Shown here piece by piece: positions 1 to 64,000 of a stretch of 64,000 nucleotides of DNA; positions within the stretch are counted from its first letter, which is position 1; each line of letters starts with the position of its first letter. The translations under genes and the position numbers were made by a program. The notes under the pieces are model-generated. The model was given only the letters and a program-made list of their open reading frames with translations, ran no database searches and was not told the origin of the DNA. Source of the stretch: Endozoicomonas sp. G2_2 (GTDB lineage Bacteria > Pseudomonadota > Gammaproteobacteria > Nevskiales > Salinisphaeraceae); assembly GCF_017744135.1 (NCBI RefSeq), contig NZ_JAGHQU010000005.1:186001-250000 (forward strand). The letters run 5' to 3'.

Positions 1-135
1 TCGGCCCGGCGGGCTGGGGCGGACAGGGATTGTCTGCGTTTCGACTGAGGGTTATCGAACAAAACTAGTTCGGTGCTTTGTAACCTCTTGTTTCGGGCTG
101 CCGGTTCTGTAGCACTCACGAGTTTGTTGGACCGA

Positions 136-762
136 TGGTTTCGCACTGCTGTGCGAGTCACTTCTCTTTGCTTGTCCAAAGAGAAGTAACCAAGAGAAAA
201 GACACCCGGGTTACGCGCCGGCGCGGAGCGCCGGTGCACTGCGATGCTCGGTCCGAAGGGATGCGGCCAGAACTCGCGTCGCTTTGGCGACGCTCAAACA
301 GCTGGCCGCACCGGCGCAGTGCGCCGGACACCCTTCGGCCCTGTGCTTCTCGTCGCTTCACAAGGGGCCCGAATACAGGCGCCGCGGCCCGACTGTCGCC
401 GTTGGAACAACTGCCGAGTAGAGGTTGGATCGGATGGCTGCGTTCCGGTCGGACTTGCCTTCGGCATTGTCCGACGAAGATCGCTTTGCGATCTTGGCGA
501 AGCGTCAGCGAGCCGGTCTTCGTTTGTATTAGGCCCCCTTGGGCGCAGCGCCGAGCAGCGCGGGCCGCAAGCGGATCAAGGCGGCCGGATGTTTGAGCGC
601 AGCGAGTTTCCGGCTGGCCCGCTTGCGGCCGGAGCCGCGCAGGGCACCGATGCGTAGCCTCGGCGCAAGACAGGGTGTCTTTTGTTTTGGTGCCTTTTAT
701 TTGGACAAGCAAATAAAAGACACTCGCACAGCAGTGCGAAACCCCAAGTAAAAATTCACCCG
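136..762 (+). repeat. Long structured inverted-repeat element, copy A
   Basis: Non-coding repeat that occurs again, reverse-complemented, at 31592-32249. Both ends carry two small hairpins. The left end has TCGCAC-TGCT-GTGCGA (141-156) and CTTCTCTTTG-CTTGTC-CAAAGAGAAG (161-186). The right end has CTTTTATTTG-GACAAG-CAAATAAAAG (694-719) and TCGCAC-AGCA-GTGCGA (724-739). Stem bases differ between ends but pairing is kept, and the loop is CTTGTC or its complement. The interior is rich in further short GC palindromes. The reading frames across it are overlapping on both strands and have no recognisable protein similarity, so I read them as spurious. Bases 1-135 and 763-856 show nothing I can name. 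Confidence 0.85.
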
Positions 763-856
763 CATCGTCGGTTCAAACACTCGCGCTATCAAGTGGCGAG
801 CCTCAGCCTGACGGTGAGAGTCGATTCCGATCGAGCACGCTCAAAAGCCACCCAAA

Positions 857-1969
857 TCAACTCTCCGGCAACCGAGGCGGCGGCCCCAGAAACGGTGCCG
901 GGTCGACCGGCCCGAAGCCGGTATAGATGCCGAAATGCAGATGCGGCGGCGTGGTCCGCGCATTGCCGGTATTGCCGACCGTGCCGATCACGTCGCCCGC
1001 CTGCACGCGGCTGCCCGACTCGACCGAGAAATCGTCGAGATGCGCGTAGTAGTAGCGCGCGCCGCCGATGCCGAGCATGCCGGACGACAGCCAGACGTGG
1101 TTGCCGCCGATCCCGCCCGTACCGGTGCGCACGCGCCCGTCGGTAACCGCCCGAACGGGCGTGCCGCGATCGGCGAATATGTCCACGCCGTGATGTTCGC
1201 GCGAGCCGCCGTCGCGCGGCGCACCGAAGCCGCTGCCGATATCGTGCGCCGCTGCGCCCTCGACCGGGAAGGGAATCGAGCCGCCACGGGCCATGGCGAT
1301 CTCGTAGCTGACCCCCGCCGCGAGCTCCGGCTGGAGGACGACGCGATAGTCGCCGTTCTGGTCGACCACACGGCTGTCGGTCTCGCCGCCGGTGTCCAGC
1401 GTGGCCACCGTTGTCCAGTCGGCCGGGTCATCGCTGTCGGCGGCACGCCGTTCGAGGCTCGCGTAGAGCGCGTCGCGGCCGTTTTCGCACGGGGCGTCGC
1501 GGCGCAGACGGATGTCGAAACGCTCGCCGCGTTGCAGCGCGGTTTCGTACACATGCGCCTCGATCTGGTCGGCGGCGAATTCGTCGCGGGTGGCGTAGCG
1601 AGTGGTGAAACGTCGCGGGTCGGCGCCTGCGCGTTCGACCGCGCTGCGCCAGCGCTGGCCCAGCGCGCTGTCGTGCAGACCCGCCACGCGCAGGCGTAGG
1701 GCATAGACCGCCCGCGGCGAGATGTTCAGCCCGTCCATCACCGCGCTTCGTGTCGTTTCCAGTGCATCGTGACGCAGTTCCGGGCGTTGCACGAGCAGCG
1801 CGATGAGGGCGGCCAGCAACAGCAGCAAAAGCCACGGCCGCCAGCGTGCGCGCGCAGGCGTGGCCGGCGTCTGTGTCTCCGGCATGGACGCGTTTTCCGG
1901 GGCGGCGACCGGTTCGGCGACGTGTTCGTCCGTCGGTGCCGTCGAGTCCCGCTCGCTATCGTCATTCAT
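857..1969 (-). CDS. Membrane-anchored M23 family peptidase (LytM domain)
   Basis: About 370 residues. An acidic N-terminal tail is followed by one hydrophobic segment (residues about 45-63, rich in L and A), then a beta-rich middle region, then a C-terminal LytM/M23 domain with the zinc motifs HHGVDIF and HLHFGIY. Family members cut peptidoglycan cross-bridges or, when degenerate, activate amidases. Here both metal-binding motifs look intact, so catalytic activity is plausible. The anchor would place it in the periplasm attached to the inner membrane. The frame stays open upstream to 2146, but that extension overlaps the divergent amidase start and has no hydrophobic signal; the ATG at 1969 puts the membrane helix at a normal distance. 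It is divergent from the next gene with 167 bp between. Confidence 0.85.
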   Translation of the reverse strand: MNDDSERDSTAPTDEHVAEPVAAPENASMPETQTPATPARARWRPWLLLLLLAALIALLVQRPELRHDALETTRSAVMDGLNISPRAVYALRLRVAGLHDSALGQRWRSAVERAGADPRRFTTRYATRDEFAADQIEAHVYETALQRGERFDIRLRRDAPCENGRDALYASLERRAADSDDPADWTTVATLDTGGETDSRVVDQNGDYRVVLQPELAAGVSYEIAMARGGSIPFPVEGAAAHDIGSGFGAPRDGGSREHHGVDIFADRGTPVRAVTDGRVRTGTGGIGGNHVWLSSGMLGIGGARYYYAHLDDFSVESGSRVQAGDVIGTVGNTGNARTTPPHLHFGIYTGFGPVDPAPFLGPPPRLPES

Positions 1970-2136
1970 GTATTGGATCGACTCGGATCGGATGCGCTCG
2001 ATACGCGCAGGCCAATGGTCCGGATGATGACGGCGCCTTGCGCCTCGCGATTTGGGTATTTGTACGCATTGGCCCGGGCGCGCGAGGTCGATAGGGTCCG
2101 CGCCCTGATTTTTGGCCGTATGGGCACCAGAGCAAC

Positions 2137-3558
2137 ATGAGTGCAAACGATACCGATCTGGGCACGATGGATGCCGGCAAGCTTGTCTCGCTGTTCAAGT
2201 CGGGCGAGGCTTCGCCGCTGGAGGCCACGCGCGCGGCGCTCGATCGTATCGACCGATTCAACGGCGACGTCAACGCCTATGTCCATGTCGACCGCGAAGG
2301 CGCGGAGGATGCGGCCCGCGCATCCGCACGGCGCTGGGGGCAGGGCAAACCGCTATCGCCTGTCGATGGCGTGCCGACTTCGTTGAAGGACCTCACCGAA
2401 GCGGCCGGCATGCCCGCACGCGACGGCTCGCTGACCACCGGCACGGCCAAGTGCAAGACCGACGCACCGCCGGCGCGCATGCTGCGCGAGGCGGGCGCGG
2501 TCTTTCTGGGCAAGACCAACACCCCGGAATTCGGCTGGAAGGCCGTGACCGACAATCGCGTGCACGGCGCGACCAGCAATCCCTGGGATACGCGCCTGAC
2601 GCCGGGCGGCTCGTCCGGCGGCGCTGCTGCGGCGGCGGCGCTGAACATGGGCGTGCTCCATCAGGGCGGCGACTCGGGCGGTTCGATTCGTATCCCGGCC
2701 GCCTTCACCGGCGTGTTCGGCTTCAAGCCCACCTTCGGCTGGACCCCGCAATGGCCGCCGGCCAAGATGCCGACGCTGTCGCATATCGGTCCGCTGACCC
2801 GGCATCCGCGCGACGCCGCGCGCATGCTCAACGTGATCGGTCGCTACGATTATCGCGACCCCTATGCCACGCGCGGTCAGCCGGAAGACTGGGGCGTGGA
2901 TTTGGAATGCGATCTGCGCGGGCTGCGTATCGCCTACTCGCCGGACCTCGGCTATGCGGATGTCGATCCGCAGATCGCCGAGCGCGTGAAGGAAGCCGCG
3001 CAGAAGCTGGAAGAGCTTGGCGCCGAGGTGACCGAGATCAACCCGGGCTTCAGTTCCCCCATCGATATCTTTCGCAAGCTGTGGTTCACGGCCTCGCTGC
3101 AGGTTTGGAACAGCTGCGATCAGAAGGGGCGCGAGCTGCTCGACCCGGGGCTGGTGGCCAACGCCAAGCATGCGCAGAACTGGAGCGCGCTGGAGCTGTT
3201 CCAGGCCTTTTCCGAGCGCGCGGACCTCACCCTCGAACTCGAGAAGTTCAACCAGGACTATCACCTGCTGATGACGCCGACGGTGCCGCTCATGCCGTTC
3301 GAGGTGAACCACGAAGTCCCGCCGGGCAGCGGCATGCGCGACTGGGAGGAATGGGCGCCGTTCTCCTATCCGTTCAATCTCAGCCAGCAGCCCGCGGCGT
3401 CCGTGCCCTGTGGTTTCACCGACTGCGGCCTGCCGGTCGGCTTCCAGCTCGCGGGCGGCAAGTTCGACGATATTCGTGTGCTGCGCGCCTGCAACGCCTA
3501 TATGGACGCCTACCCGGCGCGCTTTCCGACTGTGCCGAATCCGGCCGAGTACGGCTGA
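2137..3558 (+). CDS. Amidase signature family hydrolase
   Basis: 473 residues, a normal length for the amidase signature family. The glycine/serine-rich signature is clear: the lysine in TSLKDL, the loop GGSSGGAAAA, and GGDSGGSIRIPA supply the Ser-cisSer-Lys catalytic triad. Such enzymes hydrolyse amides, and close relatives include 6-aminohexanoate-cyclic-dimer hydrolases and GatA. The gene is not next to gatB or gatC, so a role in Gln-tRNA formation is unlikely; substrate cannot be told from sequence. No signal peptide is seen, so it should be cytoplasmic. The ATG at 2137 is used because the family N-terminus begins just after it. Confidence 0.9.
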   Translation: MSANDTDLGTMDAGKLVSLFKSGEASPLEATRAALDRIDRFNGDVNAYVHVDREGAEDAARASARRWGQGKPLSPVDGVPTSLKDLTEAAGMPARDGSLTTGTAKCKTDAPPARMLREAGAVFLGKTNTPEFGWKAVTDNRVHGATSNPWDTRLTPGGSSGGAAAAAALNMGVLHQGGDSGGSIRIPAAFTGVFGFKPTFGWTPQWPPAKMPTLSHIGPLTRHPRDAARMLNVIGRYDYRDPYATRGQPEDWGVDLECDLRGLRIAYSPDLGYADVDPQIAERVKEAAQKLEELGAEVTEINPGFSSPIDIFRKLWFTASLQVWNSCDQKGRELLDPGLVANAKHAQNWSALELFQAFSERADLTLELEKFNQDYHLLMTPTVPLMPFEVNHEVPPGSGMRDWEEWAPFSYPFNLSQQPAASVPCGFTDCGLPVGFQLAGGKFDDIRVLRACNAYMDAYPARFPTVPNPAEYG

Positions 3559-3631
3559 CACGCTAAAGGCGCGTTCTGGCGTCAGGGAGGCCGGTGTGGA
3601 GAGACCCTCGTCGGCTGCGGCCCGGTAGAGT

Positions 3632-4057
3632 ATGTCGCTCAGTCACCACAATCGGTCGCACATGGATCCGAGAGTCGCGCAGGTCGCGAATCACCCACTG
3701 CATCGCCATCTCGGCATCGCAGATGTGGTATCGGAAGCGGGGACAGGCCGTCTGTCAGTGGCCGTTGAAGAGCGCACGGTCAATCCGGCCGGCGTCTTTC
3801 ACGGCGGTGTGCTCTACATGCTCTGCGATGTCTGTGCGTATGCCGGGCTGTTAAGCCAGCTCGATGCCCAGACCGAGGCGGTGACCCACGACATCCACGT
3901 ATCCGTGATGCGCGCGGCACAGCCGGGCGAGGTCGTGGTGTTCGAGTCGACGCCAGTGCGCGTGGGCCGACGTATAGCCTTCATCGACGTGCGCGCCGCC
4001 GTGGGCGAACGGTTGATCGCCCAGGCGCGGGTAACCAAGACGCTGATCGCGGTCTGA
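3632..4057 (+). CDS. PaaI-type hotdog-fold acyl-CoA thioesterase
   Basis: 141 residues from this ATG, or 131 from the ATG at 3662; family alignments tend to begin near the second. The hotdog signature NPAGVFHGGVLYMLCD is intact, with the HGG turn and the acidic residue that activates water on the opposite subunit. PaaI-like enzymes hydrolyse acyl- or aryl-CoA esters and act as cytoplasmic tetramers. No phenylacetate genes are nearby, so the substrate is open. It runs in the same direction as the amidase 73 bp upstream and converges with the HD-GYP gene; the 190 bp between the convergent genes holds a small imperfect hairpin near 4136-4159 and nothing else I recognise. Confidence 0.85.
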   Translation: MSLSHHNRSHMDPRVAQVANHPLHRHLGIADVVSEAGTGRLSVAVEERTVNPAGVFHGGVLYMLCDVCAYAGLLSQLDAQTEAVTHDIHVSVMRAAQPGEVVVFESTPVRVGRRIAFIDVRAAVGERLIAQARVTKTLIAV

Positions 4058-4247
4058 TTCCCGCGCCCGGAAGCTAAAGCGCCTGGCCGGACGCAGGCCG
4101 GTTCGTATCGCCGTCGACTGCGAGGCGGCGACGCCGCAACGATGTGTCGTCGTTGCGCTGACCCCGGCCGCCGGCACCGGGCCCAAACGCCATGTTGCGA
4201 TCCGTCACAGCGCGGCGCGATCGCGCCTGCGAGGGGCGAAGACCGCT

Positions 4248-5444
4248 CTACAGCTCCCAGGCTTCGGCGTAATCGTCCACGTCCACGCCGTGGCTGCCGG
4301 GCGCGAGCATGCGCGTGACATGGAACTTGGGAAAACGCATCAGATCGCGTACACGCTGCGGAAAGTAGCGGCGCTTCTTGTAGTCGAGCACCAGCAATAT
4401 CGTGGGCTTTTCCTGACGCTGCTGGCTCGGAATCACGAAACCCACTTCGCCGGTGTTGAGTTCGACCATGCTGCCGATCGGATAGTCGCCGAGGTAGTCG
4501 GCGAACTGGCGCAACAGCTCGTCGTTGAAGTCGCCATCGAAGCTCATCATCAGTTTCAGGGCTTCGGCCGGCGAGCGGCCCTTCTGATAGACGCGATCGC
4601 TGGTCATCGCATCGTAGACGTCGGCGATCGCGGCGATCTGGCTGTAGTAGGAGATCTCCGCGCCCTTGCGTCCGGCCGGATAGCCTCGGCCGTTGAGGCG
4701 CTCGTGGTGGTCGCGCACGATTTCCAGGCTCGCCGGTGTCAGGTCCGGCGAGTTCTTGAGAATCTCCACCCCGTACTCGGGGTGTTTCTTCATGATCGCG
4801 TATTCCGCGTCGGTGAGCTTGCCGGGCTTGTTCAGCACTTCCAGCGGCACCTTGAGCTTGCCCACGTCGTGCAGCAGTGCGCCGATACCCATTTCCTTGA
4901 TCGCGCGAGCGTCGTTGCCCACCCAGGCGGCCAGCGTGACGGCGAGCATGCACACATTGAGGCTGTGCACCGCGGTGTATTCGTCGCGATCCTTGAGGTT
5001 GGAGAACCACACCAGCGCATCCGGGTGGCGTGCGACGCTGTCCATCATGCGCTCGACCACTTCCGCGATGGCCGCGGTGTCGAGCTTCTCGCCCTCGCGG
5101 ACATCCTCGTGGAGGTTCGTGACCAGGCTCTTGGCATTGCTGTGGATCGCGCGAGCGATCGGCAGCTCCTGGCGAAAGGAGCGCGGCGTCTGGTCGCCCA
5201 GGGCCGGCATTTTCGGCGTGTCGTCGCTCGCTGTTTCCTCTTCCGCGGGCGGCTCGTCGCTACTGATATAGACGAATGCGCACAGCGACTGCAGTTCGTC
5301 GATATCGTTCTGGTTCTCGATGGCGATGCCTTCGAGCAGATAGGGCGTTTCGAGCCACGGACGGTCGAGCGCTTCGACGAACATGCCGGGCCGAAGATCG
5401 CGGACTTCGATTTTCTTCTTGTATAACGCCATCAGGTCGGCCAT
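4248..5444 (-). CDS. HD-GYP domain protein, probable cyclic-di-GMP phosphodiesterase
   Basis: 398 residues. The N-terminus (about 6-110) matches the DUF3391 domain often fused to HD-GYP proteins, starting with the KKKIEVRDLRPGMFV pattern. The HD-GYP domain follows, with the HD pair at H192-D193 in LLHDVGK and the extended motif HHERLNGRGYP at 246-256. The family breaks c-di-GMP to pGpG or GMP. Key metal residues and the GYP triplet are present, so it should be active. It is soluble, with no membrane segment. The frame is open upstream to 6317, but that part is antisense to nothing conserved and overlaps the next gene; ATG 5444 has a GGAA stretch upstream and gives a normal family start. A GGDEF protein at 20862 is a possible opposing enzyme. 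Confidence 0.88.
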   Translation of the reverse strand: MADLMALYKKKIEVRDLRPGMFVEALDRPWLETPYLLEGIAIENQNDIDELQSLCAFVYISSDEPPAEEETASDDTPKMPALGDQTPRSFRQELPIARAIHSNAKSLVTNLHEDVREGEKLDTAAIAEVVERMMDSVARHPDALVWFSNLKDRDEYTAVHSLNVCMLAVTLAAWVGNDARAIKEMGIGALLHDVGKLKVPLEVLNKPGKLTDAEYAIMKKHPEYGVEILKNSPDLTPASLEIVRDHHERLNGRGYPAGRKGAEISYYSQIAAIADVYDAMTSDRVYQKGRSPAEALKLMMSFDGDFNDELLRQFADYLGDYPIGSMVELNTGEVGFVIPSQQRQEKPTILLVLDYKKRRYFPQRVRDLMRFPKFHVTRMLAPGSHGVDVDDYAEAWEL

Positions 5445-5545
5445 GTCCGATCGTTCCGCGGCAACGCGGTAGTCTATTTCTAATATATCGCACAAAACGG
5501 CCAAGTCTTGACCCCCGACGGGCGACAAGGCACGGGGCATATGGA

Positions 5546-6568
5546 TTACCGCAGCGCGTCGGCGGCGGCCCGGCCCGAATGCCAGGCGCCTTCGATGCGC
5601 CCGCCGGCCAGCCAGTCGCCGGCCAGGGCGAGTCGAAGCTCGGGGCGCGCCAGGCAGCGCGTCTCGGCCGGCGGTGGCTCGGCGCCGGGGCGCGCGTAGC
5701 GCCAGCGGTGCTGGTGTACCGGCTTGATGCGCGCCGTGGCCAAACCGCCGAGCGCGGCGAATTCCTCGATCAGCAGCGTGGAGATCGTCTGCGGGTCGTC
5801 CTCGAGATGGTCGGCGCTGAATGCCGGCCCGGCGTGCAGTATCCACAGATGCCTGCCGGCCTCGCCGTGCCCGGCCTTGTGGGTGTTGTCGGCACACCAG
5901 GCGAGATGCCCGCCCTTGACGAAAATGCCGTGACAGTCGGCCAGGGCAGGCGCGGCGACGACCAGCGAGTGGCAGGGACTCAATGCCGAGTCGGCCGCTG
6001 CCAGCTCGGGCATGTCGTCGGCGAGATCGCCGAGCAGGCCGGCCGCCTGCACCGCGGGCAGGGTGACGATCAGGGCGTCGGCGTTCTGCGATGCGGCGTC
6101 GTCGGCGAACTGCAGCTGCCAGCCCTGCGTCGAGCGCGCGACCGCCGACACCCGGCGCTGACACTGGATATCGGCCGTGGTTTGGTCGAGGCGATGCCGG
6201 ATCCAGTGGTTCAGGCCGCGCGGGCCGATCAGCCGTTCGCGCTCGTCCGGCGACGGCGTGCGGCGCCAGCCGGCATCGCCGTGCTCGGCGACATGCAGCA
6301 TCGGCCGCCAGTGACACAGCGCGCCGGCGTCCAGATCGCTGGCGATTGCCTGCCGAAACGCCGGGTCGCGCGCGGTGAAATACTGGGCGCCATAATCGAA
6401 CCAGGGGCTGGCGGTATCGGCGGCCAGGCGGCGGGTCGCACAGCGCCCGCCCGGACGTGCGGCCTTGTCCACGAGCGTCACGCGCCAGCCTGCGTCGGCA
6501 AGGGTTGCGGCCGCGCTCGCGCCCGCCACGCCGGCGCCGATGATCACAACATGAGGCATGGGCGGCAT
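5546..6568 (-). CDS. FAD-dependent amine oxidase-like protein (renalase-like)
   Basis: About 340 residues. It opens with the dinucleotide-binding motif VVIIGAGVAGASAA followed by an acidic residue at the end of the second strand (LVDKAARPGGRCATRR), the pattern of renalase-type and NAD(P)-binding Rossmann FAD proteins. A C-terminal flavin motif is seen in LALAGDWLAGGRIEGAW, where an Asp contacts the FAD ribityl chain. Bacterial renalase-like enzymes oxidise dihydro isomers of NAD(P)H, but this is a broad family and the substrate is not certain. Two in-frame ATGs lie at 6568 and 6559; neither has a strong ribosome site. It is cytoplasmic by lack of a signal. It is divergent from the hydrolase gene at 6662. 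Confidence 0.8.
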   Translation of the reverse strand: MPPMPHVVIIGAGVAGASAAATLADAGWRVTLVDKAARPGGRCATRRLAADTASPWFDYGAQYFTARDPAFRQAIASDLDAGALCHWRPMLHVAEHGDAGWRRTPSPDERERLIGPRGLNHWIRHRLDQTTADIQCQRRVSAVARSTQGWQLQFADDAASQNADALIVTLPAVQAAGLLGDLADDMPELAAADSALSPCHSLVVAAPALADCHGIFVKGGHLAWCADNTHKAGHGEAGRHLWILHAGPAFSADHLEDDPQTISTLLIEEFAALGGLATARIKPVHQHRWRYARPGAEPPPAETRCLARPELRLALAGDWLAGGRIEGAWHSGRAAADALR

Positions 6569-6611
6569 TGTCGGCTGAGCTGCTGCAGCGCGCAAATCGT
6601 GCGGAACACGG

Positions 6612-6617
6612 TATAAT
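6612..6617 (+). promoter_or_regulatory. Predicted -10 promoter element
   Basis: Perfect TATAAT followed by CGCGCC, 44 bases before the hydrolase ATG at 6662. The -35 region is weak. Similar TA(C/T)A(A/C)T boxes followed by a GC-rich stretch precede several other genes in the window. Confidence 0.5.
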
Positions 6618-6661
6618 CGCGCCTATTGTGTTCGATGTTTCAGATAGCGCGGGTTTAATCC

Positions 6662-7942
6662 ATGCGTAGCTTGTTGCGTGCTTTGGGGGCGCTTGGATTG
6701 CTGGCGACAGCGCTGGTGGTATCGGCCCAGCCTGCGTCCGGCACCTACCCGATCGAGGACGGGCTGGCAGCGACGGTGATCGGCACCCCGGCCGACTACA
6801 AGGCCGATCTGCCCGAGGATCTGGATTTCGAGGTGCGCAGCCTCGAGCCGCTGGTCGAGCGCGATACGCCGCCCACGCTGCGCTATGCCCGCCCGCTGCA
6901 GTATCTGCGCGTGACGCAGGACGAGCCGGCGCCGCTGGCCTTCGTCATCGCCGGCACCGGCGCGAGTGCGTTGTCGAGCAAGTGCGTCATGCTCTCGCGC
7001 GCGTTGTACGACGTCGGCTACAGCGTGGCCTGTCTGCCGTCGCCGACCAGCGTGACCTTCATGCTGGGCGCGGCCGAGCATCCGGTGCCGGGCCGCATGC
7101 GCACCGACGTGGCCGATCTCTATCGGCTCATGGGCGCGGTGCGCGACGATCTCGACGAACAGACCCAGGTCACCGGCTATGCGTTGACCGGCTGGAGCCT
7201 CGGCGCCACCCAGGCCGCGTTCATCGCCCGGCACGATGCCCGTGTGGGCACATTCGGTTTCTCGAAGGTGTTGCTGCTCAACCCGGCGGTGAATATCTGG
7301 GCCTCGGTGCAGCGCATGGACGCGCTGCTGGCAGAGAATCTGGACGGCGGGATCGACGGCATCCCGGCGTTCGTCGCGCGCGGGCTTGGCGGCCTCAAGC
7401 AGCTGTATGCTTCCGGCGATCCGCTGCGATTCAACGAGGATTTCCTCTATCGCGCCTACACGTCGCAGTCGCCGGATCGCGCCGATATCGCGGCCATCAT
7501 CGGCCTGGCCTTTCGGCTGTCGCTGGCCAACATGGCGTTCGGCGCCGACGTGATCACCCGTGCCGACGTGATCGTGCCGCGGGATGAGGAACTCGGCCCC
7601 TACGATTCGCTCGATCCCTATATCCAGCGCTCGTTCAAGACCTCCTTCGCCGCCTATATCGACCGGCTGCTGGTGCCGTACTGGAACCGCGACGGCCGGC
7701 ATGTGCCGCGCGAACGGCTGATCGCCGAGGCGGATCTGCGCGCCATTCGGGAATTCATCGTCGACAATCCGGATATCGGTGTGTTCACCAGCGCCGACGA
7801 CCCCATTCTGAGTGACGACGAGATCGACTTTCTGCGCGACAGCTTCGGCGAACGCGCCCGCATCCGTGCGCGCGGCGGCCACATGGGCAATCTGTCCTCG
7901 CAGAATACCGTGCGCGCTCTACAGGACTTCTTCTCGCCATGA
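6662..7942 (+). CDS. Exported alpha/beta-hydrolase partner of MlaA
   Basis: 426 residues. A Sec signal peptide spans about residues 1-26. The rest looks like an alpha/beta-hydrolase: nucleophile elbow GWSLG at 177-181 with Ser179, a late acidic residue in FTSADDP, and a late histidine in ARGGHMGN that could complete the triad. The stop overlaps the mlaA start by four bases (ATGA), which implies translational coupling. Because MlaA moves misplaced phospholipid out of the outer membrane, a periplasmic lipase or esterase role for this protein is attractive, but that is inference from the overlap and fold. I cannot assign a substrate. Confidence 0.75.
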   Translation: MRSLLRALGALGLLATALVVSAQPASGTYPIEDGLAATVIGTPADYKADLPEDLDFEVRSLEPLVERDTPPTLRYARPLQYLRVTQDEPAPLAFVIAGTGASALSSKCVMLSRALYDVGYSVACLPSPTSVTFMLGAAEHPVPGRMRTDVADLYRLMGAVRDDLDEQTQVTGYALTGWSLGATQAAFIARHDARVGTFGFSKVLLLNPAVNIWASVQRMDALLAENLDGGIDGIPAFVARGLGGLKQLYASGDPLRFNEDFLYRAYTSQSPDRADIAAIIGLAFRLSLANMAFGADVITRADVIVPRDEELGPYDSLDPYIQRSFKTSFAAYIDRLLVPYWNRDGRHVPRERLIAEADLRAIREFIVDNPDIGVFTSADDPILSDDEIDFLRDSFGERARIRARGGHMGNLSSQNTVRALQDFFSP

Positions 7943-8712
7943 TCGCCATGACCCGGTTCGGCTGCATGCATGCACGCCAGCGCGGCGCGCTGATACTCGT
8001 CTTGACCCTGCTGCTGGGTGCCTGTGCCAGCACACCGCCGCCGCGTACGGTCGACGAAAGCACGCCCGACGACGTGCCCGTGACCGCGACGACCGCCAAC
8101 CCGCTCGCGATCAATGATCCCTGGGAAGGTTTCAACCGGCGCGTCTATCGCTTCAATGCGCTGGCCGATCGCTACGCGTTGATGCCCGTGGTGCAGGTGT
8201 ATCGCACCGTCACGCCCGGGTTCGCGCGAACCGGCGTGCAGAATTTCTTTTCCAATCTTGGCGAGATCAACACATTCGCCAACAGCGTGTTGCAGATCAA
8301 GCCCGCCAGTTCGGCGGTCACGCTGTCGCGTTTCGTGGTCAACTCGACCGTCGGCCTCGCCGGGCTGTTCGACCCGGCAACGGCGCTCGGCCTCGAACAG
8401 CGCAACGAGGACCTGGGCCAGACGCTGGGCCACTACGGCGTCGGCGCCGGCCCCTATCTGGTGTTGCCGTTCTTCGGCCCCTCATCGCTGCGCGACAGCG
8501 TCGGTCTGGCGGGGGATCAGGCGTTCTTCTACGTGCTGGACCCGCTGCAGTTCGACGAACACCCCTGGGCGCGGGTGCCGTACTGGCCGCTATACGTGAT
8601 CAACAAGCGCGATACGGTCAACTTCCGCTATTACCAGACCGGCTCGCCGTTCGAATACACGCTCGTCCGGCTGGTCTACATGAACTACCGCGCACTTCAG
8701 GTCGAGGAATAG
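7939..8712 (+). CDS. mlaA: MlaA (VacJ) outer-membrane lipoprotein
   Basis: 257 residues with a lipoprotein signal ending in the lipobox LLGAC. The mature part starts with the family hallmark NDPWEGFNRRVYRFN, and continues with the doughnut-forming MlaA fold, including FFSNLGEINTFANSVLQ and GPYLVLPFFGPSSLRD. MlaA sits in the inner leaflet of the outer membrane with a porin and passes mislocalised phospholipids to MlaC, keeping lipid asymmetry. The MlaBCDEF genes are not in this window. It overlaps the hydrolase gene by four bases and converges on the glycerate kinase gene 28 bp further on. Confidence 0.93.
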   Translation: MIAMTRFGCMHARQRGALILVLTLLLGACASTPPPRTVDESTPDDVPVTATTANPLAINDPWEGFNRRVYRFNALADRYALMPVVQVYRTVTPGFARTGVQNFFSNLGEINTFANSVLQIKPASSAVTLSRFVVNSTVGLAGLFDPATALGLEQRNEDLGQTLGHYGVGAGPYLVLPFFGPSSLRDSVGLAGDQAFFYVLDPLQFDEHPWARVPYWPLYVINKRDTVNFRYYQTGSPFEYTLVRLVYMNYRALQVEE

Positions 8713-8740
8713 CGTTGCGGCTGGGCCGCGGCGGCGCCGC

Positions 8741-9883
8741 TCAGCGGGTCGCGGCGGCGATCAGCGCCTCGGCGTCCCGGCCGATCTCGGCAGCGGCGTG
8801 ACGTACCCAGTGCAGCGGTTGAGCCAGCGCGGCGTCTGCCGAGCCGGCGCGCTCGACCAGCGTGAAGCAGCCGGCGAATCGTTCGGCCAGCGCATCGACG
8901 GCGTCGTCGGCGATCGCGCCGGACAACAGCACCGTGGGCGTCGGCGCGGCGGCACGCGCGATCGCCAGAGGCAGCTTGCCCGACAGGGTCTGCGTGTCGG
9001 AACGGCCTTCGCCGGTGATCACGAGATCGGCTGCGGCGAGCGCGTCGCGCAGGCCGGTCATGTCCATGAGCGTGTTCGCGCCGGGCTGGAGATCGCCGCC
9101 CAGCAGCGCCAGGGCGAAACCCAGGCCGCCGGCCGCGCCGCTGCCCGGCTTTTCGGTCAGCGCGCGTGCGCTGCTGCAGGCGGCCATATGGGCGAATGCG
9201 TGCTCCACCGCGTCGATATCCGCGTCGGTCAGGCCTTTCTGCGGTCCGTAGACGCGGCTGGCGCCGCCCGCGCCGAGCAGCGGGTTGTCTACGTCGCAGA
9301 GCACGTGAATGGTCGTTTGCGCCAGTCGTGGATCAAGGCCGGACAGGTCCAGCGTGTCGAGCGCGAGCAGACCGTCCATCGTCGGTTCGACCGGGTTGCC
9401 GCCGGCATCATGCGCGGTGGCGCCCAGCGCGATCAGCAGGCCGAGCCCGGCATCGTTACAGGCGCTGCCGCCGAGGCCGATATAGAGTTCGTGAACGCCT
9501 TCATCGAGAACCGCTGCAATGAGCGCGCCGAGCGCGGCACTGCCGCGCGCGTGCAGCGTCGGCGCATCGGCGCTGGCCTGAACCAGCGGCAGCCCGAGCA
9601 CTTCGGCCGATTCGATGATGGCGCGGCCGTCATCGGTGAGATACCAGCGGGCGTCGACAGGCGCGCCGTGAATCGCGTGTACGCCGACCTGTGCCCAGCG
9701 GCCCTCAAAGGCGGCCGCGACACAGTCGAGGGTGCCCTCGCCGCCGTCGGCCATGGGGGCGAGCGTCAGGCGGGCGTGCGGCAGCGCGGTCTGCAGGCCT
9801 TCGCCGAGTGCGTGTGCGATTTCGAGCGCGCTGGCGCTGCCCTTGAAACTGTCCGGGGCGAGTACGATACGGGGCCCGGTCAT
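8741..9883 (-). CDS. Glycerate kinase (GarK/GlxK family)
   Basis: 380 residues, the usual length of type I (GarK/GlxK) glycerate kinases. The N-terminal APDSFKGSASALEIA and PMADGGEGT motifs, the central IGLGGSACNDAG loop and the C-terminal LVITGEGRSDTQTLSGKLP stretch are all diagnostic. The family phosphorylates D-glycerate, mostly to 2-phosphoglycerate. No glyoxylate or glucarate genes adjoin it. Glycerate would be released by phosphorolysis of glucosylglycerate if the enzyme at 22228-23943 has that activity, so this kinase could return that glycerate to glycolysis; that link is inference across 12 kb. The start codon gives the conserved N-terminal motif within ten residues. Confidence 0.9.
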   Translation of the reverse strand: MTGPRIVLAPDSFKGSASALEIAHALGEGLQTALPHARLTLAPMADGGEGTLDCVAAAFEGRWAQVGVHAIHGAPVDARWYLTDDGRAIIESAEVLGLPLVQASADAPTLHARGSAALGALIAAVLDEGVHELYIGLGGSACNDAGLGLLIALGATAHDAGGNPVEPTMDGLLALDTLDLSGLDPRLAQTTIHVLCDVDNPLLGAGGASRVYGPQKGLTDADIDAVEHAFAHMAACSSARALTEKPGSGAAGGLGFALALLGGDLQPGANTLMDMTGLRDALAAADLVITGEGRSDTQTLSGKLPLAIARAAAPTPTVLLSGAIADDAVDALAERFAGCFTLVERAGSADAALAQPLHWVRHAAAEIGRDAEALIAAATR

Positions 9884-10006
9884 CGCGGCCGTCCTGTTTC
9901 AGGGGCCGCGCTGTGGTCTAATTTCGGGATAGTGACAATGGCTATGCGGGTCATTTGACGGGTCGTTCGCAGATGTTTTCGACAACTTCCAAGGCGGGGG
10001 GCGCCC

Positions 10007-11347
10007 GTGGCCGTGGCATTCGTCGATCATAGCGCGTCGGTGCTGGTCGTCGCTGCCAGCCGCGATGCCGCTGCCCCCGTACTGGATTATTTCTTCGATC
10101 AGGGTCTCGCTTTCGGCTTCAGTCGTCCTGCGGATCTCGCTTACGCCAGCGGCCGGCTGGACGCGATCTATCGCCTGGCGGTCGTGCTCGACCTCGGGGT
10201 CGGCGATCGTGTGCGCGATGCCGCGCACGCGCTCTCGCGAGAGTTGCCCTGTGTGCTGGTCAGCGACATGCCGGTGGCGCAACGGGGCGAATTTCGCGCC
10301 GTGCTGCACACCGACACTTCTCCGGCGGAACTGTTCGACAGCGTGCGTGGCGTGCTGGCGGGCAAGGCGACGGATTCCGGCCTGACCGGCACATCGCCGC
10401 TGATGCAACATGTTCACCGTCTGGTCGAGCGGGTGGCGAACAAGGCCACCACGGTTCTGCTCCTAGGCGAGAGCGGCACCGGCAAACACCTGGCCGCCCG
10501 CGAGATTCATCGCTATTCCGGTCGCCAGGGCGCGTTCGTGACCGTCGATTGTGCGGCCCTGCTGGATTCGAACCTCGAGGCCGACCTGTTCGGCGGCAAC
10601 AGCGGCGGGCGTGCCGGCGGCGGCTATTTCCAGGCCGCGCAGGGCGGCACGCTTCTGCTCGACGAGGTGGGGGATCTCAGCATGGCCAGCCAGGCGCGGT
10701 TGCTGCGCGTGCTCGAGAACACCCGCCATCGGCGGCCCGGCGACGCCCATGCCCAGGCGCCGGACGTACGCGTGATCGCGACCAGCCGGTGCAACCTCGT
10801 CGAGGCCATGGACAACGGTGCGTTCCGCAGCGATTTGTTCTTTCAGCTGGCCGTGTTTCCGATTCGCCTGCCGCCGCTGCGCGAGCGCATCGCCGACCTG
10901 GCCGCGCTCGTCGAAGCACTCGGTGCCGGTCTGCCGGGCGGCCGGCCACGCTTCGATGCCACCGCGATGGCGCGTCTCAAGTCGTACGGTTGGCCGGGCA
11001 ACGTGCGCGAACTCGCCAACGTGATCGAGCGGCTGGCGATTCTCTATCCCCACGAGACGATCGATCGCAGCACGCTCGATGCGCATCTGCACCCCATCGA
11101 CGTCTCTCTTCTGGCGTCGCAATCCCTGCCCGGCGACGGCCAGGTGCCGGCGACCCAGATCTCGGCCATGTCGCTGCCGGAGGATGGCGTCGACCTGCGG
11201 GAGCTGGTCGAGCGCCTGGAGAAGCGACTCATCGAACAGGCGCTCGATCGCAACGGGCGTGTTGTCGCCCATGCCGCGCGTACGCTGGGTCTGCGTCGGA
11301 CGACGCTCACCGAGAAGCTGCGCCGCTACGGCATCAGTACCGACTGA
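10007..11347 (+). CDS. FleQ/FlrA-like regulator lacking the GAFTGA loop
   Basis: 446 residues from a GTG start. Order: a receiver-like N-terminal domain (1-120) with no clear phosphorylation site, an AAA+ domain, and a Fis-type helix-turn-helix (about 410-443, RTLGLRRTTLTEKLRRYGI). The C-terminal half closely follows the FleQ pattern, including GWPGNVRELANVIERLAI. Walker A is GESGTGK at 154-160 and Walker B is TLLLDE at 215-220. Between them, where sigma-54 activators carry LFGHEKGAFTGA, this protein reads LFGGNSGGRAGGGYF (194-208): the GAFTGA loop is gone and the segment is about five residues shorter. It may therefore regulate without remodelling sigma-54. fliA lies directly downstream, consistent with a motility or c-di-GMP-linked role. 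Confidence 0.85.
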   Translation: MAVAFVDHSASVLVVAASRDAAAPVLDYFFDQGLAFGFSRPADLAYASGRLDAIYRLAVVLDLGVGDRVRDAAHALSRELPCVLVSDMPVAQRGEFRAVLHTDTSPAELFDSVRGVLAGKATDSGLTGTSPLMQHVHRLVERVANKATTVLLLGESGTGKHLAAREIHRYSGRQGAFVTVDCAALLDSNLEADLFGGNSGGRAGGGYFQAAQGGTLLLDEVGDLSMASQARLLRVLENTRHRRPGDAHAQAPDVRVIATSRCNLVEAMDNGAFRSDLFFQLAVFPIRLPPLRERIADLAALVEALGAGLPGGRPRFDATAMARLKSYGWPGNVRELANVIERLAILYPHETIDRSTLDAHLHPIDVSLLASQSLPGDGQVPATQISAMSLPEDGVDLRELVERLEKRLIEQALDRNGRVVAHAARTLGLRRTTLTEKLRRYGISTD

Positions 11348-11402
11348 TTGCCCGTCCCTCGTGCCGGCACGGCACGCGCCTGTACTGCGCTTGTATAAAC
11401 GC

Positions 11403-11490
11403 CGTTTTTTGTCTAAAAGTGACGCAAAGTGTCGTTTTCTTGTCACCGCTGCGCAGGAAAAAAATCCCTCAAACGCCGCGTTTTGTCACG
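11403..11490 (+). promoter_or_regulatory. Three similar T-rich motifs upstream of fliA
   Basis: The 315 bp between the FleQ-like gene and fliA is AT-richer than its surroundings. It holds three related direct motifs: CGTTTTTTGTC (11403-11413), CGTTTTCTTGTCAC (11433-11446) and CGTTTTGTCAC (11479-11489). They lie upstream of a sigma-54-type promoter, where activator sites usually sit. Binding by the neighbouring regulator is only a guess. Confidence 0.35.
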
Positions 11491-11528
11491 CTGTTTCGCA
11501 AGTCATTGAATAAAAAGCGTCATAAAAA

Positions 11529-11544
11529 CGGCACGTCGTTTGCT
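11529..11544 (+). promoter_or_regulatory. Sigma-54-type (-24/-12) promoter before fliA
   Basis: The sequence cGGCACG-tcgt-TTGCt matches the sigma-54 consensus TGGCACG-N4-TTGCW at nearly every base. The invariant GG (11530-11531) and GC (11542-11543) are separated by exactly ten bases. Transcription would begin about 11555, leaving a leader of roughly 108 bases before the fliA ATG at 11663. Confidence 0.65.
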
Positions 11545-11662
11545 AGAGCGATAGCGTGAAAACAACACAAACGTGACTCGAGCGCCGGTTTCCTGCCGCG
11601 CTCGAGGATCGGGTAACCACCGAGCGGGCCGCGGCATGGCCCGCCAGCTTCGAGGGGACAAC

Positions 11663-12379
11663 ATGTACGCGGCACTACATAACCGGAGCCCGATACAGGA
11701 TATTGGCGTGGTCGTCGACGAGAACCTGGAGCTCGTCAAGCGCATAGCCTGGCGTCTGCATCAGCGCCTGCCCGACTGTGTGCAGGTCGAAGACCTGATC
11801 CAGGCCGGCACCATCGGGCTGCTCGAGGCCTGGGAGCGCTACCAGCCGGATGAAGACGCCAGTTTCGCGACCTTCGCTGGTATCCGCATTCGGGGTGCCA
11901 TGCTCGACGAAATCCGCCGTGGCGACTGGGCGCCGCGATCGCTTCATCGTGCTGCCCGTGCGGTGAAGCAGGCGCGGGCCGATGTCGAGCGCCGCGTCGG
12001 TCGCGCGGCCGCGAGTACGGCCGTGGCCGCCGAGCTCGGCATGCCGCTGGCCGAATATCGCCGGCTGTGCGACGACGTCGCGCTGTCGCACGTCGCCAGC
12101 CTTGATGCCGCGCTCTCGGACCAGCCGGCGCTGGAAGTCTCTGCCGACGACGGTTTCGCGCCCGAAGCCGCGGTCGAATATGAGGACATGTGCGAAGCCA
12201 TCCAGCGTGCGGCGGTCGAATTGCCCGAGCGCGAACAGCTGCTGCTGCATCTCTATTACGAAAGCGGCCGGAACCTGCGCGAGATCGCCGAACAGCTCGG
12301 CGTGTCCGAATCGCGGGTTTGCCAGCTTCACGGTCGTGCGATCCGCCAGATCCGCACGCTCGTCGGCGAAGCCGCCTGA
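11663..12379 (+). CDS. fliA: RNA polymerase sigma factor FliA (sigma-28)
   Basis: 238 residues, typical of sigma-28. Region 2 is recognisable in LIQAGTIGLLEAWERYQP and FATFAGIRIRGAMLDEIRRGDW, with region 3 following and region 4 at the C-terminus (LPEREQLLLHLYYES, then the helix-turn-helix ending LGVSESRVCQLHGRA). FliA directs late flagellar and chemotaxis genes. The ATG at 11663 follows GAGGGGA at good spacing; the frame's extension to 11573 is not needed. A sigma-54-type promoter lies upstream and a rho-independent terminator downstream, so the gene appears to be its own transcription unit. No flagellar structural gene is in the window. Confidence 0.9.
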   Translation: MYAALHNRSPIQDIGVVVDENLELVKRIAWRLHQRLPDCVQVEDLIQAGTIGLLEAWERYQPDEDASFATFAGIRIRGAMLDEIRRGDWAPRSLHRAARAVKQARADVERRVGRAAASTAVAAELGMPLAEYRRLCDDVALSHVASLDAALSDQPALEVSADDGFAPEAAVEYEDMCEAIQRAAVELPEREQLLLHLYYESGRNLREIAEQLGVSESRVCQLHGRAIRQIRTLVGEAA

Positions 12380-12409
12380 CCCGGCAACCGAATCCCTCCG
12401 TCGTGACCT

Positions 12410-12434
12410 GACCGCCTTCGGGCGGTCTTTTTTT
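12410..12434 (+). terminator. Rho-independent terminator after fliA
   Basis: GACCGCC-TTCG-GGCGGTC stem with a tetraloop followed by seven T residues, 30 bp past the fliA stop. Confidence 0.9.
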
Positions 12435-12493
12435 GTCGCCGGCGATCGCTTGCGCTGTAAGCTTGCGCTCGCCAATCGACGTTCTAGCTATCG

Positions 12494-13018
12494 ATGTTCT
12501 ATTTTGCCTACGGCTCGAACATGCTCACCGCGCGCCTGGCCGAGCGGGTGCCCACCGTGCGCCCGGTCGGGCGCGGCTGGCTGGTCGGTCATCAGCTGCA
12601 TTTTCATCTGAGCGGCAGCGACGAATCCGGCAAGTGCAACGTGCTGCACACGGGAGACGACCGCGATGTCGTCCACGGCGCGGTCTATGAACTCGACGCC
12701 GAACGCCTGGATCGCCTGCATGCGGCCGAGGGGCCGCCCTATGCCTTTCTCGAGCTCGAGATCGGCACGCCTGAGGGGCCGCTGCGTGCGGCGACCTACC
12801 GTGGCCGTGCCGAGTATCTGGACGACCGGCTCGTGCCGTTCGACTGGTATTGCGATTTCGTGGTCCATGGCGCGCGGGAACACGGCTTGCCTGCCGATTA
12901 TGTCGCTGCGCTGGAGGCCGTCGTGCCGCGGGCGGATCCGGATACGGCCCGCGCCGCCATGAATCGCCGCATCCTGCGGCATAACGCGACCAATGTGCGT
13001 CGCGACAGGCTGGGTTGA
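12494..13018 (+). CDS. Gamma-glutamylcyclotransferase-fold (AIG2-like) protein
   Basis: 174 residues. The N-terminus FYFAYGSNM is the GGCT/AIG2 signature that binds the substrate carboxylate. The segment GAVYELDAERLDRLHAAEG follows the family pattern for the second conserved block, with an acidic residue near the expected catalytic position. Members release 5-oxoproline from gamma-glutamyl peptides or gamma-glutamylamines; the precise substrate varies and cannot be read here. No signal peptide, so cytoplasmic. It stands alone between the fliA terminator and a convergent glycosyltransferase gene. Confidence 0.82.
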   Translation: MFYFAYGSNMLTARLAERVPTVRPVGRGWLVGHQLHFHLSGSDESGKCNVLHTGDDRDVVHGAVYELDAERLDRLHAAEGPPYAFLELEIGTPEGPLRAATYRGRAEYLDDRLVPFDWYCDFVVHGAREHGLPADYVAALEAVVPRADPDTARAAMNRRILRHNATNVRRDRLG

Positions 13019-13108
13019 GCCGGCGCGGCGCTGCACGGGTTTGCGGTTTCGTCGCCGCAGATGCGCTCGACCTTGGCTCGCGGCCATGGCGGCCATCGCG
13101 GGCAGCGG

Positions 13109-14218
13109 CTAGTAGGCCCCGGTCAGCCGCGCGAGGGCACCCGGCGCGGGGCGCGGCCGGCGCGACAGGGTATGGATGTGGCGGCGCAGCGCGGCCGTTG
13201 CATCGGCCAGCCCGTCGCTGCGATGGCCGGCGGTCGCGGCCGCGTGCGTGTCGGCATTTTCCAGAAACGCGCCGAGGCAGGTCAGCGACAGCTTGTGTAG
13301 CGGGGCACTCGCGCCTACGCCCATGCTGACGATCGCCTGGGCGTTCAAGCGCTGTTCGACCGCGTCCTCCGGCAGTGCCAGCACGGGTTTACCGAGATAG
13401 ACCGCTTCCGAGAGCAACTGGTTGCCCGCTGTCGAGACCACCGCCTTCGCGGCGGCCAGATCGTCGATGAAGCCTTGCTGCGAGGGCGCCTTGAACTCGA
13501 GGTTCGCGCTCTTGCCGCGACGTGCGGTGCCGTAGACGACGACATCCTCGCCGCAGGCGCGCAGCGCGGTATCCAGCGCTGCAGTGTACTGATGCGCGCC
13601 TTTATTCAGGTACACCAGCACGCGTTCGCCGCGTATCGGTCTGGCCGTGCGCACGGGTTCGCGAAGGATCGGGCCGACCATCTGGACGGTGTCGCGCCGC
13701 GGCCGGGCCGGGTAGAAGCTGGACACGATCACGCGATCGGGGTCGCCCATGAAGGCGCGGTAACCGAGGCCGTCGCGAATGCCGGCGAACGCATCGCCGG
13801 GCGCGAAGTCGCAGTGGCAATAGGCCATGATCCCGACATGATCGAAGCCGATACGCGGAATGCCGTGGTGACGCGCGAACCGGTGACCATAGGTTTCGGA
13901 GTCGGATATGACGATATCCGGGGCGAAATCCGCCATCTGTTGCCAGACGGCGCGGGTACGCGGGCCCGCGGCGAGCAGGTCGGCGACCAGCGGCGCGTTG
14001 CGCAGCATCGTTCGGCGCGGGCAGATGCGGCCGTTGCTGCCGTACTGATAGCCGATGACGGGAATTTCGACACTGCCGTGGTCGCGCGCGAGCATGTCGT
14101 GGGCGTCGCGCCCGGCAAAAACGCGGACATCGTGATCACGTTCAAGGGCAGGCAGCACGGCCGCGGTACGCATGGCATGGCCGCGACCGTAACCCATGAC
14201 GGCATAGGCGATTCGCAT
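13109..14218 (-). CDS. MurG-like glycosyltransferase (GT-B fold)
   Basis: About 369 residues. The N-terminus RIAYAVMGYGRGHAMRT has the glycine-rich loop and histidine of MurG-like GT-B enzymes, and the C-terminal half has the nucleotide-sugar site around VVSTAGNQLLSEAVYLGKPVLALP (about 260-283). The frame can start at a GTG (14227), but the ATG at 14218 begins right at the conserved strand. The acceptor is unknown. It is the last gene of a co-directional run with the chorismatase and a GT9 enzyme, so modification of a lipid-linked aryl product or surface glycan is possible; this is inference from neighbours. Confidence 0.75.
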   Translation of the reverse strand: MRIAYAVMGYGRGHAMRTAAVLPALERDHDVRVFAGRDAHDMLARDHGSVEIPVIGYQYGSNGRICPRRTMLRNAPLVADLLAAGPRTRAVWQQMADFAPDIVISDSETYGHRFARHHGIPRIGFDHVGIMAYCHCDFAPGDAFAGIRDGLGYRAFMGDPDRVIVSSFYPARPRRDTVQMVGPILREPVRTARPIRGERVLVYLNKGAHQYTAALDTALRACGEDVVVYGTARRGKSANLEFKAPSQQGFIDDLAAAKAVVSTAGNQLLSEAVYLGKPVLALPEDAVEQRLNAQAIVSMGVGASAPLHKLSLTCLGAFLENADTHAAATAGHRSDGLADATAALRRHIHTLSRRPRPAPGALARLTGAY

Positions 14219-14282
14219 GACGGTCACTGTTTCGTGTGTCGGCGCCAGTATCGAGGCCGAGCATGACGAATTCGTGACCGTT

Positions 14283-15266
14283 TCAGGTCAGCGGCATCTG
14301 GGCCTCGAACTCGACCAGCAGTTCCTCGCGACAAAGCGGCGCGTGCAGCAAGGCGATCGGTACCCCGGGCGCTCGTGCCTTCGCGATCGCCTGAATGGTG
14401 GCCGCATCGCGCGGCACGCGGATATAGGCCTTCAGACATTCGAGTGCCGCCAGCCCGGTGGCCGGATCCCACGCGTCGGCATGGGCCATCACCGCGGCGA
14501 CGTTGTCGAGCGCTTCGTGGGTCTGGGCGGCGACGTCGCCGATATGTCGGCTCTCGTGGCCGACGATGCTCGCGGTGCCGGAAATCAGCAGATAGGGCGT
14601 GCCGCCGAGTTCCATACGGCCGGCGCGAGCGAAGGCCGGAGCCCGCTCGCCGTACTGGCGTGGATAGTCGTAGGCGCTGACCTGACGCGGATTCTCGATC
14701 GGCGTGACCGGCCGATCGCCCAGCAGCACGTGCAGGCGCACGCCGCGACAGTGTCCGGCCACCAGTGTTGCCGGCGGTAGCGTTGTCATGTCGTGCCCGG
14801 GCAGATCGAGTGCCTCGGCCCGGCCACGGCAGAAACGCTTGTAACGCTCATCGTCGCCGTCGCCTGCGGTGACCGCCGACAGCCAGTGCCAGATGCGCTG
14901 GACATGACGCAGGCCGAGCTCGCGCTGGAGCGCGAACAGCCCGGTGTAGGCCGCCAGCGCCGCCTGCTGGATGGCGCCCGGTGTGGCCGGATCCTCGCCG
15001 TCGTCGATATGGCGAGCGGCAAAGACTAGCCCCGGTTCCGCGCGCGCATATGTCCAACCGTGGGCCTCGCCGCGCGTGACCGGCGTGCGCGCCAGCCAGC
15101 GTTCGGCGTCGAAATCGCCGCCCAGACTGGGCAGCGGGCAGTTGCATACGTCGTCGTCCGGGCGGTGGTGTACATCCACGAGCGTGTGTACATCGTCGGC
15201 CGGCGATATGCGGTCGGGGTCGGGTAGCCAGCGCAGGGCGGCGCGGCCGGTCGAGGCATCGGACAT
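14283..15266 (-). CDS. XanB2/FkbO-type chorismatase
   Basis: 327 residues. The C-terminal half carries the chorismatase family blocks: RYKRFCRGRAEAL (141-153), NPRQVSAYDYPRQYG (192-206) and LLISGTASIVGHESRHIGD (226-244), in a RidA-like fold. Family members hydrolyse chorismate: XanB2 makes 3- and 4-hydroxybenzoate in Xanthomonas, FkbO makes a dihydroxycyclohexadiene acid. Products feed ubiquinone or aryl polyene pigment synthesis. No xanthomonadin or aryl polyene synthase genes are in the window, so which path it feeds is open. Two glycosyltransferase genes flank it on the same strand with 64 and 69 bp gaps, suggesting one transcript. Confidence 0.85.
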   Translation of the reverse strand: MSDASTGRAALRWLPDPDRISPADDVHTLVDVHHRPDDDVCNCPLPSLGGDFDAERWLARTPVTRGEAHGWTYARAEPGLVFAARHIDDGEDPATPGAIQQAALAAYTGLFALQRELGLRHVQRIWHWLSAVTAGDGDDERYKRFCRGRAEALDLPGHDMTTLPPATLVAGHCRGVRLHVLLGDRPVTPIENPRQVSAYDYPRQYGERAPAFARAGRMELGGTPYLLISGTASIVGHESRHIGDVAAQTHEALDNVAAVMAHADAWDPATGLAALECLKAYIRVPRDAATIQAIAKARAPGVPIALLHAPLCREELLVEFEAQMPLT

Positions 15267-15335
15267 GCGTTGCGCAGCAGCGTCGAGACAGGTTGGCGCG
15301 CCAGTCTATCCGGTGTGCGCAGGGCGAACCAGCGG

Positions 15336-16433
15336 CTATGCCGCGCCGCTGGTCCGGCGACGCGTGATCATGTCGGCGACGGCATCGACCGCGCCTTCGG
15401 GCGTGAGCGCGTCGCCGCTGAGCGAGACACAATCGGGGCCGAGCGGGGCGTAGGCGGCCGGCGAGGTGCTGCGAAACAGGCCGGCGACCGGCACGCCGGC
15501 GGCAGCGGCCAGATGCATGGGGCCACTGTCCGCGGCGACGAAGGCATCCACCCGCGACAGGGTGGCCGCGAGCACGTCCAGCGCGGGAATGCATACGCTG
15601 GCGATATCCGTCGGTGCCGCCATGCCCGGCGGGCATATCTGGAGCAGCCGCGCGTTCGGCAGGCGGGCGGTGATCTGCTCGCGAAATGCCGACCACCAGG
15701 CGTCGTCCAGCTGCTTGTTGCCCGTGGCCTGGGTGAAGAAGGCCACGACCGGCGCATCGACCGGCGTCGCACCGAATGCCTCGACCCAGTGCGCTTGCGC
15801 CGCCCGGTCGGCGGCATCGCTGGGAAACACGGCGAGGCTGTCGAAGGTGTCCCAGCTCTTGCCGGTGACGCTGGAGGCCAGCAGTTCGACGGCCTGTTGC
15901 GCCTGATGACGGCTGCGCGGGCGTGGCGCTGCATGGGTGAGCGGCACCCACTGGTCGGTTCGGGCAAAGCCCATGCGCTGACGCGCTTTGGACAGCGCGA
16001 TCGCAAGGCGGTTGCTGGCCGAGTTGCCGCTCGGGTCGATGGCGAGATCGTAGCGCCGCGCACGCAGCGTGCGCAGCAGCCGCAGGCTGGCGCCGAGCGA
16101 TTTGTCCTGGATCCAGACGCGGCCGATGCCGGGCAGCGTTTCGAGCAGCGCCTTCTGGCGGGCGTCCTGTATGACCACGTCGATACGCGCGGCCGGAAGC
16201 GACGCCGCCAGTGTGCGCAGCATGGGAGTAAGAAAGAGAATATTGCCGAGGCGCTTGTTCAGCCGCACCACGAGTACGCGCCGGGTGTCGTCGGCGAGGG
16301 GGGCACGGCGTGGTTCGGCCGTGCCCAGCAGCCGCGCGAGCACGCGATTGAGGCGCTCGCGCGAGCCGCGGCGGGTGCGTTTGAGCCCGGCCTTGAAGCC
16401 GGTCGCGTTCACATGGCTGCGCTGGCCTGCCAT
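15336..16433 (-). CDS. GT9 family glycosyltransferase (ADP-heptose:LPS heptosyltransferase-like)
   Basis: 365 residues. After a basic N-terminal stretch, VLVVRLNKRLGNILFLTPMLRTL (about 52-74) matches the GT9 opening motif. The C-terminal DAFVAADSGPMHLAAAAGVPVAGLF block is the GT9 nucleotide-sugar site with the DSG(P)xH pattern. GT9 enzymes add heptose to the lipopolysaccharide core on the cytoplasmic face of the inner membrane. It does not sit in a waa cluster but beside the chorismatase and another glycosyltransferase, and 85 bp downstream of the two-component pair. Donor sugar is therefore a family-level prediction only. Confidence 0.83.
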   Translation of the reverse strand: MAGQRSHVNATGFKAGLKRTRRGSRERLNRVLARLLGTAEPRRAPLADDTRRVLVVRLNKRLGNILFLTPMLRTLAASLPAARIDVVIQDARQKALLETLPGIGRVWIQDKSLGASLRLLRTLRARRYDLAIDPSGNSASNRLAIALSKARQRMGFARTDQWVPLTHAAPRPRSRHQAQQAVELLASSVTGKSWDTFDSLAVFPSDAADRAAQAHWVEAFGATPVDAPVVAFFTQATGNKQLDDAWWSAFREQITARLPNARLLQICPPGMAAPTDIASVCIPALDVLAATLSRVDAFVAADSGPMHLAAAAGVPVAGLFRSTSPAAYAPLGPDCVSLSGDALTPEGAVDAVADMITRRRTSGAA

Positions 16434-16518
16434 GGTGAGGATCCCCTACAAGCGTCGATGAGTGAATAGGATGAACGTCCGCCGTTGGCGGGATCGTCAA
16501 TACGAAATCAAGATTTCG

Positions 16519-17784
16519 TTAACGCGCGGCCAGTCGCACCTCGATACGGGTGCCTTCGTTTTCCCGGCTGGTCAGGCGCAAAGGCCAGGCATAACGGTCG
16601 GCCACACGCTTGACCAGGTACAGCCCGAGCCCGAGTCCGGCGCCCTGGCCGTTGCGATAGCCGCGTTCGAACGCATGACGCAGCTGTTCACGGCCCATGC
16701 CGTTGCCGTCGTCGGACACGCTGAGTACGCCGTCGGCCAGCGTCACGCGTACCGTATCGCCGCCGTGGCGCAGGGCGTTGCGGAGCAGATTGCCGAACAC
16801 GATCACCACCGCGATACGCGGCGCGGCCACGCGGCAGTCATCCAGAGCGGGCACCTGCAGGTGCTTGTTGCCGAGCAGGGGGCGATAGGCATCGATGACT
16901 TCGCTGACCACGGTGTGTGCGCGGCAATCGGGCTCCACGCCGTCGCTGCTGCGGTCTTCGTCGCGGGCCAGGAACAGCAGCGATTCGATCAGCTCGGCCA
17001 TCTGTCGGGTCGCGCGCTCGATGCGGGTGAGCGGCGCACTGTGGGCGCCGGGCGCTTCCTGCTGCAGGACTTCGAGCGCGCCCTGGATCACGGCCAGCGG
17101 CGTACGCAGCTCGTGGCTGGCGTCTGCGGTGAAGCTGCGCTCGCGCTCGACGAAGCCGTCCAGCCGTTGCATGAAGCGATCGAACGCGCGCGCGATAACG
17201 CCAACTTCGAAGCCGTCGAAACGATCGGCGAGATCGCGCCCGGCCGCCTCCGGCTGAAGACTGGCGACATGGTCGGCCAGCTCGTTAATGGGCTTGAGGC
17301 TGATCCGGGCGATCCAGATGCCCAGCGGCAGCGCCAGCGCCACGACGACGATCGCCGCCACGATCAGCACGGTGCGAAACAGCGACTCGCGTTGTTCGAT
17401 GGCGGTGACGTCGTAGGCCAGAAACGCCCGCTTGCCCTCGATGACGGTGGTCGCGACCCGATAGCTGCGGCCGTTGAAGGTGAGGTCCATGCCGGGGTGG
17501 TGTGCCGGCAGGCTGCGCAGCGGCACCGGCAGGCTGTCGAGCGCGTCCGCCTCGACCACGAAGGCCTTGATCGTGGCGGAGTTCGGCAGCGCGGCCTCGC
17601 CCTCGACGGCGTATTCGGTTTCCAGCTCGTTGACCTCGTGGGCGACGATACCGTCGAGCAGGTCGTCCTCGAGGCGTTCGTTGATCGCGAACAGCGCCAT
17701 CACCATGAGCGTGGCCATCATCGCGACGAACAGGGCCAGCGCCGCCGTCACCCTGAACTGGAGACTGTCGAGCCGGCGTTTCAT
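16519..17784 (-). CDS. Membrane sensor histidine kinase
   Basis: 421 residues. Two transmembrane segments (about 13-33 and 138-158) enclose a periplasmic sensor loop of about 100 residues. HAMP-like residues follow, then the dimerisation domain with the phospho-acceptor H224 in SFTADASHELRTPL. The ATP-binding domain has the N box NLLRNALRHGG, G1 DDGNGMG and G2 GAGLGLGLYLVK. It is the second gene of an operon, 19 bp after its response regulator, and should phosphorylate that protein. The signal is not recognisable from the loop. Confidence 0.92.
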   Translation of the reverse strand: MKRRLDSLQFRVTAALALFVAMMATLMVMALFAINERLEDDLLDGIVAHEVNELETEYAVEGEAALPNSATIKAFVVEADALDSLPVPLRSLPAHHPGMDLTFNGRSYRVATTVIEGKRAFLAYDVTAIEQRESLFRTVLIVAAIVVVALALPLGIWIARISLKPINELADHVASLQPEAAGRDLADRFDGFEVGVIARAFDRFMQRLDGFVERERSFTADASHELRTPLAVIQGALEVLQQEAPGAHSAPLTRIERATRQMAELIESLLFLARDEDRSSDGVEPDCRAHTVVSEVIDAYRPLLGNKHLQVPALDDCRVAAPRIAVVIVFGNLLRNALRHGGDTVRVTLADGVLSVSDDGNGMGREQLRHAFERGYRNGQGAGLGLGLYLVKRVADRYAWPLRLTSRENEGTRIEVRLAAR

Positions 17785-17803
17785 CGCGTCGCGCCGGGGC
17801 GGC

Positions 17804-18484
17804 TCATGCGGCGTCGGGCGCGATCAGTCGGTAGCCCATGGTCGGCACCGTATGCAGCAGCGGCGTATCGAACGGCTTGTCGATGGCGGCACGCAGGGCA
17901 TGGATATGGGTGCGCAGCGCCTCGGAATCCGGCGGATGGTCGCCCCAGATCGCGGCCTCCAGCTCGGCGCGGCGCACCAGACGGGGCGAGGCGCGCATGA
18001 GCACTTCCAGCAGGCGCAGGGCGGTTGGGGTGAGGGTGATGCGCTGCTCGGCGCGCTCGGCCTGCCAGGTATCGAGATCGAGGACCAGGTCCGCCACGCG
18101 CAGTACGTGCTGACTGCGCCGCGGGCCGCGGCTGCCGATGGCGGTCAGCCGCGCGTCGAGCTCGAGCAACGAGAACGGCTTGATCAGATAATCGTCGGCG
18201 CCGGAGGCGAAACCGGCCAGCTTGTCGTCGATGGTGTCGCGCGCGGTCAGCATGAGAATCGGCGTCTGGCAGTCCACCTCCCCGCGCAGCCGTGCACACA
18301 GATCGATCCCGCCGATGCCGGGCAGCATGAGATCGAGCACGATCGCGTCGTACTCGTTGACCACGGCCAGATGCAGTCCGGTCACGCCGTCGGTGGCGCT
18401 GTCCATGATGTGATGGCGCGCCGACAGGAATTCGATGATGTTGGCGGCGAGGTCTTCATTGTCCTCGATCACGAGTATGCGCAT
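17804..18484 (-). CDS. OmpR-family response regulator
   Basis: 226 residues. The receiver domain has the acidic pair in VIEDNED, the phospho-acceptor D51 in AIVLDLMLPG, and the conserved lysine in DYLIKPFS. A winged-helix DNA-binding domain follows (about 130-223), with LTPTALRLLEVLMRASPRLVRR and the trans_reg_C recognition helix near DSEALRTHIHALR. It is the promoter-proximal partner of the histidine kinase. Targets are unknown; the glycosyltransferase and chorismatase genes downstream on the same strand could share its transcript. The 172 bp before the divergent phosphatase gene shows no clear promoter. Confidence 0.92.
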   Translation of the reverse strand: MRILVIEDNEDLAANIIEFLSARHHIMDSATDGVTGLHLAVVNEYDAIVLDLMLPGIGGIDLCARLRGEVDCQTPILMLTARDTIDDKLAGFASGADDYLIKPFSLLELDARLTAIGSRGPRRSQHVLRVADLVLDLDTWQAERAEQRITLTPTALRLLEVLMRASPRLVRRAELEAAIWGDHPPDSEALRTHIHALRAAIDKPFDTPLLHTVPTMGYRLIAPDAA

Positions 18485-18656
18485 GCGATCTCCCGTTGGG
18501 TGCAGGCGCGAGCCGACAGGCCGCAGGGGGCCCCCGGCAGAATAAAACGGGCTGTCATGAGGTTATTTTATCCGCATGTCGCGCGGGCCGGGGCGGCGCG
18601 GGTGTTCTACACTGCGGTTGAAACCATGTCCCCCGCTCGTTGTTCGATAGACACGC

Positions 18657-19478
18657 ATGCCGCCACGCCGTTCCCCTGCCGTCGTATTCACGGATCTCGA
18701 TGCGACCCTGCTCGATCACCACGACTACGACTGGTCGGCCGCCCGTGCGGGCATGGCACAACTGGCGGCACGCGATATTCCGCTCTGCATCATCACCAGC
18801 AAGACGGTGGCCGAGGTCGCCGCGCTGCGCGTCGCACTGGGCAATGGCCATCCCTTCGCGGTCGAAAACGGCGGCGCGGTCGCCGTGCCGCGCGGCTATT
18901 TCGAGGGCGCGGCCTGTGATGCCCACACGCCGGTGGATGTCACCACGCTCGGCGCGCCGCGCGAGGCGTTGACCGCGCTGGCCGCGACGCTGCGCGCGCA
19001 ACACGGGTTTCGCTTCACCGGCTTTGCCGATATGGATGTGGATGACGTCGTGGCGGCCACCGGGCTCGATCGCGAGAGCGCCATGCGGGCACTCGAGCGC
19101 AGCGCCTCAGAGCCGCTGCTATGGCAGGACAGCGACACGGCACGCGAAGACTTCATGCAAGCCGTCGTCGCCGCCGGTTATGCCTGCCGCGAGGGCGGCC
19201 GCTTCGTGCACGTGCTCGGGCATGCCGACAAGGGCGACGCGCTCGCCTGGCTGCGCAGTCGCTACGGCGCGGCGCGCGGCCCGATTCTTGCTATAGCGAT
19301 GGGCGACAGCGGCAACGATGCCGACATGCTCGCCGCTGCCGATATCGGCTACTGGGTGGCGCGACCCGACGGCTGCCATTACGCGGCGGCGGGCGGGTCG
19401 ATCCGGCATGCCGACGGCATCGGCCCGGCCGGCTGGTCGGCCGCGATCGACGATCTGATCGCGCATCACGACATCTGA
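18657..19478 (+). CDS. gpgP: Mannosyl/glucosyl-3-phosphoglycerate phosphatase (HAD family)
   Basis: 273 residues. HAD motif I is FTDLDATLLD with D13 and D15; the late motif AMGDSGNDADML supplies the Mg-binding acids, and the cap region matches the MPGP/YedP subfamily of HAD-IIB phosphatases. Paired with a GT81 synthase 12 bp downstream, it most likely removes phosphate from glucosyl-3-phosphoglycerate to give glucosylglycerate, a compatible solute. The gpgP name rests on this pairing; some relatives prefer mannosyl-3-phosphoglycerate. Order phosphatase-synthase on one strand implies an operon. Confidence 0.8.
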   Translation: MPPRRSPAVVFTDLDATLLDHHDYDWSAARAGMAQLAARDIPLCIITSKTVAEVAALRVALGNGHPFAVENGGAVAVPRGYFEGAACDAHTPVDVTTLGAPREALTALAATLRAQHGFRFTGFADMDVDDVVAATGLDRESAMRALERSASEPLLWQDSDTAREDFMQAVVAAGYACREGGRFVHVLGHADKGDALAWLRSRYGAARGPILAIAMGDSGNDADMLAAADIGYWVARPDGCHYAAAGGSIRHADGIGPAGWSAAIDDLIAHHDI

Positions 19479-19490
19479 CGAGGACAGGAC

Positions 19491-20723
19491 ATGGCGGATT
19501 TTCACCAGAACGGTCTGATCACGACCCTGCACCGACTGGGCGATCGCCCGATCGCCGCACTCGAAGCCGAGCTGCGGGCCTTCGGCCGGCGCCGGCCCAT
19601 GTCGCTGATCCTGCCCTGCCTGTATTCGGAGCTGGAAGGCGATGCGTTGCCGAACATCGTCGAACAGATCGCCAAGGTCGACTATCTCGACGAGATCATC
19701 ATCGGCCTCGATGCCGCGAACGCCGAGCAGTTCGCCCATGCGCACGCCTTCTTCAAGCAGTTGGGCCAGCCGCATCGCCTGCTCTGGAACGACGGTCCGC
19801 GGCTGCAGGCGCTCTACGATCAGCTGGATGCCGAGGGCCTGGCGCCGGAACGCCCGGGCAAGGGCGCGAACGTCTGGAACTGCATGGGCTATTTCCTCGC
19901 CTCGGGCCGGGGGCGCGTTCTGGCCATGCACGACTGCGATATCAAGACCTACGACCGCGATCTGCTCGCGCGCCTGTTCTACCCGATGGTGCACCCGAAC
20001 TTCACCTACAAGTTCGCCAAGGGCTATTACGCGCGTATCGCCGAGGGCAACATCAACGGCCGGGTGGCGCGGTTGTTCGTGACCCCCCTGGTGCGCTCGC
20101 TGATGACCGTGGTCGGCGACATGGACTACCTGCGGTATATGGACAGCTTCCGCTATCCGTTGTCGGGCGAATGCGCGATGACCGCCTCGGTGGCCGAATC
20201 CATCCGCATTCCCAGCGACTGGGGCCTGGAGATCGGCATCCTCGCCGAGGTGCACCGCAACTACACGCCCAACGCCATCTGCCAGGTGGATATTGCCGAC
20301 GCCTACGACCACAAGCACCAGCCGGTCTCCGACCACGAAGCGGATACCGGTCTGGCCAAGATGAGCGCGGATATCGCCAAGGCGCTCTACCGCAAGCTCG
20401 CGACCTATGGGGTGGTGCTCACGCCGGAGACCATCCGCACCATCAAGGCGGTGTATCTGCGCAACGCGCTGGACAGCGTGGAGCGCTTTTATTTCGATGC
20501 CCAGATCAATGGCCTCGCCTACGATCGCCACAAGGAAGAAAAGACCGTCGAGGTGTTCGTCGAGGCGATCATCAAGGCCGGCGAGCAGTACATCGCCAAC
20601 CCCATGGAAGTGCCGTTCATGCCGACATGGAACCGGGTACGCGCTGCGTTTCCCGAATTTCTCGACCGCTTCCACGAGGCGGTGGAAGCCGACCACGCGC
20701 AGGCGGAGTCCGCGCACCGCTGA
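19491..20723 (+). CDS. gpgS: Glucosyl-3-phosphoglycerate synthase (GT81)
   Basis: 410 residues. It is a GT-A fold enzyme: LILPCLYSELEG opens the nucleotide-binding region and the metal site is HDCDIKTYD with D148 and D150. The segments GEAMT-like SGECAMTASVAESIRIPSD and the length agree with GpgS-type GT81 proteins that transfer glucose from NDP-glucose to 3-phosphoglycerate. The product is dephosphorylated by the gene just upstream. Glucosylglycerate accumulates in some bacteria under salt stress with nitrogen limitation. An AGGACAGGAC stretch ahead of the ATG is a good ribosome site. Confidence 0.83.
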   Translation: MADFHQNGLITTLHRLGDRPIAALEAELRAFGRRRPMSLILPCLYSELEGDALPNIVEQIAKVDYLDEIIIGLDAANAEQFAHAHAFFKQLGQPHRLLWNDGPRLQALYDQLDAEGLAPERPGKGANVWNCMGYFLASGRGRVLAMHDCDIKTYDRDLLARLFYPMVHPNFTYKFAKGYYARIAEGNINGRVARLFVTPLVRSLMTVVGDMDYLRYMDSFRYPLSGECAMTASVAESIRIPSDWGLEIGILAEVHRNYTPNAICQVDIADAYDHKHQPVSDHEADTGLAKMSADIAKALYRKLATYGVVLTPETIRTIKAVYLRNALDSVERFYFDAQINGLAYDRHKEEKTVEVFVEAIIKAGEQYIANPMEVPFMPTWNRVRAAFPEFLDRFHEAVEADHAQAESAHR

Positions 20724-20861
20724 CGCGCGCATTTTTTCGCTGGACGGTCGATGGCGGCCGGCCGGTAACGCCGTCAAATCAGGCCGCTGCGCAGCCGTTC
20801 AGCCTGAGCGCGGGCGCGCATGTTATCTAGACGCCCTTCACCTGTTTGCAGGATGACGAAC

Positions 20862-22133
20862 ATGCGCAGTTCGCGTGTCGACGCGTTGGCAGATGCCCGG
20901 GAGATCGAACAGGCGCAATCGGCGCCGGCGCTGATCGGGCTGATCCGGAAACAGCTCGTGCGCGGTTTCGCTTGGCTGCGTTTCGCCAGCGAACTCGAGC
21001 AGGCGTTTCGCGTCGATAACGACCGGGCCGCCCGGATCAACCGCATCGCCTTGCTGGTGATTGCCACGCTCGTGCTGCTGCTCAGCCCGTTGTTCGACAT
21101 GGCCTATTTTGGCGTGCCGGCGTCGGCCGCCTTCTGGTCGCGGCTGCTGCTTGTCGGCGTGCTGGTACCGGTCACACTCGCGGCGCTGGTCTGGTGCCTG
21201 CGCCGCGGCGAGTCGCGGGCCACGGAGTTCGTCATCACCGGGCAGTTCGCGATCGTCACCGTGGGGCTGCTGGCCAATCACGTGATCCTCAACCGCTACA
21301 GCGCCGATTTTCCAATCGAGTTCGTGGGTGTCGGTTTCGTGGCCGTGGTCGCGCTCGGCCGGGTGCGCTCCTGGGTGATTCTGCCGGTGGGTACGGCGCT
21401 GTCGGTACTCACCTGCGTCACCGTGGCCGGGATCGTGAACGCGAGCCCGGCGGATTATTACCACCTGGCCGCGGCCGGCGTGCTCGCCCTGTTCGCGACC
21501 TATCTTCAATACGCGAGCGAGTACGTGTTGCGACGCAGCTGGCTCGACCGCCAGCTGCTGCAGCTGGTCGCGCGTCACGACGGCCTGACCGGGCTGCTCA
21601 ATCGTCACGCGCTGGAGAGCGCGCTGGCCACCGCCCACGCCCATGCCGTGCGCGAACGCAATGACTACAGCCTGGCGATGATCGATATCGACAAGTTCGG
21701 CAGCTACAACAACCGCTACGGACACCCGGCCGGCGATGAGGCGCTGCGCCGGGTCGCCGAGGTGATCGAAACCCATGCGCGGCGACCGCTCGACGTCTGC
21801 GGTCGCTACGGCGGCGAGGAGTTCGTGACCTTCTGGATCGAAGGCCGGCCCAACGAGGCCGAAGAACACGCCGAAGCCCTGCGCGCCGCGGTCGAAGCGG
21901 CCGCGATAACGCACGAGACGTCCGACGTCGCGCCGGTGGTGACGATCAGTATCGGTCTCTGTCACGTCGAGCAACCCCAGAAACGGGATTCGCTGTCTGC
22001 CGTTTTCGCCACGGCCGATGCATTGCTTTACGACGCCAAGGCCGCGGGGCGCAACTGCGTGAAGGTCGGCCTTTTCGACCGCAGCGAAACCCGCGATGAA
22101 GAAACTGAAGAGACTAGGGAGGCGGCCGGTTGA
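20862..22133 (+). CDS. Membrane diguanylate cyclase (GGDEF)
   Basis: About 423 residues. The N-terminal half has around six hydrophobic segments (about 45-215), then a GGDEF domain starting at HDGLTGLLNRHAL. The active-site motif is GGEEF, and an allosteric I-site RPLD sits exactly five residues before it, so the enzyme should make c-di-GMP and be feedback inhibited. The ATG at 20862 is chosen because AGGA lies eight bases upstream; ATGs at 20853 and 20820 are less well placed. It lies between the glucosylglycerate synthase and the phosphorylase but need not be functionally tied to them. Confidence 0.88.
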   Translation: MRSSRVDALADAREIEQAQSAPALIGLIRKQLVRGFAWLRFASELEQAFRVDNDRAARINRIALLVIATLVLLLSPLFDMAYFGVPASAAFWSRLLLVGVLVPVTLAALVWCLRRGESRATEFVITGQFAIVTVGLLANHVILNRYSADFPIEFVGVGFVAVVALGRVRSWVILPVGTALSVLTCVTVAGIVNASPADYYHLAAAGVLALFATYLQYASEYVLRRSWLDRQLLQLVARHDGLTGLLNRHALESALATAHAHAVRERNDYSLAMIDIDKFGSYNNRYGHPAGDEALRRVAEVIETHARRPLDVCGRYGGEEFVTFWIEGRPNEAEEHAEALRAAVEAAAITHETSDVAPVVTISIGLCHVEQPQKRDSLSAVFATADALLYDAKAAGRNCVKVGLFDRSETRDEETEETREAAG

Positions 22134-22227
22134 GGGCGTTTCGTTGAGCGGGCGACTCGCGCGGTGTCGGCGTGCCCGGCCGCCCCGGTGTCGCTGGCAG
22201 CGCACAGCCGCTTTCGAATTCGCGCAC

Positions 22228-23943
22228 TCAATCGCTGATCCAGGCCACCTCATACGGTGCGAGGGTGATCGAGCGTGTTGACCCGCTGATGCCCTGGGCG
22301 GCGACCACGTTGCGGCGTATCCGGGCATCCGGCAGTACGTGGGCGGCGACCTTGACCGGTCGGTCGGTGACGTTGTGCAGGGCCAGCAGCGTCTGCCCGA
22401 AGCCGCGCCGCTGCAGGGCGAACAGCTGCGGGCCGAGATCGACCACCGTCTGCGCGGCTTCGGGGTGCAGCGCCGGCTGGCGCGCGCGCACGGCCAGCAG
22501 ATGCTTGAGACGCGAGAAAACCTGCGCGTGGTGGGTATTGCCGCCGAGATGGTATTCCAGTTCGCCCACATCCCAGCGGCGCCGGTTGATGGTGCGATAG
22601 CGCCCGCTTTCCTCCACCCGGGACAGATCGTTATGGGTGCCCGTGAGACTGTGGAAATACAGCGCCGGAATACCGGCCAGCGCCATCGCGATCGCCTGAC
22701 TGCACACGAAGCGATCCATATGCACCGGCGTGTCGCGCTCGGCGACATCGGCGAGCAGGTCGTAATAGGCGATGTTGAGTTCGTAGGGCTTGTGCGACCC
22801 ATCCGATACCGCGCGGGTGGACACGAAGCCGCCGCGTTCGCGCACGGTCTCGACCAGGCGTTCGATCGCCTCGGCTTCCAGGATCGACTCCACCGCGCGC
22901 AGGCCGATGCCGTCGTGGCTGGCGGTGAAGTTGAGGAAATGACAGCCGGTCGGCAGCGAAGGCAGGTTATGCGCCCAGCCGGTCAGCGTCCGGGCGTCGC
23001 CGCTGAGCAGGGCGTCGGCGACCAGCGGCGGCAGCGCGAACTGGTAGGCCACATGGGCCTCGTCGCCGTCGACAAGATAGGAGATGTTCTCCACATGCGG
23101 CACGTTGGTCTCGGTGATCAGCTGTACGCCCGGCGCGTAGTGGGCGAGCAGGGCGCGCAGGAACTTGATCAGGCGGTGGGTCTGCGGCAGGTGGATACAC
23201 GGCCCGCCGATGTCCTTCCACAGGAATGCCACCGCATCCAGGCGCAGCAGCCGCGCACCGCGCGCGACATATTCGAAGATGATGTCGATGAATTCCGACA
23301 GGACCTTCGGATTGGCAAAATCCAGGTCGATCTGATCCTCGGAGAAAGTGGCCCACAGGTGACGCGTGCCGCGGGCGGTGGCCACCTCGGCGAGCAGCGG
23401 CGTGCTGCGCGGGCGCACCACGGCACGCAGATCGGTGCCGGGCTCCACCTCGATGAAATAGTCGCGCCCGGGGTCGGCGTCGCCGAGATAGTTGGCGAAC
23501 CACTGGCCCTTGCGCGAGGCATGGTTGAGCACGAGATCGAACATCAGCGGGTGGTCGTCGCCGAGCGCGGCCACGTCGTCCCAGTCGCCAAGTTTCGTAT
23601 CCACCGCCCGGTAGTCCATCACCGAAAAGCCGTCGTCCGAACTGTGCGGATAGAAGGGCAGGATATGGATCGCCGCGATCGAATCGGCCAGATGCTTGGC
23701 CATGAACGCCTTGAGCGTGGCCAGCGGCGCCTCGCCGGGGCGCTGGACGATATCGCCATAGGTGATCATCACGTTGAACGACTGGTCGATTACCGTCTCG
23801 GCGGCGACCGGCAGGCCGTGACGGATCGCCGCATCTGCGGCGCCGTCCACGCAGCGCGCGGCATCGTCCGCGCCGTAGAGCGGGTCGAGCCAGTCGATCA
23901 GGGACGCGCGTGGTGCCCGCGTCGGGCTGCTTGCATCAGGCAT
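22228..23943 (-). CDS. GH13 sucrose-phosphorylase-like enzyme, probable glucosylglycerate phosphorylase
   Basis: 571 residues. It is a GH13 subfamily 18-type protein: FNVMITYGDI and HILPFYPHSSDDGFSVMDY at the start of the barrel, nucleophile D236 in RLLRLDAVAFLWK, acid/base E278 in LITETNVPH, and a late TASHDGIGLR block. The subfamily includes sucrose phosphorylase and glucosylglycerate phosphorylase, which split substrate with phosphate to glucose 1-phosphate. Convergent location with gpgP-gpgS makes glucosylglycerate the likely substrate. This would let the cell recover carbon when osmotic stress ends. No signal peptide, so cytoplasmic. Sucrose specificity cannot be excluded from sequence alone. 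Confidence 0.8.
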   Translation of the reverse strand: MPDASSPTRAPRASLIDWLDPLYGADDAARCVDGAADAAIRHGLPVAAETVIDQSFNVMITYGDIVQRPGEAPLATLKAFMAKHLADSIAAIHILPFYPHSSDDGFSVMDYRAVDTKLGDWDDVAALGDDHPLMFDLVLNHASRKGQWFANYLGDADPGRDYFIEVEPGTDLRAVVRPRSTPLLAEVATARGTRHLWATFSEDQIDLDFANPKVLSEFIDIIFEYVARGARLLRLDAVAFLWKDIGGPCIHLPQTHRLIKFLRALLAHYAPGVQLITETNVPHVENISYLVDGDEAHVAYQFALPPLVADALLSGDARTLTGWAHNLPSLPTGCHFLNFTASHDGIGLRAVESILEAEAIERLVETVRERGGFVSTRAVSDGSHKPYELNIAYYDLLADVAERDTPVHMDRFVCSQAIAMALAGIPALYFHSLTGTHNDLSRVEESGRYRTINRRRWDVGELEYHLGGNTHHAQVFSRLKHLLAVRARQPALHPEAAQTVVDLGPQLFALQRRGFGQTLLALHNVTDRPVKVAAHVLPDARIRRNVVAAQGISGSTRSITLAPYEVAWISD

Positions 23944-24041
23944 GCCTAAGCGTCAAACAAGAGTTGTGCCAGCATGCATTATGCCGGCGTCCCACCTATG
24001 ATTGTGCTTCCAGATCCCACGATCGGCAGGAAGGATTGATC

Positions 24042-24443
24042 ATGATCACGGGCGGTTGTCTGTGCGGCGGCGTGCGCTACGCAATCCACGCCGCGGTCGA
24101 CGAGATCCAGCTCTGCCACTGCCGCAGTTGCCGCAAGGCGCAGGGCGGGCCGCTAGCGAGCAACGTCCCGGTTGCCACGCGCGATTTCGAACTCATCGAC
24201 GGCGCCGAGCGGCTGCGTGATTACGAGTCCTCCCCGGGCAAGCACCGGCTGTTCTGCAGCGTTTGTGGTTCGCCGATCATCAGCCGCCACGACGATCGCC
24301 CCGAGGCGGTGCGCGTACGCGCCGGCACGCTCGACGGCGACCCGGGGGCGCGTCCGGTTTCGCAGGCGTATGTCGGCGAGGCCGCGCCCTGGTGGACGGT
24401 GGACGAGGATCTGCCTTGCCATGTCGGCCCGCGGCCGGCGTGA
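24042..24443 (+). CDS. GFA/CENP-V family zinc-binding protein
   Basis: 133 residues. The GFA zinc pattern is present: GGCLCGGVRY, LCHCRSCRKAQG and FCSVCGSPI. Family members bind zinc in two sites; the founding protein was described as a glutathione-dependent formaldehyde-activating enzyme, but many members have no proven activity. The ATG at 24042 follows AGGAAGGA at ideal spacing, so the longer frame from 23910 is rejected. It is divergent from the phosphorylase gene and 36 bp before the DUF945 gene. Confidence 0.87.
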   Translation: MITGGCLCGGVRYAIHAAVDEIQLCHCRSCRKAQGGPLASNVPVATRDFELIDGAERLRDYESSPGKHRLFCSVCGSPIISRHDDRPEAVRVRAGTLDGDPGARPVSQAYVGEAAPWWTVDEDLPCHVGPRPA

Positions 24444-24479
24444 CGCCATGCCATTCTTACGACCGCGAGTACGCTCCAC

Positions 24480-25892
24480 ATGATTCGCAAGACGCTGCTG
24501 CTCGGTCTGCTGGTGCTCGTCGCCCTGGCGGCGGCCGCGCCGGCGCTGGTGGGGTTCTATCTCGAGCGTGAATTCGACGACGTGATCGCGCGCTTCGAGC
24601 GCCCCGGCCTGACCCGGGTGGTGAGTAGCGACTTCGAGCGCGGCTGGTTTTCGTCGCAGGCGCGTCTGCGTCTCGAGCTCGACGACGCCCTCTGCGAGAC
24701 CCGGCCCTGTGCCGGGGTGATGCTCGACACCACGGTGCATCACGGGCCGATCCCGTTTGGTGCGCCGGTCGATCCGGACGCGGGCTTCAGGCCAAGTCTG
24801 GGTGTGGCGATCACGCGGATGGACCCGGCGGCGCTGTGGCCGCGGCTGGTCTTCGACCCGGCGTTGGCGCCGCTGCGGATCGTCACCCGTGTGGGCTTCG
24901 AGGGTAGCGCCCGCTCCACGCTTCGGATCGAGGGCAACAGCGTCGACATCTCGCGTGAGCGCCGCCTTGCGCATGTCGATTCGGCGCCGGTTACGGCCCG
25001 GGCCACCGTGCCGCTCGGCGCCGGTGCGATCGAGGCCGGGGTGGACGCGCCGCAGTTTCGCATCGTCGGCGAAAACGGCGGCCAGTTGGCCTGGCGTGCT
25101 CTCCAGGCCCGTCTTGGCCAGCCGGAGCAGAGCGGCAACGCCACCCGCGCCGGCGGCGTGCTCCGTGCCGAGTCGCTGCGCATCGCAGACGGGCTCGGGC
25201 TTTCTGCGCTGCTGCAGTCGCTGTCCTGGCAGTGGCAGCCGCTGCCGGCTACCCAGGAGCGCGTGAGTGGCCGGCTCGACGGGCGCATCTCGCGCGCGGT
25301 TATCAACAACGGTGAATACGGGCCGCTGATGCTGGGCGCCGAGGTTCGGGATATCGATCCCGACGCCTGGCGTGCGCTGTTCGATCAACTCGGCCTGCTG
25401 CGCGACGTGGAAACCGGCGCGCTCGATCCCGATGCCCGGGCCACGCTCTACGGCGAGACGCTGCCGGCGCTGCTTTCGGGGGCGCCGCGTATCGATATCC
25501 AGCGCCTGGTGCTGACCACGCCGCAGGGCGAGGTGCGGGCAAGCCTGCGTATCGACGCGCCCGAACAGATGCGAGAGGCGCGTCTGCTGGCGGACGTGAT
25601 CTCGCAGTTGGATGTGGATTTCCAGGCCCGGCTGCCCGCAGGGCTGGCGCGCGACCTCACGGTGCAGGTCATGCTCGCCAGCGGGCGTTCGCCCTACGAT
25701 ATCGAGGAAAGCGATATCGACGCCGCACTGGCCGAGCTGGTGGCCGAAAACCTTATCGAGTCGGTCGACGAGGGCGCCGCCTATCGCCTGCGTCTGACGA
25801 TCGAGTCGGGGCGTTTGACCCTCAACGGGCGCAACCAGATCGGCTGGCAGGCGATGGTCGATCAGTTCGAGGCGGCCCGGGAGCGGCTGTAG
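24480..25892 (+). CDS. DUF945 (YdgA-like) envelope protein
   Basis: 470 residues with an N-terminal hydrophobic segment (about 4-27) that serves as signal or anchor. The body matches the DUF945/YdgA pattern: [12 protein letters not shown], then [16 protein letters not shown] and a VHHGPIPFG segment, followed by long beta-rich regions. The family is periplasmic or inner-membrane and of unknown function. Nothing in the neighbourhood (GFA upstream, mnmG 92 bp downstream) gives a role. Confidence 0.8.
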
Positions 25893-25910
25893 TCGAAGCA
25901 TTCGAGCCGT

Positions 25911-25916
25911 TATACT
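25911..25916 (+). promoter_or_regulatory. Predicted -10 element before mnmG
   Basis: TATACT followed by GCGCGG, 69 bases before the mnmG ATG. The -35 region is poor. Confidence 0.4.
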
Positions 25917-25984
25917 GCGCGGTTCAGCAAGCAATACGGTATACCGCGTCACGCCGCGGTATCTCCCGCTCAGCAGGTGCGCAC

Positions 25985-27898
25985 ATGAGCAGTCAGACGC
26001 AATTCGACGTCATCGTTGTCGGCGGCGGCCACGCCGGGACCGAGGCCGCGACCGCGGCCGCCCGCATGGGCGCGCGTACGCTGCTGCTCACCGACAATAT
26101 CGAAACCATCGGCCAGATGTCGTGCAACCCGGCGATCGGCGGCATTGGCAAGGGGCATCTGGTGCGCGAGATCGATGCGCTGGGCGGCGTCATGGGCCGC
26201 GCCGCGGATCGCGGCGGCATTCAGTTTCGCACCCTCAACGCGCGGAAGGGCCCGGCCGTGCGCGCCACCCGTGCCCAGGCCGATCGCGCGCTCTACAAGG
26301 CCGCAGTACGTTCGATGGTCGAGAACCAGCCGAATCTTCATCTGTTCCAGCAGTCGGTGGCTGATCTGGTGGTCGAGAACGGCCGGGTCGCCGGTGTCGA
26401 GACGGCCATGGGGCTGACCTTTCATGCGCCCACCGTCGTGCTCACCGTGGGCACCTTTCTTGGCGGCACGATCCATGTCGGCCACAAGCGCTTTGGCGGC
26501 GGCCGCGCGGGCGACGCGCCATCGAACGCGCTGTCCGAGCGTCTGCGCGCGCTGGATCTGCCGGTGGGGCGGCTCAAGACCGGTACGCCGCCACGGATCG
26601 ACGCCAAGAGCATCGATTATTCCCAGCTCGCCGAGCAGCCGGGCGATACGCCCGCACCCGTATTTTCGTTCATGGGGCGGCGCGCCGAGCATCCGCGCCA
26701 GGTGAGCTGTCATATCACCTACACCAACGATCGCACTCATCAGATCATCCGCGACAACATCGGCGAGTCGGCGATGTATTCCGGTCAGATCGACTCGGTC
26801 GGCCCGCGCTATTGCCCGTCGATCGAGGACAAGGTGGTGCGCTTCGCCGACAAGGAATCGCACCAGATCTTCATCGAGCCGGAGGGGCTGACCGCTGCCG
26901 AGGTGTATCCCAACGGCATCTCGACCAGCCTGTCGTTCGAGACCCAGCTGCAGGTGGTGCGCTCGATCGCCGGCTTCGAGACCGCGCATATCACGCGCCC
27001 CGGCTATGCCATCGAGTACGACTATTTCGACCCGCGGGCGCTGAACTACACGCTGGAAACCAGGGCGATCGGCGGGCTGTATTTCGCCGGCCAGATCAAC
27101 GGCACGACCGGTTATGAAGAAGCCGCGGCCCAGGGGCTGCTTGCGGGCATCAACGCGGCCCGCGCGGCGACAGATCGCGCGCCCTGGTGGCCGGGCCGCC
27201 ATGAGGCCTATCTCGGCGTGCTCGTGGACGACCTGATCACGCGCGGCACGATCGAGCCCTATCGCATGTTCACCTCGCGCGCGGAGCATCGCCTGCTGCT
27301 GCGCGAGGACAATGCCGATACCCGGCTGACGCCGATCGGTCGCGAACTCGGACTGGTTGGTGACGACCGCCTGGCCGTGTTCGAAGCACGTCGTGAAGCC
27401 GTCGCCGCCGAGCAGGCGCGGCTGGCGAAGATCACGGTCAAGCCGGCCGATCTTGGCGCCGACCACGGCGCGGCCTGGTTGGGCAATGGGCTCAAGCAGG
27501 CGCTACCGGCCGCCGAGTTGCTCAAGCGCCCGGGTGTATCCCATGCCCAGGTGGCGGCGATCGAAACCGTCGGCGCGCCGGCGCTGGCGCATCTCGACGC
27601 GGAAGATGCCGAGGCCGTGGGCGAGCAGGTCGAAATCCAGGCCCGCTATGCCGGCTATATCGATCGCCAGCAGGCCGAGATCGAGAAGACCAAGGCCCAC
27701 GAGGCGACTGCGCTTCCTCGAGAGATGGACTATGCGGCGGTCTCCGGCTTGTCGAACGAACTCCGGGGCAAGCTCGAGGATGTCCGCCCGGCCACCCTCG
27801 GTCAGGCGTCGCGAATTCCGGGCATGACCCCGGCCGCGATCTCGTTGCTGCTCGTGCATCTGAAGAAAACCGGAGCGCCGCTACAGAAAAGCGCCTGA
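25985..27898 (+). CDS. mnmG: tRNA uridine-5-carboxymethylaminomethyl modification enzyme MnmG
   Basis: 637 residues, full length. The FAD site [14 protein letters not shown] is at the N-terminus, followed by the family motifs [23 protein letters not shown] and the later [21 protein letters not shown]. The C-terminal helical domain that contacts tRNA and MnmE is complete (ends [12 protein letters not shown]). With MnmE it installs the cmnm5 group on wobble U34. In many proteobacteria rsmG and parAB follow; here an oppA gene follows instead, so the usual origin-proximal gene string is broken. Confidence 0.97.
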
Positions 27899-27999
27899 TC
27901 ACGGTGTTCCTGCGCGCCCGGCGCGTAGCGCCAGGGCATTCGAACAGCGCGTCTTTCGTGTAGTCTGAGCGCGCATCCCAAGCTGGTTATTGTCTGCGC

Positions 28000-29634
28000 A
28001 TGCTGTCTCGTCGAATCCTGCTTTGCCTGCTGTTTCTCTGCGTCGGTCTGACGGCCTGCAGCAGCGACAAATCCGAGCAATTCCCGGTCAAGAACACGCC
28101 GGAAATTCACGACGACGGCAGCACCACCCTGCGTCGCGGCAATGGTGCGGAGCCGGAAAGCCTGGACCCGCACCAGGCGCGTAGCGTGCCCGCGGCCAAT
28201 GTGCTTCGCGATCTCTATGCCGGGCTGGTGCAGATCGCGCCGGACGGCGAGATCGTGCCGGCAGACGCCGAATCCTGGGAGGTTGGCGAGCAGAAGCTGG
28301 TCTATACCTTCACGCTGCGCGATAACGCGCGTTGGTCGAACGGCGAGCCGCTCACGGCCCAGGACTATGTCTACAGCCTGCGGCGCAGTGTCGATCCCGT
28401 CACCGGTTCGCCGTATGCCCAGCTGCATACGCCGATCGTCAACGCCAACGACATCATCCAGGGCGACAAGCCGCCGGAAAGTCTCGGCGTACGCGCGCTC
28501 GACGACAAGACGCTCGAAATCACGCTGAAATCGCCGACGCCGTATTTCCTGGGCACGCTGGCGCACAGCATCAGCTATCCCGTGTATCGCCCCGCTGTCG
28601 AGGCCCACTGCGCGGCTTTTCCGCAGCCGGGCAACGCGGTCACCAACGGTGCCTACAAGATGGCAAGCTGGCGGGTGAACTCGATGATCGGCCTCGAGCG
28701 CAACACCGAATACTGGGACGACGCCAACACCGCCATCGACCGGGTCGAGTTCTACCCGATCACCAACGGCAATTCCGCGCTGTCGCGCTACCAGGCCGGC
28801 GAGCTGGACTGGGCGACCAAGGTCCCCATCTCGCAGTATGACGCGATCGAGAAATACATTCCCGCGCAGCTGCATACCCAGCCCACGCTCGGCGTCTACT
28901 ACTACGGTCTGAACCTGCGGCGCCCGCCGTTCAAGGATGCGCCCGAGCTGCGCCATGCGCTGTCGATGGCGATCGACCGGCGCGTGATCGTCGACAAGAT
29001 CACCCGCGGCGACGAGATCCCTGCCTATGGCTGGATTCCGCCGGTGGTCGAAGGCTACGACGGCGCCAAGTTCGAGTGGACCACGCTGTCGGATGCCGAC
29101 CGCAACGCCAAGGCGCGCGAACTCTATGAAAAGGCCGGCTATTCCGAGGACAAGCCGCTCGAGGTCGAGATTCGCTACAACAGCGGCGAGGGCAACAAGA
29201 AGATCGCTTCGGTGATCGCGTCGATGTGGCGCAGCGTGCTCGGCGCGGATGTCACCCTGCGCAACGAGGAATGGAAAGTCTTTCTCGACAGCGTGCGCCA
29301 GGGCGCGACTACCGAGGCCTACCGGTTGGCCTGGATCGGCGACTACAACGACCCGAATACCTTCTTCGAGCTCATGAACTCGAAGTTCGGCCTCAACGGC
29401 ACCGGCTATGCGAGCGCCGAATACGACCGCCTGCAGGAGAAACAGGCGCATATGCCGGACGGGCCAGAACGCAACAAGGTGATGAAGCAGGCAGAGGCCA
29501 CGCTGCTGGCCGACAGCCCCGTGATCCCGATCTATTTCTATGTCAGCAAGTATCTGATCAAGGACTATGTGAAGGGCTTCGAGGGCAACCCGCTCGACGC
29601 GTACTACAGCAAGGATCTGTCGATCGAGCCGTGA
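28000..29634 (+). CDS. oppA: Oligopeptide ABC transporter substrate-binding lipoprotein
   Basis: 544 residues with a lipoprotein signal ending LTAC. The mature part is an SBP_bac_5 protein: EPESLDPHQARS near the start, LRDNARWSNGEPLTAQDYVYSLRR in the first lobe and the PNTFFELMNSKFG region in the second. Such proteins bind peptides in a two-lobed periplasmic cleft. It heads oppABC, 40 bp before oppB. The 100 bp before it, after mnmG, has no strong terminator, so it may have its own promoter near 27955-27965 (TAGTCTGAG-like, weak). Confidence 0.93.
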   Translation: MLSRRILLCLLFLCVGLTACSSDKSEQFPVKNTPEIHDDGSTTLRRGNGAEPESLDPHQARSVPAANVLRDLYAGLVQIAPDGEIVPADAESWEVGEQKLVYTFTLRDNARWSNGEPLTAQDYVYSLRRSVDPVTGSPYAQLHTPIVNANDIIQGDKPPESLGVRALDDKTLEITLKSPTPYFLGTLAHSISYPVYRPAVEAHCAAFPQPGNAVTNGAYKMASWRVNSMIGLERNTEYWDDANTAIDRVEFYPITNGNSALSRYQAGELDWATKVPISQYDAIEKYIPAQLHTQPTLGVYYYGLNLRRPPFKDAPELRHALSMAIDRRVIVDKITRGDEIPAYGWIPPVVEGYDGAKFEWTTLSDADRNAKARELYEKAGYSEDKPLEVEIRYNSGEGNKKIASVIASMWRSVLGADVTLRNEEWKVFLDSVRQGATTEAYRLAWIGDYNDPNTFFELMNSKFGLNGTGYASAEYDRLQEKQAHMPDGPERNKVMKQAEATLLADSPVIPIYFYVSKYLIKDYVKGFEGNPLDAYYSKDLSIEP

Positions 29635-29674
29635 GCGGCTCGGTGATCGACATGCGCGACAGGCACGGTTGATC

Positions 29675-30592
29675 ATGCTGTCCTATGCGCTGCGCCGGCT
29701 GCTCGGCGCGTTTCCCACGCTACTCATTTTGCTCACGCTGGCGTTCGTGATGATGCGCGCCGCGCCCGGTGGTCCGTTCGATGCCGATCGCGAGCTGCCG
29801 GCGCAGGTCAAGGCCAATCTCGAGGCCAAGTACCATCTCGACGAGCCGCTCTATCAGCAGTACGGCCGTTACCTCTGGGATGTGGCCCATTTCGATTTCG
29901 GCCCGTCGTTCCAGTATCGCGATATCACCGTCAACGACCTTATCGCCTCCGGCTTTCCCGTTTCGCTCAAGCTCGGCGGTGCATCGCTCGCCTTCGCGCT
30001 GCTGTTCGGCGTGCCGCTGGGCATGGTCGCGGCGCTGCGCCAGAACCGGCCGGCGGATTACGCCGCGATGACCACGGCCATGCTCGGCATCTCGATTCCT
30101 AACTTCGTCCTCGCCCCGCTCATGATCCTGCTGTTCGCGGTCTATAACGACTGGCTGCCGGCCGGCGGCCTGGGCGGCTGGCAGAACTACGTGATGCCGG
30201 TGCTCGCGCTTGGTACGGCGATGATGGCCTATGTGGCGCGCCTGTCGCGGGCCTCCACCATTGAGGTCATGCGCTCGAACTATGTGCGCACGGCGCGCGC
30301 CAAGGGCCTGTCCGCGCGGCGCGTGGTCTGGGTGCATGCCTTGCCCGCCGCGCTCACGCCGGTGGTGTCGTTTCTCGGCCCGGCCGCGGCCGGCATCATC
30401 ACCGGGTCGGTGGTCATCGAGACCATCTTCGGCATTCCCGGGCTGGGCCAGTTCTTCGTGCAGGGCGCGCTCAATCGCGACTACACACTGGTGATGGGCG
30501 TGGTGCTGTTCTACGGCATGCTCATCGTCGCCTTCAATCTGGTCGTGGACCTGCTCTATGGCTGGCTTGACCCGCGGGTGAGCTACTCGTGA
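29675..30592 (+). CDS. oppB: Oligopeptide ABC transporter permease
   Basis: 305 residues. Typical OppB layout: MLSYALRRLLGAFPTLLIL as first membrane segment, then about five more, with the EAA loop around RTARAKGLSARRVVWVHALPAALTP. It pairs with OppC to form the membrane channel. The ATG at 29675 is preferred to a TTG two codons earlier. Its last codons overlap the oppC GTG start by four bases, showing tight coupling. Confidence 0.93.
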   Translation: MLSYALRRLLGAFPTLLILLTLAFVMMRAAPGGPFDADRELPAQVKANLEAKYHLDEPLYQQYGRYLWDVAHFDFGPSFQYRDITVNDLIASGFPVSLKLGGASLAFALLFGVPLGMVAALRQNRPADYAAMTTAMLGISIPNFVLAPLMILLFAVYNDWLPAGGLGGWQNYVMPVLALGTAMMAYVARLSRASTIEVMRSNYVRTARAKGLSARRVVWVHALPAALTPVVSFLGPAAAGIITGSVVIETIFGIPGLGQFFVQGALNRDYTLVMGVVLFYGMLIVAFNLVVDLLYGWLDPRVSYS

Positions 30593-31482
30593 GCAGCCGC
30601 GCCGATGAAATAGAGATCGCGAGCGCGCCCGAAAAGGGGCGCAGCCTGTTTTCCGACGCATTGCTGCGCCTGCGCGCCAACCGCGCTGCACTCGCCTCGT
30701 TGGGCCTGCTGGGCTTCATCGTGGTCGCGGTGGTGGTCGGGCCGTGGCTGTCGCCGCACGATTACTTCACCCAGAACTACGGGGCGATCTGGGTGCCGCC
30801 GACGATGACCGAAAGCCACTGGTTCGGTACCGACGGTCTCGGCCGTGACCTGTTCGTGCGGGCGCTGGAAGGCGGGCGCATCTCGCTGCTCATCGGCCTG
30901 GTCGCCACGCTGGTGAGTCTGGTGATCGGCGTGGCCTACGGCGCCACGGCCGGCTATGCCGGCGGGCGCGTGGACGGCGTGATGATGCGCATCGTCGATA
31001 TTCTCTATGCGATGCCGTTCCTGTTCTTCGTGATCCTGTTGATGGTGTTCTTTGGCCGCAACATCCTGCTGATCTTCGTGGCCATCGGCGCGATCAACTG
31101 GCTGGATATGGCGCGCATCGTGCGCGGCCAGACGCTTGCCCTGAAACAGCAGCCGTTCATCGAGGCCGCACGCATGTCCGGGGCCTCACCGTTCGCGATC
31201 GTGCTGCGGCATATCGTGCCCAACCTGCTCGGCGTTGTGGCGGTGTATATCACCCTCACCATTCCGCAGGTGATCCTGTTCGAATCGTTCCTGAGTTTTC
31301 TCGGGCTCGGCGTGCAGGAACCGGCCACCTCTTGGGGCGCGCTGATCAAGGATGGCGCCGATGAGATGGGGCGCGCGCCCTGGCTTTTGATCGTGCCGGC
31401 GGTTTTTCTGGCCGTGACGCTGTTCTGTTTCAACTTCATCGGTGATGGTTTGCGGGATGCGCTTGATCCGAAGGATCGGTGA
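30589..31482 (+). CDS. oppC: Oligopeptide ABC transporter permease
   Basis: 297 residues from a GTG that overlaps the oppB stop (GTGA). Has the OppC N-terminal segment (LRANRAALASLGLLGFIVVAVVVGPWLSP), the HWFGTDGLGRDLFVRAL block and the EAA loop EAARMSGASPFAIVLRHIVPN. Six membrane helices are expected. In related operons the two ATPase genes follow at once; here the operon stops and 953 bp, mainly repeat copy B, separate it from oppD. Confidence 0.93.
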   Translation: MSSRADEIEIASAPEKGRSLFSDALLRLRANRAALASLGLLGFIVVAVVVGPWLSPHDYFTQNYGAIWVPPTMTESHWFGTDGLGRDLFVRALEGGRISLLIGLVATLVSLVIGVAYGATAGYAGGRVDGVMMRIVDILYAMPFLFFVILLMVFFGRNILLIFVAIGAINWLDMARIVRGQTLALKQQPFIEAARMSGASPFAIVLRHIVPNLLGVVAVYITLTIPQVILFESFLSFLGLGVQEPATSWGALIKDGADEMGRAPWLLIVPAVFLAVTLFCFNFIGDGLRDALDPKDR

Positions 31483-31591
31483 CTGCCTGAGCGTGTTGCC
31501 GCGCTAAAATCTGTCGGCCTTCGATAGCGACTCACTTTGAAGTGCTGGGCTGACGTAGCCTGCAATCAAGAGTGTTGGATCAACGGTGGAG

Positions 31592-32249
31592 GTGGATTTT
31601 TACTTGGGGTTTCGCGCTGCTGCGCGAGTCACTTTTATTTGCTTGCCCAAATAAAAGTAACCAAAACAAAAGGCACCCTGTCTTGCGCCGATGCTACGCA
31701 TCGGTGCCCTCCCATCGCGGTCCGCAAGCGGGACGGCCGGAAACTCGCTGCGCTCAAACATCCGGCCGTCTTGATCCGCTTGCGGTCCGCGCTGCTCGGC
31801 GCTGCGCCCAAGGGGACCGAATACAGACAAAGACCGGCTCGCTATCGCTTCGCCATGAAGATCGCTAAGCGAGCTTCCTCGGACAACGCCGAAGGCGAGT
31901 CCGACCGGAACGTAACAAAACACCGCAACTTCGACTTGGTAGCTGTTCCCACGCTGTTGCTAGGCAGGCCGCGCCTGTATTCGGGCCCCGTGTGGCGCGA
32001 CGAGAAGCGCAGGACCGAAGGGTGTCCGGCGCACGGCGCCGGTGCGGCCAGCTGTTTGAGGATCGCCAAAGCTATCCGAGCCTAGTTAACTGACTAGGGC
32101 TGCATCCCTTCGGACCGAGCATCGCAGTGCACCGGCGCTCCGCGCCGGCGCGTAACCCGGGTGTCCTTTTCCTTTGCTTACTTTCTTTTGGACAAGCAAA
32201 AGAAAGTGAGTCGCACAACAGTGCGAAACCCCAAGCCGGAATTCACCCG
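31592..32249 (-). repeat. Long structured inverted-repeat element, copy B
   Basis: Reverse-complement relative of the element at 136-762. Left-end hairpins are TCGCGC-TGCT-GCGCGA (31612-31627) and CTTTTATTTG-CTTGCC-CAAATAAAAG (31632-31657). Right-end hairpins are CTTTCTTTTG-GACAAG-CAAAAGAAAG (32181-32206) and TCGCAC-AACA-GTGCGA (32211-32226). Three of the four ends seen in the window extend outward through ACTTGGGG or its partner. It fills the gap between oppC and oppD. The reading frames inside it are spurious. Bases 31483-31591 and 32250-32422 show nothing else I can name. Confidence 0.85.
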
Positions 32250-32422
32250 CGCCGTTGATTTAGAAAACCCAGTTTTCGCCGCCGCAGCTTTTAATAAGCG
32301 CTCGACAGAAGCCATAGATTCTCGTGAAACAGCGCTGATCTTCGCCAACTGTGGCGAGTTCACCGAGGCGGTAAAACTCAACAGGGCAGGCACGGCTGGC
32401 CCGTTCGAAGCAGCGGTTGCCT

Positions 32423-32428
32423 TACACT
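32423..32428 (+). promoter_or_regulatory. Predicted -10 element directly before oppD
   Basis: TACACT ends eight bases before the oppD ATG (32436), with GGGCGCC between. Initiation would fall at or next to the start codon, giving a leaderless or nearly leaderless mRNA. No convincing -35. Confidence 0.4.
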
Positions 32429-32435
32429 GGGCGCC

Positions 32436-33250
<815 letters not shown>

Positions 33251-33254
<4 letters not shown>

Positions 33255-34714
33255 ACCTGCCGGACTATCTGACCGCGCCGGAGCTGGTCTCTCTGCTGCG
33301 GTTCTGGGCAACCGTGCTGTTGCTGGTGGGCACCGCGCTGGTGGCGAGCGTACACGCGCTGCTCACGCGCGAAACCCCGGCGAGCGCTTTCGGCTGGATC
33401 GGCGTGTCGATACTGTTCCCGCCGGTTGGGCCCTTGCTCTACTACATGTTCGGCGTCAATCGCGTGCGTATTCGTGCGCGGCGTCTGGACCGGCAATCGC
33501 GCCACGGCCTGGGTGCACGCCAGCCCGGCGCGTACGCGGAACTGCGCGACTACAGCGATATTCTGGACCGGCGTCGTCTCGGCCTCGCCGCCGCAGGCGA
33601 CCGGCTGTCCGCCTGGCCGGTGGTGGCCGGCAACGCCGTGGACATGCTTCATAACGGCGAGCAGGCCTATCCGCCGATGCTGGAGGCGATCGAAAAAGCC
33701 CGGCGTTTCGTCTATCTGACCACTTATATCTTCGAGACCAACAAGGTCGGCAAGCGCTTCATAAACGCACTCGGGCGCGCTGCCGAGCGTGGTGTGGACG
33801 TGCGCGTGCTCATCGACGGCGTGGGCGAGTACTACGCCTGGCCGGGTCGGCGCGCGGTGGCACTGCTCAAGCGACAGAACGTGCAGGCCGCGCGTTTTCT
33901 GCCGCCGCGGCTATTGCCACCGTCGCTGCGTATCAACCTGCGCAATCATCGCAAGATTCTGGTCACGGATGCCGGGGTGGCCTTCACTGGCGGCATGAAT
34001 ATCGGCGATCGGCATTTCTATGCCGACGGGCGCGGCGTCGAGGACATGCATTTTCGTTTCGCCGGCCCGATCGTGCGCCAGATCGAGGCCGTGTTTCTGT
34101 CTGATTGGGCGTTTGCGACCGGTCGCCAGACCGGCGTCAGCCGCGGCGAGATCGCGGCCTCCGGCAGCGCGGCCTGTCGCAGTATCGAAAACGGGCCGAC
34201 CCGCGACACCGAACGCCTGGCCACGCTGGTGCAGACCGCCATCGCCAGCGCCCGCCGGCGGGTGCTGATCATGACGCCGTATTTCCTGCCCGGCCCGGCC
34301 CTGATCGGCGCGCTGCAGTCGGCGGCGTTGCGCGGGCTGGACGTGCAGATCGTGCTGCCGTCGAAGAACAACCTGCCGTTCGTGGAATGGGCCTCGCGCC
34401 ACGCGCTGGGCGAACTGATGCTGCGCGGGGTGAAGATCGTCTACCGGCCGCCGCCGTTCGCGCACACCAAGCTGCTGGTGCTCGACGACGACTATGCGCT
34501 GGTCGGTTCGCCCAATCTCGACCCGCGGAGTCTGCGTCTGAATTTCGAGCTGGCGGTAGAGATCTTCGATACGAGCGGTGTCGAGGCGCTGGCGACGCAT
34601 ATCCAGGGCATCGCCGAGCGCAGCCGCGCCTACACGCTCGCCGACCTGCGGCGCCGGCGCTGGCCGGCGCGCGTGCGTGATTCGATCTTCTGGCTGTTTT
34701 CGTCGTATTTCTGA
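33251..34714 (+). CDS. Cardiolipin synthase (phospholipase D superfamily)
   Basis: 487 residues. Two N-terminal membrane segments (about 16-36 and 45-70, FGWIGVSILFPPVGPLLYYMFG) precede two PLD domains. The HKD motifs are NHRKILVTDAGVAFTGG (catalytic His-Lys-Asp) and HTKLLVLDDDYALVGSPNLD. Layout fits ClsA-type enzymes that join two phosphatidylglycerols, or ClsB/ClsC relatives. The start overlaps the oppD stop, which would couple a lipid enzyme to a peptide-uptake ATPase; this may simply be how operon pieces were joined. It converges on the nuclease-fold gene. Confidence 0.9.
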
Positions 34715-34747
34715 CGCGTTGCGGGCGCGACCCGGGCCCCTCGCTCT

Positions 34748-35581
34748 CTAGCCTTGACGGCCGTGATGGGCGCTTTCCAGCGCCTGCTGCAGCGCTGTCG
34801 GCAGTTCCACGGTCATGTGCAGCGGCAGGTGATCGGAGAGCACCGTGTCGATCGCCCGTGCGTCGCGAATCGCGAGGCTGGGCGAGGTGAGGATATGGTC
34901 GATGCCGCGCCGCGGTCGCCAGCTCGGAAAGGTGGGCAGCGGCCGGTCGTAGACGTGTAGGCCGCTGGCCGCCAGCGCCGGGTCCGCGATCAGCGCGTGG
35001 GCGGTGCAGTTGGTGTCGCCCATGACGACGACGTGTTCGTCTTTCGCCACCAGATCACAGATTGCGGCCAGCTGGCGCGCACGGCTGCCCGCGCCCAGCG
35101 CCAGATGCGTGACCACCACCGCCAGGCTGTCGCTGGGGGTGCCGAAACGCGCGATCAGCGCGCCGCGGCCGGGCAGGCGCCCGGGCAGCTTGTGCTCGCT
35201 CACCGCAAACGGGGTGAAGCGGCTGATCAGGCCGAGGCCGTGCTGGGCCACGCGCCCGAGATTGCGGTTGACCTGGACCCGCCAGTATTCGAAGCCCGCC
35301 TGTTCGGCGAGGTGTTCGATCTGGTTGCGATACTGGCTGCGCCGGCTGCCGGCGTCGATTTCCTGCAGGCCGATGATGTCGTGGCCGACCAGTAGTTCGC
35401 CGATGCGGTCGAGATTGTCGCGCACCTGCTGGCTGGGCAGCACATGGCGCCAGCCGCGGGTGACGTACTCGCGATAGCGCTTGGTGCCGACGCCGACCTG
35501 CATGTTGAAGCTGAGCAGGGACAGACGCGGCCTGTCGCGACTGGGGTGACGCAGGGCGCCGGGAGCGTTGGGCGAATTCAC
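34748..35581 (-). CDS. Endonuclease/exonuclease/phosphatase family protein
   Basis: 277 residues from a GTG. EEP fold motifs are present: LLSFNMQVG, HDIIGLQEID (catalytic Glu), VVVMGDTNC (Asp/Asn pair) and the late LSDHLPL (Asp-His). The family cuts phosphodiesters in DNA or in lipid head groups. In E. coli the similar ybhP gene sits with a cardiolipin synthase gene (clsB), so the tail-to-tail pairing with a cardiolipin synthase here may be meaningful, though substrate is unknown. It is antisense within the broken opp cluster; its start lies 56 bp from that of oppF, so they share a divergent control region. Confidence 0.85.
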   Translation of the reverse strand: MNSPNAPGALRHPSRDRPRLSLLSFNMQVGVGTKRYREYVTRGWRHVLPSQQVRDNLDRIGELLVGHDIIGLQEIDAGSRRSQYRNQIEHLAEQAGFEYWRVQVNRNLGRVAQHGLGLISRFTPFAVSEHKLPGRLPGRGALIARFGTPSDSLAVVVTHLALGAGSRARQLAAICDLVAKDEHVVVMGDTNCTAHALIADPALAASGLHVYDRPLPTFPSWRPRRGIDHILTSPSLAIRDARAIDTVLSDHLPLHMTVELPTALQQALESAHHGRQG

Positions 35582-35637
35582 GGCTTCAGCGTACCATCGT
35601 TACCGGACTTAGTAGGTGCCGTACGGGCGGCTTGCCG

Positions 35638-36648
35638 ATGAACGAAACGCTTCTGCACGCGCAGGATCTCAAGGTGCATTTTCCGCTGAGTGCCGGTTGG
35701 CCGTGGCAGGACGCGGGCGTTCTCAAGGCGGTGGACGGCGTCAGTCTGGCGCTGCAGCCCGGGCGCACCCTGGGGCTGGTCGGCGAGTCCGGCTGCGGCA
35801 AATCGACCCTGGCGCGGGCGCTGACCGGTATGGTGCCGATCACAGCGGGCGATCTCGTGTTCGACGGCCGCCGCGTCGAGCACCGGAAACCGACAACCTG
35901 GAAATCACTGCGCCGCGACGTGCAGATGATTTTCCAGGACCCGCTGGCCAGTCTCGACCCGCGCATGACCGTGGGTCAGATCGTGGCCGAGCCGCTGCGC
36001 CATCTCAGACCCGAGCTGTCGCGGTCCGAGCGCAACCGGCGCGTGCGGGACATGATCGAACGCGTCGGCCTGTCGCAGGCACAGATCAACCGCTACCCGC
36101 ACGAATTCTCCGGCGGCCAGTGTCAGCGTATCGGCATCGCCCGCGCGCTGGTGGTCGAGCCGAAAGTGCTCATTTGTGACGAGCCGGTTTCAGCGCTGGA
36201 TGTCTCGATCCAGGCCCGGATCGTCGAACTGCTGCAAGAACTGCAAGCGGAGTTCGGCATTGCGATCCTGTTTATCGCCCACGATCTCGCCGTGGTCCGA
36301 CAGATCAGCGACGAAGTGATGGTCATGTATCTCGGCCGGGTGATGGAGCAGGCCGAGGGCGACGCCCTGTTCGACGTGCCGGCCCACCCCTATACCCGCG
36401 CGCTGCTGTCGGCGGTACCGCGCCCCGACCCCGCACTCGAGCGCGCGCGTCGTCGTATCGCGTTGCCGGGCGAGCTGCCGTCGCCGGCGAATCCGCCGTC
36501 CGGCTGTGTCTTTCGCACGCGTTGCCCGTGGGCGCAGGCGGACTGCGCGGCCCAGGTGCCGGCGCTGCGCGCGTTCGGCGAGGCCGGCCGCGTGGCCTGC
36601 CTGCATGCGGAGGCCGTGGCCGAGCAGAGCATCGCCGCGGTGTCTTGA
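35638..36648 (+). CDS. oppF: Oligopeptide ABC transporter ATPase with C-terminal HPY domain
   Basis: 336 residues. Walker A GESGCGKST, signature FSGGQCQRIGIARAL, Walker B VLICDEPVSALD, H-loop FIAHDLAVV, and the C-terminal oligopeptide/dipeptide extension with CVFRTRCPWAQADC are all present. It should pair with the short OppD. The ATG at 35638 is used over a TTG at 35632. It is separated from oppD by the cardiolipin synthase and the antisense EEP gene, so it must be transcribed from a promoter in the 56 bp divergent gap or by long read-through. The next gene begins six bases after its stop. Confidence 0.92.
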   Translation: MNETLLHAQDLKVHFPLSAGWPWQDAGVLKAVDGVSLALQPGRTLGLVGESGCGKSTLARALTGMVPITAGDLVFDGRRVEHRKPTTWKSLRRDVQMIFQDPLASLDPRMTVGQIVAEPLRHLRPELSRSERNRRVRDMIERVGLSQAQINRYPHEFSGGQCQRIGIARALVVEPKVLICDEPVSALDVSIQARIVELLQELQAEFGIAILFIAHDLAVVRQISDEVMVMYLGRVMEQAEGDALFDVPAHPYTRALLSAVPRPDPALERARRRIALPGELPSPANPPSGCVFRTRCPWAQADCAAQVPALRAFGEAGRVACLHAEAVAEQSIAAVS

Positions 36649-36654
36649 ATCGCG

Positions 36655-37884
36655 ATGCCGGGCCGCTGGAGTCTGCGTGCATTGGGCGTTGCCGTCGTGC
36701 TGGCCGCGTTCACGATCCTCGTGTTCGCCGGCTGGCGCGCCGCGCTCGACCGCTACGCGGGCGCGTGGACCCATCAACCCGAAGATGCCGCCTGGGTGCT
36801 GCCGGACACCGCGCAGACCCTGGTCGAGCAGAGTTTTGCCGACCTCGACGGCGCCGTGGTCGACCAGCATGTGGATCTCATCACCGACGGCCAGCTCGCG
36901 TCTGCCGCGGTCGGGGGCGGGGCGCAGGCGGATGTCCGGGCGTCGCCGTCCGGGTCACCGATCGCCTGGGCCCGGCGGCGGGCGGTGCGCCATGCCGCCG
37001 GCATGGGCGACGGCGTGTTCGCCGATGCAGAGTACATGTCGCGTCTGCTGCGCCAGATGGCGGCGATGCCCGGTGATTATCGCGCCCGGCTTTTCGCCCG
37101 CGACGCGGTCTACGACGACCAGGGCCGGCTTGCGGCGGCCGCGACCACGGATTTCGTCGCCAACGCTGTGGTGGTCCGGCTTGCCGAGCGCGCGCCTGAT
37201 CGACTGGTGCCCGTGGTTTCGGTGCATCCGGCGCGTGATGACGCCGTGCAGGCGCTGGCCCACTGGGCCGAGCGGGGCGTGAAGCACGTCAGCTGGCTGC
37301 CCGTCGCCCAGCGTATCGATCTCGACGGCGCCGCCGCGAACGCGGCCTATGCCGCGATGGCCGAACACGGCATGACGCTGCATACGCGCGTCGGCCGATG
37401 GAAAAGCGCCGCCGGGCACGAGGACACGATCGATCCGGCCGCGCTCAAGCCGGCGCTCGATGCCGGCCTGGAGGTGAGCGTTGCGATCGGCGACGTGGAT
37501 GCGGGGGCGGATATCGACGTGATGGCCTCCCTGTTCAGCCTGCTGCGTCAGCCGGCCTACAACGCGCGGCTGCGCATCGACCTCGGTGGCGTGCTGAAGG
37601 CCGGCCGACTCGCCGACGTGCTCACCCCGTTGCTGCAACATCCGCAGTTCTTCGATCGCATGCGCTATGCCAGCGCGTATCCCGATCCGGCCCTGGCGCA
37701 TGCGATCGATCCGGCACGCCTGGCGGATCACGACTTCCTCGACCCTGCGCTGGTCGAGCCGCTGCGCGCGATCTACGACGTGAATCCGTTGCTGTTCGCG
37801 CTGGTCACGCTGCGCCATGTGCGGCTGCCGACGACGGGGCTGCATTTTCCCGCGTCGGTCTTCACACAGGAAAGCGGGTCATGA
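36655..37884 (+). CDS. Amidohydrolase-like TIM-barrel protein with altered metal site
   Basis: 409 residues. One N-terminal hydrophobic segment (about 8-26) anchors it or is cleaved. The barrel resembles the amidohydrolase-2 family: SVHPARDDAVQALAHWAERGVKHVSWLP and a later TLHTRVGR segment. In family members as I recall them, these places read KWLPN and LTHAGEE; here the lysine, asparagine and the His-containing strand are changed, so metal binding is doubtful. It may be a binding protein or a divergent hydrolase. It is six bases after oppF and 66 bp before phoD, which gives no firm function. Confidence 0.6.
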   Translation: MPGRWSLRALGVAVVLAAFTILVFAGWRAALDRYAGAWTHQPEDAAWVLPDTAQTLVEQSFADLDGAVVDQHVDLITDGQLASAAVGGGAQADVRASPSGSPIAWARRRAVRHAAGMGDGVFADAEYMSRLLRQMAAMPGDYRARLFARDAVYDDQGRLAAAATTDFVANAVVVRLAERAPDRLVPVVSVHPARDDAVQALAHWAERGVKHVSWLPVAQRIDLDGAAANAAYAAMAEHGMTLHTRVGRWKSAAGHEDTIDPAALKPALDAGLEVSVAIGDVDAGADIDVMASLFSLLRQPAYNARLRIDLGGVLKAGRLADVLTPLLQHPQFFDRMRYASAYPDPALAHAIDPARLADHDFLDPALVEPLRAIYDVNPLLFALVTLRHVRLPTTGLHFPASVFTQESGS

Positions 37885-37906
37885 AGGCTTAACAGCGGCG
37901 ATCGAA

Positions 37907-37939
37907 CCTGACCCGACCATCCTTCGTTATCGGGTCAGG
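37907..37939 (+). promoter_or_regulatory. Hairpin bordering the phoD ribosome site
   Basis: Perfect 10 bp inverted repeat CCTGACCCGA / TCGGGTCAGG with a 13-base loop, ending at the AGGGGAG ribosome site of the gene at 37951. The right arm overlaps the first bases of that site. No T-tract follows, so it is a weak terminator candidate and a better translation-control candidate. Confidence 0.5.
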
Positions 37940-37950
37940 GGAGATACGCC

Positions 37951-39720
37951 ATGGGTCAGCCGGACAGCAAGCGTGGCAACGCCTGGGCGCCACAGTCGCG
38001 TCGATCGTTTCTGCGCCGCGCGGGATTTGCGGGGAGCGCGGCCCTTTCGCTCGTCGGTCTGTCGGCCTGCAGCGACGACGGCAAGTCGCGCACGCGGCGC
38101 ACGCCGGGCAGCAGTGTCGACGTGTTCGCCCACGGCGTGGCCAGTGGTGACCCGCTGGCCGATCGCGTGATGCTCTGGAGCCGCGTCACGCCCGCTGCCG
38201 AGGGCGATGTCAGCGTCAACTGGACGTTGTCCGAGTCGCCCGACATGAGCGACGTACTGCGCAGTGGCACCGTTGTGACCGGCGCGGCGCGCGACTACAC
38301 GGTCAAGGTCGATGCCACCGGCCTGGCCGCTGGGCGGACGTACTACTACCGCTTCGAGGCCCTGGGCGAGACCTCGCCCATCGGGCGGACCCGAACGCTG
38401 CCGGCGGCCGGCGTGGATCGGCTGCGCATCGCGGTGCTGTCCTGCTCGAACTACCCGTTCGGCTTCTTCAATGTCTATGCGCGGGTCGCGGCGCGCGCGG
38501 ACCTCGATCTGGTGCTGCATCTGGGCGATTACATCTACGAATATCCCGGTCGCGGCGTGTCGGCCGAAGAAAACCCCGACGAGTACGGCGACGGCCGCCC
38601 GCTGGGGCGTGCGCCGGAGCCGCCCTACGAAATCGTGACGCTCGAGGACTACCGCACCCGCCACGCCTGCTACAAGACCGACCCGGACCTGCAGGAAGTC
38701 CATCGCCAGCATCCGATGATCGCGGTCTGGGACGATCACGAATCGACCAACAACAGCTGGCGCGACGGTGCACAGAACCACGACTCCGATAGCGGTGAAG
38801 GTGCGTGGCGCGAGCGCGAGGCGGTCTCCATCCAGGCTTATTACGAGTGGCTGCCGATCCGCGAGGTGGCGGCGGACAACCCCGAACGCATCTACCGCGG
38901 CTTCGACCTCGGCGACCTGGTGTCGCTGTCGATGCTCGACACGCGCCTGATCGGTCGCGATGAACAGCTGGCGCCGAACGTCGAGCAGGGTTTCACCGAC
39001 ACCGGCGCCTATGCCGACGCCGGGCGTACGCTCATCGATGCCGCGCAGCGTGACTGGCTGAGCGAGCGCCTGAACAACGGCAACGCGACCTGGCATCTGC
39101 TCGGTCAGCAGGTGATGTTCGGCCAGCTCAAGATTCTGGGCGCGCCGAACGCCAGCAATACCGACAATTCGGGCGGCCAGGGCGGCGTGTTCCTGAACCC
39201 CGATCAATGGGACGGCTATCCGCGGGCCCGCGAGGCGATCTGGGACATTATCCGCGGCGGGCAGGCCGCGCCCAATGTCGCGATCGACAACGTGGTGGTG
39301 CTGACCGGCGATATCCATACCTCCTGGGCGATGGATATCACCGAGGATCCGAACAATCCGGGCACCTACGACCCGGATACCGGCATGGGGTCGATGGGCG
39401 TGGAGTTCGTCACCACGTCCGTGACCTCGCCGGGCAGCGATGCCGAACCGGCCGCGATCATGAGCCAGAACCCGCACATGAAGTATGTGGAGCTGGCCAG
39501 CCGCGGGTATCTTCTGCTCGATATCACGCCGGCGCGTATGCAGGCGGAATGGTGGTATGTCGACGACATCGAAAGCCGCAACGACACGGAACGATTCGCC
39601 GCGGCCTGGCAGGTGCGTGCCGGCGAGAACCACGTGGTCGCGGCCGATGCCGCCAGCACGCCGAAGGGTGAGGCGCCGCTGCCGGCGCCGGCAGCCAGCC
39701 GTGCGGTCGGCGGTCGCTAG
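37951..39720 (+). CDS. phoD: PhoD-type alkaline phosphatase, Tat-exported lipoprotein
   Basis: 589 residues. Tat signal SRRSFLRR (residues 16-23) and lipobox ending LSAC (Cys40). PhoD N-terminal domain begins VFAHGVASGDPLADRVMLWSRVTP. Metal ligands follow in LSCSNYP, HLGDYIYEY, WDDHESTNN and LTGDIHTSW. PhoD enzymes hydrolyse phosphodiesters and monoesters using Ca and Fe. Tat export with a lipid anchor puts it at the periplasmic face of a membrane. It is followed by phoX and a second phoD; the two PhoD proteins are paralogues of nearly equal length. Confidence 0.9.
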   Translation: MGQPDSKRGNAWAPQSRRSFLRRAGFAGSAALSLVGLSACSDDGKSRTRRTPGSSVDVFAHGVASGDPLADRVMLWSRVTPAAEGDVSVNWTLSESPDMSDVLRSGTVVTGAARDYTVKVDATGLAAGRTYYYRFEALGETSPIGRTRTLPAAGVDRLRIAVLSCSNYPFGFFNVYARVAARADLDLVLHLGDYIYEYPGRGVSAEENPDEYGDGRPLGRAPEPPYEIVTLEDYRTRHACYKTDPDLQEVHRQHPMIAVWDDHESTNNSWRDGAQNHDSDSGEGAWREREAVSIQAYYEWLPIREVAADNPERIYRGFDLGDLVSLSMLDTRLIGRDEQLAPNVEQGFTDTGAYADAGRTLIDAAQRDWLSERLNNGNATWHLLGQQVMFGQLKILGAPNASNTDNSGGQGGVFLNPDQWDGYPRAREAIWDIIRGGQAAPNVAIDNVVVLTGDIHTSWAMDITEDPNNPGTYDPDTGMGSMGVEFVTTSVTSPGSDAEPAAIMSQNPHMKYVELASRGYLLLDITPARMQAEWWYVDDIESRNDTERFAAAWQVRAGENHVVAADAASTPKGEAPLPAPAASRAVGGR

Positions 39721-39780
39721 GCCGTTATAAGCGGCGTTCCGGGTCCGCTATTTCGGCATCGATTTAAGGAAAAGATGTCA

Positions 39781-39813
39781 TTTCACAGTAGCGTCATATG
39801 GGCGGGCTAGTTT
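39781..39813 (+). promoter_or_regulatory. Candidate Pho box and -10 before phoX
   Basis: TTTCAC (39781-39786) and CGTCAT (39792-39797) repeat with an 11 bp period, near the PhoB half-site TGTCAT, and a perfect TGTCAT overlaps just upstream (39776-39781). A TAGTTT sequence follows 10 bp after the second half-site, the spacing of PhoB-dependent promoters. Matches are imperfect. Confidence 0.35.
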
Positions 39814-39850
39814 TTCCCGGACAAGACTTCGATTCGGTACGGGGGAAATC

Positions 39851-41296
39851 ATGGTCAAGCTCGTTGCGGCACGGCCGCACGATCCGGCGCGTCGTCGTTT
39901 GTTGCTGCAAAGTCTCAGCGGTGCCGGTCTGTTGGTTACCGGAAGCCTGCTCAGCGGCTGCAGCGATGGCGATGCCGCGGTCAACCTGGGGAACGGGGGC
40001 ACGAGCAGTGGCTCGGACGGCGGCGGCACGGTGCGCCCGTCCATGCCGGACGGCGGGTCGTCGCCCTCGCCGATCAGCCAGCTCGGCGCGCTCGGCGAGC
40101 CGGACGCCAACGGGTTGCGACTGCCCGAAGGCTTCACGTCGCGGGTGATCGCGCGCGCGGGCGAGGCGCCCTATGGCGGCTCTCCCTATCGGTGGCACAT
40201 CTTTCCCGACGGCGGCGCGACGTATGCGCTCGAGGACGGCGGCTGGGTCTATGTCTCGAACAGCGAGTTCATTCCCGGCGGTGTCGGCGCACTGCGTTTC
40301 GACGCCGCCGGCGAGATCGTCGATGCCTACGCGATTCAGACCGGCACCATTCTCAACTGTGCCGGCGGGCCCACGCCCTGGGGCACCTGGCTGACCTGCG
40401 AGGAATACGAGGGCGGCCATGTGTTCGAGTGCGATCCGCGGGGCAATGGATCGACCGCGTATCTGTCCAACATCAAGCGCGCGCTGGGCACCTTCAACCA
40501 CGAAGCCGCGGCTATCGACCCGGTCAACGGCATCGTCTATCTCACCGAAGACGATGCCGACGGTGGCTTCTATCGGTTTGTCTGCGATGCCTATCCGTCG
40601 CTGGACAGCGGCACGCTGCAGATTGCCGAAGTCGTGGGCGACGACCCCATGACCCGGCGGCCGGTCATCTGGCACGACGTGCCGCAGCCGAACCCGCAGC
40701 TGGCCGTGGTCAACGAGGCCACGCTCGCCGCCAATGAGGCGCTGCGCGAGATTCCCGGTCTGGGCGAGGCGATCGCCAACGGGCTGGAAAACGTCAATCT
40801 CGTGGTCGGCACGCCGACCCGGCAGCAGGTCGAGGCGGCCACGCCGTTCGATGGCGGCGAGGGCATCTGGTATCACGAGGCCATCGTGTTCTTCACCACC
40901 AAGGGCGACAACCGCGTCTGGGCCTACGACACCACGACCGACTCGATCGAAATCATCTACGACGACGATCTGTTCGAGGACGCGATCCTCACCGGTGTGG
41001 ACAACGTCACCATCTCCCCGCTGGGCGATATCCTGGTCGCCGAGGACGGCGGCGACATGCAGATCGTGGCGATCACGCCCGAGCGCGAGGTGCTGCCGGT
41101 GGTGCAGGTCGTTAACCAGGACGGCTCCGAGATCACCGGGCCGGCGTTTTCGCCCGACGGACGGCGCCTGTACTTCTCCAGTCAGCGTGGTAACGCCGCG
41201 GCCGGCGACCAGGCAGCCTCCGACGGCGGGCAGGGCATCACCTACGAGATTGCCGGCGTGGGCGACAGGCGCTTCTTCACGCCGGCGGCCTCGTGA
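39851..41296 (+). CDS. phoX: PhoX-family (DUF839) phosphatase-like Tat lipoprotein
   Basis: 481 residues. Tat-type ARRRLLLQ (residues 13-20) and lipobox LLSGC (Cys37), then a Ser/Gly-rich linker and a beta-propeller of the DUF839/PhoX type: CAGGPTPWGTWLTCEEYEGG and FNHEAAAIDPVNGIVYLTEDDADGGFYRF are family hallmarks. PhoX enzymes are Ca/Fe alkaline phosphatases. Some DUF839 proteins lack activity, so the phoX symbol marks family only. GGGGGA lies before the ATG. The stop overlaps the GTG of the next gene by four bases, linking it to the second phoD. Confidence 0.85.
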   Translation: MVKLVAARPHDPARRRLLLQSLSGAGLLVTGSLLSGCSDGDAAVNLGNGGTSSGSDGGGTVRPSMPDGGSSPSPISQLGALGEPDANGLRLPEGFTSRVIARAGEAPYGGSPYRWHIFPDGGATYALEDGGWVYVSNSEFIPGGVGALRFDAAGEIVDAYAIQTGTILNCAGGPTPWGTWLTCEEYEGGHVFECDPRGNGSTAYLSNIKRALGTFNHEAAAIDPVNGIVYLTEDDADGGFYRFVCDAYPSLDSGTLQIAEVVGDDPMTRRPVIWHDVPQPNPQLAVVNEATLAANEALREIPGLGEAIANGLENVNLVVGTPTRQQVEAATPFDGGEGIWYHEAIVFFTTKGDNRVWAYDTTTDSIEIIYDDDLFEDAILTGVDNVTISPLGDILVAEDGGDMQIVAITPEREVLPVVQVVNQDGSEITGPAFSPDGRRLYFSSQRGNAAAGDQAASDGGQGITYEIAGVGDRRFFTPAAS

Positions 41297-43068
41297 GCCC
41301 GCCGCGCGATCCGAAAGCCTATTCGCCGTCGCGGCGCGGTTTCCTGCGCCGCGTGGGCATGGCCGGCTCGACGCTGGCGGCCACGCCCTGGCTGGCCGCC
41401 TGTAGTGACGATACGGCTGTCGCATTCGCGCCTGCACCCGAAGACGGTCGCGATCCTGCCGAGCAGACGCCGGACACGGCGCCGGAAACCGCGGACGTCG
41501 CGGTGCGTTTCGAGCACGGCGTGGCCAGCGGCGATCCGCTGCCGGACGCGGTCATGCTCTGGACCCGCGTCACTCCGGCCGCGCCCACGACATTGCCCGT
41601 TGCGGGTCGCTATGTCGTCGCCCGGGATGCCGGCATGGCCGATATCGTGGTCGCGGGCGACTTTCTGACTGACGCCGATCGTGATTTCACGGTGAAGATC
41701 GACTGCGCGGGCCTCGACGCCGGCCAGACTTACTATTACGGCTTCGTGGTGAACGGCGTGCGGTCGCCCATCGGTCGCACGCGCACCGCGCCGATCGGCC
41801 CGGTCGATCGTCTGCGTATCGCCTTTACGTCCTGCTCGCAGTACACCGACGGCTATTTCAACGTCTACGGCGCGATCGCCAGGCGCGACGATCTGGATGT
41901 CGTGCTGCATCTGGGCGACTACATTTACGAGTACGGCAGTGCAGGCATCGACGGGCGCGATCACGAGCCCGCCCGCGAAATCGTTTCGCTGGCCGACTAT
42001 CGACAGCGGCATGCCCAGTACAAGCGGGATCCGGACCTGCAGGCCCTGCATGCCGCACACCCGATGATCGTGGTCTGGGACGATCACGAATCGACCAACG
42101 ACAGTTGGGCCAACGGGGCAGACAATCACCAGCCGGATACGGAAGGCGACTGGGCGTCGCGCAAGGCGCGGGCGATCCGTGCCTATTACGAGTGGCTGCC
42201 GATCGGGGCCGTGGACCCCGATCGTCCCGAGCGCATCTATCGCCGCTTCGCCTACGGCGACCTGGTCGACCTGATCATGCTCGACACGCGTCTGGTCGGC
42301 CGTGATCAGCAGGCGTCGAGCCCGGCGGATGCCGCCACGATCGGCGATGAAAGCCGCACGATGCTGGGTTTCGAACAGGAGGCCTGGCTCAACGGCGCGC
42401 TCGCCCGTTCGACGGCGCAATGGAAGCTGCTGGGGCAGCAGGTGATGTTCATGCCGCTACGGCTGGGCCTGCCGCGGCTGCTGGAACTCGATCTGCTGCC
42501 GTCGCTGAACGAAAAGCTGTCACTGCTTACCGACGGCGGCGTTGCGATCAATGTCGATCAGTGGGACGGTTATCCGGCAGCACGCGATCGCATCATCGAT
42601 CAGCTGCGTATTCAGGGGCTCGACGATGTCGTCGTACTGGCGGGCGATATCCATACCGCCTGGGCACAGGACGTGACCGAAGACCCGAACAATCCGCTGG
42701 TCTACAACCCGGTCACGGGCGAGGGCTCGCGCGCGGTGGAGTTCGTCAGCCCGTCGGTGACGTCGAGCGGCCTGCCGGAGCTGCAGCCGGTGCGCGACAG
42801 TATTCGCCTGCTCAACCCGCACATGAAATACGTGGATCTCGAGAATCACGGCTATGTGCTGCTCGATATCACGCCGCAGCGGCTACAGGGCGAATTCTGG
42901 TATGTCGATACCGTTCTCGCGCGCAACAGCGACGAACGGCGGGCGGCCGCGTTCGCCACGGACGCGGGGGCCAACCGTCTGCGGGCGGTCGATGTGCCGG
43001 ACGCCGAAGCCGGCGCCGGCGCGGCCAGCAGCCGACTGCCGCCCGTACCGGCAGCGGACGCCGGCTGA
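41293..43068 (+). CDS. Second PhoD-type alkaline phosphatase, Tat lipoprotein
   Basis: 591 residues from a GTG overlapping the phoX stop. Tat signal SRRGFLRR (13-20) and lipobox WLAAC (Cys37). PhoD ligands are kept: FTSCSQYTDGYFN, HLGDYIYEYG, WDDHESTND and LAGDIHTAWAQD. The C-terminus has the LNPHMKYVDLENHGYVLLDIT block also found in the first PhoD. The two copies differ most in the signal region and in the segment after the LVGRD/LIGRD motif. It is the last gene before a bidirectional terminator. Confidence 0.9.
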   Translation: MSPPRDPKAYSPSRRGFLRRVGMAGSTLAATPWLAACSDDTAVAFAPAPEDGRDPAEQTPDTAPETADVAVRFEHGVASGDPLPDAVMLWTRVTPAAPTTLPVAGRYVVARDAGMADIVVAGDFLTDADRDFTVKIDCAGLDAGQTYYYGFVVNGVRSPIGRTRTAPIGPVDRLRIAFTSCSQYTDGYFNVYGAIARRDDLDVVLHLGDYIYEYGSAGIDGRDHEPAREIVSLADYRQRHAQYKRDPDLQALHAAHPMIVVWDDHESTNDSWANGADNHQPDTEGDWASRKARAIRAYYEWLPIGAVDPDRPERIYRRFAYGDLVDLIMLDTRLVGRDQQASSPADAATIGDESRTMLGFEQEAWLNGALARSTAQWKLLGQQVMFMPLRLGLPRLLELDLLPSLNEKLSLLTDGGVAINVDQWDGYPAARDRIIDQLRIQGLDDVVVLAGDIHTAWAQDVTEDPNNPLVYNPVTGEGSRAVEFVSPSVTSSGLPELQPVRDSIRLLNPHMKYVDLENHGYVLLDITPQRLQGEFWYVDTVLARNSDERRAAAFATDAGANRLRAVDVPDAEAGAGAASSRLPPVPAADAG

Positions 43069-43093
43069 CGGCGCCGCCGAAGACCGGCCAAAA

Positions 43094-43119
43094 AAAAGCC
43101 GCCCGATCAGGCGGCTTTT
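43094..43119. terminator. Bidirectional rho-independent terminator
   Basis: GCCGCC-CGATCA-GGCGGC stem flanked by A7 and T4, between the convergent phoD paralogue and RRM gene; it can serve both. Confidence 0.9.
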
Positions 43120-43143
43120 CTTGTTCTTCGCGAACGGTCGCTC

Positions 43144-43416
43144 TTAGAAGCGACGCGGACCGCGGGGACGGTCGTCGCGCGGACGCGCTTCGTTCACCCG
43201 CAGGGTGCGACCACCCAGGTCCTTGTTGTTCATGCCTTCGATGGCTTCCTTGGCGGCGCTGTCGTCCGGCATTTCCACGAAGCCGAAGCCGCGCGAACGG
43301 CCGGTCTCGCGATCCATGATCACCTTGGCCGACGACACTTCACCGAACGCCTCGAAGGCGCCACGGAGTTCGTCGTCATTGGTGTTCCACGACAGGTTGC
43401 CCACGTAAATATTCAT
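43144..43416 (-). CDS. RRM-type RNA-binding protein
   Basis: 90 residues, a single RNA-recognition motif: RNP2 is NIYVGNL at the N-terminus and RNP1 is RGFGFVEM, followed by an Arg/Asp/Pro-rich tail (EARPRDDRPRGPRRF). Small bacterial RRM proteins of this type resemble cyanobacterial cold-inducible Rbp proteins, and bind RNA with low specificity. The AT-rich 190 bp upstream, unusual in this window, probably holds a promoter and a long leader. It is transcribed alone and ends at the shared terminator. Confidence 0.9.
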   Translation of the reverse strand: MNIYVGNLSWNTNDDELRGAFEAFGEVSSAKVIMDRETGRSRGFGFVEMPDDSAAKEAIEGMNNKDLGGRTLRVNEARPRDDRPRGPRRF

Positions 43417-43609
43417 CTCGACTGATCCTAGCGATACCGTGTCATTATTTCTGAAAAACCGTACGGACTCGTCAACGACACCAAACTAAGACCAACGGAG
43501 AACGGCTAAGCCGTACAAATCCGAGTCTACATATTTTTTCCGCCGTGCAATAGCTCAAGACGAAAAATATTTCAAGTTTTGACGTTCATCACGCCAGACT
43601 TGCGGCAGG

Positions 43610-44383
43610 CTAGCTGCAGTTCGTCTTGTTCGGCGCCTGCTGGTAGAGCTGCATCGCCTGATTCATATGACTTTGCAGGTTGTTGATGCGGGTCTCGTTC
43701 GAAGGGTGGGTCGACATGAATTCCGCCGGCTTCTCGCCGCCGGCCGCGGCCATGTTCTGCCACAAAGCCACGGATTCGCGCGGATCGAAGCCGGCCCGTG
43801 CCATCAGTTCCAGCCCCACGGTGTCGGCTTCGCTTTCCTGAGCGCGCGAGAACGGCAGCAGAATGCCGACCTGAGCGCCGAGGCCGAGCGCGGACATCAC
43901 CGCCTGGCTGCCGGCGCCACCGCCGGAACCGCCGAGAAAGGCGGATACGACCTGGAGGCCGCCCTGGGTGGCCGCCTGCTGGGACACCCGCTCGTTGCCG
44001 TGCTCGGCCAGTACATGGCCGACTTCATGCGCGATGACCGTTGCCAGTTGATCGTCGGTTTGGGCGACATCCAGCAGTCCGGAGTAGACGCCGATCTTGC
44101 CTCCGGGCAGTGCGAACGCATTGACCTGATCGCTGTTGAAGACCACGACTTCCCAGGTGCCGCCGGTTACATCGGTAATGGCGTCGGCGACACAGCCTAC
44201 GTAGTTATTGACGGACGAGCCGTTGGCGACCGGCGTCTGACTTTTCATTTCCTGAAAGCTCTGGGCGCCCATCTCGGCCAGGCGCTGCTCGGAAAACAGC
44301 TTGAGCTGATTACGCCCGGTGGGGGAAGTCGCGCAGCCCACCAGTACGAGCAGAATCAGCGCAGGCGTGATGAGTCGATGCAT
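43610..44383 (-). CDS. M48 family zinc metalloprotease lipoprotein (LoiP/BepA type)
   Basis: 257 residues. Lipoprotein signal ending LVGC. The catalytic motif is VIAHEVGHVLAEHG (HExxH), with the downstream glutamate in AQESEADTVGLELMARAG as third zinc ligand, and the typical PAEFMSTHPSNETRINNL tail. Similar periplasmic proteases (LoiP, YcaL, BepA) help outer-membrane protein quality control. The ATG at 44383 follows a GGGAG site; the longer frame is rejected. It is divergent from uvrD with 131 bp between. Confidence 0.9.
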   Translation of the reverse strand: MHRLITPALILLVLVGCATSPTGRNQLKLFSEQRLAEMGAQSFQEMKSQTPVANGSSVNNYVGCVADAITDVTGGTWEVVVFNSDQVNAFALPGGKIGVYSGLLDVAQTDDQLATVIAHEVGHVLAEHGNERVSQQAATQGGLQVVSAFLGGSGGGAGSQAVMSALGLGAQVGILLPFSRAQESEADTVGLELMARAGFDPRESVALWQNMAAAGGEKPAEFMSTHPSNETRINNLQSHMNQAMQLYQQAPNKTNCS

Positions 44384-44501
44384 GGTCTGGAATCTCCCGG
44401 TCGGTCGGCGCGAGCCGACGGACTGTCTACTCTCGTTACCGCCTATTCTAGGCACTTCGCCTTTCGGGCGCATTAACGCACGACGCCGCTGGGGCCTTGG
44501 T

Positions 44502-44507
44502 TACAAT
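44502..44507 (+). promoter_or_regulatory. Predicted -10 element directly before uvrD
   Basis: TACAAT followed by GCGCGCC and then the ATG at 44515. Initiation would fall at the start codon; no ribosome site is seen, so uvrD mRNA may be leaderless. The -35 is weak. Confidence 0.4.
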
Positions 44508-44514
44508 GCGCGCC

Positions 44515-46674
44515 ATGGACGACGTATCGACGATTCTCGAACCCCTGAACGAAGCCCAGCGCGAAGCGGTGGGTGCGCCGCCCGGGCACATGCGCGTGCT
44601 TGCCGGCGCCGGCTCCGGCAAGACCCGTGTGCTCATTCATCGCATTGCCTGGCTGATTGGCGTGGAAGGCGTGGCCCCGCAATCGATTCTGGCGGTGACC
44701 TTCACCAACAAGGCCGCCGGCGAAATGCGCGCGCGCCTGGAGCCGATGCTGCGGGTGCCGGCGCGGGCGATGTGGGTCGGTACCTTCCACGGCATCGCGC
44801 ATCGGCTGCTGCGCCTGCACTACAAGGAAGCGAAGCTGCCGCAGGCGTTCCAGATCATCGATGCCGACGATCAGTACCGGCTCGTGCGCCGCACGCTCAA
44901 GAATCTGGAAATGGACGAGCAGCGCTGGCCGCCGCGCCAGATGCAGGGCTTCATCAACAGCTGCAAGGAAGCTGCCGAGCGCCCGCGCGACCTGGCCGAT
45001 ACCGGCGACTATGCTAGAAGTCAGATGATTCGGGTCTATCAGGCCTACGAGAACGCGCGCGAGGCCGCCGGCCTGGTCGATTTCCCGGAGCTGCTGCTGC
45101 GCGCCTTCGAGACCTGCCGCGACAACGCGGATCTGCTGGCGCACTATCGCCGCCGCTTCAGTCATATCCTGGTCGACGAATTCCAGGACACCAACGCCCT
45201 GCAGTACGCCTGGATACGGCTGTTGGCCGGCACCAACGGCAAGGTGTTCATCGTCGGCGACGACGACCAGTCGATCTATTCCTGGCGCGGCGCGCGGGTG
45301 GACAACATCCTGCGCTTCGAAGACGACTTCAAGGACACGGCCACGGTTCGCCTGGAGCAGAACTATCGCTCCACCGGCACCATCCTCGGCGCGGCGAACG
45401 GCCTGATCGGCCACAATCTCTCGCGTCTGGGCAAGGAGCTGTGGACGGCCGGCAGCGACGGTGAGCCGATCGATGTCTACGCCGCGTTCAACGAATACGA
45501 CGAAGCCCAGCACGTCGTCACGCGCATTCAGAACTGGATCGCCGAGGGCGGCAAACGTTCGGATATCGCCATTCTCTATCGTTCCAACGCCCAGTCGCGG
45601 GTGCTCGAGGAGCGGCTGATCGCGGCCGAGATCTCCTACCGCATCTATGGCGGCCAGAAGTTCTTCGAGCGCGCCGAGATCAAGGACGCGCTGGCCTATA
45701 TGCGCCTGCTGCAATCGCGCGCCGACGACGCCGCCTTCGAGCGCATCGTGAACACGCCGACGCGCGGCATCGGTGCGACCACGGTCGACAAGATCCGCAG
45801 CCATGCCCGCGCCGGCGCGATGAGCCTGTGGCAGGCGGCCTTCGATCTGGCAGAGAACGGCCTGCCCGCCAGGGCCGGCAAGATGGTGATGGCGTTCATC
45901 GAGCTTATCGACACGCTCGACGCCGAGATCGAGGGCATGGCCCTGCATGAGATTGCCGAGAAGGTGATCGTCGCCACCGATCTCAAGGCCCACCACGGCA
46001 AGGGCGGCGATGAAAAGGCCGAAGGGCGCAAGGAAAACCTCGACGAACTGGTCTCGGCCGCGCGCGCCTATACGGCGGACGACGACGAAACCATGGACGA
46101 GATCACCCAGTTCTTGGCCTATGCCTCGCTGGAGGCCGGCGAAAACCAGGCCGGCGAATGGGATGAATCCGTGCAGCTGATGACCTTGCATTCGGCCAAG
46201 GGGCTGGAGTTTCCGCTGGTGTTCATGGTCGGTCTCGAGGAAGGCCTGTTTCCGCATCAGCGCTCGGTCGACGACGACAACGGTCTCGAGGAAGAACGCC
46301 GGCTCTGCTACGTGGGCATGACCCGCGCGATGGAGAAGCTGCATATCTCCCACGCCGAGGTACGGCGCCTGCACGGCAGCGAAAACCTCTGCGCGCCGTC
46401 GCGCTTTCTGCGCGAGATTCCGGCCGATTATCTGCGCGAGGTGCGTCCGCAGGCTGGGATTAGCCAGCCCGTGTTCCGGCCCGGCAGCATCGCCAAGTCC
46501 GAACAGCGGGCCGCCGGGTTGTCGCTGGGCCAGCGGGTGGCGCACAAGAAATTCGGTCAGGGCACCGTGCTGGCGTTCGAGGGCGACGGCGCGCGGGCGC
46601 GTATTCAGGTGAATTTCGACGGCGTGGGCAGCAAGTGGCTTATCGCCGGGTATGCCAAACTCGATCCGGCATGA
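44515..46674 (+). CDS. uvrD: DNA helicase II UvrD
   Basis: 719 residues, the usual UvrD length. SF1A helicase motifs in order: Q-motif NEAQREAV, motif I AGAGSGKT, Ia FTNKAAGEM, II VDEFQDTN, III GDDDQSIYSWRGA, IV-V region MTLHSAKGLEF, and VI VGMTRAMEKL. The C-terminal Tudor-like RNA polymerase-binding segment (LGQRVAHKKFGQGTVL) is present. UvrD works in nucleotide-excision and mismatch repair. ATG 44515 is preferred over the upstream ATG 44506 and TTG 44497 because the helicase domain begins soon after. Confidence 0.95.
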   Translation: MDDVSTILEPLNEAQREAVGAPPGHMRVLAGAGSGKTRVLIHRIAWLIGVEGVAPQSILAVTFTNKAAGEMRARLEPMLRVPARAMWVGTFHGIAHRLLRLHYKEAKLPQAFQIIDADDQYRLVRRTLKNLEMDEQRWPPRQMQGFINSCKEAAERPRDLADTGDYARSQMIRVYQAYENAREAAGLVDFPELLLRAFETCRDNADLLAHYRRRFSHILVDEFQDTNALQYAWIRLLAGTNGKVFIVGDDDQSIYSWRGARVDNILRFEDDFKDTATVRLEQNYRSTGTILGAANGLIGHNLSRLGKELWTAGSDGEPIDVYAAFNEYDEAQHVVTRIQNWIAEGGKRSDIAILYRSNAQSRVLEERLIAAEISYRIYGGQKFFERAEIKDALAYMRLLQSRADDAAFERIVNTPTRGIGATTVDKIRSHARAGAMSLWQAAFDLAENGLPARAGKMVMAFIELIDTLDAEIEGMALHEIAEKVIVATDLKAHHGKGGDEKAEGRKENLDELVSAARAYTADDDETMDEITQFLAYASLEAGENQAGEWDESVQLMTLHSAKGLEFPLVFMVGLEEGLFPHQRSVDDDNGLEEERRLCYVGMTRAMEKLHISHAEVRRLHGSENLCAPSRFLREIPADYLREVRPQAGISQPVFRPGSIAKSEQRAAGLSLGQRVAHKKFGQGTVLAFEGDGARARIQVNFDGVGSKWLIAGYAKLDPA

Positions 46675-46688
46675 TCTGAATCGTGTTA

Positions 46689-46848
46689 TTAACCTGGCAG
46701 GGAATACCTTCATGCCGGGTTAACAGCGCGAATGCGCCTCGGCGCATTCGCCACGGCTACCGGCCGCGAAGCCATTGAAGATAAAGAACGGACATGCCCC
46801 GGTCTTTATTTTCGGCGGCTTTGAAAACAGCCGATCTTTCAGCTGTTT
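46689..46848. other. Three hairpins in the uvrD-DUF3187 gap
   Basis: The 229 bp gap holds an 11 bp inverted repeat with one mismatch (TTAACCTGGCA / TGCCGGGTTAA, 46689-46723), a perfect 10 bp hairpin GCGAATGCGC-CTCG-GCGCATTCGC (46728-46751), and a 7 bp inverted repeat AAACAGC / GCTGTTT (46825-46848). No T-tract follows the first two. They may mark a small RNA, an attenuator or a degraded repeat. Confidence 0.5.
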
Positions 46849-46903
46849 GGGTGACGATTAATAAAAACGAACGCGCCGTACGGCGCACAGCCTTGGGGGC
46901 GAC

Positions 46904-47923
46904 ATGGGGTTACGTCGTGCAGGGAGATGGTACGGGTTGTCGGTGCTGGTCGGCGCGGTGGTGCTGACAGCGCCGGCATTTGCGCAGGATGACGATCGCC
47001 TTGCGCCACAGCCGCTGACCTTTTCGGATCAATCGCCGACGGTGAGCATCTACGGTCTGCCGCGCGCCGACGGCTATACGGTGGCGCAGCCGGGCGCATG
47101 GCATGCCGGGCTGCGTATCGACTACACCAGTCATTACACCGAACAGGAAAGCGGCAACGAATCCCTGCTGTTCGACGGCGAGACCACACGCGCGGCCCTG
47201 GTGTTCAGGCGCGGCTTTGCGGGGCGCTGGCAGGCCTCGGTGGAAATTCCCTTCGTCGATCACAGCGGCGGCTTCGCCGACGGTTTCATCGACGATTTTC
47301 ACGACGTCTTCGGCTTCGCCGACGGCGGCCGCTCGGGCGCGCCGGACGATCGCCAGACCTTTCGCTATCAGCGCGACGGCCGGCTGGCGCTGGATGTCAG
47401 CGATTCGCCTTCCGGCATCGGCGATGTTCGTCTGGGTTTGAAGAAGCGGCTGCCCGGCGTTGGCGACTGGGGCATGGCTGTCGCCGGTGAACTCAAGCTG
47501 CCCACCGGCGATGCCGATCGGCTGACCGGCAGCGGCGCGGCGGACGTGTCGCTCTGGGCCACGATCGGAAACAACCAGAGCGGGACATCACGCTGGCGCA
47601 TGCTGGCCGGCGCCGGTGGCCTCTATTCCGGCGAGGGCGACGTACTGGAACGACAGCGCGTACAGGAAGTGGCCTTTGGCTGGGCCACGCTTGGCTATGC
47701 GCTGACGCCGGCCTTCGTGGTCGAAGTCCAGGCCTATGCCCACAGTGCCTTCTACGAAGACACCGATATCGAGGCGCTGGACGGTACCGCGGTGGCTGGC
47801 GCACTGGGTTTCGACTGGCAGCTCACGCAGCAGTCGAGCCTGGATTTTGCGATTATCGAAGACCTGAATACCGGCGCCTCGCCGGATGTGAGTTTCATGC
47901 TGGGGCTGCGTCACGATTTCTGA
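46904..47923 (+). CDS. DUF3187 family outer-membrane-like protein
   Basis: 339 residues with a signal peptide ending VLTAPAFAQ. The body alternates like a beta-barrel and ends in LRHDF, a C-terminal Phe typical of outer-membrane proteins. The segment EIPFVDHSGGFADGFIDDFHDVFGFADGGR is a DUF3187 hallmark; function is unknown for the family. It is 27 bp before the receptor-channel gene in the same direction, so co-transcription is likely. Confidence 0.8.
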   Translation: MGLRRAGRWYGLSVLVGAVVLTAPAFAQDDDRLAPQPLTFSDQSPTVSIYGLPRADGYTVAQPGAWHAGLRIDYTSHYTEQESGNESLLFDGETTRAALVFRRGFAGRWQASVEIPFVDHSGGFADGFIDDFHDVFGFADGGRSGAPDDRQTFRYQRDGRLALDVSDSPSGIGDVRLGLKKRLPGVGDWGMAVAGELKLPTGDADRLTGSGAADVSLWATIGNNQSGTSRWRMLAGAGGLYSGEGDVLERQRVQEVAFGWATLGYALTPAFVVEVQAYAHSAFYEDTDIEALDGTAVAGALGFDWQLTQQSSLDFAIIEDLNTGASPDVSFMLGLRHDF

Positions 47924-47950
47924 CGCCGTACCCGTCATTAGGGGGAATAG

Positions 47951-49084
47951 ATGAAAGATCTCTTGTCGTTCAAGACGCTGACGACACTCGTGCTGTGTGC
48001 CTTGCTGGCCTTGATGGCCTCGCCGGCCTGGGCGCAGCAGGATGCCGACGACGCGGTCTCGGCAGCCATGCCGGCCAGCGAGCGCGGCGCCGATCTCATT
48101 GTCGGCACCAAGGCTGCGCCGCCTTTCGTGGTCGAGGACGAGGCCGGCGCATTCTCCGGTATCAGCATTCAGCTCTGGGAAGCGGTGGCCGATCGGCTCG
48201 GGGTGCCGTTCGAGTACGCGCCCAGCGACCTGAGCGGCCTGTTTACCGGGTTGGGCGACGGCACGCTCGATCTGTCGGTGGCCGCGCTTACCGTGACCGC
48301 GCCGCGCGAGGCCAATATCGATTTCTCCTACCCGTTCTATTCCACCGGGCTGGCGATCGCGGTCCCGGCGGGTGGCAGCGCGGTATGGGGCACGATCAGC
48401 CGTTTTTTCTCCTGGCAGTTCTTCACTGCCCTTGGCGCGCTGGCGCTCGTGCTGCTGGGCGTCGGCGTGGCCATCTGGTTCTTCGAGCGCCGATCCAACG
48501 CCGAGGAATTCGGCGGCACGACCGCACAGGGGCTGGGCAGCGGCTTCTGGTGGGCGGCGGTGACCATGACCACGGTGGGTTATGGCGACAAGGCACCCAG
48601 GACGTTCGGCGGCAAGGTCATCGGTCTGATCTGGATGTTCGCCGCGATCATCATCATCTCGAGCTTCACTGCGGCGATCGCCACGTCGTTGACCGTCGAT
48701 CGGCTGGCTTCCGGCATCAACGGCGTGCAGGATCTGGCCAACGCGCGGGTGGTGACGGTCAAGGGCTCCGCCGCGGCCGACTCGCTGAGCGAACGCGGCA
48801 TCGCTTTCACGACGCGCACCGAGCTGGAAGAAGGGCTGGAGGATCTGGCCGCCGACCGTGTCGATGCCGTGGTCTATGACGCGCCGCTGCTCAATTACCG
48901 CGTGCTCAACGACTACGCCGGCACGCTCGAAGTGCTGCCGTCCGTGTTTGACCGCCAGGATTACGCGTTCGCCCTGCCCCAGGGCAGCGATCTGCGCGAG
49001 CCCATCAATCGCGCGATTCTGGAATACCTCGCGGGCGACGAATGGCGCGCGACGCTGACGCAATACATGGGCAAGCAGCCCTAG
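47951..49084 (+). CDS. GluR0-like ligand-gated potassium channel
   Basis: 377 residues. A signal peptide (1-28) is followed by an SBP_bac_3 lobe (about 45-138), a first membrane helix (about 156-177), a pore segment with the potassium filter TTVGYGD (207-213), a second pore helix (about 222-245) whose SSFTAAIATSLT resembles the iGluR SYTANLAAF gate, and then the second ligand-binding lobe (about 250-375). This is the lobe-pore-lobe order of the cyanobacterial receptor GluR0. It should open a K+ path when a small ligand, probably an amino acid, binds outside. The arginine and acid that grip the amino-acid backbone are not certain from sequence alone. Confidence 0.87.
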   Translation: MKDLLSFKTLTTLVLCALLALMASPAWAQQDADDAVSAAMPASERGADLIVGTKAAPPFVVEDEAGAFSGISIQLWEAVADRLGVPFEYAPSDLSGLFTGLGDGTLDLSVAALTVTAPREANIDFSYPFYSTGLAIAVPAGGSAVWGTISRFFSWQFFTALGALALVLLGVGVAIWFFERRSNAEEFGGTTAQGLGSGFWWAAVTMTTVGYGDKAPRTFGGKVIGLIWMFAAIIIISSFTAAIATSLTVDRLASGINGVQDLANARVVTVKGSAAADSLSERGIAFTTRTELEEGLEDLAADRVDAVVYDAPLLNYRVLNDYAGTLEVLPSVFDRQDYAFALPQGSDLREPINRAILEYLAGDEWRATLTQYMGKQP

Positions 49085-49107
49085 CTGCGCGTTATCCGGA
49101 CGATCGT

Positions 49108-49132
49108 GCGGCGCCCCCGGCGCGGGCGCCGC
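49108..49132. terminator. GC hairpin between convergent genes, weak terminator
   Basis: GCGGCGCC / GGCGCCGC, 8 bp stem with a 9-base loop, between the receptor-channel gene and the SPOR gene. The following bases lack a proper T-tract. Confidence 0.4.
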
Positions 49133-49133
49133 G

Positions 49134-49853
49134 CTATTTCTTGGCCCGCATCACCAGGGTGTCGATCCGGTTCTCGCGCAGGCGCTTGAGCATGCGGTTG
49201 AGCTCGTCGCTGGAGCCGATGGTGTTGCTCTGCACGCGATAGACGGTCTTGCCCGAGGGCAGGTCGACCTGCACGATCCGCGCCGCCAGGCCCAGCAGGC
49301 CAAGCTCGGCCTTGCGCCGATCCGCGTCGGCGTGGGTCGAGAACGAGCCGGCCTGAATGATGTAGCTGCCCGGCTCCTCGACGCGGGGGGTGGTCGGCTG
49401 CGGCGTCTCGGTTTCTTCCGGGTCGGGCGGCGGTGCCGGCCCCGCGCCCGCGCTGGTGCCTTCCTCCGGATATTCCTCCTCCGGGATCACCACCTCGTAG
49501 TTCGGCAGCATCTTGTAGAAGGAGAAACGCGGTTCTTCCTCGGCCTTGGCGGGCTCGGCCGGCTGTTCTTGCGGCGCGCTTTCGGCGGACTTGTCGCTGC
49601 CGGTGACCTTGGGTGTGGCGATCTCGACCTGTTCACGCGCGAGCGTGCCGCCGGGGCGCGCAAAGACATAAAACACCGCGGCCACGGTCAGCCCGATGCA
49701 CAGCCCGCAGACCATCCATACCCAGCCCGGCGGGCCGCCGCCCTTGGCGCGCCGGCTCTTGGTCGGTTTGGCCGCCGGCTTGCTGCGCGTGGTCTTGCGC
49801 TTGCCGTTCTTCGACGAGGCGCTGCCCGGACGCGAGGAATAGTCTCGAGCCAT
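49134..49853 (-). CDS. SPOR-domain (FtsN-like) membrane protein
   Basis: 239 residues. Basic N-terminal tail (RKTTRSKPAAKPTKSRRAKGG), one membrane helix (about 43-65), a long Pro/Glu-rich periplasmic linker, and a C-terminal SPOR domain (about 163-238: YIIQAGSFSTHADADRRKAELGLLG to LRENRIDTLVMRAKK). SPOR domains bind glycan strands stripped of stem peptides at the division site, and this arrangement matches FtsN-like proteins. It lies downstream of argS, as in many gammaproteobacteria. Its ribosome site AGAGG sits inside the right-hand inverted end of the miniature element at 49855-50144. Confidence 0.88.
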   Translation of the reverse strand: MARDYSSRPGSASSKNGKRKTTRSKPAAKPTKSRRAKGGGPPGWVWMVCGLCIGLTVAAVFYVFARPGGTLAREQVEIATPKVTGSDKSAESAPQEQPAEPAKAEEEPRFSFYKMLPNYEVVIPEEEYPEEGTSAGAGPAPPPDPEETETPQPTTPRVEEPGSYIIQAGSFSTHADADRRKAELGLLGLAARIVQVDLPSGKTVYRVQSNTIGSSDELNRMLKRLRENRIDTLVMRAKK

Positions 49854-49854
49854 C

Positions 49855-50144
49855 AGGAAACCTCTGATCTATTCAGCCGTGGATCGCGTTCGCGTCCCAT
49901 GCCGTCTGACTGCAAGGCGCCGGGCGAAGTGCCGTGGCAGGTGCCACGGTCGAGCCCGGCAACGCCGCTGGCGGGCGGCATGGGCCAAACCTTTTGCCTT
50001 GCAGGCAAAAGGCCAGGCTCTTGCGCGCGCCTGATCTGCGTCATTTGTCGTTCATGTGCAATAAGCACATTTCTCTCCTCATTCCTTGTCAGCCGCGCGC
50101 AAGAACTCTGGCGCGACCGCGTATGAATAGATCAGAGGTTTCCT
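49855..50144. mobile_element. Miniature inverted-repeat element between argS and SPOR gene
   Basis: 290 bp flanked by perfect 21 bp inverted ends: 49855-49875 begins AGGAAACCTCTGATCTATTC and 50124-50144 is its exact complement. Inside are hairpins CCGTGGCA-GG-TGCCACGG (49932-49949), CCTTTTGCC-TTGCA-GGCAAAAGG (49990-50012) and ATGTGC-AATAA-GCACAT (50054-50070). No transposase is encoded. The argS TAG stop lies at one end and the SPOR gene's AGAGG ribosome site in the other. No clear target duplication is seen. Confidence 0.7.
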
Positions 50145-51810
50145 ACATTTTCTCCGGAGCACTCACGCCCAACAGCCTAAGCCCGTTGGCGAGCACTTGC
50201 CGAGTCGCGTACACCAGGGCGAGGCGTGCGTTGCGCAGCGCGCCGTCGTCGACCAGGAACTGCTGGGCGTTGTAGTAGCTGTGGAAAGCGTCGGCCAGAT
50301 CGCGCAGATAGTGCGCCACGGTCTGCGGTGCGCAATCCGCCGCGGCAGACTCGACGAGTTCCGGAAAGCGTGACAGAGCGGTGATCAGGCGCTGTTCGTG
50401 CGGCGTATCCAGGCGCGCCGGATCGGCCTCGTCGCGGGCGAAGACGAGGCCGCGCTCGGCGAGCTGCCCGTCGACGCTGCAGATACGCGCGTGGGCGTAC
50501 TGGATGTAGTAGACCGGGTTTTCCTCGCTCTGGCTGCGGGCCAGGTCGATATCGAAGGTCTGTTGCGAATCCGGCTTGCGCGCGGCGAGAAAATAGCGCG
50601 TTGCGTCGCGTCCGACTTCGTCGATGAGATCGCGCAGCGTCACGTAGGAACCGGCCCGCTTGGACAGTTTCACTTCCTCGCCGCCGCGCATGACGGTAAC
50701 CATCTGATGTAGCACATAGTCCGGCCAGCCCTCGGGTATGCCCATATCCAGTGCCTGCAGGCCCGCGCGCACGCGGGCGATGGTGCCGTGGTGATCGGCG
50801 CCCTGTTCGTTCACCGCGCGGGTGAAGCCGCGTTCCCATTTGGCCACGTGGTAGGCGACGTCCGGCACGAAATAGGTATAGCCGCCGCCGGCCTTGCGCA
50901 TGACGCGGTCCTTGTCGTCACCGAAGTCCGTGGTCTTGAGCCAGAGCGCGCCGTCCGCCTCGTAGGTGTGACCGGCGGCGATCAGGGCCTCGACGGTCTG
51001 CTCGACGCGATCGTCGGCATACAGCGCGGACTCCAGCGAATACACGTCGAAGTCGACGCCGAAGGCTTTCAGGTCGGCGTCCTGCTCGCGACGCAGATAG
51101 GCCACGGCGAATTCGCGGATGGCGTCGAGATCCTCGGCATCGGCCGCACCGGTGACCTCGCGGTCGTCGGCAGCCACGGTCTCACCGGCGAGATAGGCGG
51201 CCGCGACATCGGCGATATAGTCGCCGCGATACCCGTCGTCGGGCCAGGCGCTGTCTTGCGGTGTGATGCCTTTGGCACGCGCCTGCACCGACACGGCCAG
51301 GTTGGTGATCTGGGCGCCCGCATCGTTGTAATAGAACTCGCGGGTGACGTCGAAGCCTACGGCCTCGAACAGCCGCGCCATGCAGTCGCCGACCGCGGCA
51401 CCACGGCCGTGGCCCACATGGAGCGGGCCGGTCGGGTTGGCCGAGACGAACTCGATCATCACCTTTTCGCCCGCCCCGGCATCGCTGCGGCCGTAGGCGT
51501 CGCCGGCATCCAGCACGCTGTCGATCGCGGCACGAAAGGCAGCCGGTGCCAGGAAGAAATTGATAAAGCCGGGGCCGGCGATCTCGACCTTGGCGATGCG
51601 TTCGTCGTCGGGCAGGGCATCGACGATCGCCTGCGCGATCTCGCGCGGATTGCGGCGCGCGGCCTTGGTCAGCGTCATCGCGATATTGCTGGCGAAATCG
51701 CCATGTGCGGCATCGCGGGTACGTTCGACATGTGGCGTGGCCGACGTGTCGATATCGGGCCAGGCCCGATCGGCGGCACGGGCGAGCAGATCCTGTACGA
51801 GGCGTTTCAC
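50143..51810 (-). CDS. argS: Arginyl-tRNA synthetase
   Basis: 555 residues from a GTG. The class I signature is HVGH in [20 protein letters not shown], and the KMSKS-like loop is VKLSKRAG. The N-terminal Add-1 domain starts at KRLVQDLL, and the C-terminal anticodon domain ends with a short APEKM, close to the usual end of ArgS, so the protein is complete. The frame extends upstream to 51867 but the GTG at 51810 fits the family N-terminus. Its stop codon falls within the end of the miniature element. Confidence 0.95.
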
Positions 51811-51873
51811 GGTGGTATCGGTTCGAGGCGGTCGCGAATGACCGCGCAGTCTAACGCGGCGCGTCACACCCGG

Positions 51874-52704
51874 CTATGTCTCGGCCTCGATGAGAGCGAA
51901 AGCGCGCTCGGCGGGCGGCGGCGCGCGCCCGGCGTCGGCCAGTTCGGACTCCGGCAACACCCGGGCGTCGGCGAAGCCGCTGGACTTGAGCAGTGCGATG
52001 GCCTCGCCAGTATCGGCACAGAGCTGGTCGAGCATGTCCCGGCCGCTGATTCTACGCAGTGCGTCGAGTACGAGGTGGGCGGCCGGCCCGAAGCGCTCGA
52101 TGCGATCGCGCGGGTGGACTTCCAGCAGATAGCGGCCGCCGCCGAGCCGCTTGAGCAGTGACGCAATCGCCTGCCAGGCGCGTTGTTTCTCGGCGCGGTC
52201 GAGATAATCCGTTACGCCTTCGGTCATCGCGATCACGCGGGCGTTGTTCGGCGCGGTGAGTGCGGCGCCCAGATGCGGCGCGAGCAAATCGCCGGCTTCC
52301 AGCGTGTAGTTCGTCGGCAGCGCGTGGGCCGCGAGCATTTTCTCGCGGGCGCGCACCATGTCGGGCAGGTCGTAGTCCACCCAGTGCATGTCGGCATGGC
52401 GCTGGGCGTAGGCGATGCCGCGGGTCGACAGGCCCGCGCCGATCTCGATCGCCAGCCCCGGCGCTTGGCTTTTCGCCCACTCGGAGAACCAGTAGTGACG
52501 CCAGTAGAGCGTCTCGGTGAACGCGCCCGGCGCCGGTGCGACGGTTCGCAGCGCGCGACAGCCCAGATGCATGGGCAAGAACAGCGCGCGGCCGCGCAGG
52601 GTGCTGAACCACTGGGCGTGTTCGAAGCCGAAATGTGCCCAGGCGCTCGCCGTGGCGTAGCCAGTCAGCGAAACGCGCGGATTGCCGGCAATCGTCTCTG
52701 TCAT
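51874..52704 (-). CDS. Class I SAM-dependent methyltransferase (leucine carboxyl methyltransferase-like)
   Basis: 276 residues. The SAM motif I is AIEIGAGLSTRGIA with the acidic post-I residue in HWVDYDLPDMVRAREKM, the pattern of LCMT/Ppm-like and Tcmp-type O-methyltransferases. ALTEGV-like MTEGVTDYL follows as motif IV. The substrate is not predictable. The ATG at 52704 is taken; longer starts add a non-conserved tail. It lies 63 bp before argS on the same strand and 60 bp after priA, so the three may be one transcript. Confidence 0.8.
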   Translation of the reverse strand: MTETIAGNPRVSLTGYATASAWAHFGFEHAQWFSTLRGRALFLPMHLGCRALRTVAPAPGAFTETLYWRHYWFSEWAKSQAPGLAIEIGAGLSTRGIAYAQRHADMHWVDYDLPDMVRAREKMLAAHALPTNYTLEAGDLLAPHLGAALTAPNNARVIAMTEGVTDYLDRAEKQRAWQAIASLLKRLGGGRYLLEVHPRDRIERFGPAAHLVLDALRRISGRDMLDQLCADTGEAIALLKSSGFADARVLPESELADAGRAPPPAERAFALIEAET

Positions 52705-52764
52705 GGTCGTGTTCGATAGGCCTGCCAATACCGCAGGCTCGCACAACTGCGGCGCTCGTGCGCG

Positions 52765-54966
52765 CTAGAGCAGGTCCTGCGGGTCGACATCGATCGACCA
52801 GCGTACGCGGCGCGCGCCGGGCAGATCGGCGAGCACGCGCTGCCAATGATCCAGCGCCGGGTGCAGGCGCGCGCGCCGCGTGGCGTGCAACAGCAGATGG
52901 GCGCGATAGCGGCCCGCGCGGCGCGGCATCGGGGCCGGAACCGGGCCCCAGCAAGCGATATGTTCGTCGACGTTGATGGTCGCCGCGGCCTGTTCCAGAA
53001 ACGCCTGTGGCGGCTGCATATCGTGTGCTTCGGCGCGCAGCAGGGCGAGATGCCCGTAAGGCGGCAGCCCGGCTTCGCGCCGCTCCGTCAGTGCGGCGCG
53101 GGCAAAGCCGTCATAGCCGTCGCTGAGCAGGCGATGCAGCAGCGGGTGCTCGGGGTTGCGGGTTTGCAGCCAGACCTCGCCGGCCAGGTCGCCGCGTCCG
53201 GCACGCCCGGCGACCTGCGTGACCAGCTGCGCCATGTGCTCGGCGGCACGAAAATCGGCCGAGAACAGGCCGCCGTCCACGTCGAGCACGCCCACACAGG
53301 TCAGGCGCGCGAAATCGTGCCCTTTGGCCAGCATCTGGGTGCCTACGAGCAGCTGTGTGGCGCCGCTGGCGACGTCCGCGAGTTGCGATTCCAGCCGCCC
53401 CTTGCGCGCCATGCTGTCGCGATCGAAACGGGCGATGCGCACATCCGGAAACCGGCTGCGCAGCGCCCCCGCCACGCGCTCGGTGCCGGCGCCGAGTGCG
53501 ACGAGCTGTTTGGAGCCGCAGCTCGGACAGGCAGGCGGCGCGGGCTCGTTCGCGCCGCAGTGATGGCACTGCAGGCGCGCGCCGCCGCTGTGCAGGGTCA
53601 GCGGCGCGTCGCAACGCGCGCAGGGCGCGATCCAGCCGCAATCGTGGCAGGACAGGGCGGGCGCATACCCGCGGCGGTTGATGAAGATCATCACCTGATT
53701 GCCGGCGGCGAGGTGGCGTTCCACGTGGGCGAGCATCGGGTCGGACAAACCGCCGAGCAGCGGGCGTGAGCGGATATCGATCACCCGGATTGGCGGCATG
53801 GCCGCACCGGTGGCGCGCCGGGGCAGCTGCAGATGGGCAAAGCGTTTCTGCTCGGCGTTGTGGAGGCTCTCCAGCGCCGGCGTCGCACTGCCCAGCACGA
53901 TCGGCACGCCGCGCTGCTGGGCGCGTCGCATGGCGACATCGCGGGCGTGATAGCGGAAACCGTCCTGCTGCTTGTAGGAGCCGTCGTGTTCTTCATCGAC
54001 GACGATCAGCCCGAGCCGCGGCAGCGGCGTGAACACGGCCGAGCGCGTGCCGATCACGATGTCGGCATCGCCGGCGCGCGCCGCACGCCAGACATCCGCG
54101 CGTTCGCCTTCGCTGCGCTGGGAGTGAAGTACGCCGATGGCGGCGTCGAAACGCGTGCGCAGGCGCTCGATGAGCTGCGGCGTCAGGCCGATTTCCGGCG
54201 CGAGGAACAGCACCTGCCGGCCGGCGGCCAGGGTGCGGGCCATGCGCTGGAAATAGACTTCGGTCTTGCCGCTGCCGGTGACGCCTTCGAGCAGAACGGG
54301 GTGGAATGCGTCCCCGAGCGCGCACAGATGATCGACCGCCACCTGCTGATCATCGCCGAGCGCGGGCGCGGTGCCGGCGACGCCATGCTCGAGGGCGCCG
54401 GGCAGGTCGACGGGTTCGATCAGACCGCGACGTTCGAGCGCCTTGAGCGGCGCCTGCACGGAACCGAAACGCGCGAGCAGATGCGAATGAGCGGTGGGAT
54501 GCGGCGTGGCGCGGATCGCGGCCAGCAATTCGTGCTGGCGCGTGGCGTTGGCCGCGGGCTCGTTCGCGCTCTCGTTCGCGGCGGCCTGCCAGCCGCGGTG
54601 GCGGTTTGGCGTCTGGTCCATCCGTGTACGCCGCAGGGCCACGGGCAGGGCGGTCGCAAGCGCTTCGCCGACAGGGTGGTGATAGTAGCGGGCGGCCCAG
54701 CGCAGCAGCCCGAGCAGTTCCTCGTCGAGCACCGGCGCGTCGTCGAGAACCGCTTCGATGGCGCGCAGGCGCGCGGCGGCGACGTCGCTTTCGTGGGCGT
54801 GCTCGATCACGATCGCCACCAGCCGACGACGCCCGAAACGCACGAGCACGCGACTGCCCACCGGCGTCGGTGCGGCGTCGCCGATGTCGAGATAATCGAA
54901 GCCGCCGTACAGCGGAACCGGCACGGCGACACGCAGGATCGGCGGGCTTTCGCGGCCTTCGATCAA
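52765..54966 (-). CDS. priA: Primosomal protein N' (PriA helicase)
   Basis: About 733 residues if it starts at the TTG at 54966, almost the E. coli length. The N-terminal DNA-binding domain begins RVAVPVPLYGGFDYL. Helicase motifs: GVTGSGKTEVYF (Walker A), VVDEEHDGSYKQ (DEEH), GSATPALES and QVAGRAGRG. Eight cysteines in four CxxC pairs (CHDCGW, CARC, CHHC, CPSC) form the zinc domain. PriA restarts stalled forks. No ATG exists near the conserved N-terminus; the frame runs on to a TTG at 55062. The region upstream is AT-rich with DnaA-box-like sites. Confidence 0.93.
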   Translation of the reverse strand: MIEGRESPPILRVAVPVPLYGGFDYLDIGDAAPTPVGSRVLVRFGRRRLVAIVIEHAHESDVAAARLRAIEAVLDDAPVLDEELLGLLRWAARYYHHPVGEALATALPVALRRTRMDQTPNRHRGWQAAANESANEPAANATRQHELLAAIRATPHPTAHSHLLARFGSVQAPLKALERRGLIEPVDLPGALEHGVAGTAPALGDDQQVAVDHLCALGDAFHPVLLEGVTGSGKTEVYFQRMARTLAAGRQVLFLAPEIGLTPQLIERLRTRFDAAIGVLHSQRSEGERADVWRAARAGDADIVIGTRSAVFTPLPRLGLIVVDEEHDGSYKQQDGFRYHARDVAMRRAQQRGVPIVLGSATPALESLHNAEQKRFAHLQLPRRATGAAMPPIRVIDIRSRPLLGGLSDPMLAHVERHLAAGNQVMIFINRRGYAPALSCHDCGWIAPCARCDAPLTLHSGGARLQCHHCGANEPAPPACPSCGSKQLVALGAGTERVAGALRSRFPDVRIARFDRDSMARKGRLESQLADVASGATQLLVGTQMLAKGHDFARLTCVGVLDVDGGLFSADFRAAEHMAQLVTQVAGRAGRGDLAGEVWLQTRNPEHPLLHRLLSDGYDGFARAALTERREAGLPPYGHLALLRAEAHDMQPPQAFLEQAAATINVDEHIACWGPVPAPMPRRAGRYRAHLLLHATRRARLHPALDHWQRVLADLPGARRVRWSIDVDPQDLL

Positions 54967-54978
54967 AGGCTTATAGCC

Positions 54979-55160
54979 TGTGGATAAAATCGTGGATGGT
55001 TTTGCACCGCAGCGAGCATAGTTTTCTTCTAAGAACCGAAACGGCTTGAAATAAATTAACAATAAATATTAAAAACAGTCAGTTGCGTTCTATTGTCTTC
55101 AAGCTGCAATGCAGCAACCGGTGACGCGCGATCTTTTGAACGTTGTGCATATGTGGACAA
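54979..55160. promoter_or_regulatory. AT-rich region with DnaA-box-like sites upstream of priA
   Basis: Contains a perfect DnaA box TGTGGATAA (54979-54987), a one-mismatch box TGTGGACAA (55152-55160) and a weaker TTGTGCATA next to it (55143-55151), around a strongly AT-rich run at 55049-55078 (AATAAATTAACAATAAATATTAA in part). It is the priA promoter region, and might bind DnaA. The 273 bp gap to the Nudix gene holds nothing else I recognise. Confidence 0.4.
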
Positions 55161-55239
55161 CTTTGGCTCATCCCCATGCTCGTGCGGCCGGCCCGGCCCC
55201 GGCCGACTGTGGACCTCAGGCTGCACGATACGGGTGCGT

Positions 55240-55818
55240 TCAGGCCAGTGCGCGGAGCTCGTCGAGCATCGCGAGCGTGAGGCCCCAGAGTCGGTGCCCG
55301 TCGCCACAGTCGTAGCAGGGCATGGGAACCGGCACGCGGCCGATTTGCCAGTGCATCGTGCGCCGTTGGTCCGGTTCGTCGAGCCAGGCCAGCGGCAGCC
55401 AGCGCGTTGCCGTGATTTCGTGGTTGAGTGTTGGCGTGTGCGTGCGGGCCTGTCGATAGACGAAGGGGGAGACCACCATCGGCGCGCGTCTGCGGTGATC
55501 GAGCGTCAGCCGATCGCCAAGGCGGCCGATGCCGTCGTCGCGAGAAATCGTCAGCCCGACTTCCTCGGCCGTTTCCCGGCAGGCGGCCGTGGAAGCGCTG
55601 GCCTCGTCGGCGGCGTCGACGCGGCCGCCCGGAAAGGCCATGTCGCCCGACCAGGGGTCGCCCGGGCGGTGGGCGCGCACGGTGAGCAACACTTCGGCGC
55701 CCTGGCGGGTTTCGCGCAGAATCACCGCGACCGCCGCCCGCTTGAGCCGGTGCCGCCAGCGATAGCGACGCGGCCGGTAGCGGGCCAGTGCCGCAGCCAG
55801 GGGAGCGATCTCGTGCAT
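55240..55818 (-). CDS. Nudix hydrolase, probable CoA diphosphatase (NudL-like)
   Basis: 192 residues. The Nudix box is recognisable in MAFPGGRVDAADEASAS and the catalytic RETAEEVGL. The upstream segment AVAVILRETRQGAEVLLTVRAHR and PWSGDMAFPGG match the CoA diphosphatase subfamily (NudL/YeaB), which splits CoA to 3',5'-ADP and phosphopantetheine. ATG 55818 gives a typical start; the frame extension to 56133 overlaps pntB's terminator. It follows pntB on the same strand but behind a strong terminator. Confidence 0.87.
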   Translation of the reverse strand: MHEIAPLAAALARYRPRRYRWRHRLKRAAVAVILRETRQGAEVLLTVRAHRPGDPWSGDMAFPGGRVDAADEASASTAACRETAEEVGLTISRDDGIGRLGDRLTLDHRRRAPMVVSPFVYRQARTHTPTLNHEITATRWLPLAWLDEPDQRRTMHWQIGRVPVPMPCYDCGDGHRLWGLTLAMLDELRALA

Positions 55819-55854
55819 GATGTCGAGCTCAGCGCGGAATATGGGAGCCGAACG

Positions 55855-55881
55855 AAAAAAGCCGCCCGCAGGCGGCTTTTT
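55855..55881. terminator. Rho-independent terminator after pntB
   Basis: AAAAAGCCGCC-CGCA-GGCGGCTTTTT, symmetrical, so it can act in both directions; it ends the pnt operon, which runs on the minus strand. Confidence 0.92.
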
Positions 55882-55900
55882 CCTCTTTGGCCCGACAGCC

Positions 55901-57298
<1,398 letters not shown>

Positions 57299-57344
57299 AT
57301 TCGGTAACCCTTTCGTGTAATCGGTATTCGCGGTCGGGGCGTGA

Positions 57345-57629
57345 TCAGTCCTTGGAGGACTTGAACATTTCGAGCATGCGCGCGGTCACCACGTAACCAC
57401 CCACGGCGTTGCCGGCCGCGAGGATCACGCCGATGAAACCGATCAGCGTTTCCCAGAAACCTTCGGCATGGCCAAGTGCGACCATGGCGCCCACGAGCAC
57501 GATGCCGTGCACGAAGTTGGAACCCGACATGAGCGGGGTATGCAGAATGGCCGGAACCCGGCCGATGATCTCGTAGCCGGTAAAGGCCGCGAGCATGAAG
57601 ATATAGAGTGCGACAAAACCTGTGATCAC
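57345..57629 (-). CDS. pntAB: NAD(P) transhydrogenase subunit alpha part 2
   Basis: 94 residues with three membrane helices (ALYIFMLAAFTGYEII, GIVLVGAMVALG, LIGFIGVILAAGNAVGGYVV) and the HTPLMSGSNFVHG motif. This is the small membrane part of the alpha subunit, encoded separately from pntAA as in Rhodospirillum rather than fused as in E. coli. It lies between pntAA and pntB on one operon. Confidence 0.95.
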   Translation of the reverse strand: MITGFVALYIFMLAAFTGYEIIGRVPAILHTPLMSGSNFVHGIVLVGAMVALGHAEGFWETLIGFIGVILAAGNAVGGYVVTARMLEMFKSSKD

Positions 57630-57670
57630 TGTCTTTTCTCCCGGAAAAATTTGCGCCGCGTACGCAAGGC

Positions 57671-58843
57671 CTAGGCCTTGTCGCCGAGGGCTTCCTTGGC
57701 GGCTTCGTTGACCGTTTCGCCGTCGTGCGTCAGCGCGGACTTGGCCAGGATCTCGTCGTCCCAGTTGATTTCCAGCTTGTGCTGCTTGTCCGCCGGCTTG
57801 GCGTCTTCCTGACCTTCTTCCGGCACCACGATGAGCTGCAGGAAGTTGAACAGGTTCTGGGCATACATCTCACTGGAATGCTCGGCGAGCAGTGCCGGCA
57901 CGTTCGACGGCCCGTAGATGGTCACGCTGCCGTGGGTCACGGTCTCGTCGGGCTTGGTCAACTCGCAGTTGCCGCCGCCCGAAGCGCCGAGATCGATGAT
58001 CACGGAGCCCGGCTTCATGGCGTCGACCATCTCGGTGGAGATGATCTTGGGCGCCGGCCGGCCGGGCACGGCAGCCGTGGTAATCACCGCGTCGGCATCG
58101 GCCATGTTCTTGGCCAGCATGTCCTGCTGTTTCTTCTTTTCCTCGTCAGTCAGCTCGCGCGCGTAGCCGCCCTCGGCCTCGGCCTTGACGCCTTCGGCCA
58201 TGAGGAAGTCCGCGCCGAGTGATTCGACCTGTTCCTTGGTGTCGGTACGCACGTCGTAGGCGAACACCTTGGCGCCGAGACGCTTGGCCGTGGCGATCGC
58301 CTGCAGGCCGGCCACGCCGGCACCGATGACCAGCACCTTGGCCGGGCGGATGGTGCCCGCGGCGGTGGTCAGCATGGGCAGGAAGCGTTCCAGCGAATTG
58401 GCAGCCATGAGCGCGGCCTTGTAGCCGGCGGCCGAGGCCTGGGAAGACAGCGCGTCCATCGACTGCGCACGGGTGATGCGCGGCACCAATTCCATGGCGA
58501 AAGAGGTCACGCCGGCCTTGTTGAGCGCTTTCACCACGTCCGGGTTATTGTGCGCCTGCACGAAGCTGACCAGCACCGAGCCCTGCTTCATCTTGCCGAT
58601 CGCCTTGGCGCTCGGTGCATTGACGGCCAGCACCACGTCGGCGCCGAAAATATCGCCCGGCTTGTCGCTGAGCTTGATCGGGTCCTTGAAGGAGTCATCC
58701 GGAATACGGCTGCCTTCGCCGGCACCGTTCTCGATGGTGAGATCGACGTTCAGCTTGGCCAGCTTGTCGGCCACCTTCGGCACCATGGCGACGCGTGTTT
58801 CGCCGCTGGCCGTCTCTTTCGGGACTGCGATAGTTACGCTCAT
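57671..58843 (-). CDS. pntAA: NAD(P) transhydrogenase subunit alpha part 1
   Basis: 390 residues. The NAD-binding domain I protein begins VTIAVPKETASGETRVAMVPKV, has the alanine-dehydrogenase-like core with VLVIGAGVAGLQAIATAKRLGAKV and the mobile loop near AEAEGGYARELTDEEKKKQQ. It is soluble on the cytoplasmic side and binds NADH. First gene of pntAA-AB-B. The 155 bp before its start, toward the unknown protein, has no clear promoter. Confidence 0.96.
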   Translation of the reverse strand: MSVTIAVPKETASGETRVAMVPKVADKLAKLNVDLTIENGAGEGSRIPDDSFKDPIKLSDKPGDIFGADVVLAVNAPSAKAIGKMKQGSVLVSFVQAHNNPDVVKALNKAGVTSFAMELVPRITRAQSMDALSSQASAAGYKAALMAANSLERFLPMLTTAAGTIRPAKVLVIGAGVAGLQAIATAKRLGAKVFAYDVRTDTKEQVESLGADFLMAEGVKAEAEGGYARELTDEEKKKQQDMLAKNMADADAVITTAAVPGRPAPKIISTEMVDAMKPGSVIIDLGASGGGNCELTKPDETVTHGSVTIYGPSNVPALLAEHSSEMYAQNLFNFLQLIVVPEEGQEDAKPADKQHKLEINWDDEILAKSALTHDGETVNEAAKEALGDKA

Positions 58844-58998
58844 GTTTTCCCTTGTTTGATTGCGATGAACATCCGGCGCGGCAGCATGGTCGGCGCGAGG
58901 CGCGCCATAGCCCCCTTCGGGCCGCAGGCCGGATCAACCCTCAGGCAGTCTAACCGAAACCATACGGCTTTCGTAGCAGGCGGCGCTGTGGCACGCCC

Positions 58999-59763
58999 CT
59001 AGCCGCCAGGCTGCGTGATCGCGGTTTCGATATAGCCATCGGGGATGGTGAAACGCTTTTCGGGCAGCGAATCGTGGGCCACGTTGGACAGCTGACGGCG
59101 CTCGCCGGAATTGGTGTCGGTGAAGCGAACCGGCATGCCGGACAGGCTCAAATAGGGCAGGCCCGCGGTCTCGAAACCGGTGCCGGCGAGCATGGTCTGC
59201 ATGAGGGAGAACATCGACTTCACGCTGGCGAAGGTCTGCTTGGACATACCCAGCGCGTCGGGGCTGGCAATACACAGCGTTTCCGCCGGCTTGCCGTCGC
59301 GCACGACCTGGACGACCTCGCAGGGTACGCCGGCCACGCTGTCCTCGCGGCCGGTACGGTCGAGGCCGACTTTCTGGGCGCTCGTGTCCAGGCCGGGTAC
59401 GGACTGGAGCATGGCAGCGCGGGCGGTGGCCTGCTGACCTTCGGGCAGCTGCTGTACCCGCGACTCGATCTGGGCGCGCAGGGCGTCGACGCGTTCGCGT
59501 ATCGCACTGGCGGTGTTGCGATCCAGCCGCGTGTAGCTGCGATCCGACGGGTCGATCGAGAAGATCGCTTCGGACGACTCTTCATAGAGCTGCCACTGGC
59601 GCGTCGCGTCGTCGATGCGCACGGCGCCGGGTTTCATGTCGACGGTGAACTCGCCGCTGGCGCCCTGATAGGTCAGCGTCGTGTCGGCCTGGGCAGCGGT
59701 GGCCGCCACGCCCAGCAAACCGGCCAGCAGGAGCGTGCTGGCGCGGGTAAGATATCGGCTCAT
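58999..59763 (-). CDS. Secreted protein of unknown function
   Basis: 254 residues. A signal peptide (about 1-26, ending AATAAQA) precedes a beta-rich N-terminal part (TLTYQGASGEFTVDMKPGAVRIDD), a helical stretch (ASAIRERVDALRAQIESRVQQLP) and a C-terminal part with a cysteine pair region (PCEVVQVVRDGKPAETLC). I think of DUF4412-like periplasmic proteins, but with low certainty. It is divergent from the exonuclease gene and upstream of pntAA on the same strand by 155 bp, which does not reveal a role. Confidence 0.7.
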   Translation of the reverse strand: MSRYLTRASTLLLAGLLGVAATAAQADTTLTYQGASGEFTVDMKPGAVRIDDATRQWQLYEESSEAIFSIDPSDRSYTRLDRNTASAIRERVDALRAQIESRVQQLPEGQQATARAAMLQSVPGLDTSAQKVGLDRTGREDSVAGVPCEVVQVVRDGKPAETLCIASPDALGMSKQTFASVKSMFSLMQTMLAGTGFETAGLPYLSLSGMPVRFTDTNSGERRQLSNVAHDSLPEKRFTIPDGYIETAITQPGG

Positions 59764-59844
59764 GATCGGTTTCCTCCGGGAATGAAATCGGTACGGGGCA
59801 TGACAATCGGCGGTGCCGGCACCCGAACGCGGTCAGCGGTGCAG

Positions 59845-59850
59845 TACACT
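59845..59850 (+). promoter_or_regulatory. Predicted -10 element directly before the exonuclease gene
   Basis: TACACT followed by AGCGCC and then the ATG at 59857, so initiation would fall at the start codon. No ribosome site is seen. The -35 is weak. Confidence 0.4.
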
Positions 59851-59856
59851 AGCGCC

Positions 59857-60723
59857 ATGCTGCTCGTGGACGCCAGTGTCTATATCTTCCGGGCCTTCCA
59901 CTCGCTGCCCTCGAGTCTGACCGGGCGCGATGAGCAGCCGCTGAATGCCGTCTACGGCTATGCGACCTTCCTCGCACAGCTGCTCGACGCCGATGCCGAC
60001 CCCGAAATCGCGGCCGCTTTCGACGAGTCGCTGGTCAGCTCGTTTCGCAACGCGCTTTATGCCGACTACAAGGCCAACCGCGAGCTGCCGCCACAGGCGC
60101 TGGTGGACCAGATCGCGGCGTGTCGCGAGATCACCGAATCCCTGGGCGTGCCCACATTATCCAGCCCGGTCTACGAAGCGGATGACCTGATCGGCACGCT
60201 CGCGGCCTCGACCACGTCGCCGGTAACGATTGTCACGTCCGACAAGGATCTCGCCCAGATCATGGGCGCCGACGACATTCTCTGGGATTACGGGCGCGAG
60301 ACGCGCTACGACACGGCCGCGATCGAGGCGAAGTTCGGCGTGCCCCCGCGATTGATTGCCGATTATCTCGCGCTGGTCGGCGATACGGTGGACAACATCC
60401 CGGGCGTGCCGGGCATCGGTGCGAAAACCGCCGCCGCGCTGCTGCAGCGTTTCGACGGCATCGACGCGTTACTCGCCGATCTGGCCGGCGTGGCCGCCAG
60501 CGGCCTGCGCGGGGCGAAATCGCTCGCGGGCAAGCTCGAGGCGCACGCCGATCAGGCGCGATTGTCGCGCCGGCTCGCCACGATCGTGACGGATATCGAA
60601 CTCGATGCCGATCAGCGCGACGTGGCTCGCCGTAGCCCCGATCACGATGCGTTGGCCGCGATCTGCGATCGCCTCGGCGTGGGCGACCGGCTGCGCGGCC
60701 GGCTGGGACTGTCCGGCTCGTGA
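59857..60723 (+). CDS. 5'-3' exonuclease / flap endonuclease-like protein
   Basis: 288 residues, the length of free-standing relatives of the PolA 5'-nuclease domain (Xni/ExoIX family). Acidic metal site residues are in LLVDASVYIFRAF, YEADDLIGTLA and TSDKDLAQIM; the helical-arch and helix-hairpin-helix regions are in LVGDTVDNIPGVPGIGAKTAAALL. The start ATG 59857 sits right at the conserved strand; the longer frame is rejected. Its stop overlaps the next GTG by four bases (GTGA). Confidence 0.88.
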   Translation: MLLVDASVYIFRAFHSLPSSLTGRDEQPLNAVYGYATFLAQLLDADADPEIAAAFDESLVSSFRNALYADYKANRELPPQALVDQIAACREITESLGVPTLSSPVYEADDLIGTLAASTTSPVTIVTSDKDLAQIMGADDILWDYGRETRYDTAAIEAKFGVPPRLIADYLALVGDTVDNIPGVPGIGAKTAAALLQRFDGIDALLADLAGVAASGLRGAKSLAGKLEAHADQARLSRRLATIVTDIELDADQRDVARRSPDHDALAAICDRLGVGDRLRGRLGLSGS

Positions 60724-61598
60724 TCGACTGGGAAGGGATCGATGCCGCCATCGCCCGCACCACCGGCCGCAGGTTCGCAAGCGGGCACCGTACGCGGGTC
60801 GGCGGCGGTTCCATCAATAGTGCATATCGGCTGGGCGATGCGCGCCAGCGTTTCTTTCTCAAGCTCAATCGGGCCGATCGTCACGCCATGTTCGAGGCCG
60901 AGGCCGCCGGGCTGGCCGAACTCGGGCAGGCGGTCGGACTGCGCGTCCCGCGGGTCGTCACCCACGGTACCGTCGGGGCACATGCCTTTCTCGTACTCGA
61001 ATACATCGCCCTGCAGCCGCTCGCGCCCGCGGCGATGACGCGCCTGGGCGAAGCCCTGGCCGACATGCACGGCATTGTGGCCGCGCGCTACGGCTGGGAT
61101 CGCGACAACACCATCGGTTCGAGCGCCCAGCCCAACGCCCGACACCCGCACTGGCTGGAGTTCTGGCGCGAGAACCGGCTCGCGGCCATGCTCGACGCGC
61201 TCGCACCCATCCATCCCGGCCTCGGGCGTGACGGCGACGCGCTGCTTGCCGTGCTCGATGAACTACTGGCCGGGCATCGCCCCGAGCCGTCGCTGGTGCA
61301 CGGCGACCTGTGGGGCGGCAACGTGGCCATGGACGAGGCGGGCACGCCGGTGCTCTACGACCCGGCCGTCTACTACGGCGACCGCGAGACCGATCTCGCG
61401 ATGGCCGAGCTGTTCGGCGGTTTCTCGCCGCTGTTCTTCGAAGCCTACTGGGGGGCCTGGCCGATGAGCCCGGGCTATCGGTATGTACGGCGTCCGCTCT
61501 ACCAGCTCTATCACCTGCTCAACCACGCGCGTCTGTTCGGCGGTCACTACGTTGCCGAAAGCCGACGTGTGATGCAGTCGCTGCTCGCCCGCGTGTAA
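60720..61598 (+). CDS. Fructosamine kinase family protein
   Basis: 292 residues from a GTG overlapping the exonuclease stop. Kinase-like motifs: the loop [12 protein letters not shown], a lysine in RFFLKLNR, the catalytic block [15 protein letters not shown] and the [21 protein letters not shown] segment that marks fructosamine-3-kinase/YniA-type proteins. The family phosphorylates glycated amines to reverse Maillard damage, though bacterial members can act on ribulosamines. Translational coupling to a DNA exonuclease may hint at linked expression but gives no mechanism. Confidence 0.88.
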
Positions 61599-61689
61599 TG
61601 AGGCGCATGCCGCGGCTGTCGGCGTTTTCGCGCCTCGGTACAATGGCGCTCGTTTTCGATTCACCGCAATCCCTGCCAGCGTGGCGCAC

Positions 61690-62511
61690 ATGTCCGATAT
61701 TCCGGTTCTCGATACCCGCCCACCGGCCGGCCTGACGCCGGGTTCCGTCGGCGCGAACAAGCTTGCCAAGCGACTGAAGCGGCTGACCGGCCAGGCCGTG
61801 ACCGACTACGACATGATCCGCGACGGCGATCGCATCATGGTCTGTCTGTCCGGCGGCAAGGACAGCTACACCATGCTCGACATGCTGCGCTATCTACAGA
61901 GCGTGGCGCCGGTGCGCTTCGAGCTTCGGGCGGTCAACCTCGATCAGAAGCAGCCGGGCTTTCCCGAGCACATCCTGCCGCAGTATCTGGACGGCCTCGG
62001 CGTCGACTACGAAATTCTCGAACGCGACACATATAGTGTGGTCACCGAAAAGGTGCCCGAAGGCGCGACCATGTGCGGGCTGTGCTCGCGTCTGCGCCGC
62101 GGCATTCTGTACCGCTATGCGCGAGAGAACGGCTTCAACCGCATCGCGCTGGGCCACCATCGCGACGACATGATCGAGACGATGTTTCTGAACATGTTCC
62201 ACGGCGCGCGCATGGCGGCGATGCCGCCGAAGCTGCGCTCCGACGACGGCGACAATGTCGTGATCCGCCCGCTGGCGTATTGCAGCGAGCGCGACATCGA
62301 GAAATACGCGCGGCTGGAACAGTATCCGATCATTCCCTGCAATCTGTGCGGTTCGCAGGCCAATCTGCAGCGCCAGAACATCAAGGCCATGCTCGCCGAA
62401 TGGGAGCGCACCGATCCGGGGCGCAGCGAGCGCATCTTTCGTTCCATTACGCGCATCGCGCCGTCGCAGATGGCCGATCGCGAACTCTTTGATTTCGCGG
62501 CGCTCGACTGA
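61690..62511 (+). CDS. ttcA: tRNA 2-thiocytidine synthase TtcA
   Basis: 273 residues. PP-loop SGGKDS (54-59) binds ATP; cysteine pairs C129/C132 (CGLC) and C217/C220 (CNLC) hold the Fe-S cluster. It thiolates cytidine 32 of some tRNAs. The ATG at 61690 is preferred to a GTG three codons upstream. A TACAAT-like box at 61638-61643 precedes the gene. It has its own position, unrelated to the fructosamine kinase 91 bp upstream. Confidence 0.95.
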
Positions 62512-62606
62512 AGCCACTGCGTCCGCGGCGGAACGACTGTCGTAACAGGGCGTCCAATCGCAGGAACAGGCACAGCTGTTGCCTGTATTTCCCGGCATGG
62601 TCTTTC

Positions 62607-62635
62607 TTGAAAAGCGATCGGACCTGCCGCATACT
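62607..62635 (+). promoter_or_regulatory. Predicted sigma-70 promoter for the desaturase gene
   Basis: TTGAAA, a 17 base spacer, and CATACT, followed by a T-run, about 68 bases before the ATG at 62703. Confidence 0.5.
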
Positions 62636-62702
62636 TTTTTGGCGCAGTGAACAGTTGTGCACTGCAGCGAAACACCGTAACCTCGTGAGGGCTGACCAGC
62701 CG

Positions 62703-63890
62703 ATGACCGCAGAAAGGAAATACCCGGCCAATCCAGAGATGGACGACCACTTCAACTGGGTCGAATTCATTCCGTTCGCGCTGTTGCACGTGGCGCTGAT
62801 CGGTATCTGGTGGACCGGCTTCACCGCGACCTCGATCGCGATCTGCGTGGGCCTCTATATCGCCCGCGTGTTCGCCATCACCGGGGGTTACCATCGCTAT
62901 TTCTCGCATCGTGGCTACAAGACCAGCCGCGGTTTCCAGTTCGTGATGGCCTTCATCGGCTCTGCCGCGCTGCAGCGCGGGCCGCTCTGGTGGGCCGCCA
63001 AGCACCGCGAGCATCACCGCGATTCCGACATGCCGGCCGACGCGCACTCGCCGCGCCAGTACGGCGTGCTGGATGCGCATGTGGGCTGGGTCTATCGCGA
63101 AGCGCGCTCGCACGCGGACCTGGATCTCATCAAGGATTTCTCCAAGTATCCGGAAATCCGCTGGATCGAGCGTCACCAGTTCACGCCGGGTCTGATCGTC
63201 GCGGCGCTGTGCTTCCTCGTCGGTGGCTGGGCCGGTCTGGTCTCGGGCTTCGTGCTCTCCACCGTGCTGGTCTATCACGCGACGTTCACGGTGAACTCGC
63301 TCAACCACATGATCGGCCGTCAGCGTTATCTGACCGGCGACGATTCGCGCAACAACTGGTTCCTGGCGCTGCTGACCATGGGTGAGGGTTGGCACAATAA
63401 CCATCACTACTATCCGGCCGCCGCGCGCAACGGGTTCTTCTGGTGGGAGATCGACACCACCTACTACCTGCTGCTGGGCCTCGAAAAGCTGGGCTTGGTC
63501 TGGGACCTGCGCCAGCCGCCGCAGACCATTCTTGCCAACGAAAAGGCGCCGACGCAGAAGATCATCGACAAGTGCGCGGTCTACATCGCGGAAGGCTTCT
63601 CGGCCGATCGCATCAGCCGCAATATCCGTGCGCGCTGGGAAGGCAGCCATGTGCTCGACGATCTGCGTTCGCATGCACGTACCAAGTGGGACGCAGCCGA
63701 AGCCTATCTGGCCGAAATCGAACTGCCGGATCTGCCCAGCGCGGAACAGCTCAAGGCGCGTGCCTACGCGAAGTTCAAGATTCGCCACGAAGGTCTGGAT
63801 CGCGCGATCGAGCGCGCGCAGGAAATGCTGCGTCGGTCGGTATCGCACCGTCTGATCGAACAGGCGCGCTCGGAGCCCGTGCCGGCCTGA
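62703..63890 (+). CDS. Acyl-CoA/fatty acid delta-9-type desaturase
   Basis: 395 residues. Histidine boxes of the membrane desaturase family: HRYFSH (64-69), HREHHRD, and HNNHHY, with an NHMIG box between. Hydrophobic stretches form about four helices (22-60, 75-90, 163-200). Such enzymes insert a cis double bond into saturated acyl chains, tuning membrane fluidity. The long C-terminal tail (about 300-395) with helical amphipathic segments is beyond the catalytic core. The ATG at 62703 follows a GAC/AG-rich leader; a longer frame from 62607 overlaps the predicted promoter. Confidence 0.9.
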   Translation: MTAERKYPANPEMDDHFNWVEFIPFALLHVALIGIWWTGFTATSIAICVGLYIARVFAITGGYHRYFSHRGYKTSRGFQFVMAFIGSAALQRGPLWWAAKHREHHRDSDMPADAHSPRQYGVLDAHVGWVYREARSHADLDLIKDFSKYPEIRWIERHQFTPGLIVAALCFLVGGWAGLVSGFVLSTVLVYHATFTVNSLNHMIGRQRYLTGDDSRNNWFLALLTMGEGWHNNHHYYPAAARNGFFWWEIDTTYYLLLGLEKLGLVWDLRQPPQTILANEKAPTQKIIDKCAVYIAEGFSADRISRNIRARWEGSHVLDDLRSHARTKWDAAEAYLAEIELPDLPSAEQLKARAYAKFKIRHEGLDRAIERAQEMLRRSVSHRLIEQARSEPVPA

Positions 63891-63916
63891 TCGCAAGCTG
63901 GCGCATGCCACCGCGA

Positions 63917-63946
63917 AGCCCGCTGCATTTGCAGCGGGCTTTTTTT
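63917..63946 (+). terminator. Rho-independent terminator after the desaturase gene
   Basis: AGCCCGCTGC-ATTT-GCAGCGGGCT followed by six Ts. The remaining 54 bases to the window end show no gene. Confidence 0.95.
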
Positions 63947-64000
63947 ATGCGCATCGCGCGTTACGGCGGGGCCTCGTGATGGGTCGCCGTGCGCTCAGGG

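Follow-up and report, generated by a model that had tools for sequence, protein, structure and literature searches.

A GluR0-type channel gene beside a DUF3187 gene in Salinisphaeraceae: probably neighbours, not one machine

In the genome of Endozoicomonas sp. G2_2, a member of the Salinisphaeraceae, a gene for a DUF3187 protein is directly followed by a gene for a potassium channel with ligand-binding lobes. Do the two products form one system across both membranes, or do their genes merely lie side by side? We addressed this question for the window, a stretch of 64,000 nucleotides (positions 186,001 to 250,000 of contig NZ_JAGHQU010000005.1), and for the corresponding genes in related and more distant genomes.

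The two proteins

The channel gene (47951..49084, forward strand) encodes 377 amino acids and was assigned to the GluR0 type (Group 1 prokaryotic ionotropic glutamate receptors, iGluRs) via profile matches, PDB sequence search, structure modeling and Foldseek. Its product has a signal-peptide-like N-terminus, as read by eye, and is ordered as SBP lobe, pore with TTVGYGD, SFTAAIAT helix and second lobe. SBP_bac_3 matched residues 49-374 and thereby spans around the pore (E 2.3e-23), Lig_chan matched residues 165-266 (E 1.3e-19) and Ion_trans_2 (PF07885) residues 178-247 (E 2.2e-11); NCBIfam profiles gave only matches below cut-off. Based on profiles and PDB sequence search, ligand-binding lobe 1 comprises residues 49-143 (48095..48379) and includes R119 (codon 48305-48307), and lobe 2 comprises residues 255-374 (48713..49072) and includes D310 (codon 48878-48880). 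The pore module of M1 helix, P loop and M2 helix (residues 155-253; 48413..48709) was placed using the Ion_trans_2 and Lig_chan matches and the modeled helices at residues 155-179, 191-206 and 219-253. It carries the K+ selectivity filter TTVGYGD (residues 207-213; 48569..48589) and, in the second pore helix, the gate-region SFTAAIATSLTV (residues 238-249; 48662..48697), which aligns with SYTANLAAFLTV of an AMPA receptor in the alignment to 9mrk. All features of the channel gene lie on the forward strand.

Columns invariant in all 51 aligned channels (the window channel and 50 of 80 named channel loci, picked for plausible ORF length and drawn from several phyla) include P58, F59, R119, D124, F125, T207 to D213 (TTVGYGD) and D310. 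R119 and D310 align with the same residues in 2pyy; we take them to be the carboxylate and the amino-group ligand, respectively, as in other iGluR and SBP proteins. 2pyy, the ligand-binding domain (LBD) of a bacterial ionotropic glutamate receptor homologue, was the top match of the PDB sequence search with both lobes (E 1e-31), followed by the SBP-type protein 4zv1 and then by AMPA and NMDA receptors; unlike the window channel, the solved 2pyy chain (228 residues) is without a pore. The channel model, built from 51 sequences, reached a mean pLDDT of 90.7 and a pTM of 0.77, and all 50 Foldseek matches listed for it were AMPA-receptor chains, the best being 8ayl_A (LBD-TMD, E 3.8e-23, TM 0.56, rmsd 6.3, 380 alignment columns with gaps). 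AMPA receptors resemble the window channel in their LBD-TMD fold and SYTANLAAF-type gate helix, whereas animal receptors of this type possess M4 and an N-terminal domain and have no GYG filter.

Group 1 prokaryotic iGluRs are defined, in the account of Ger et al. (2010, PMC2950845), by lobe-pore-lobe architecture plus a K+ filter. In the window channel, two transmembrane helices and a P loop lie between the S1 and S2 binding lobes, a K+-channel filter domain is present (Ion_trans_2 plus TTVGYGD), and the conserved arginine and aspartate that bind the alpha-amino acid are found (R119, D310). A preliminary description of the sequence had named a prokaryotic glutamate receptor channel from TTVGYGD and SFTAAIAT, and this is borne out by domains, PDB matches and model. 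Like GluR0 of Synechocystis and other Group 1 proteins, the window channel combines an SBP lobe, M1-P-M2 with a K+-type filter and an SBP lobe and has neither M4 nor an amino-terminal domain; it differs in that Synechocystis belongs to another phylum and that the window channel is known from sequence and model alone. It belongs, as an ordinary representative, to a known family present in many phyla.

Synechocystis GluR0 is reported to reside in the plasma membrane with both termini outside, to carry K+ and to rescue K+-uptake-deficient E. coli, and its deletion to cause faster shrinkage after a KCl upshock (PMC13099474). By analogy, the window channel probably senses amino acids in the periplasm and opens to K+ in response, allowing fast ionic or osmotic reactions. 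Four subunits would form a KcsA-like inner-membrane pore oriented inversely to KcsA, and the two-lobed SBP domain would face the periplasm. A glutamate- or glutamine-like amino acid would close the lobes via R119 and D310, lobe closure would pull the SFTAAIAT helix bundle open, and the resulting K+ flow would serve fast ionic or osmotic adjustment.

The DUF3187 gene (46904..47923, forward strand) encodes 339 amino acids. PF11383 matched residues 21-339 (E 9.2e-52, 176.6 bits compared with a curated cut-off of 24), and a search with NCBIfam profiles gave zero matches. Read by eye, the protein has a signal-peptide-like N-terminus and ends on phenylalanine. The structure model, of low confidence (pLDDT 50.5, pTM 0.49, only 4 sequences), contains 14 strands, 12 of them with at least 9 residues. 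Foldseek matches listed for this model were outer-membrane beta-barrels, e.g. FapF, the COG4313 channel (4rl8), NanC and porins. FapF, 4rl8 and NanC, although among the best matches, reached TM values of just 0.43-0.49 on the query at 10-15% identity for a model with a pLDDT near 50. The protein is likely a secreted, porin-like outer-membrane barrel, as far as this model can indicate; of the earlier label of a barrel-like DUF3187 gene, the family identity thus stands firmly while the barrel is plausible.

We know of no function for the PF11383 family. In Vibrio, a DUF3187 gene group is tabulated among genes associated with no infection by a phage (PMC12409351), which would suit a surface barrel. 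In the window's order, 69 of 85 genomes carry DUF3187, compared with 47 of 369 in a class sample (44 of these over the curated cut-off) and 31 of 398 in a phylum sample, making it a common, unstudied outer-membrane candidate.

The shared locus and its history in Salinisphaeraceae

Both genes run head to tail on the forward strand, and the channel ATG lies 27 bp past the DUF3187 stop; this distance had been given before and was confirmed from ORFs and sequence. The gap (47924..47950, forward strand) contains a Shine-Dalgarno-like AGGGGG ahead of the ATG. Conserved neighbours, as judged by synteny, are the uvrD helicase gene upstream (44497..46674, forward strand; PF00580/PF13361) and a SPOR-domain gene downstream (49134..49853, reverse strand; PF05036). 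A terminator-like hairpin after the channel gene and before the convergent SPOR gene (49106..49134, forward strand) was picked up by a consensus scan and is weak evidence, since 6 such sites were found in the 64-kb window compared with a shuffle mean of 2.4. A promoter scan found no promoter-like site between the two genes; as it was blank across all of 46500-49400, its silence between them tells little.

Among 17 genomes of the family, DUF3187 was found in 8 and a channel match at E below 1e-100 in 13. In all 8 DUF3187-bearing genomes, across two genera, the two genes are direct neighbours in the same orientation, and 30-246 bp separate the ends of their matches. Using the start codon judged likeliest, the gap is ca. 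19-27 bp in six of them, and in the other two it depends on the start chosen (44-77 bp in G001, 63 or 201 bp in G016).

Mapping the window's neighbours onto the relatives allowed us to follow the slot within the uvrD...SPOR...argS locus. The order uvrD-DUF3187-channel occurs in 8 of the 17 genomes, with SPOR and argS next in seven members of the window's genus; in G001, the SPOR gene was not found within the 6 kb read downstream. Four genomes (G004, G013, G014, G015) have uvrD-channel-SPOR-argS, and together with G003, which carries its channel away from the slot, they make up the 5 of 13 channel-bearing genomes without a DUF3187 match. Neither gene occupies the slot in five genomes: it is empty in G009 and G011 (uvrD-SPOR-argS), holds a transposase-like/two-component-like set in G005, and transporter-like genes in G002 and G003, these occupants being named by eye. 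Genome searches of G009, G011, G005 and G002 gave no channel match at E 1e-20, an absence that weighs less for the drafts G009 (87% complete) and G011 (81%). In the sister family, G384 shows uvrD-DUF3187-SPOR-argS and gave no channel match genome-wide at E 1e-20. The locus thus occurs in four states, and what lies between uvrD and SPOR is variable. In the window this slot extends over 46675-49133, and it is likewise seen in L226, L229 and L230; its contents range from nothing over channel, DUF3187 plus channel and transporter-like genes to the transposase-like/two-component-like set.

Trees were used to order these states. In the uvrD tree (18 rows, the G007 row comprising 417 residues as its gene is split between contigs), the seven Salinisphaera genomes lacking DUF3187 (G015, G013, G004, G014, G009, G005, G011) group together as a single clade (100/100), within which four retain the channel. 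DUF3187 was therefore most simply lost once in this clade, while four genomes kept the channel beyond that loss. In the DUF3187 tree (43 rows), G384 and the family sequences form one clade (100/98), so the position of DUF3187 next to uvrD is probably older than the family itself. The channel then probably arrived later than DUF3187, a reading based on one sister-family genome, G384, which may instead have lost its channel. In the channel tree (56 rows), 12 of 13 family channels fall into one clade (99/96). The G001 channel (L021), though beside DUF3187, tends to group with channels from Alteromonas and its relatives (97/76); a tree holding all 13 family channels together was not rejected (p-AU 0.467). 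If the G001 channel was gained separately, a repeat of the insertion next to DUF3187 would speak for a link, and such a second arrival would be the best evidence left for functional pairing.

Co-occurrence and linkage outside the family

In the class sample of 369 genomes, the channel was found in at least 15, all channel counts being lower bounds as scoring covered at most 5 candidates in each genome. At least 4 genomes carry both genes, namely two family members with adjacent genes, G179 with the genes on different contigs and G257 with ca. 480 kb or more between them. After removal of 3 family genomes, both genes occur in 2 of 366 genomes compared with 1.6 expected (p 0.49; channel counts again as lower bounds). 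The channel is present in 20 of the 85 genomes of the order sample and, outside the family, in 7 of 68. All 7 also carry DUF3187, with 6.3 expected (p 0.45), a value this high because DUF3187 is present in 61 of these 68 genomes. None of the 7 has the genes adjacent: six have them on different contigs, and in G443 they lie ca. 9.2 kb apart. We rejected G443 as a case of near-linkage given this distance, the opposite strands and the other genes in between; its genus-mates G444 and G445, both drafts for which a similar distance is possible, have the genes on different contigs. Outside the family, the genes are thus adjacent in 0 of 9 genomes found with both.

The same was seen from either gene's surroundings. 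Of 80 named channel loci, 3 have DUF3187 within their flanks (up to 5 kb), all from Salinisphaera or Salinisphaeraceae, and DUF3187 was near none of the 74 channel loci of other organisms, some of which have short flanks. Conversely, no channel ORF was picked in 20 DUF3187 regions from 18 genomes outside the family, using crude ORF picking that in one region (L177) also missed the DUF3187 ORF itself. DUF3187 elsewhere has varied neighbours in these regions, while in the window its neighbour is the channel. A general DUF3187-channel system was rejected on these grounds: chance-level co-occurrence, 0 of 74 channel loci, 0 of 20 DUF3187 regions and no adjacency outside the family. Linkage across lineages, which a functional pair needs, was found in one family only. 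The refuting outcome named in the preliminary description, a lack of co-occurrence in other genomes, was largely obtained: the genes adjoin in 8 of 8 DUF3187-bearing genomes within the family, but 5 of its 13 channel-bearing genomes gave no DUF3187 match, G384 gave no channel match, and outside the family adjacency is 0 of 9 and co-occurrence at chance level. Among the literature matches listed for Salinisphaera, glutamate receptor and potassium channel, Salinisphaera is unmentioned.

Other neighbours recur. Recurring channel neighbours were sought by clustering neighbours at 69 of the 80 loci, the other 11 giving no channel ORF under the same crude picking. The largest cluster covers 8 of 69 loci and is MscS-like, judged by one tested member (L088:6814-8112, a mechanosensitive channel of the MscS type, E 2e-16); DUF3187 is absent from the 25 clusters listed, as judged by their listed members. 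The MscS-type gene lies two to four genes downstream of the channel (L088, L106, L107, L111, L113, L118, L127, L155), in five Idiomarinaceae and in Alteromonas, a Nitrospinae and a gammaproteobacterial MAG. This is a small hint toward an ionic-response role, with five of the 8 loci from Idiomarinaceae alone. In case of DUF3187, genes of one cluster lie directly beside it in 5 of 20 regions (L166:6314-7141, L167, L169, L178, L180), and the tested member is DUF3943 (PF13084, E 1.8e-30). As a recurring companion of DUF3187, a DUF3943-type gene may have a better claim than the channel.

Neighbourhood or partnership

We hold with good confidence that the locus encodes a GluR0-type amino-acid-gated K+ channel and an independent DUF3187 barrel which became neighbours through insertion, possibly on one transcript, with neither needing the other. 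The product of 46904-47923 would be a probably porin-like outer-membrane barrel in its own right, and the two genes would be neighbours because the channel gene entered the conserved uvrD-argS locus with DUF3187, already present there, on one side and SPOR on the other. Since some relatives have just one of the two genes, these probably just lie side by side and do not encode one machine. The idea that an outer-membrane protein and a K+ channel jointly sense osmolarity or nutrients, as first put forward for this locus, is accordingly not supported: the genes are separable within the family and unlinked elsewhere. The partnership appears as a local, dissolvable neighbourhood, and coupled function is unlikely. 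Against independence stand the adjacency and strand conservation in 8 of 8 genomes and the mostly short gap, as in an operon.

The genes may be co-transcribed and co-regulated, with salt or envelope stress as a possible trigger, while their products are coupled neither physically nor functionally. Such co-transcription is compatible with the independent-neighbours reading, and we give it slightly less than an even chance. Salinisphaera live in salty habitats, and the shared strand, the 27-bp gap and the lack of a promoter-like site between the genes fit a common transcript, although the blank promoter scan carries little weight and the channel persists without DUF3187 in 5 family genomes. A different ligand for the channel is less probable. 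SBP_bac_3 domains bind varied ligands, so the ligand of the SBP domain could be a compound of another class than amino acids; alternatively, the channel could be a constitutive K+ leak. The reported rescue of K+-uptake-deficient E. coli by expression of GluR0 alone (PMC13099474) would fit such activity, but the invariance of R119 and D310 across 51 channels and their alignment with the same 2pyy residues make this alternative unlikely.

Further down stands a lineage-specific functional pair in which the barrel would admit the ligand or K+, or make contact with the channel through the periplasm, to which the channel would respond. It draws on same-strand adjacency in every DUF3187-bearing family genome of two genera, on the short gap in most of them, on two N-termini that look secreted by eye and on the possible independent channel arrival in G001. 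Four genomes with the channel but no DUF3187 at the same locus, G003 with the channel elsewhere, G384 with DUF3187 but no channel, the lack of adjacency in all 9 further genomes found to hold both genes and the 74 non-family channel loci lacking DUF3187 nearby make it improbable. A facultative two-membrane sensing pair in Salinisphaeraceae, whose barrel would feed an amino acid or K+ to the channel in salt shock while barrel-less clades use another porin, is very improbable.

In conclusion, a two-membrane system of this kind would be new if true, and the evidence points away from it. The GluR0-type channels, a family whose physiology is only starting to be understood, gain a member with a TTVGYGD filter, and the close relatives carrying both genes, either one or neither provide a natural series for testing the role of the neighbour.
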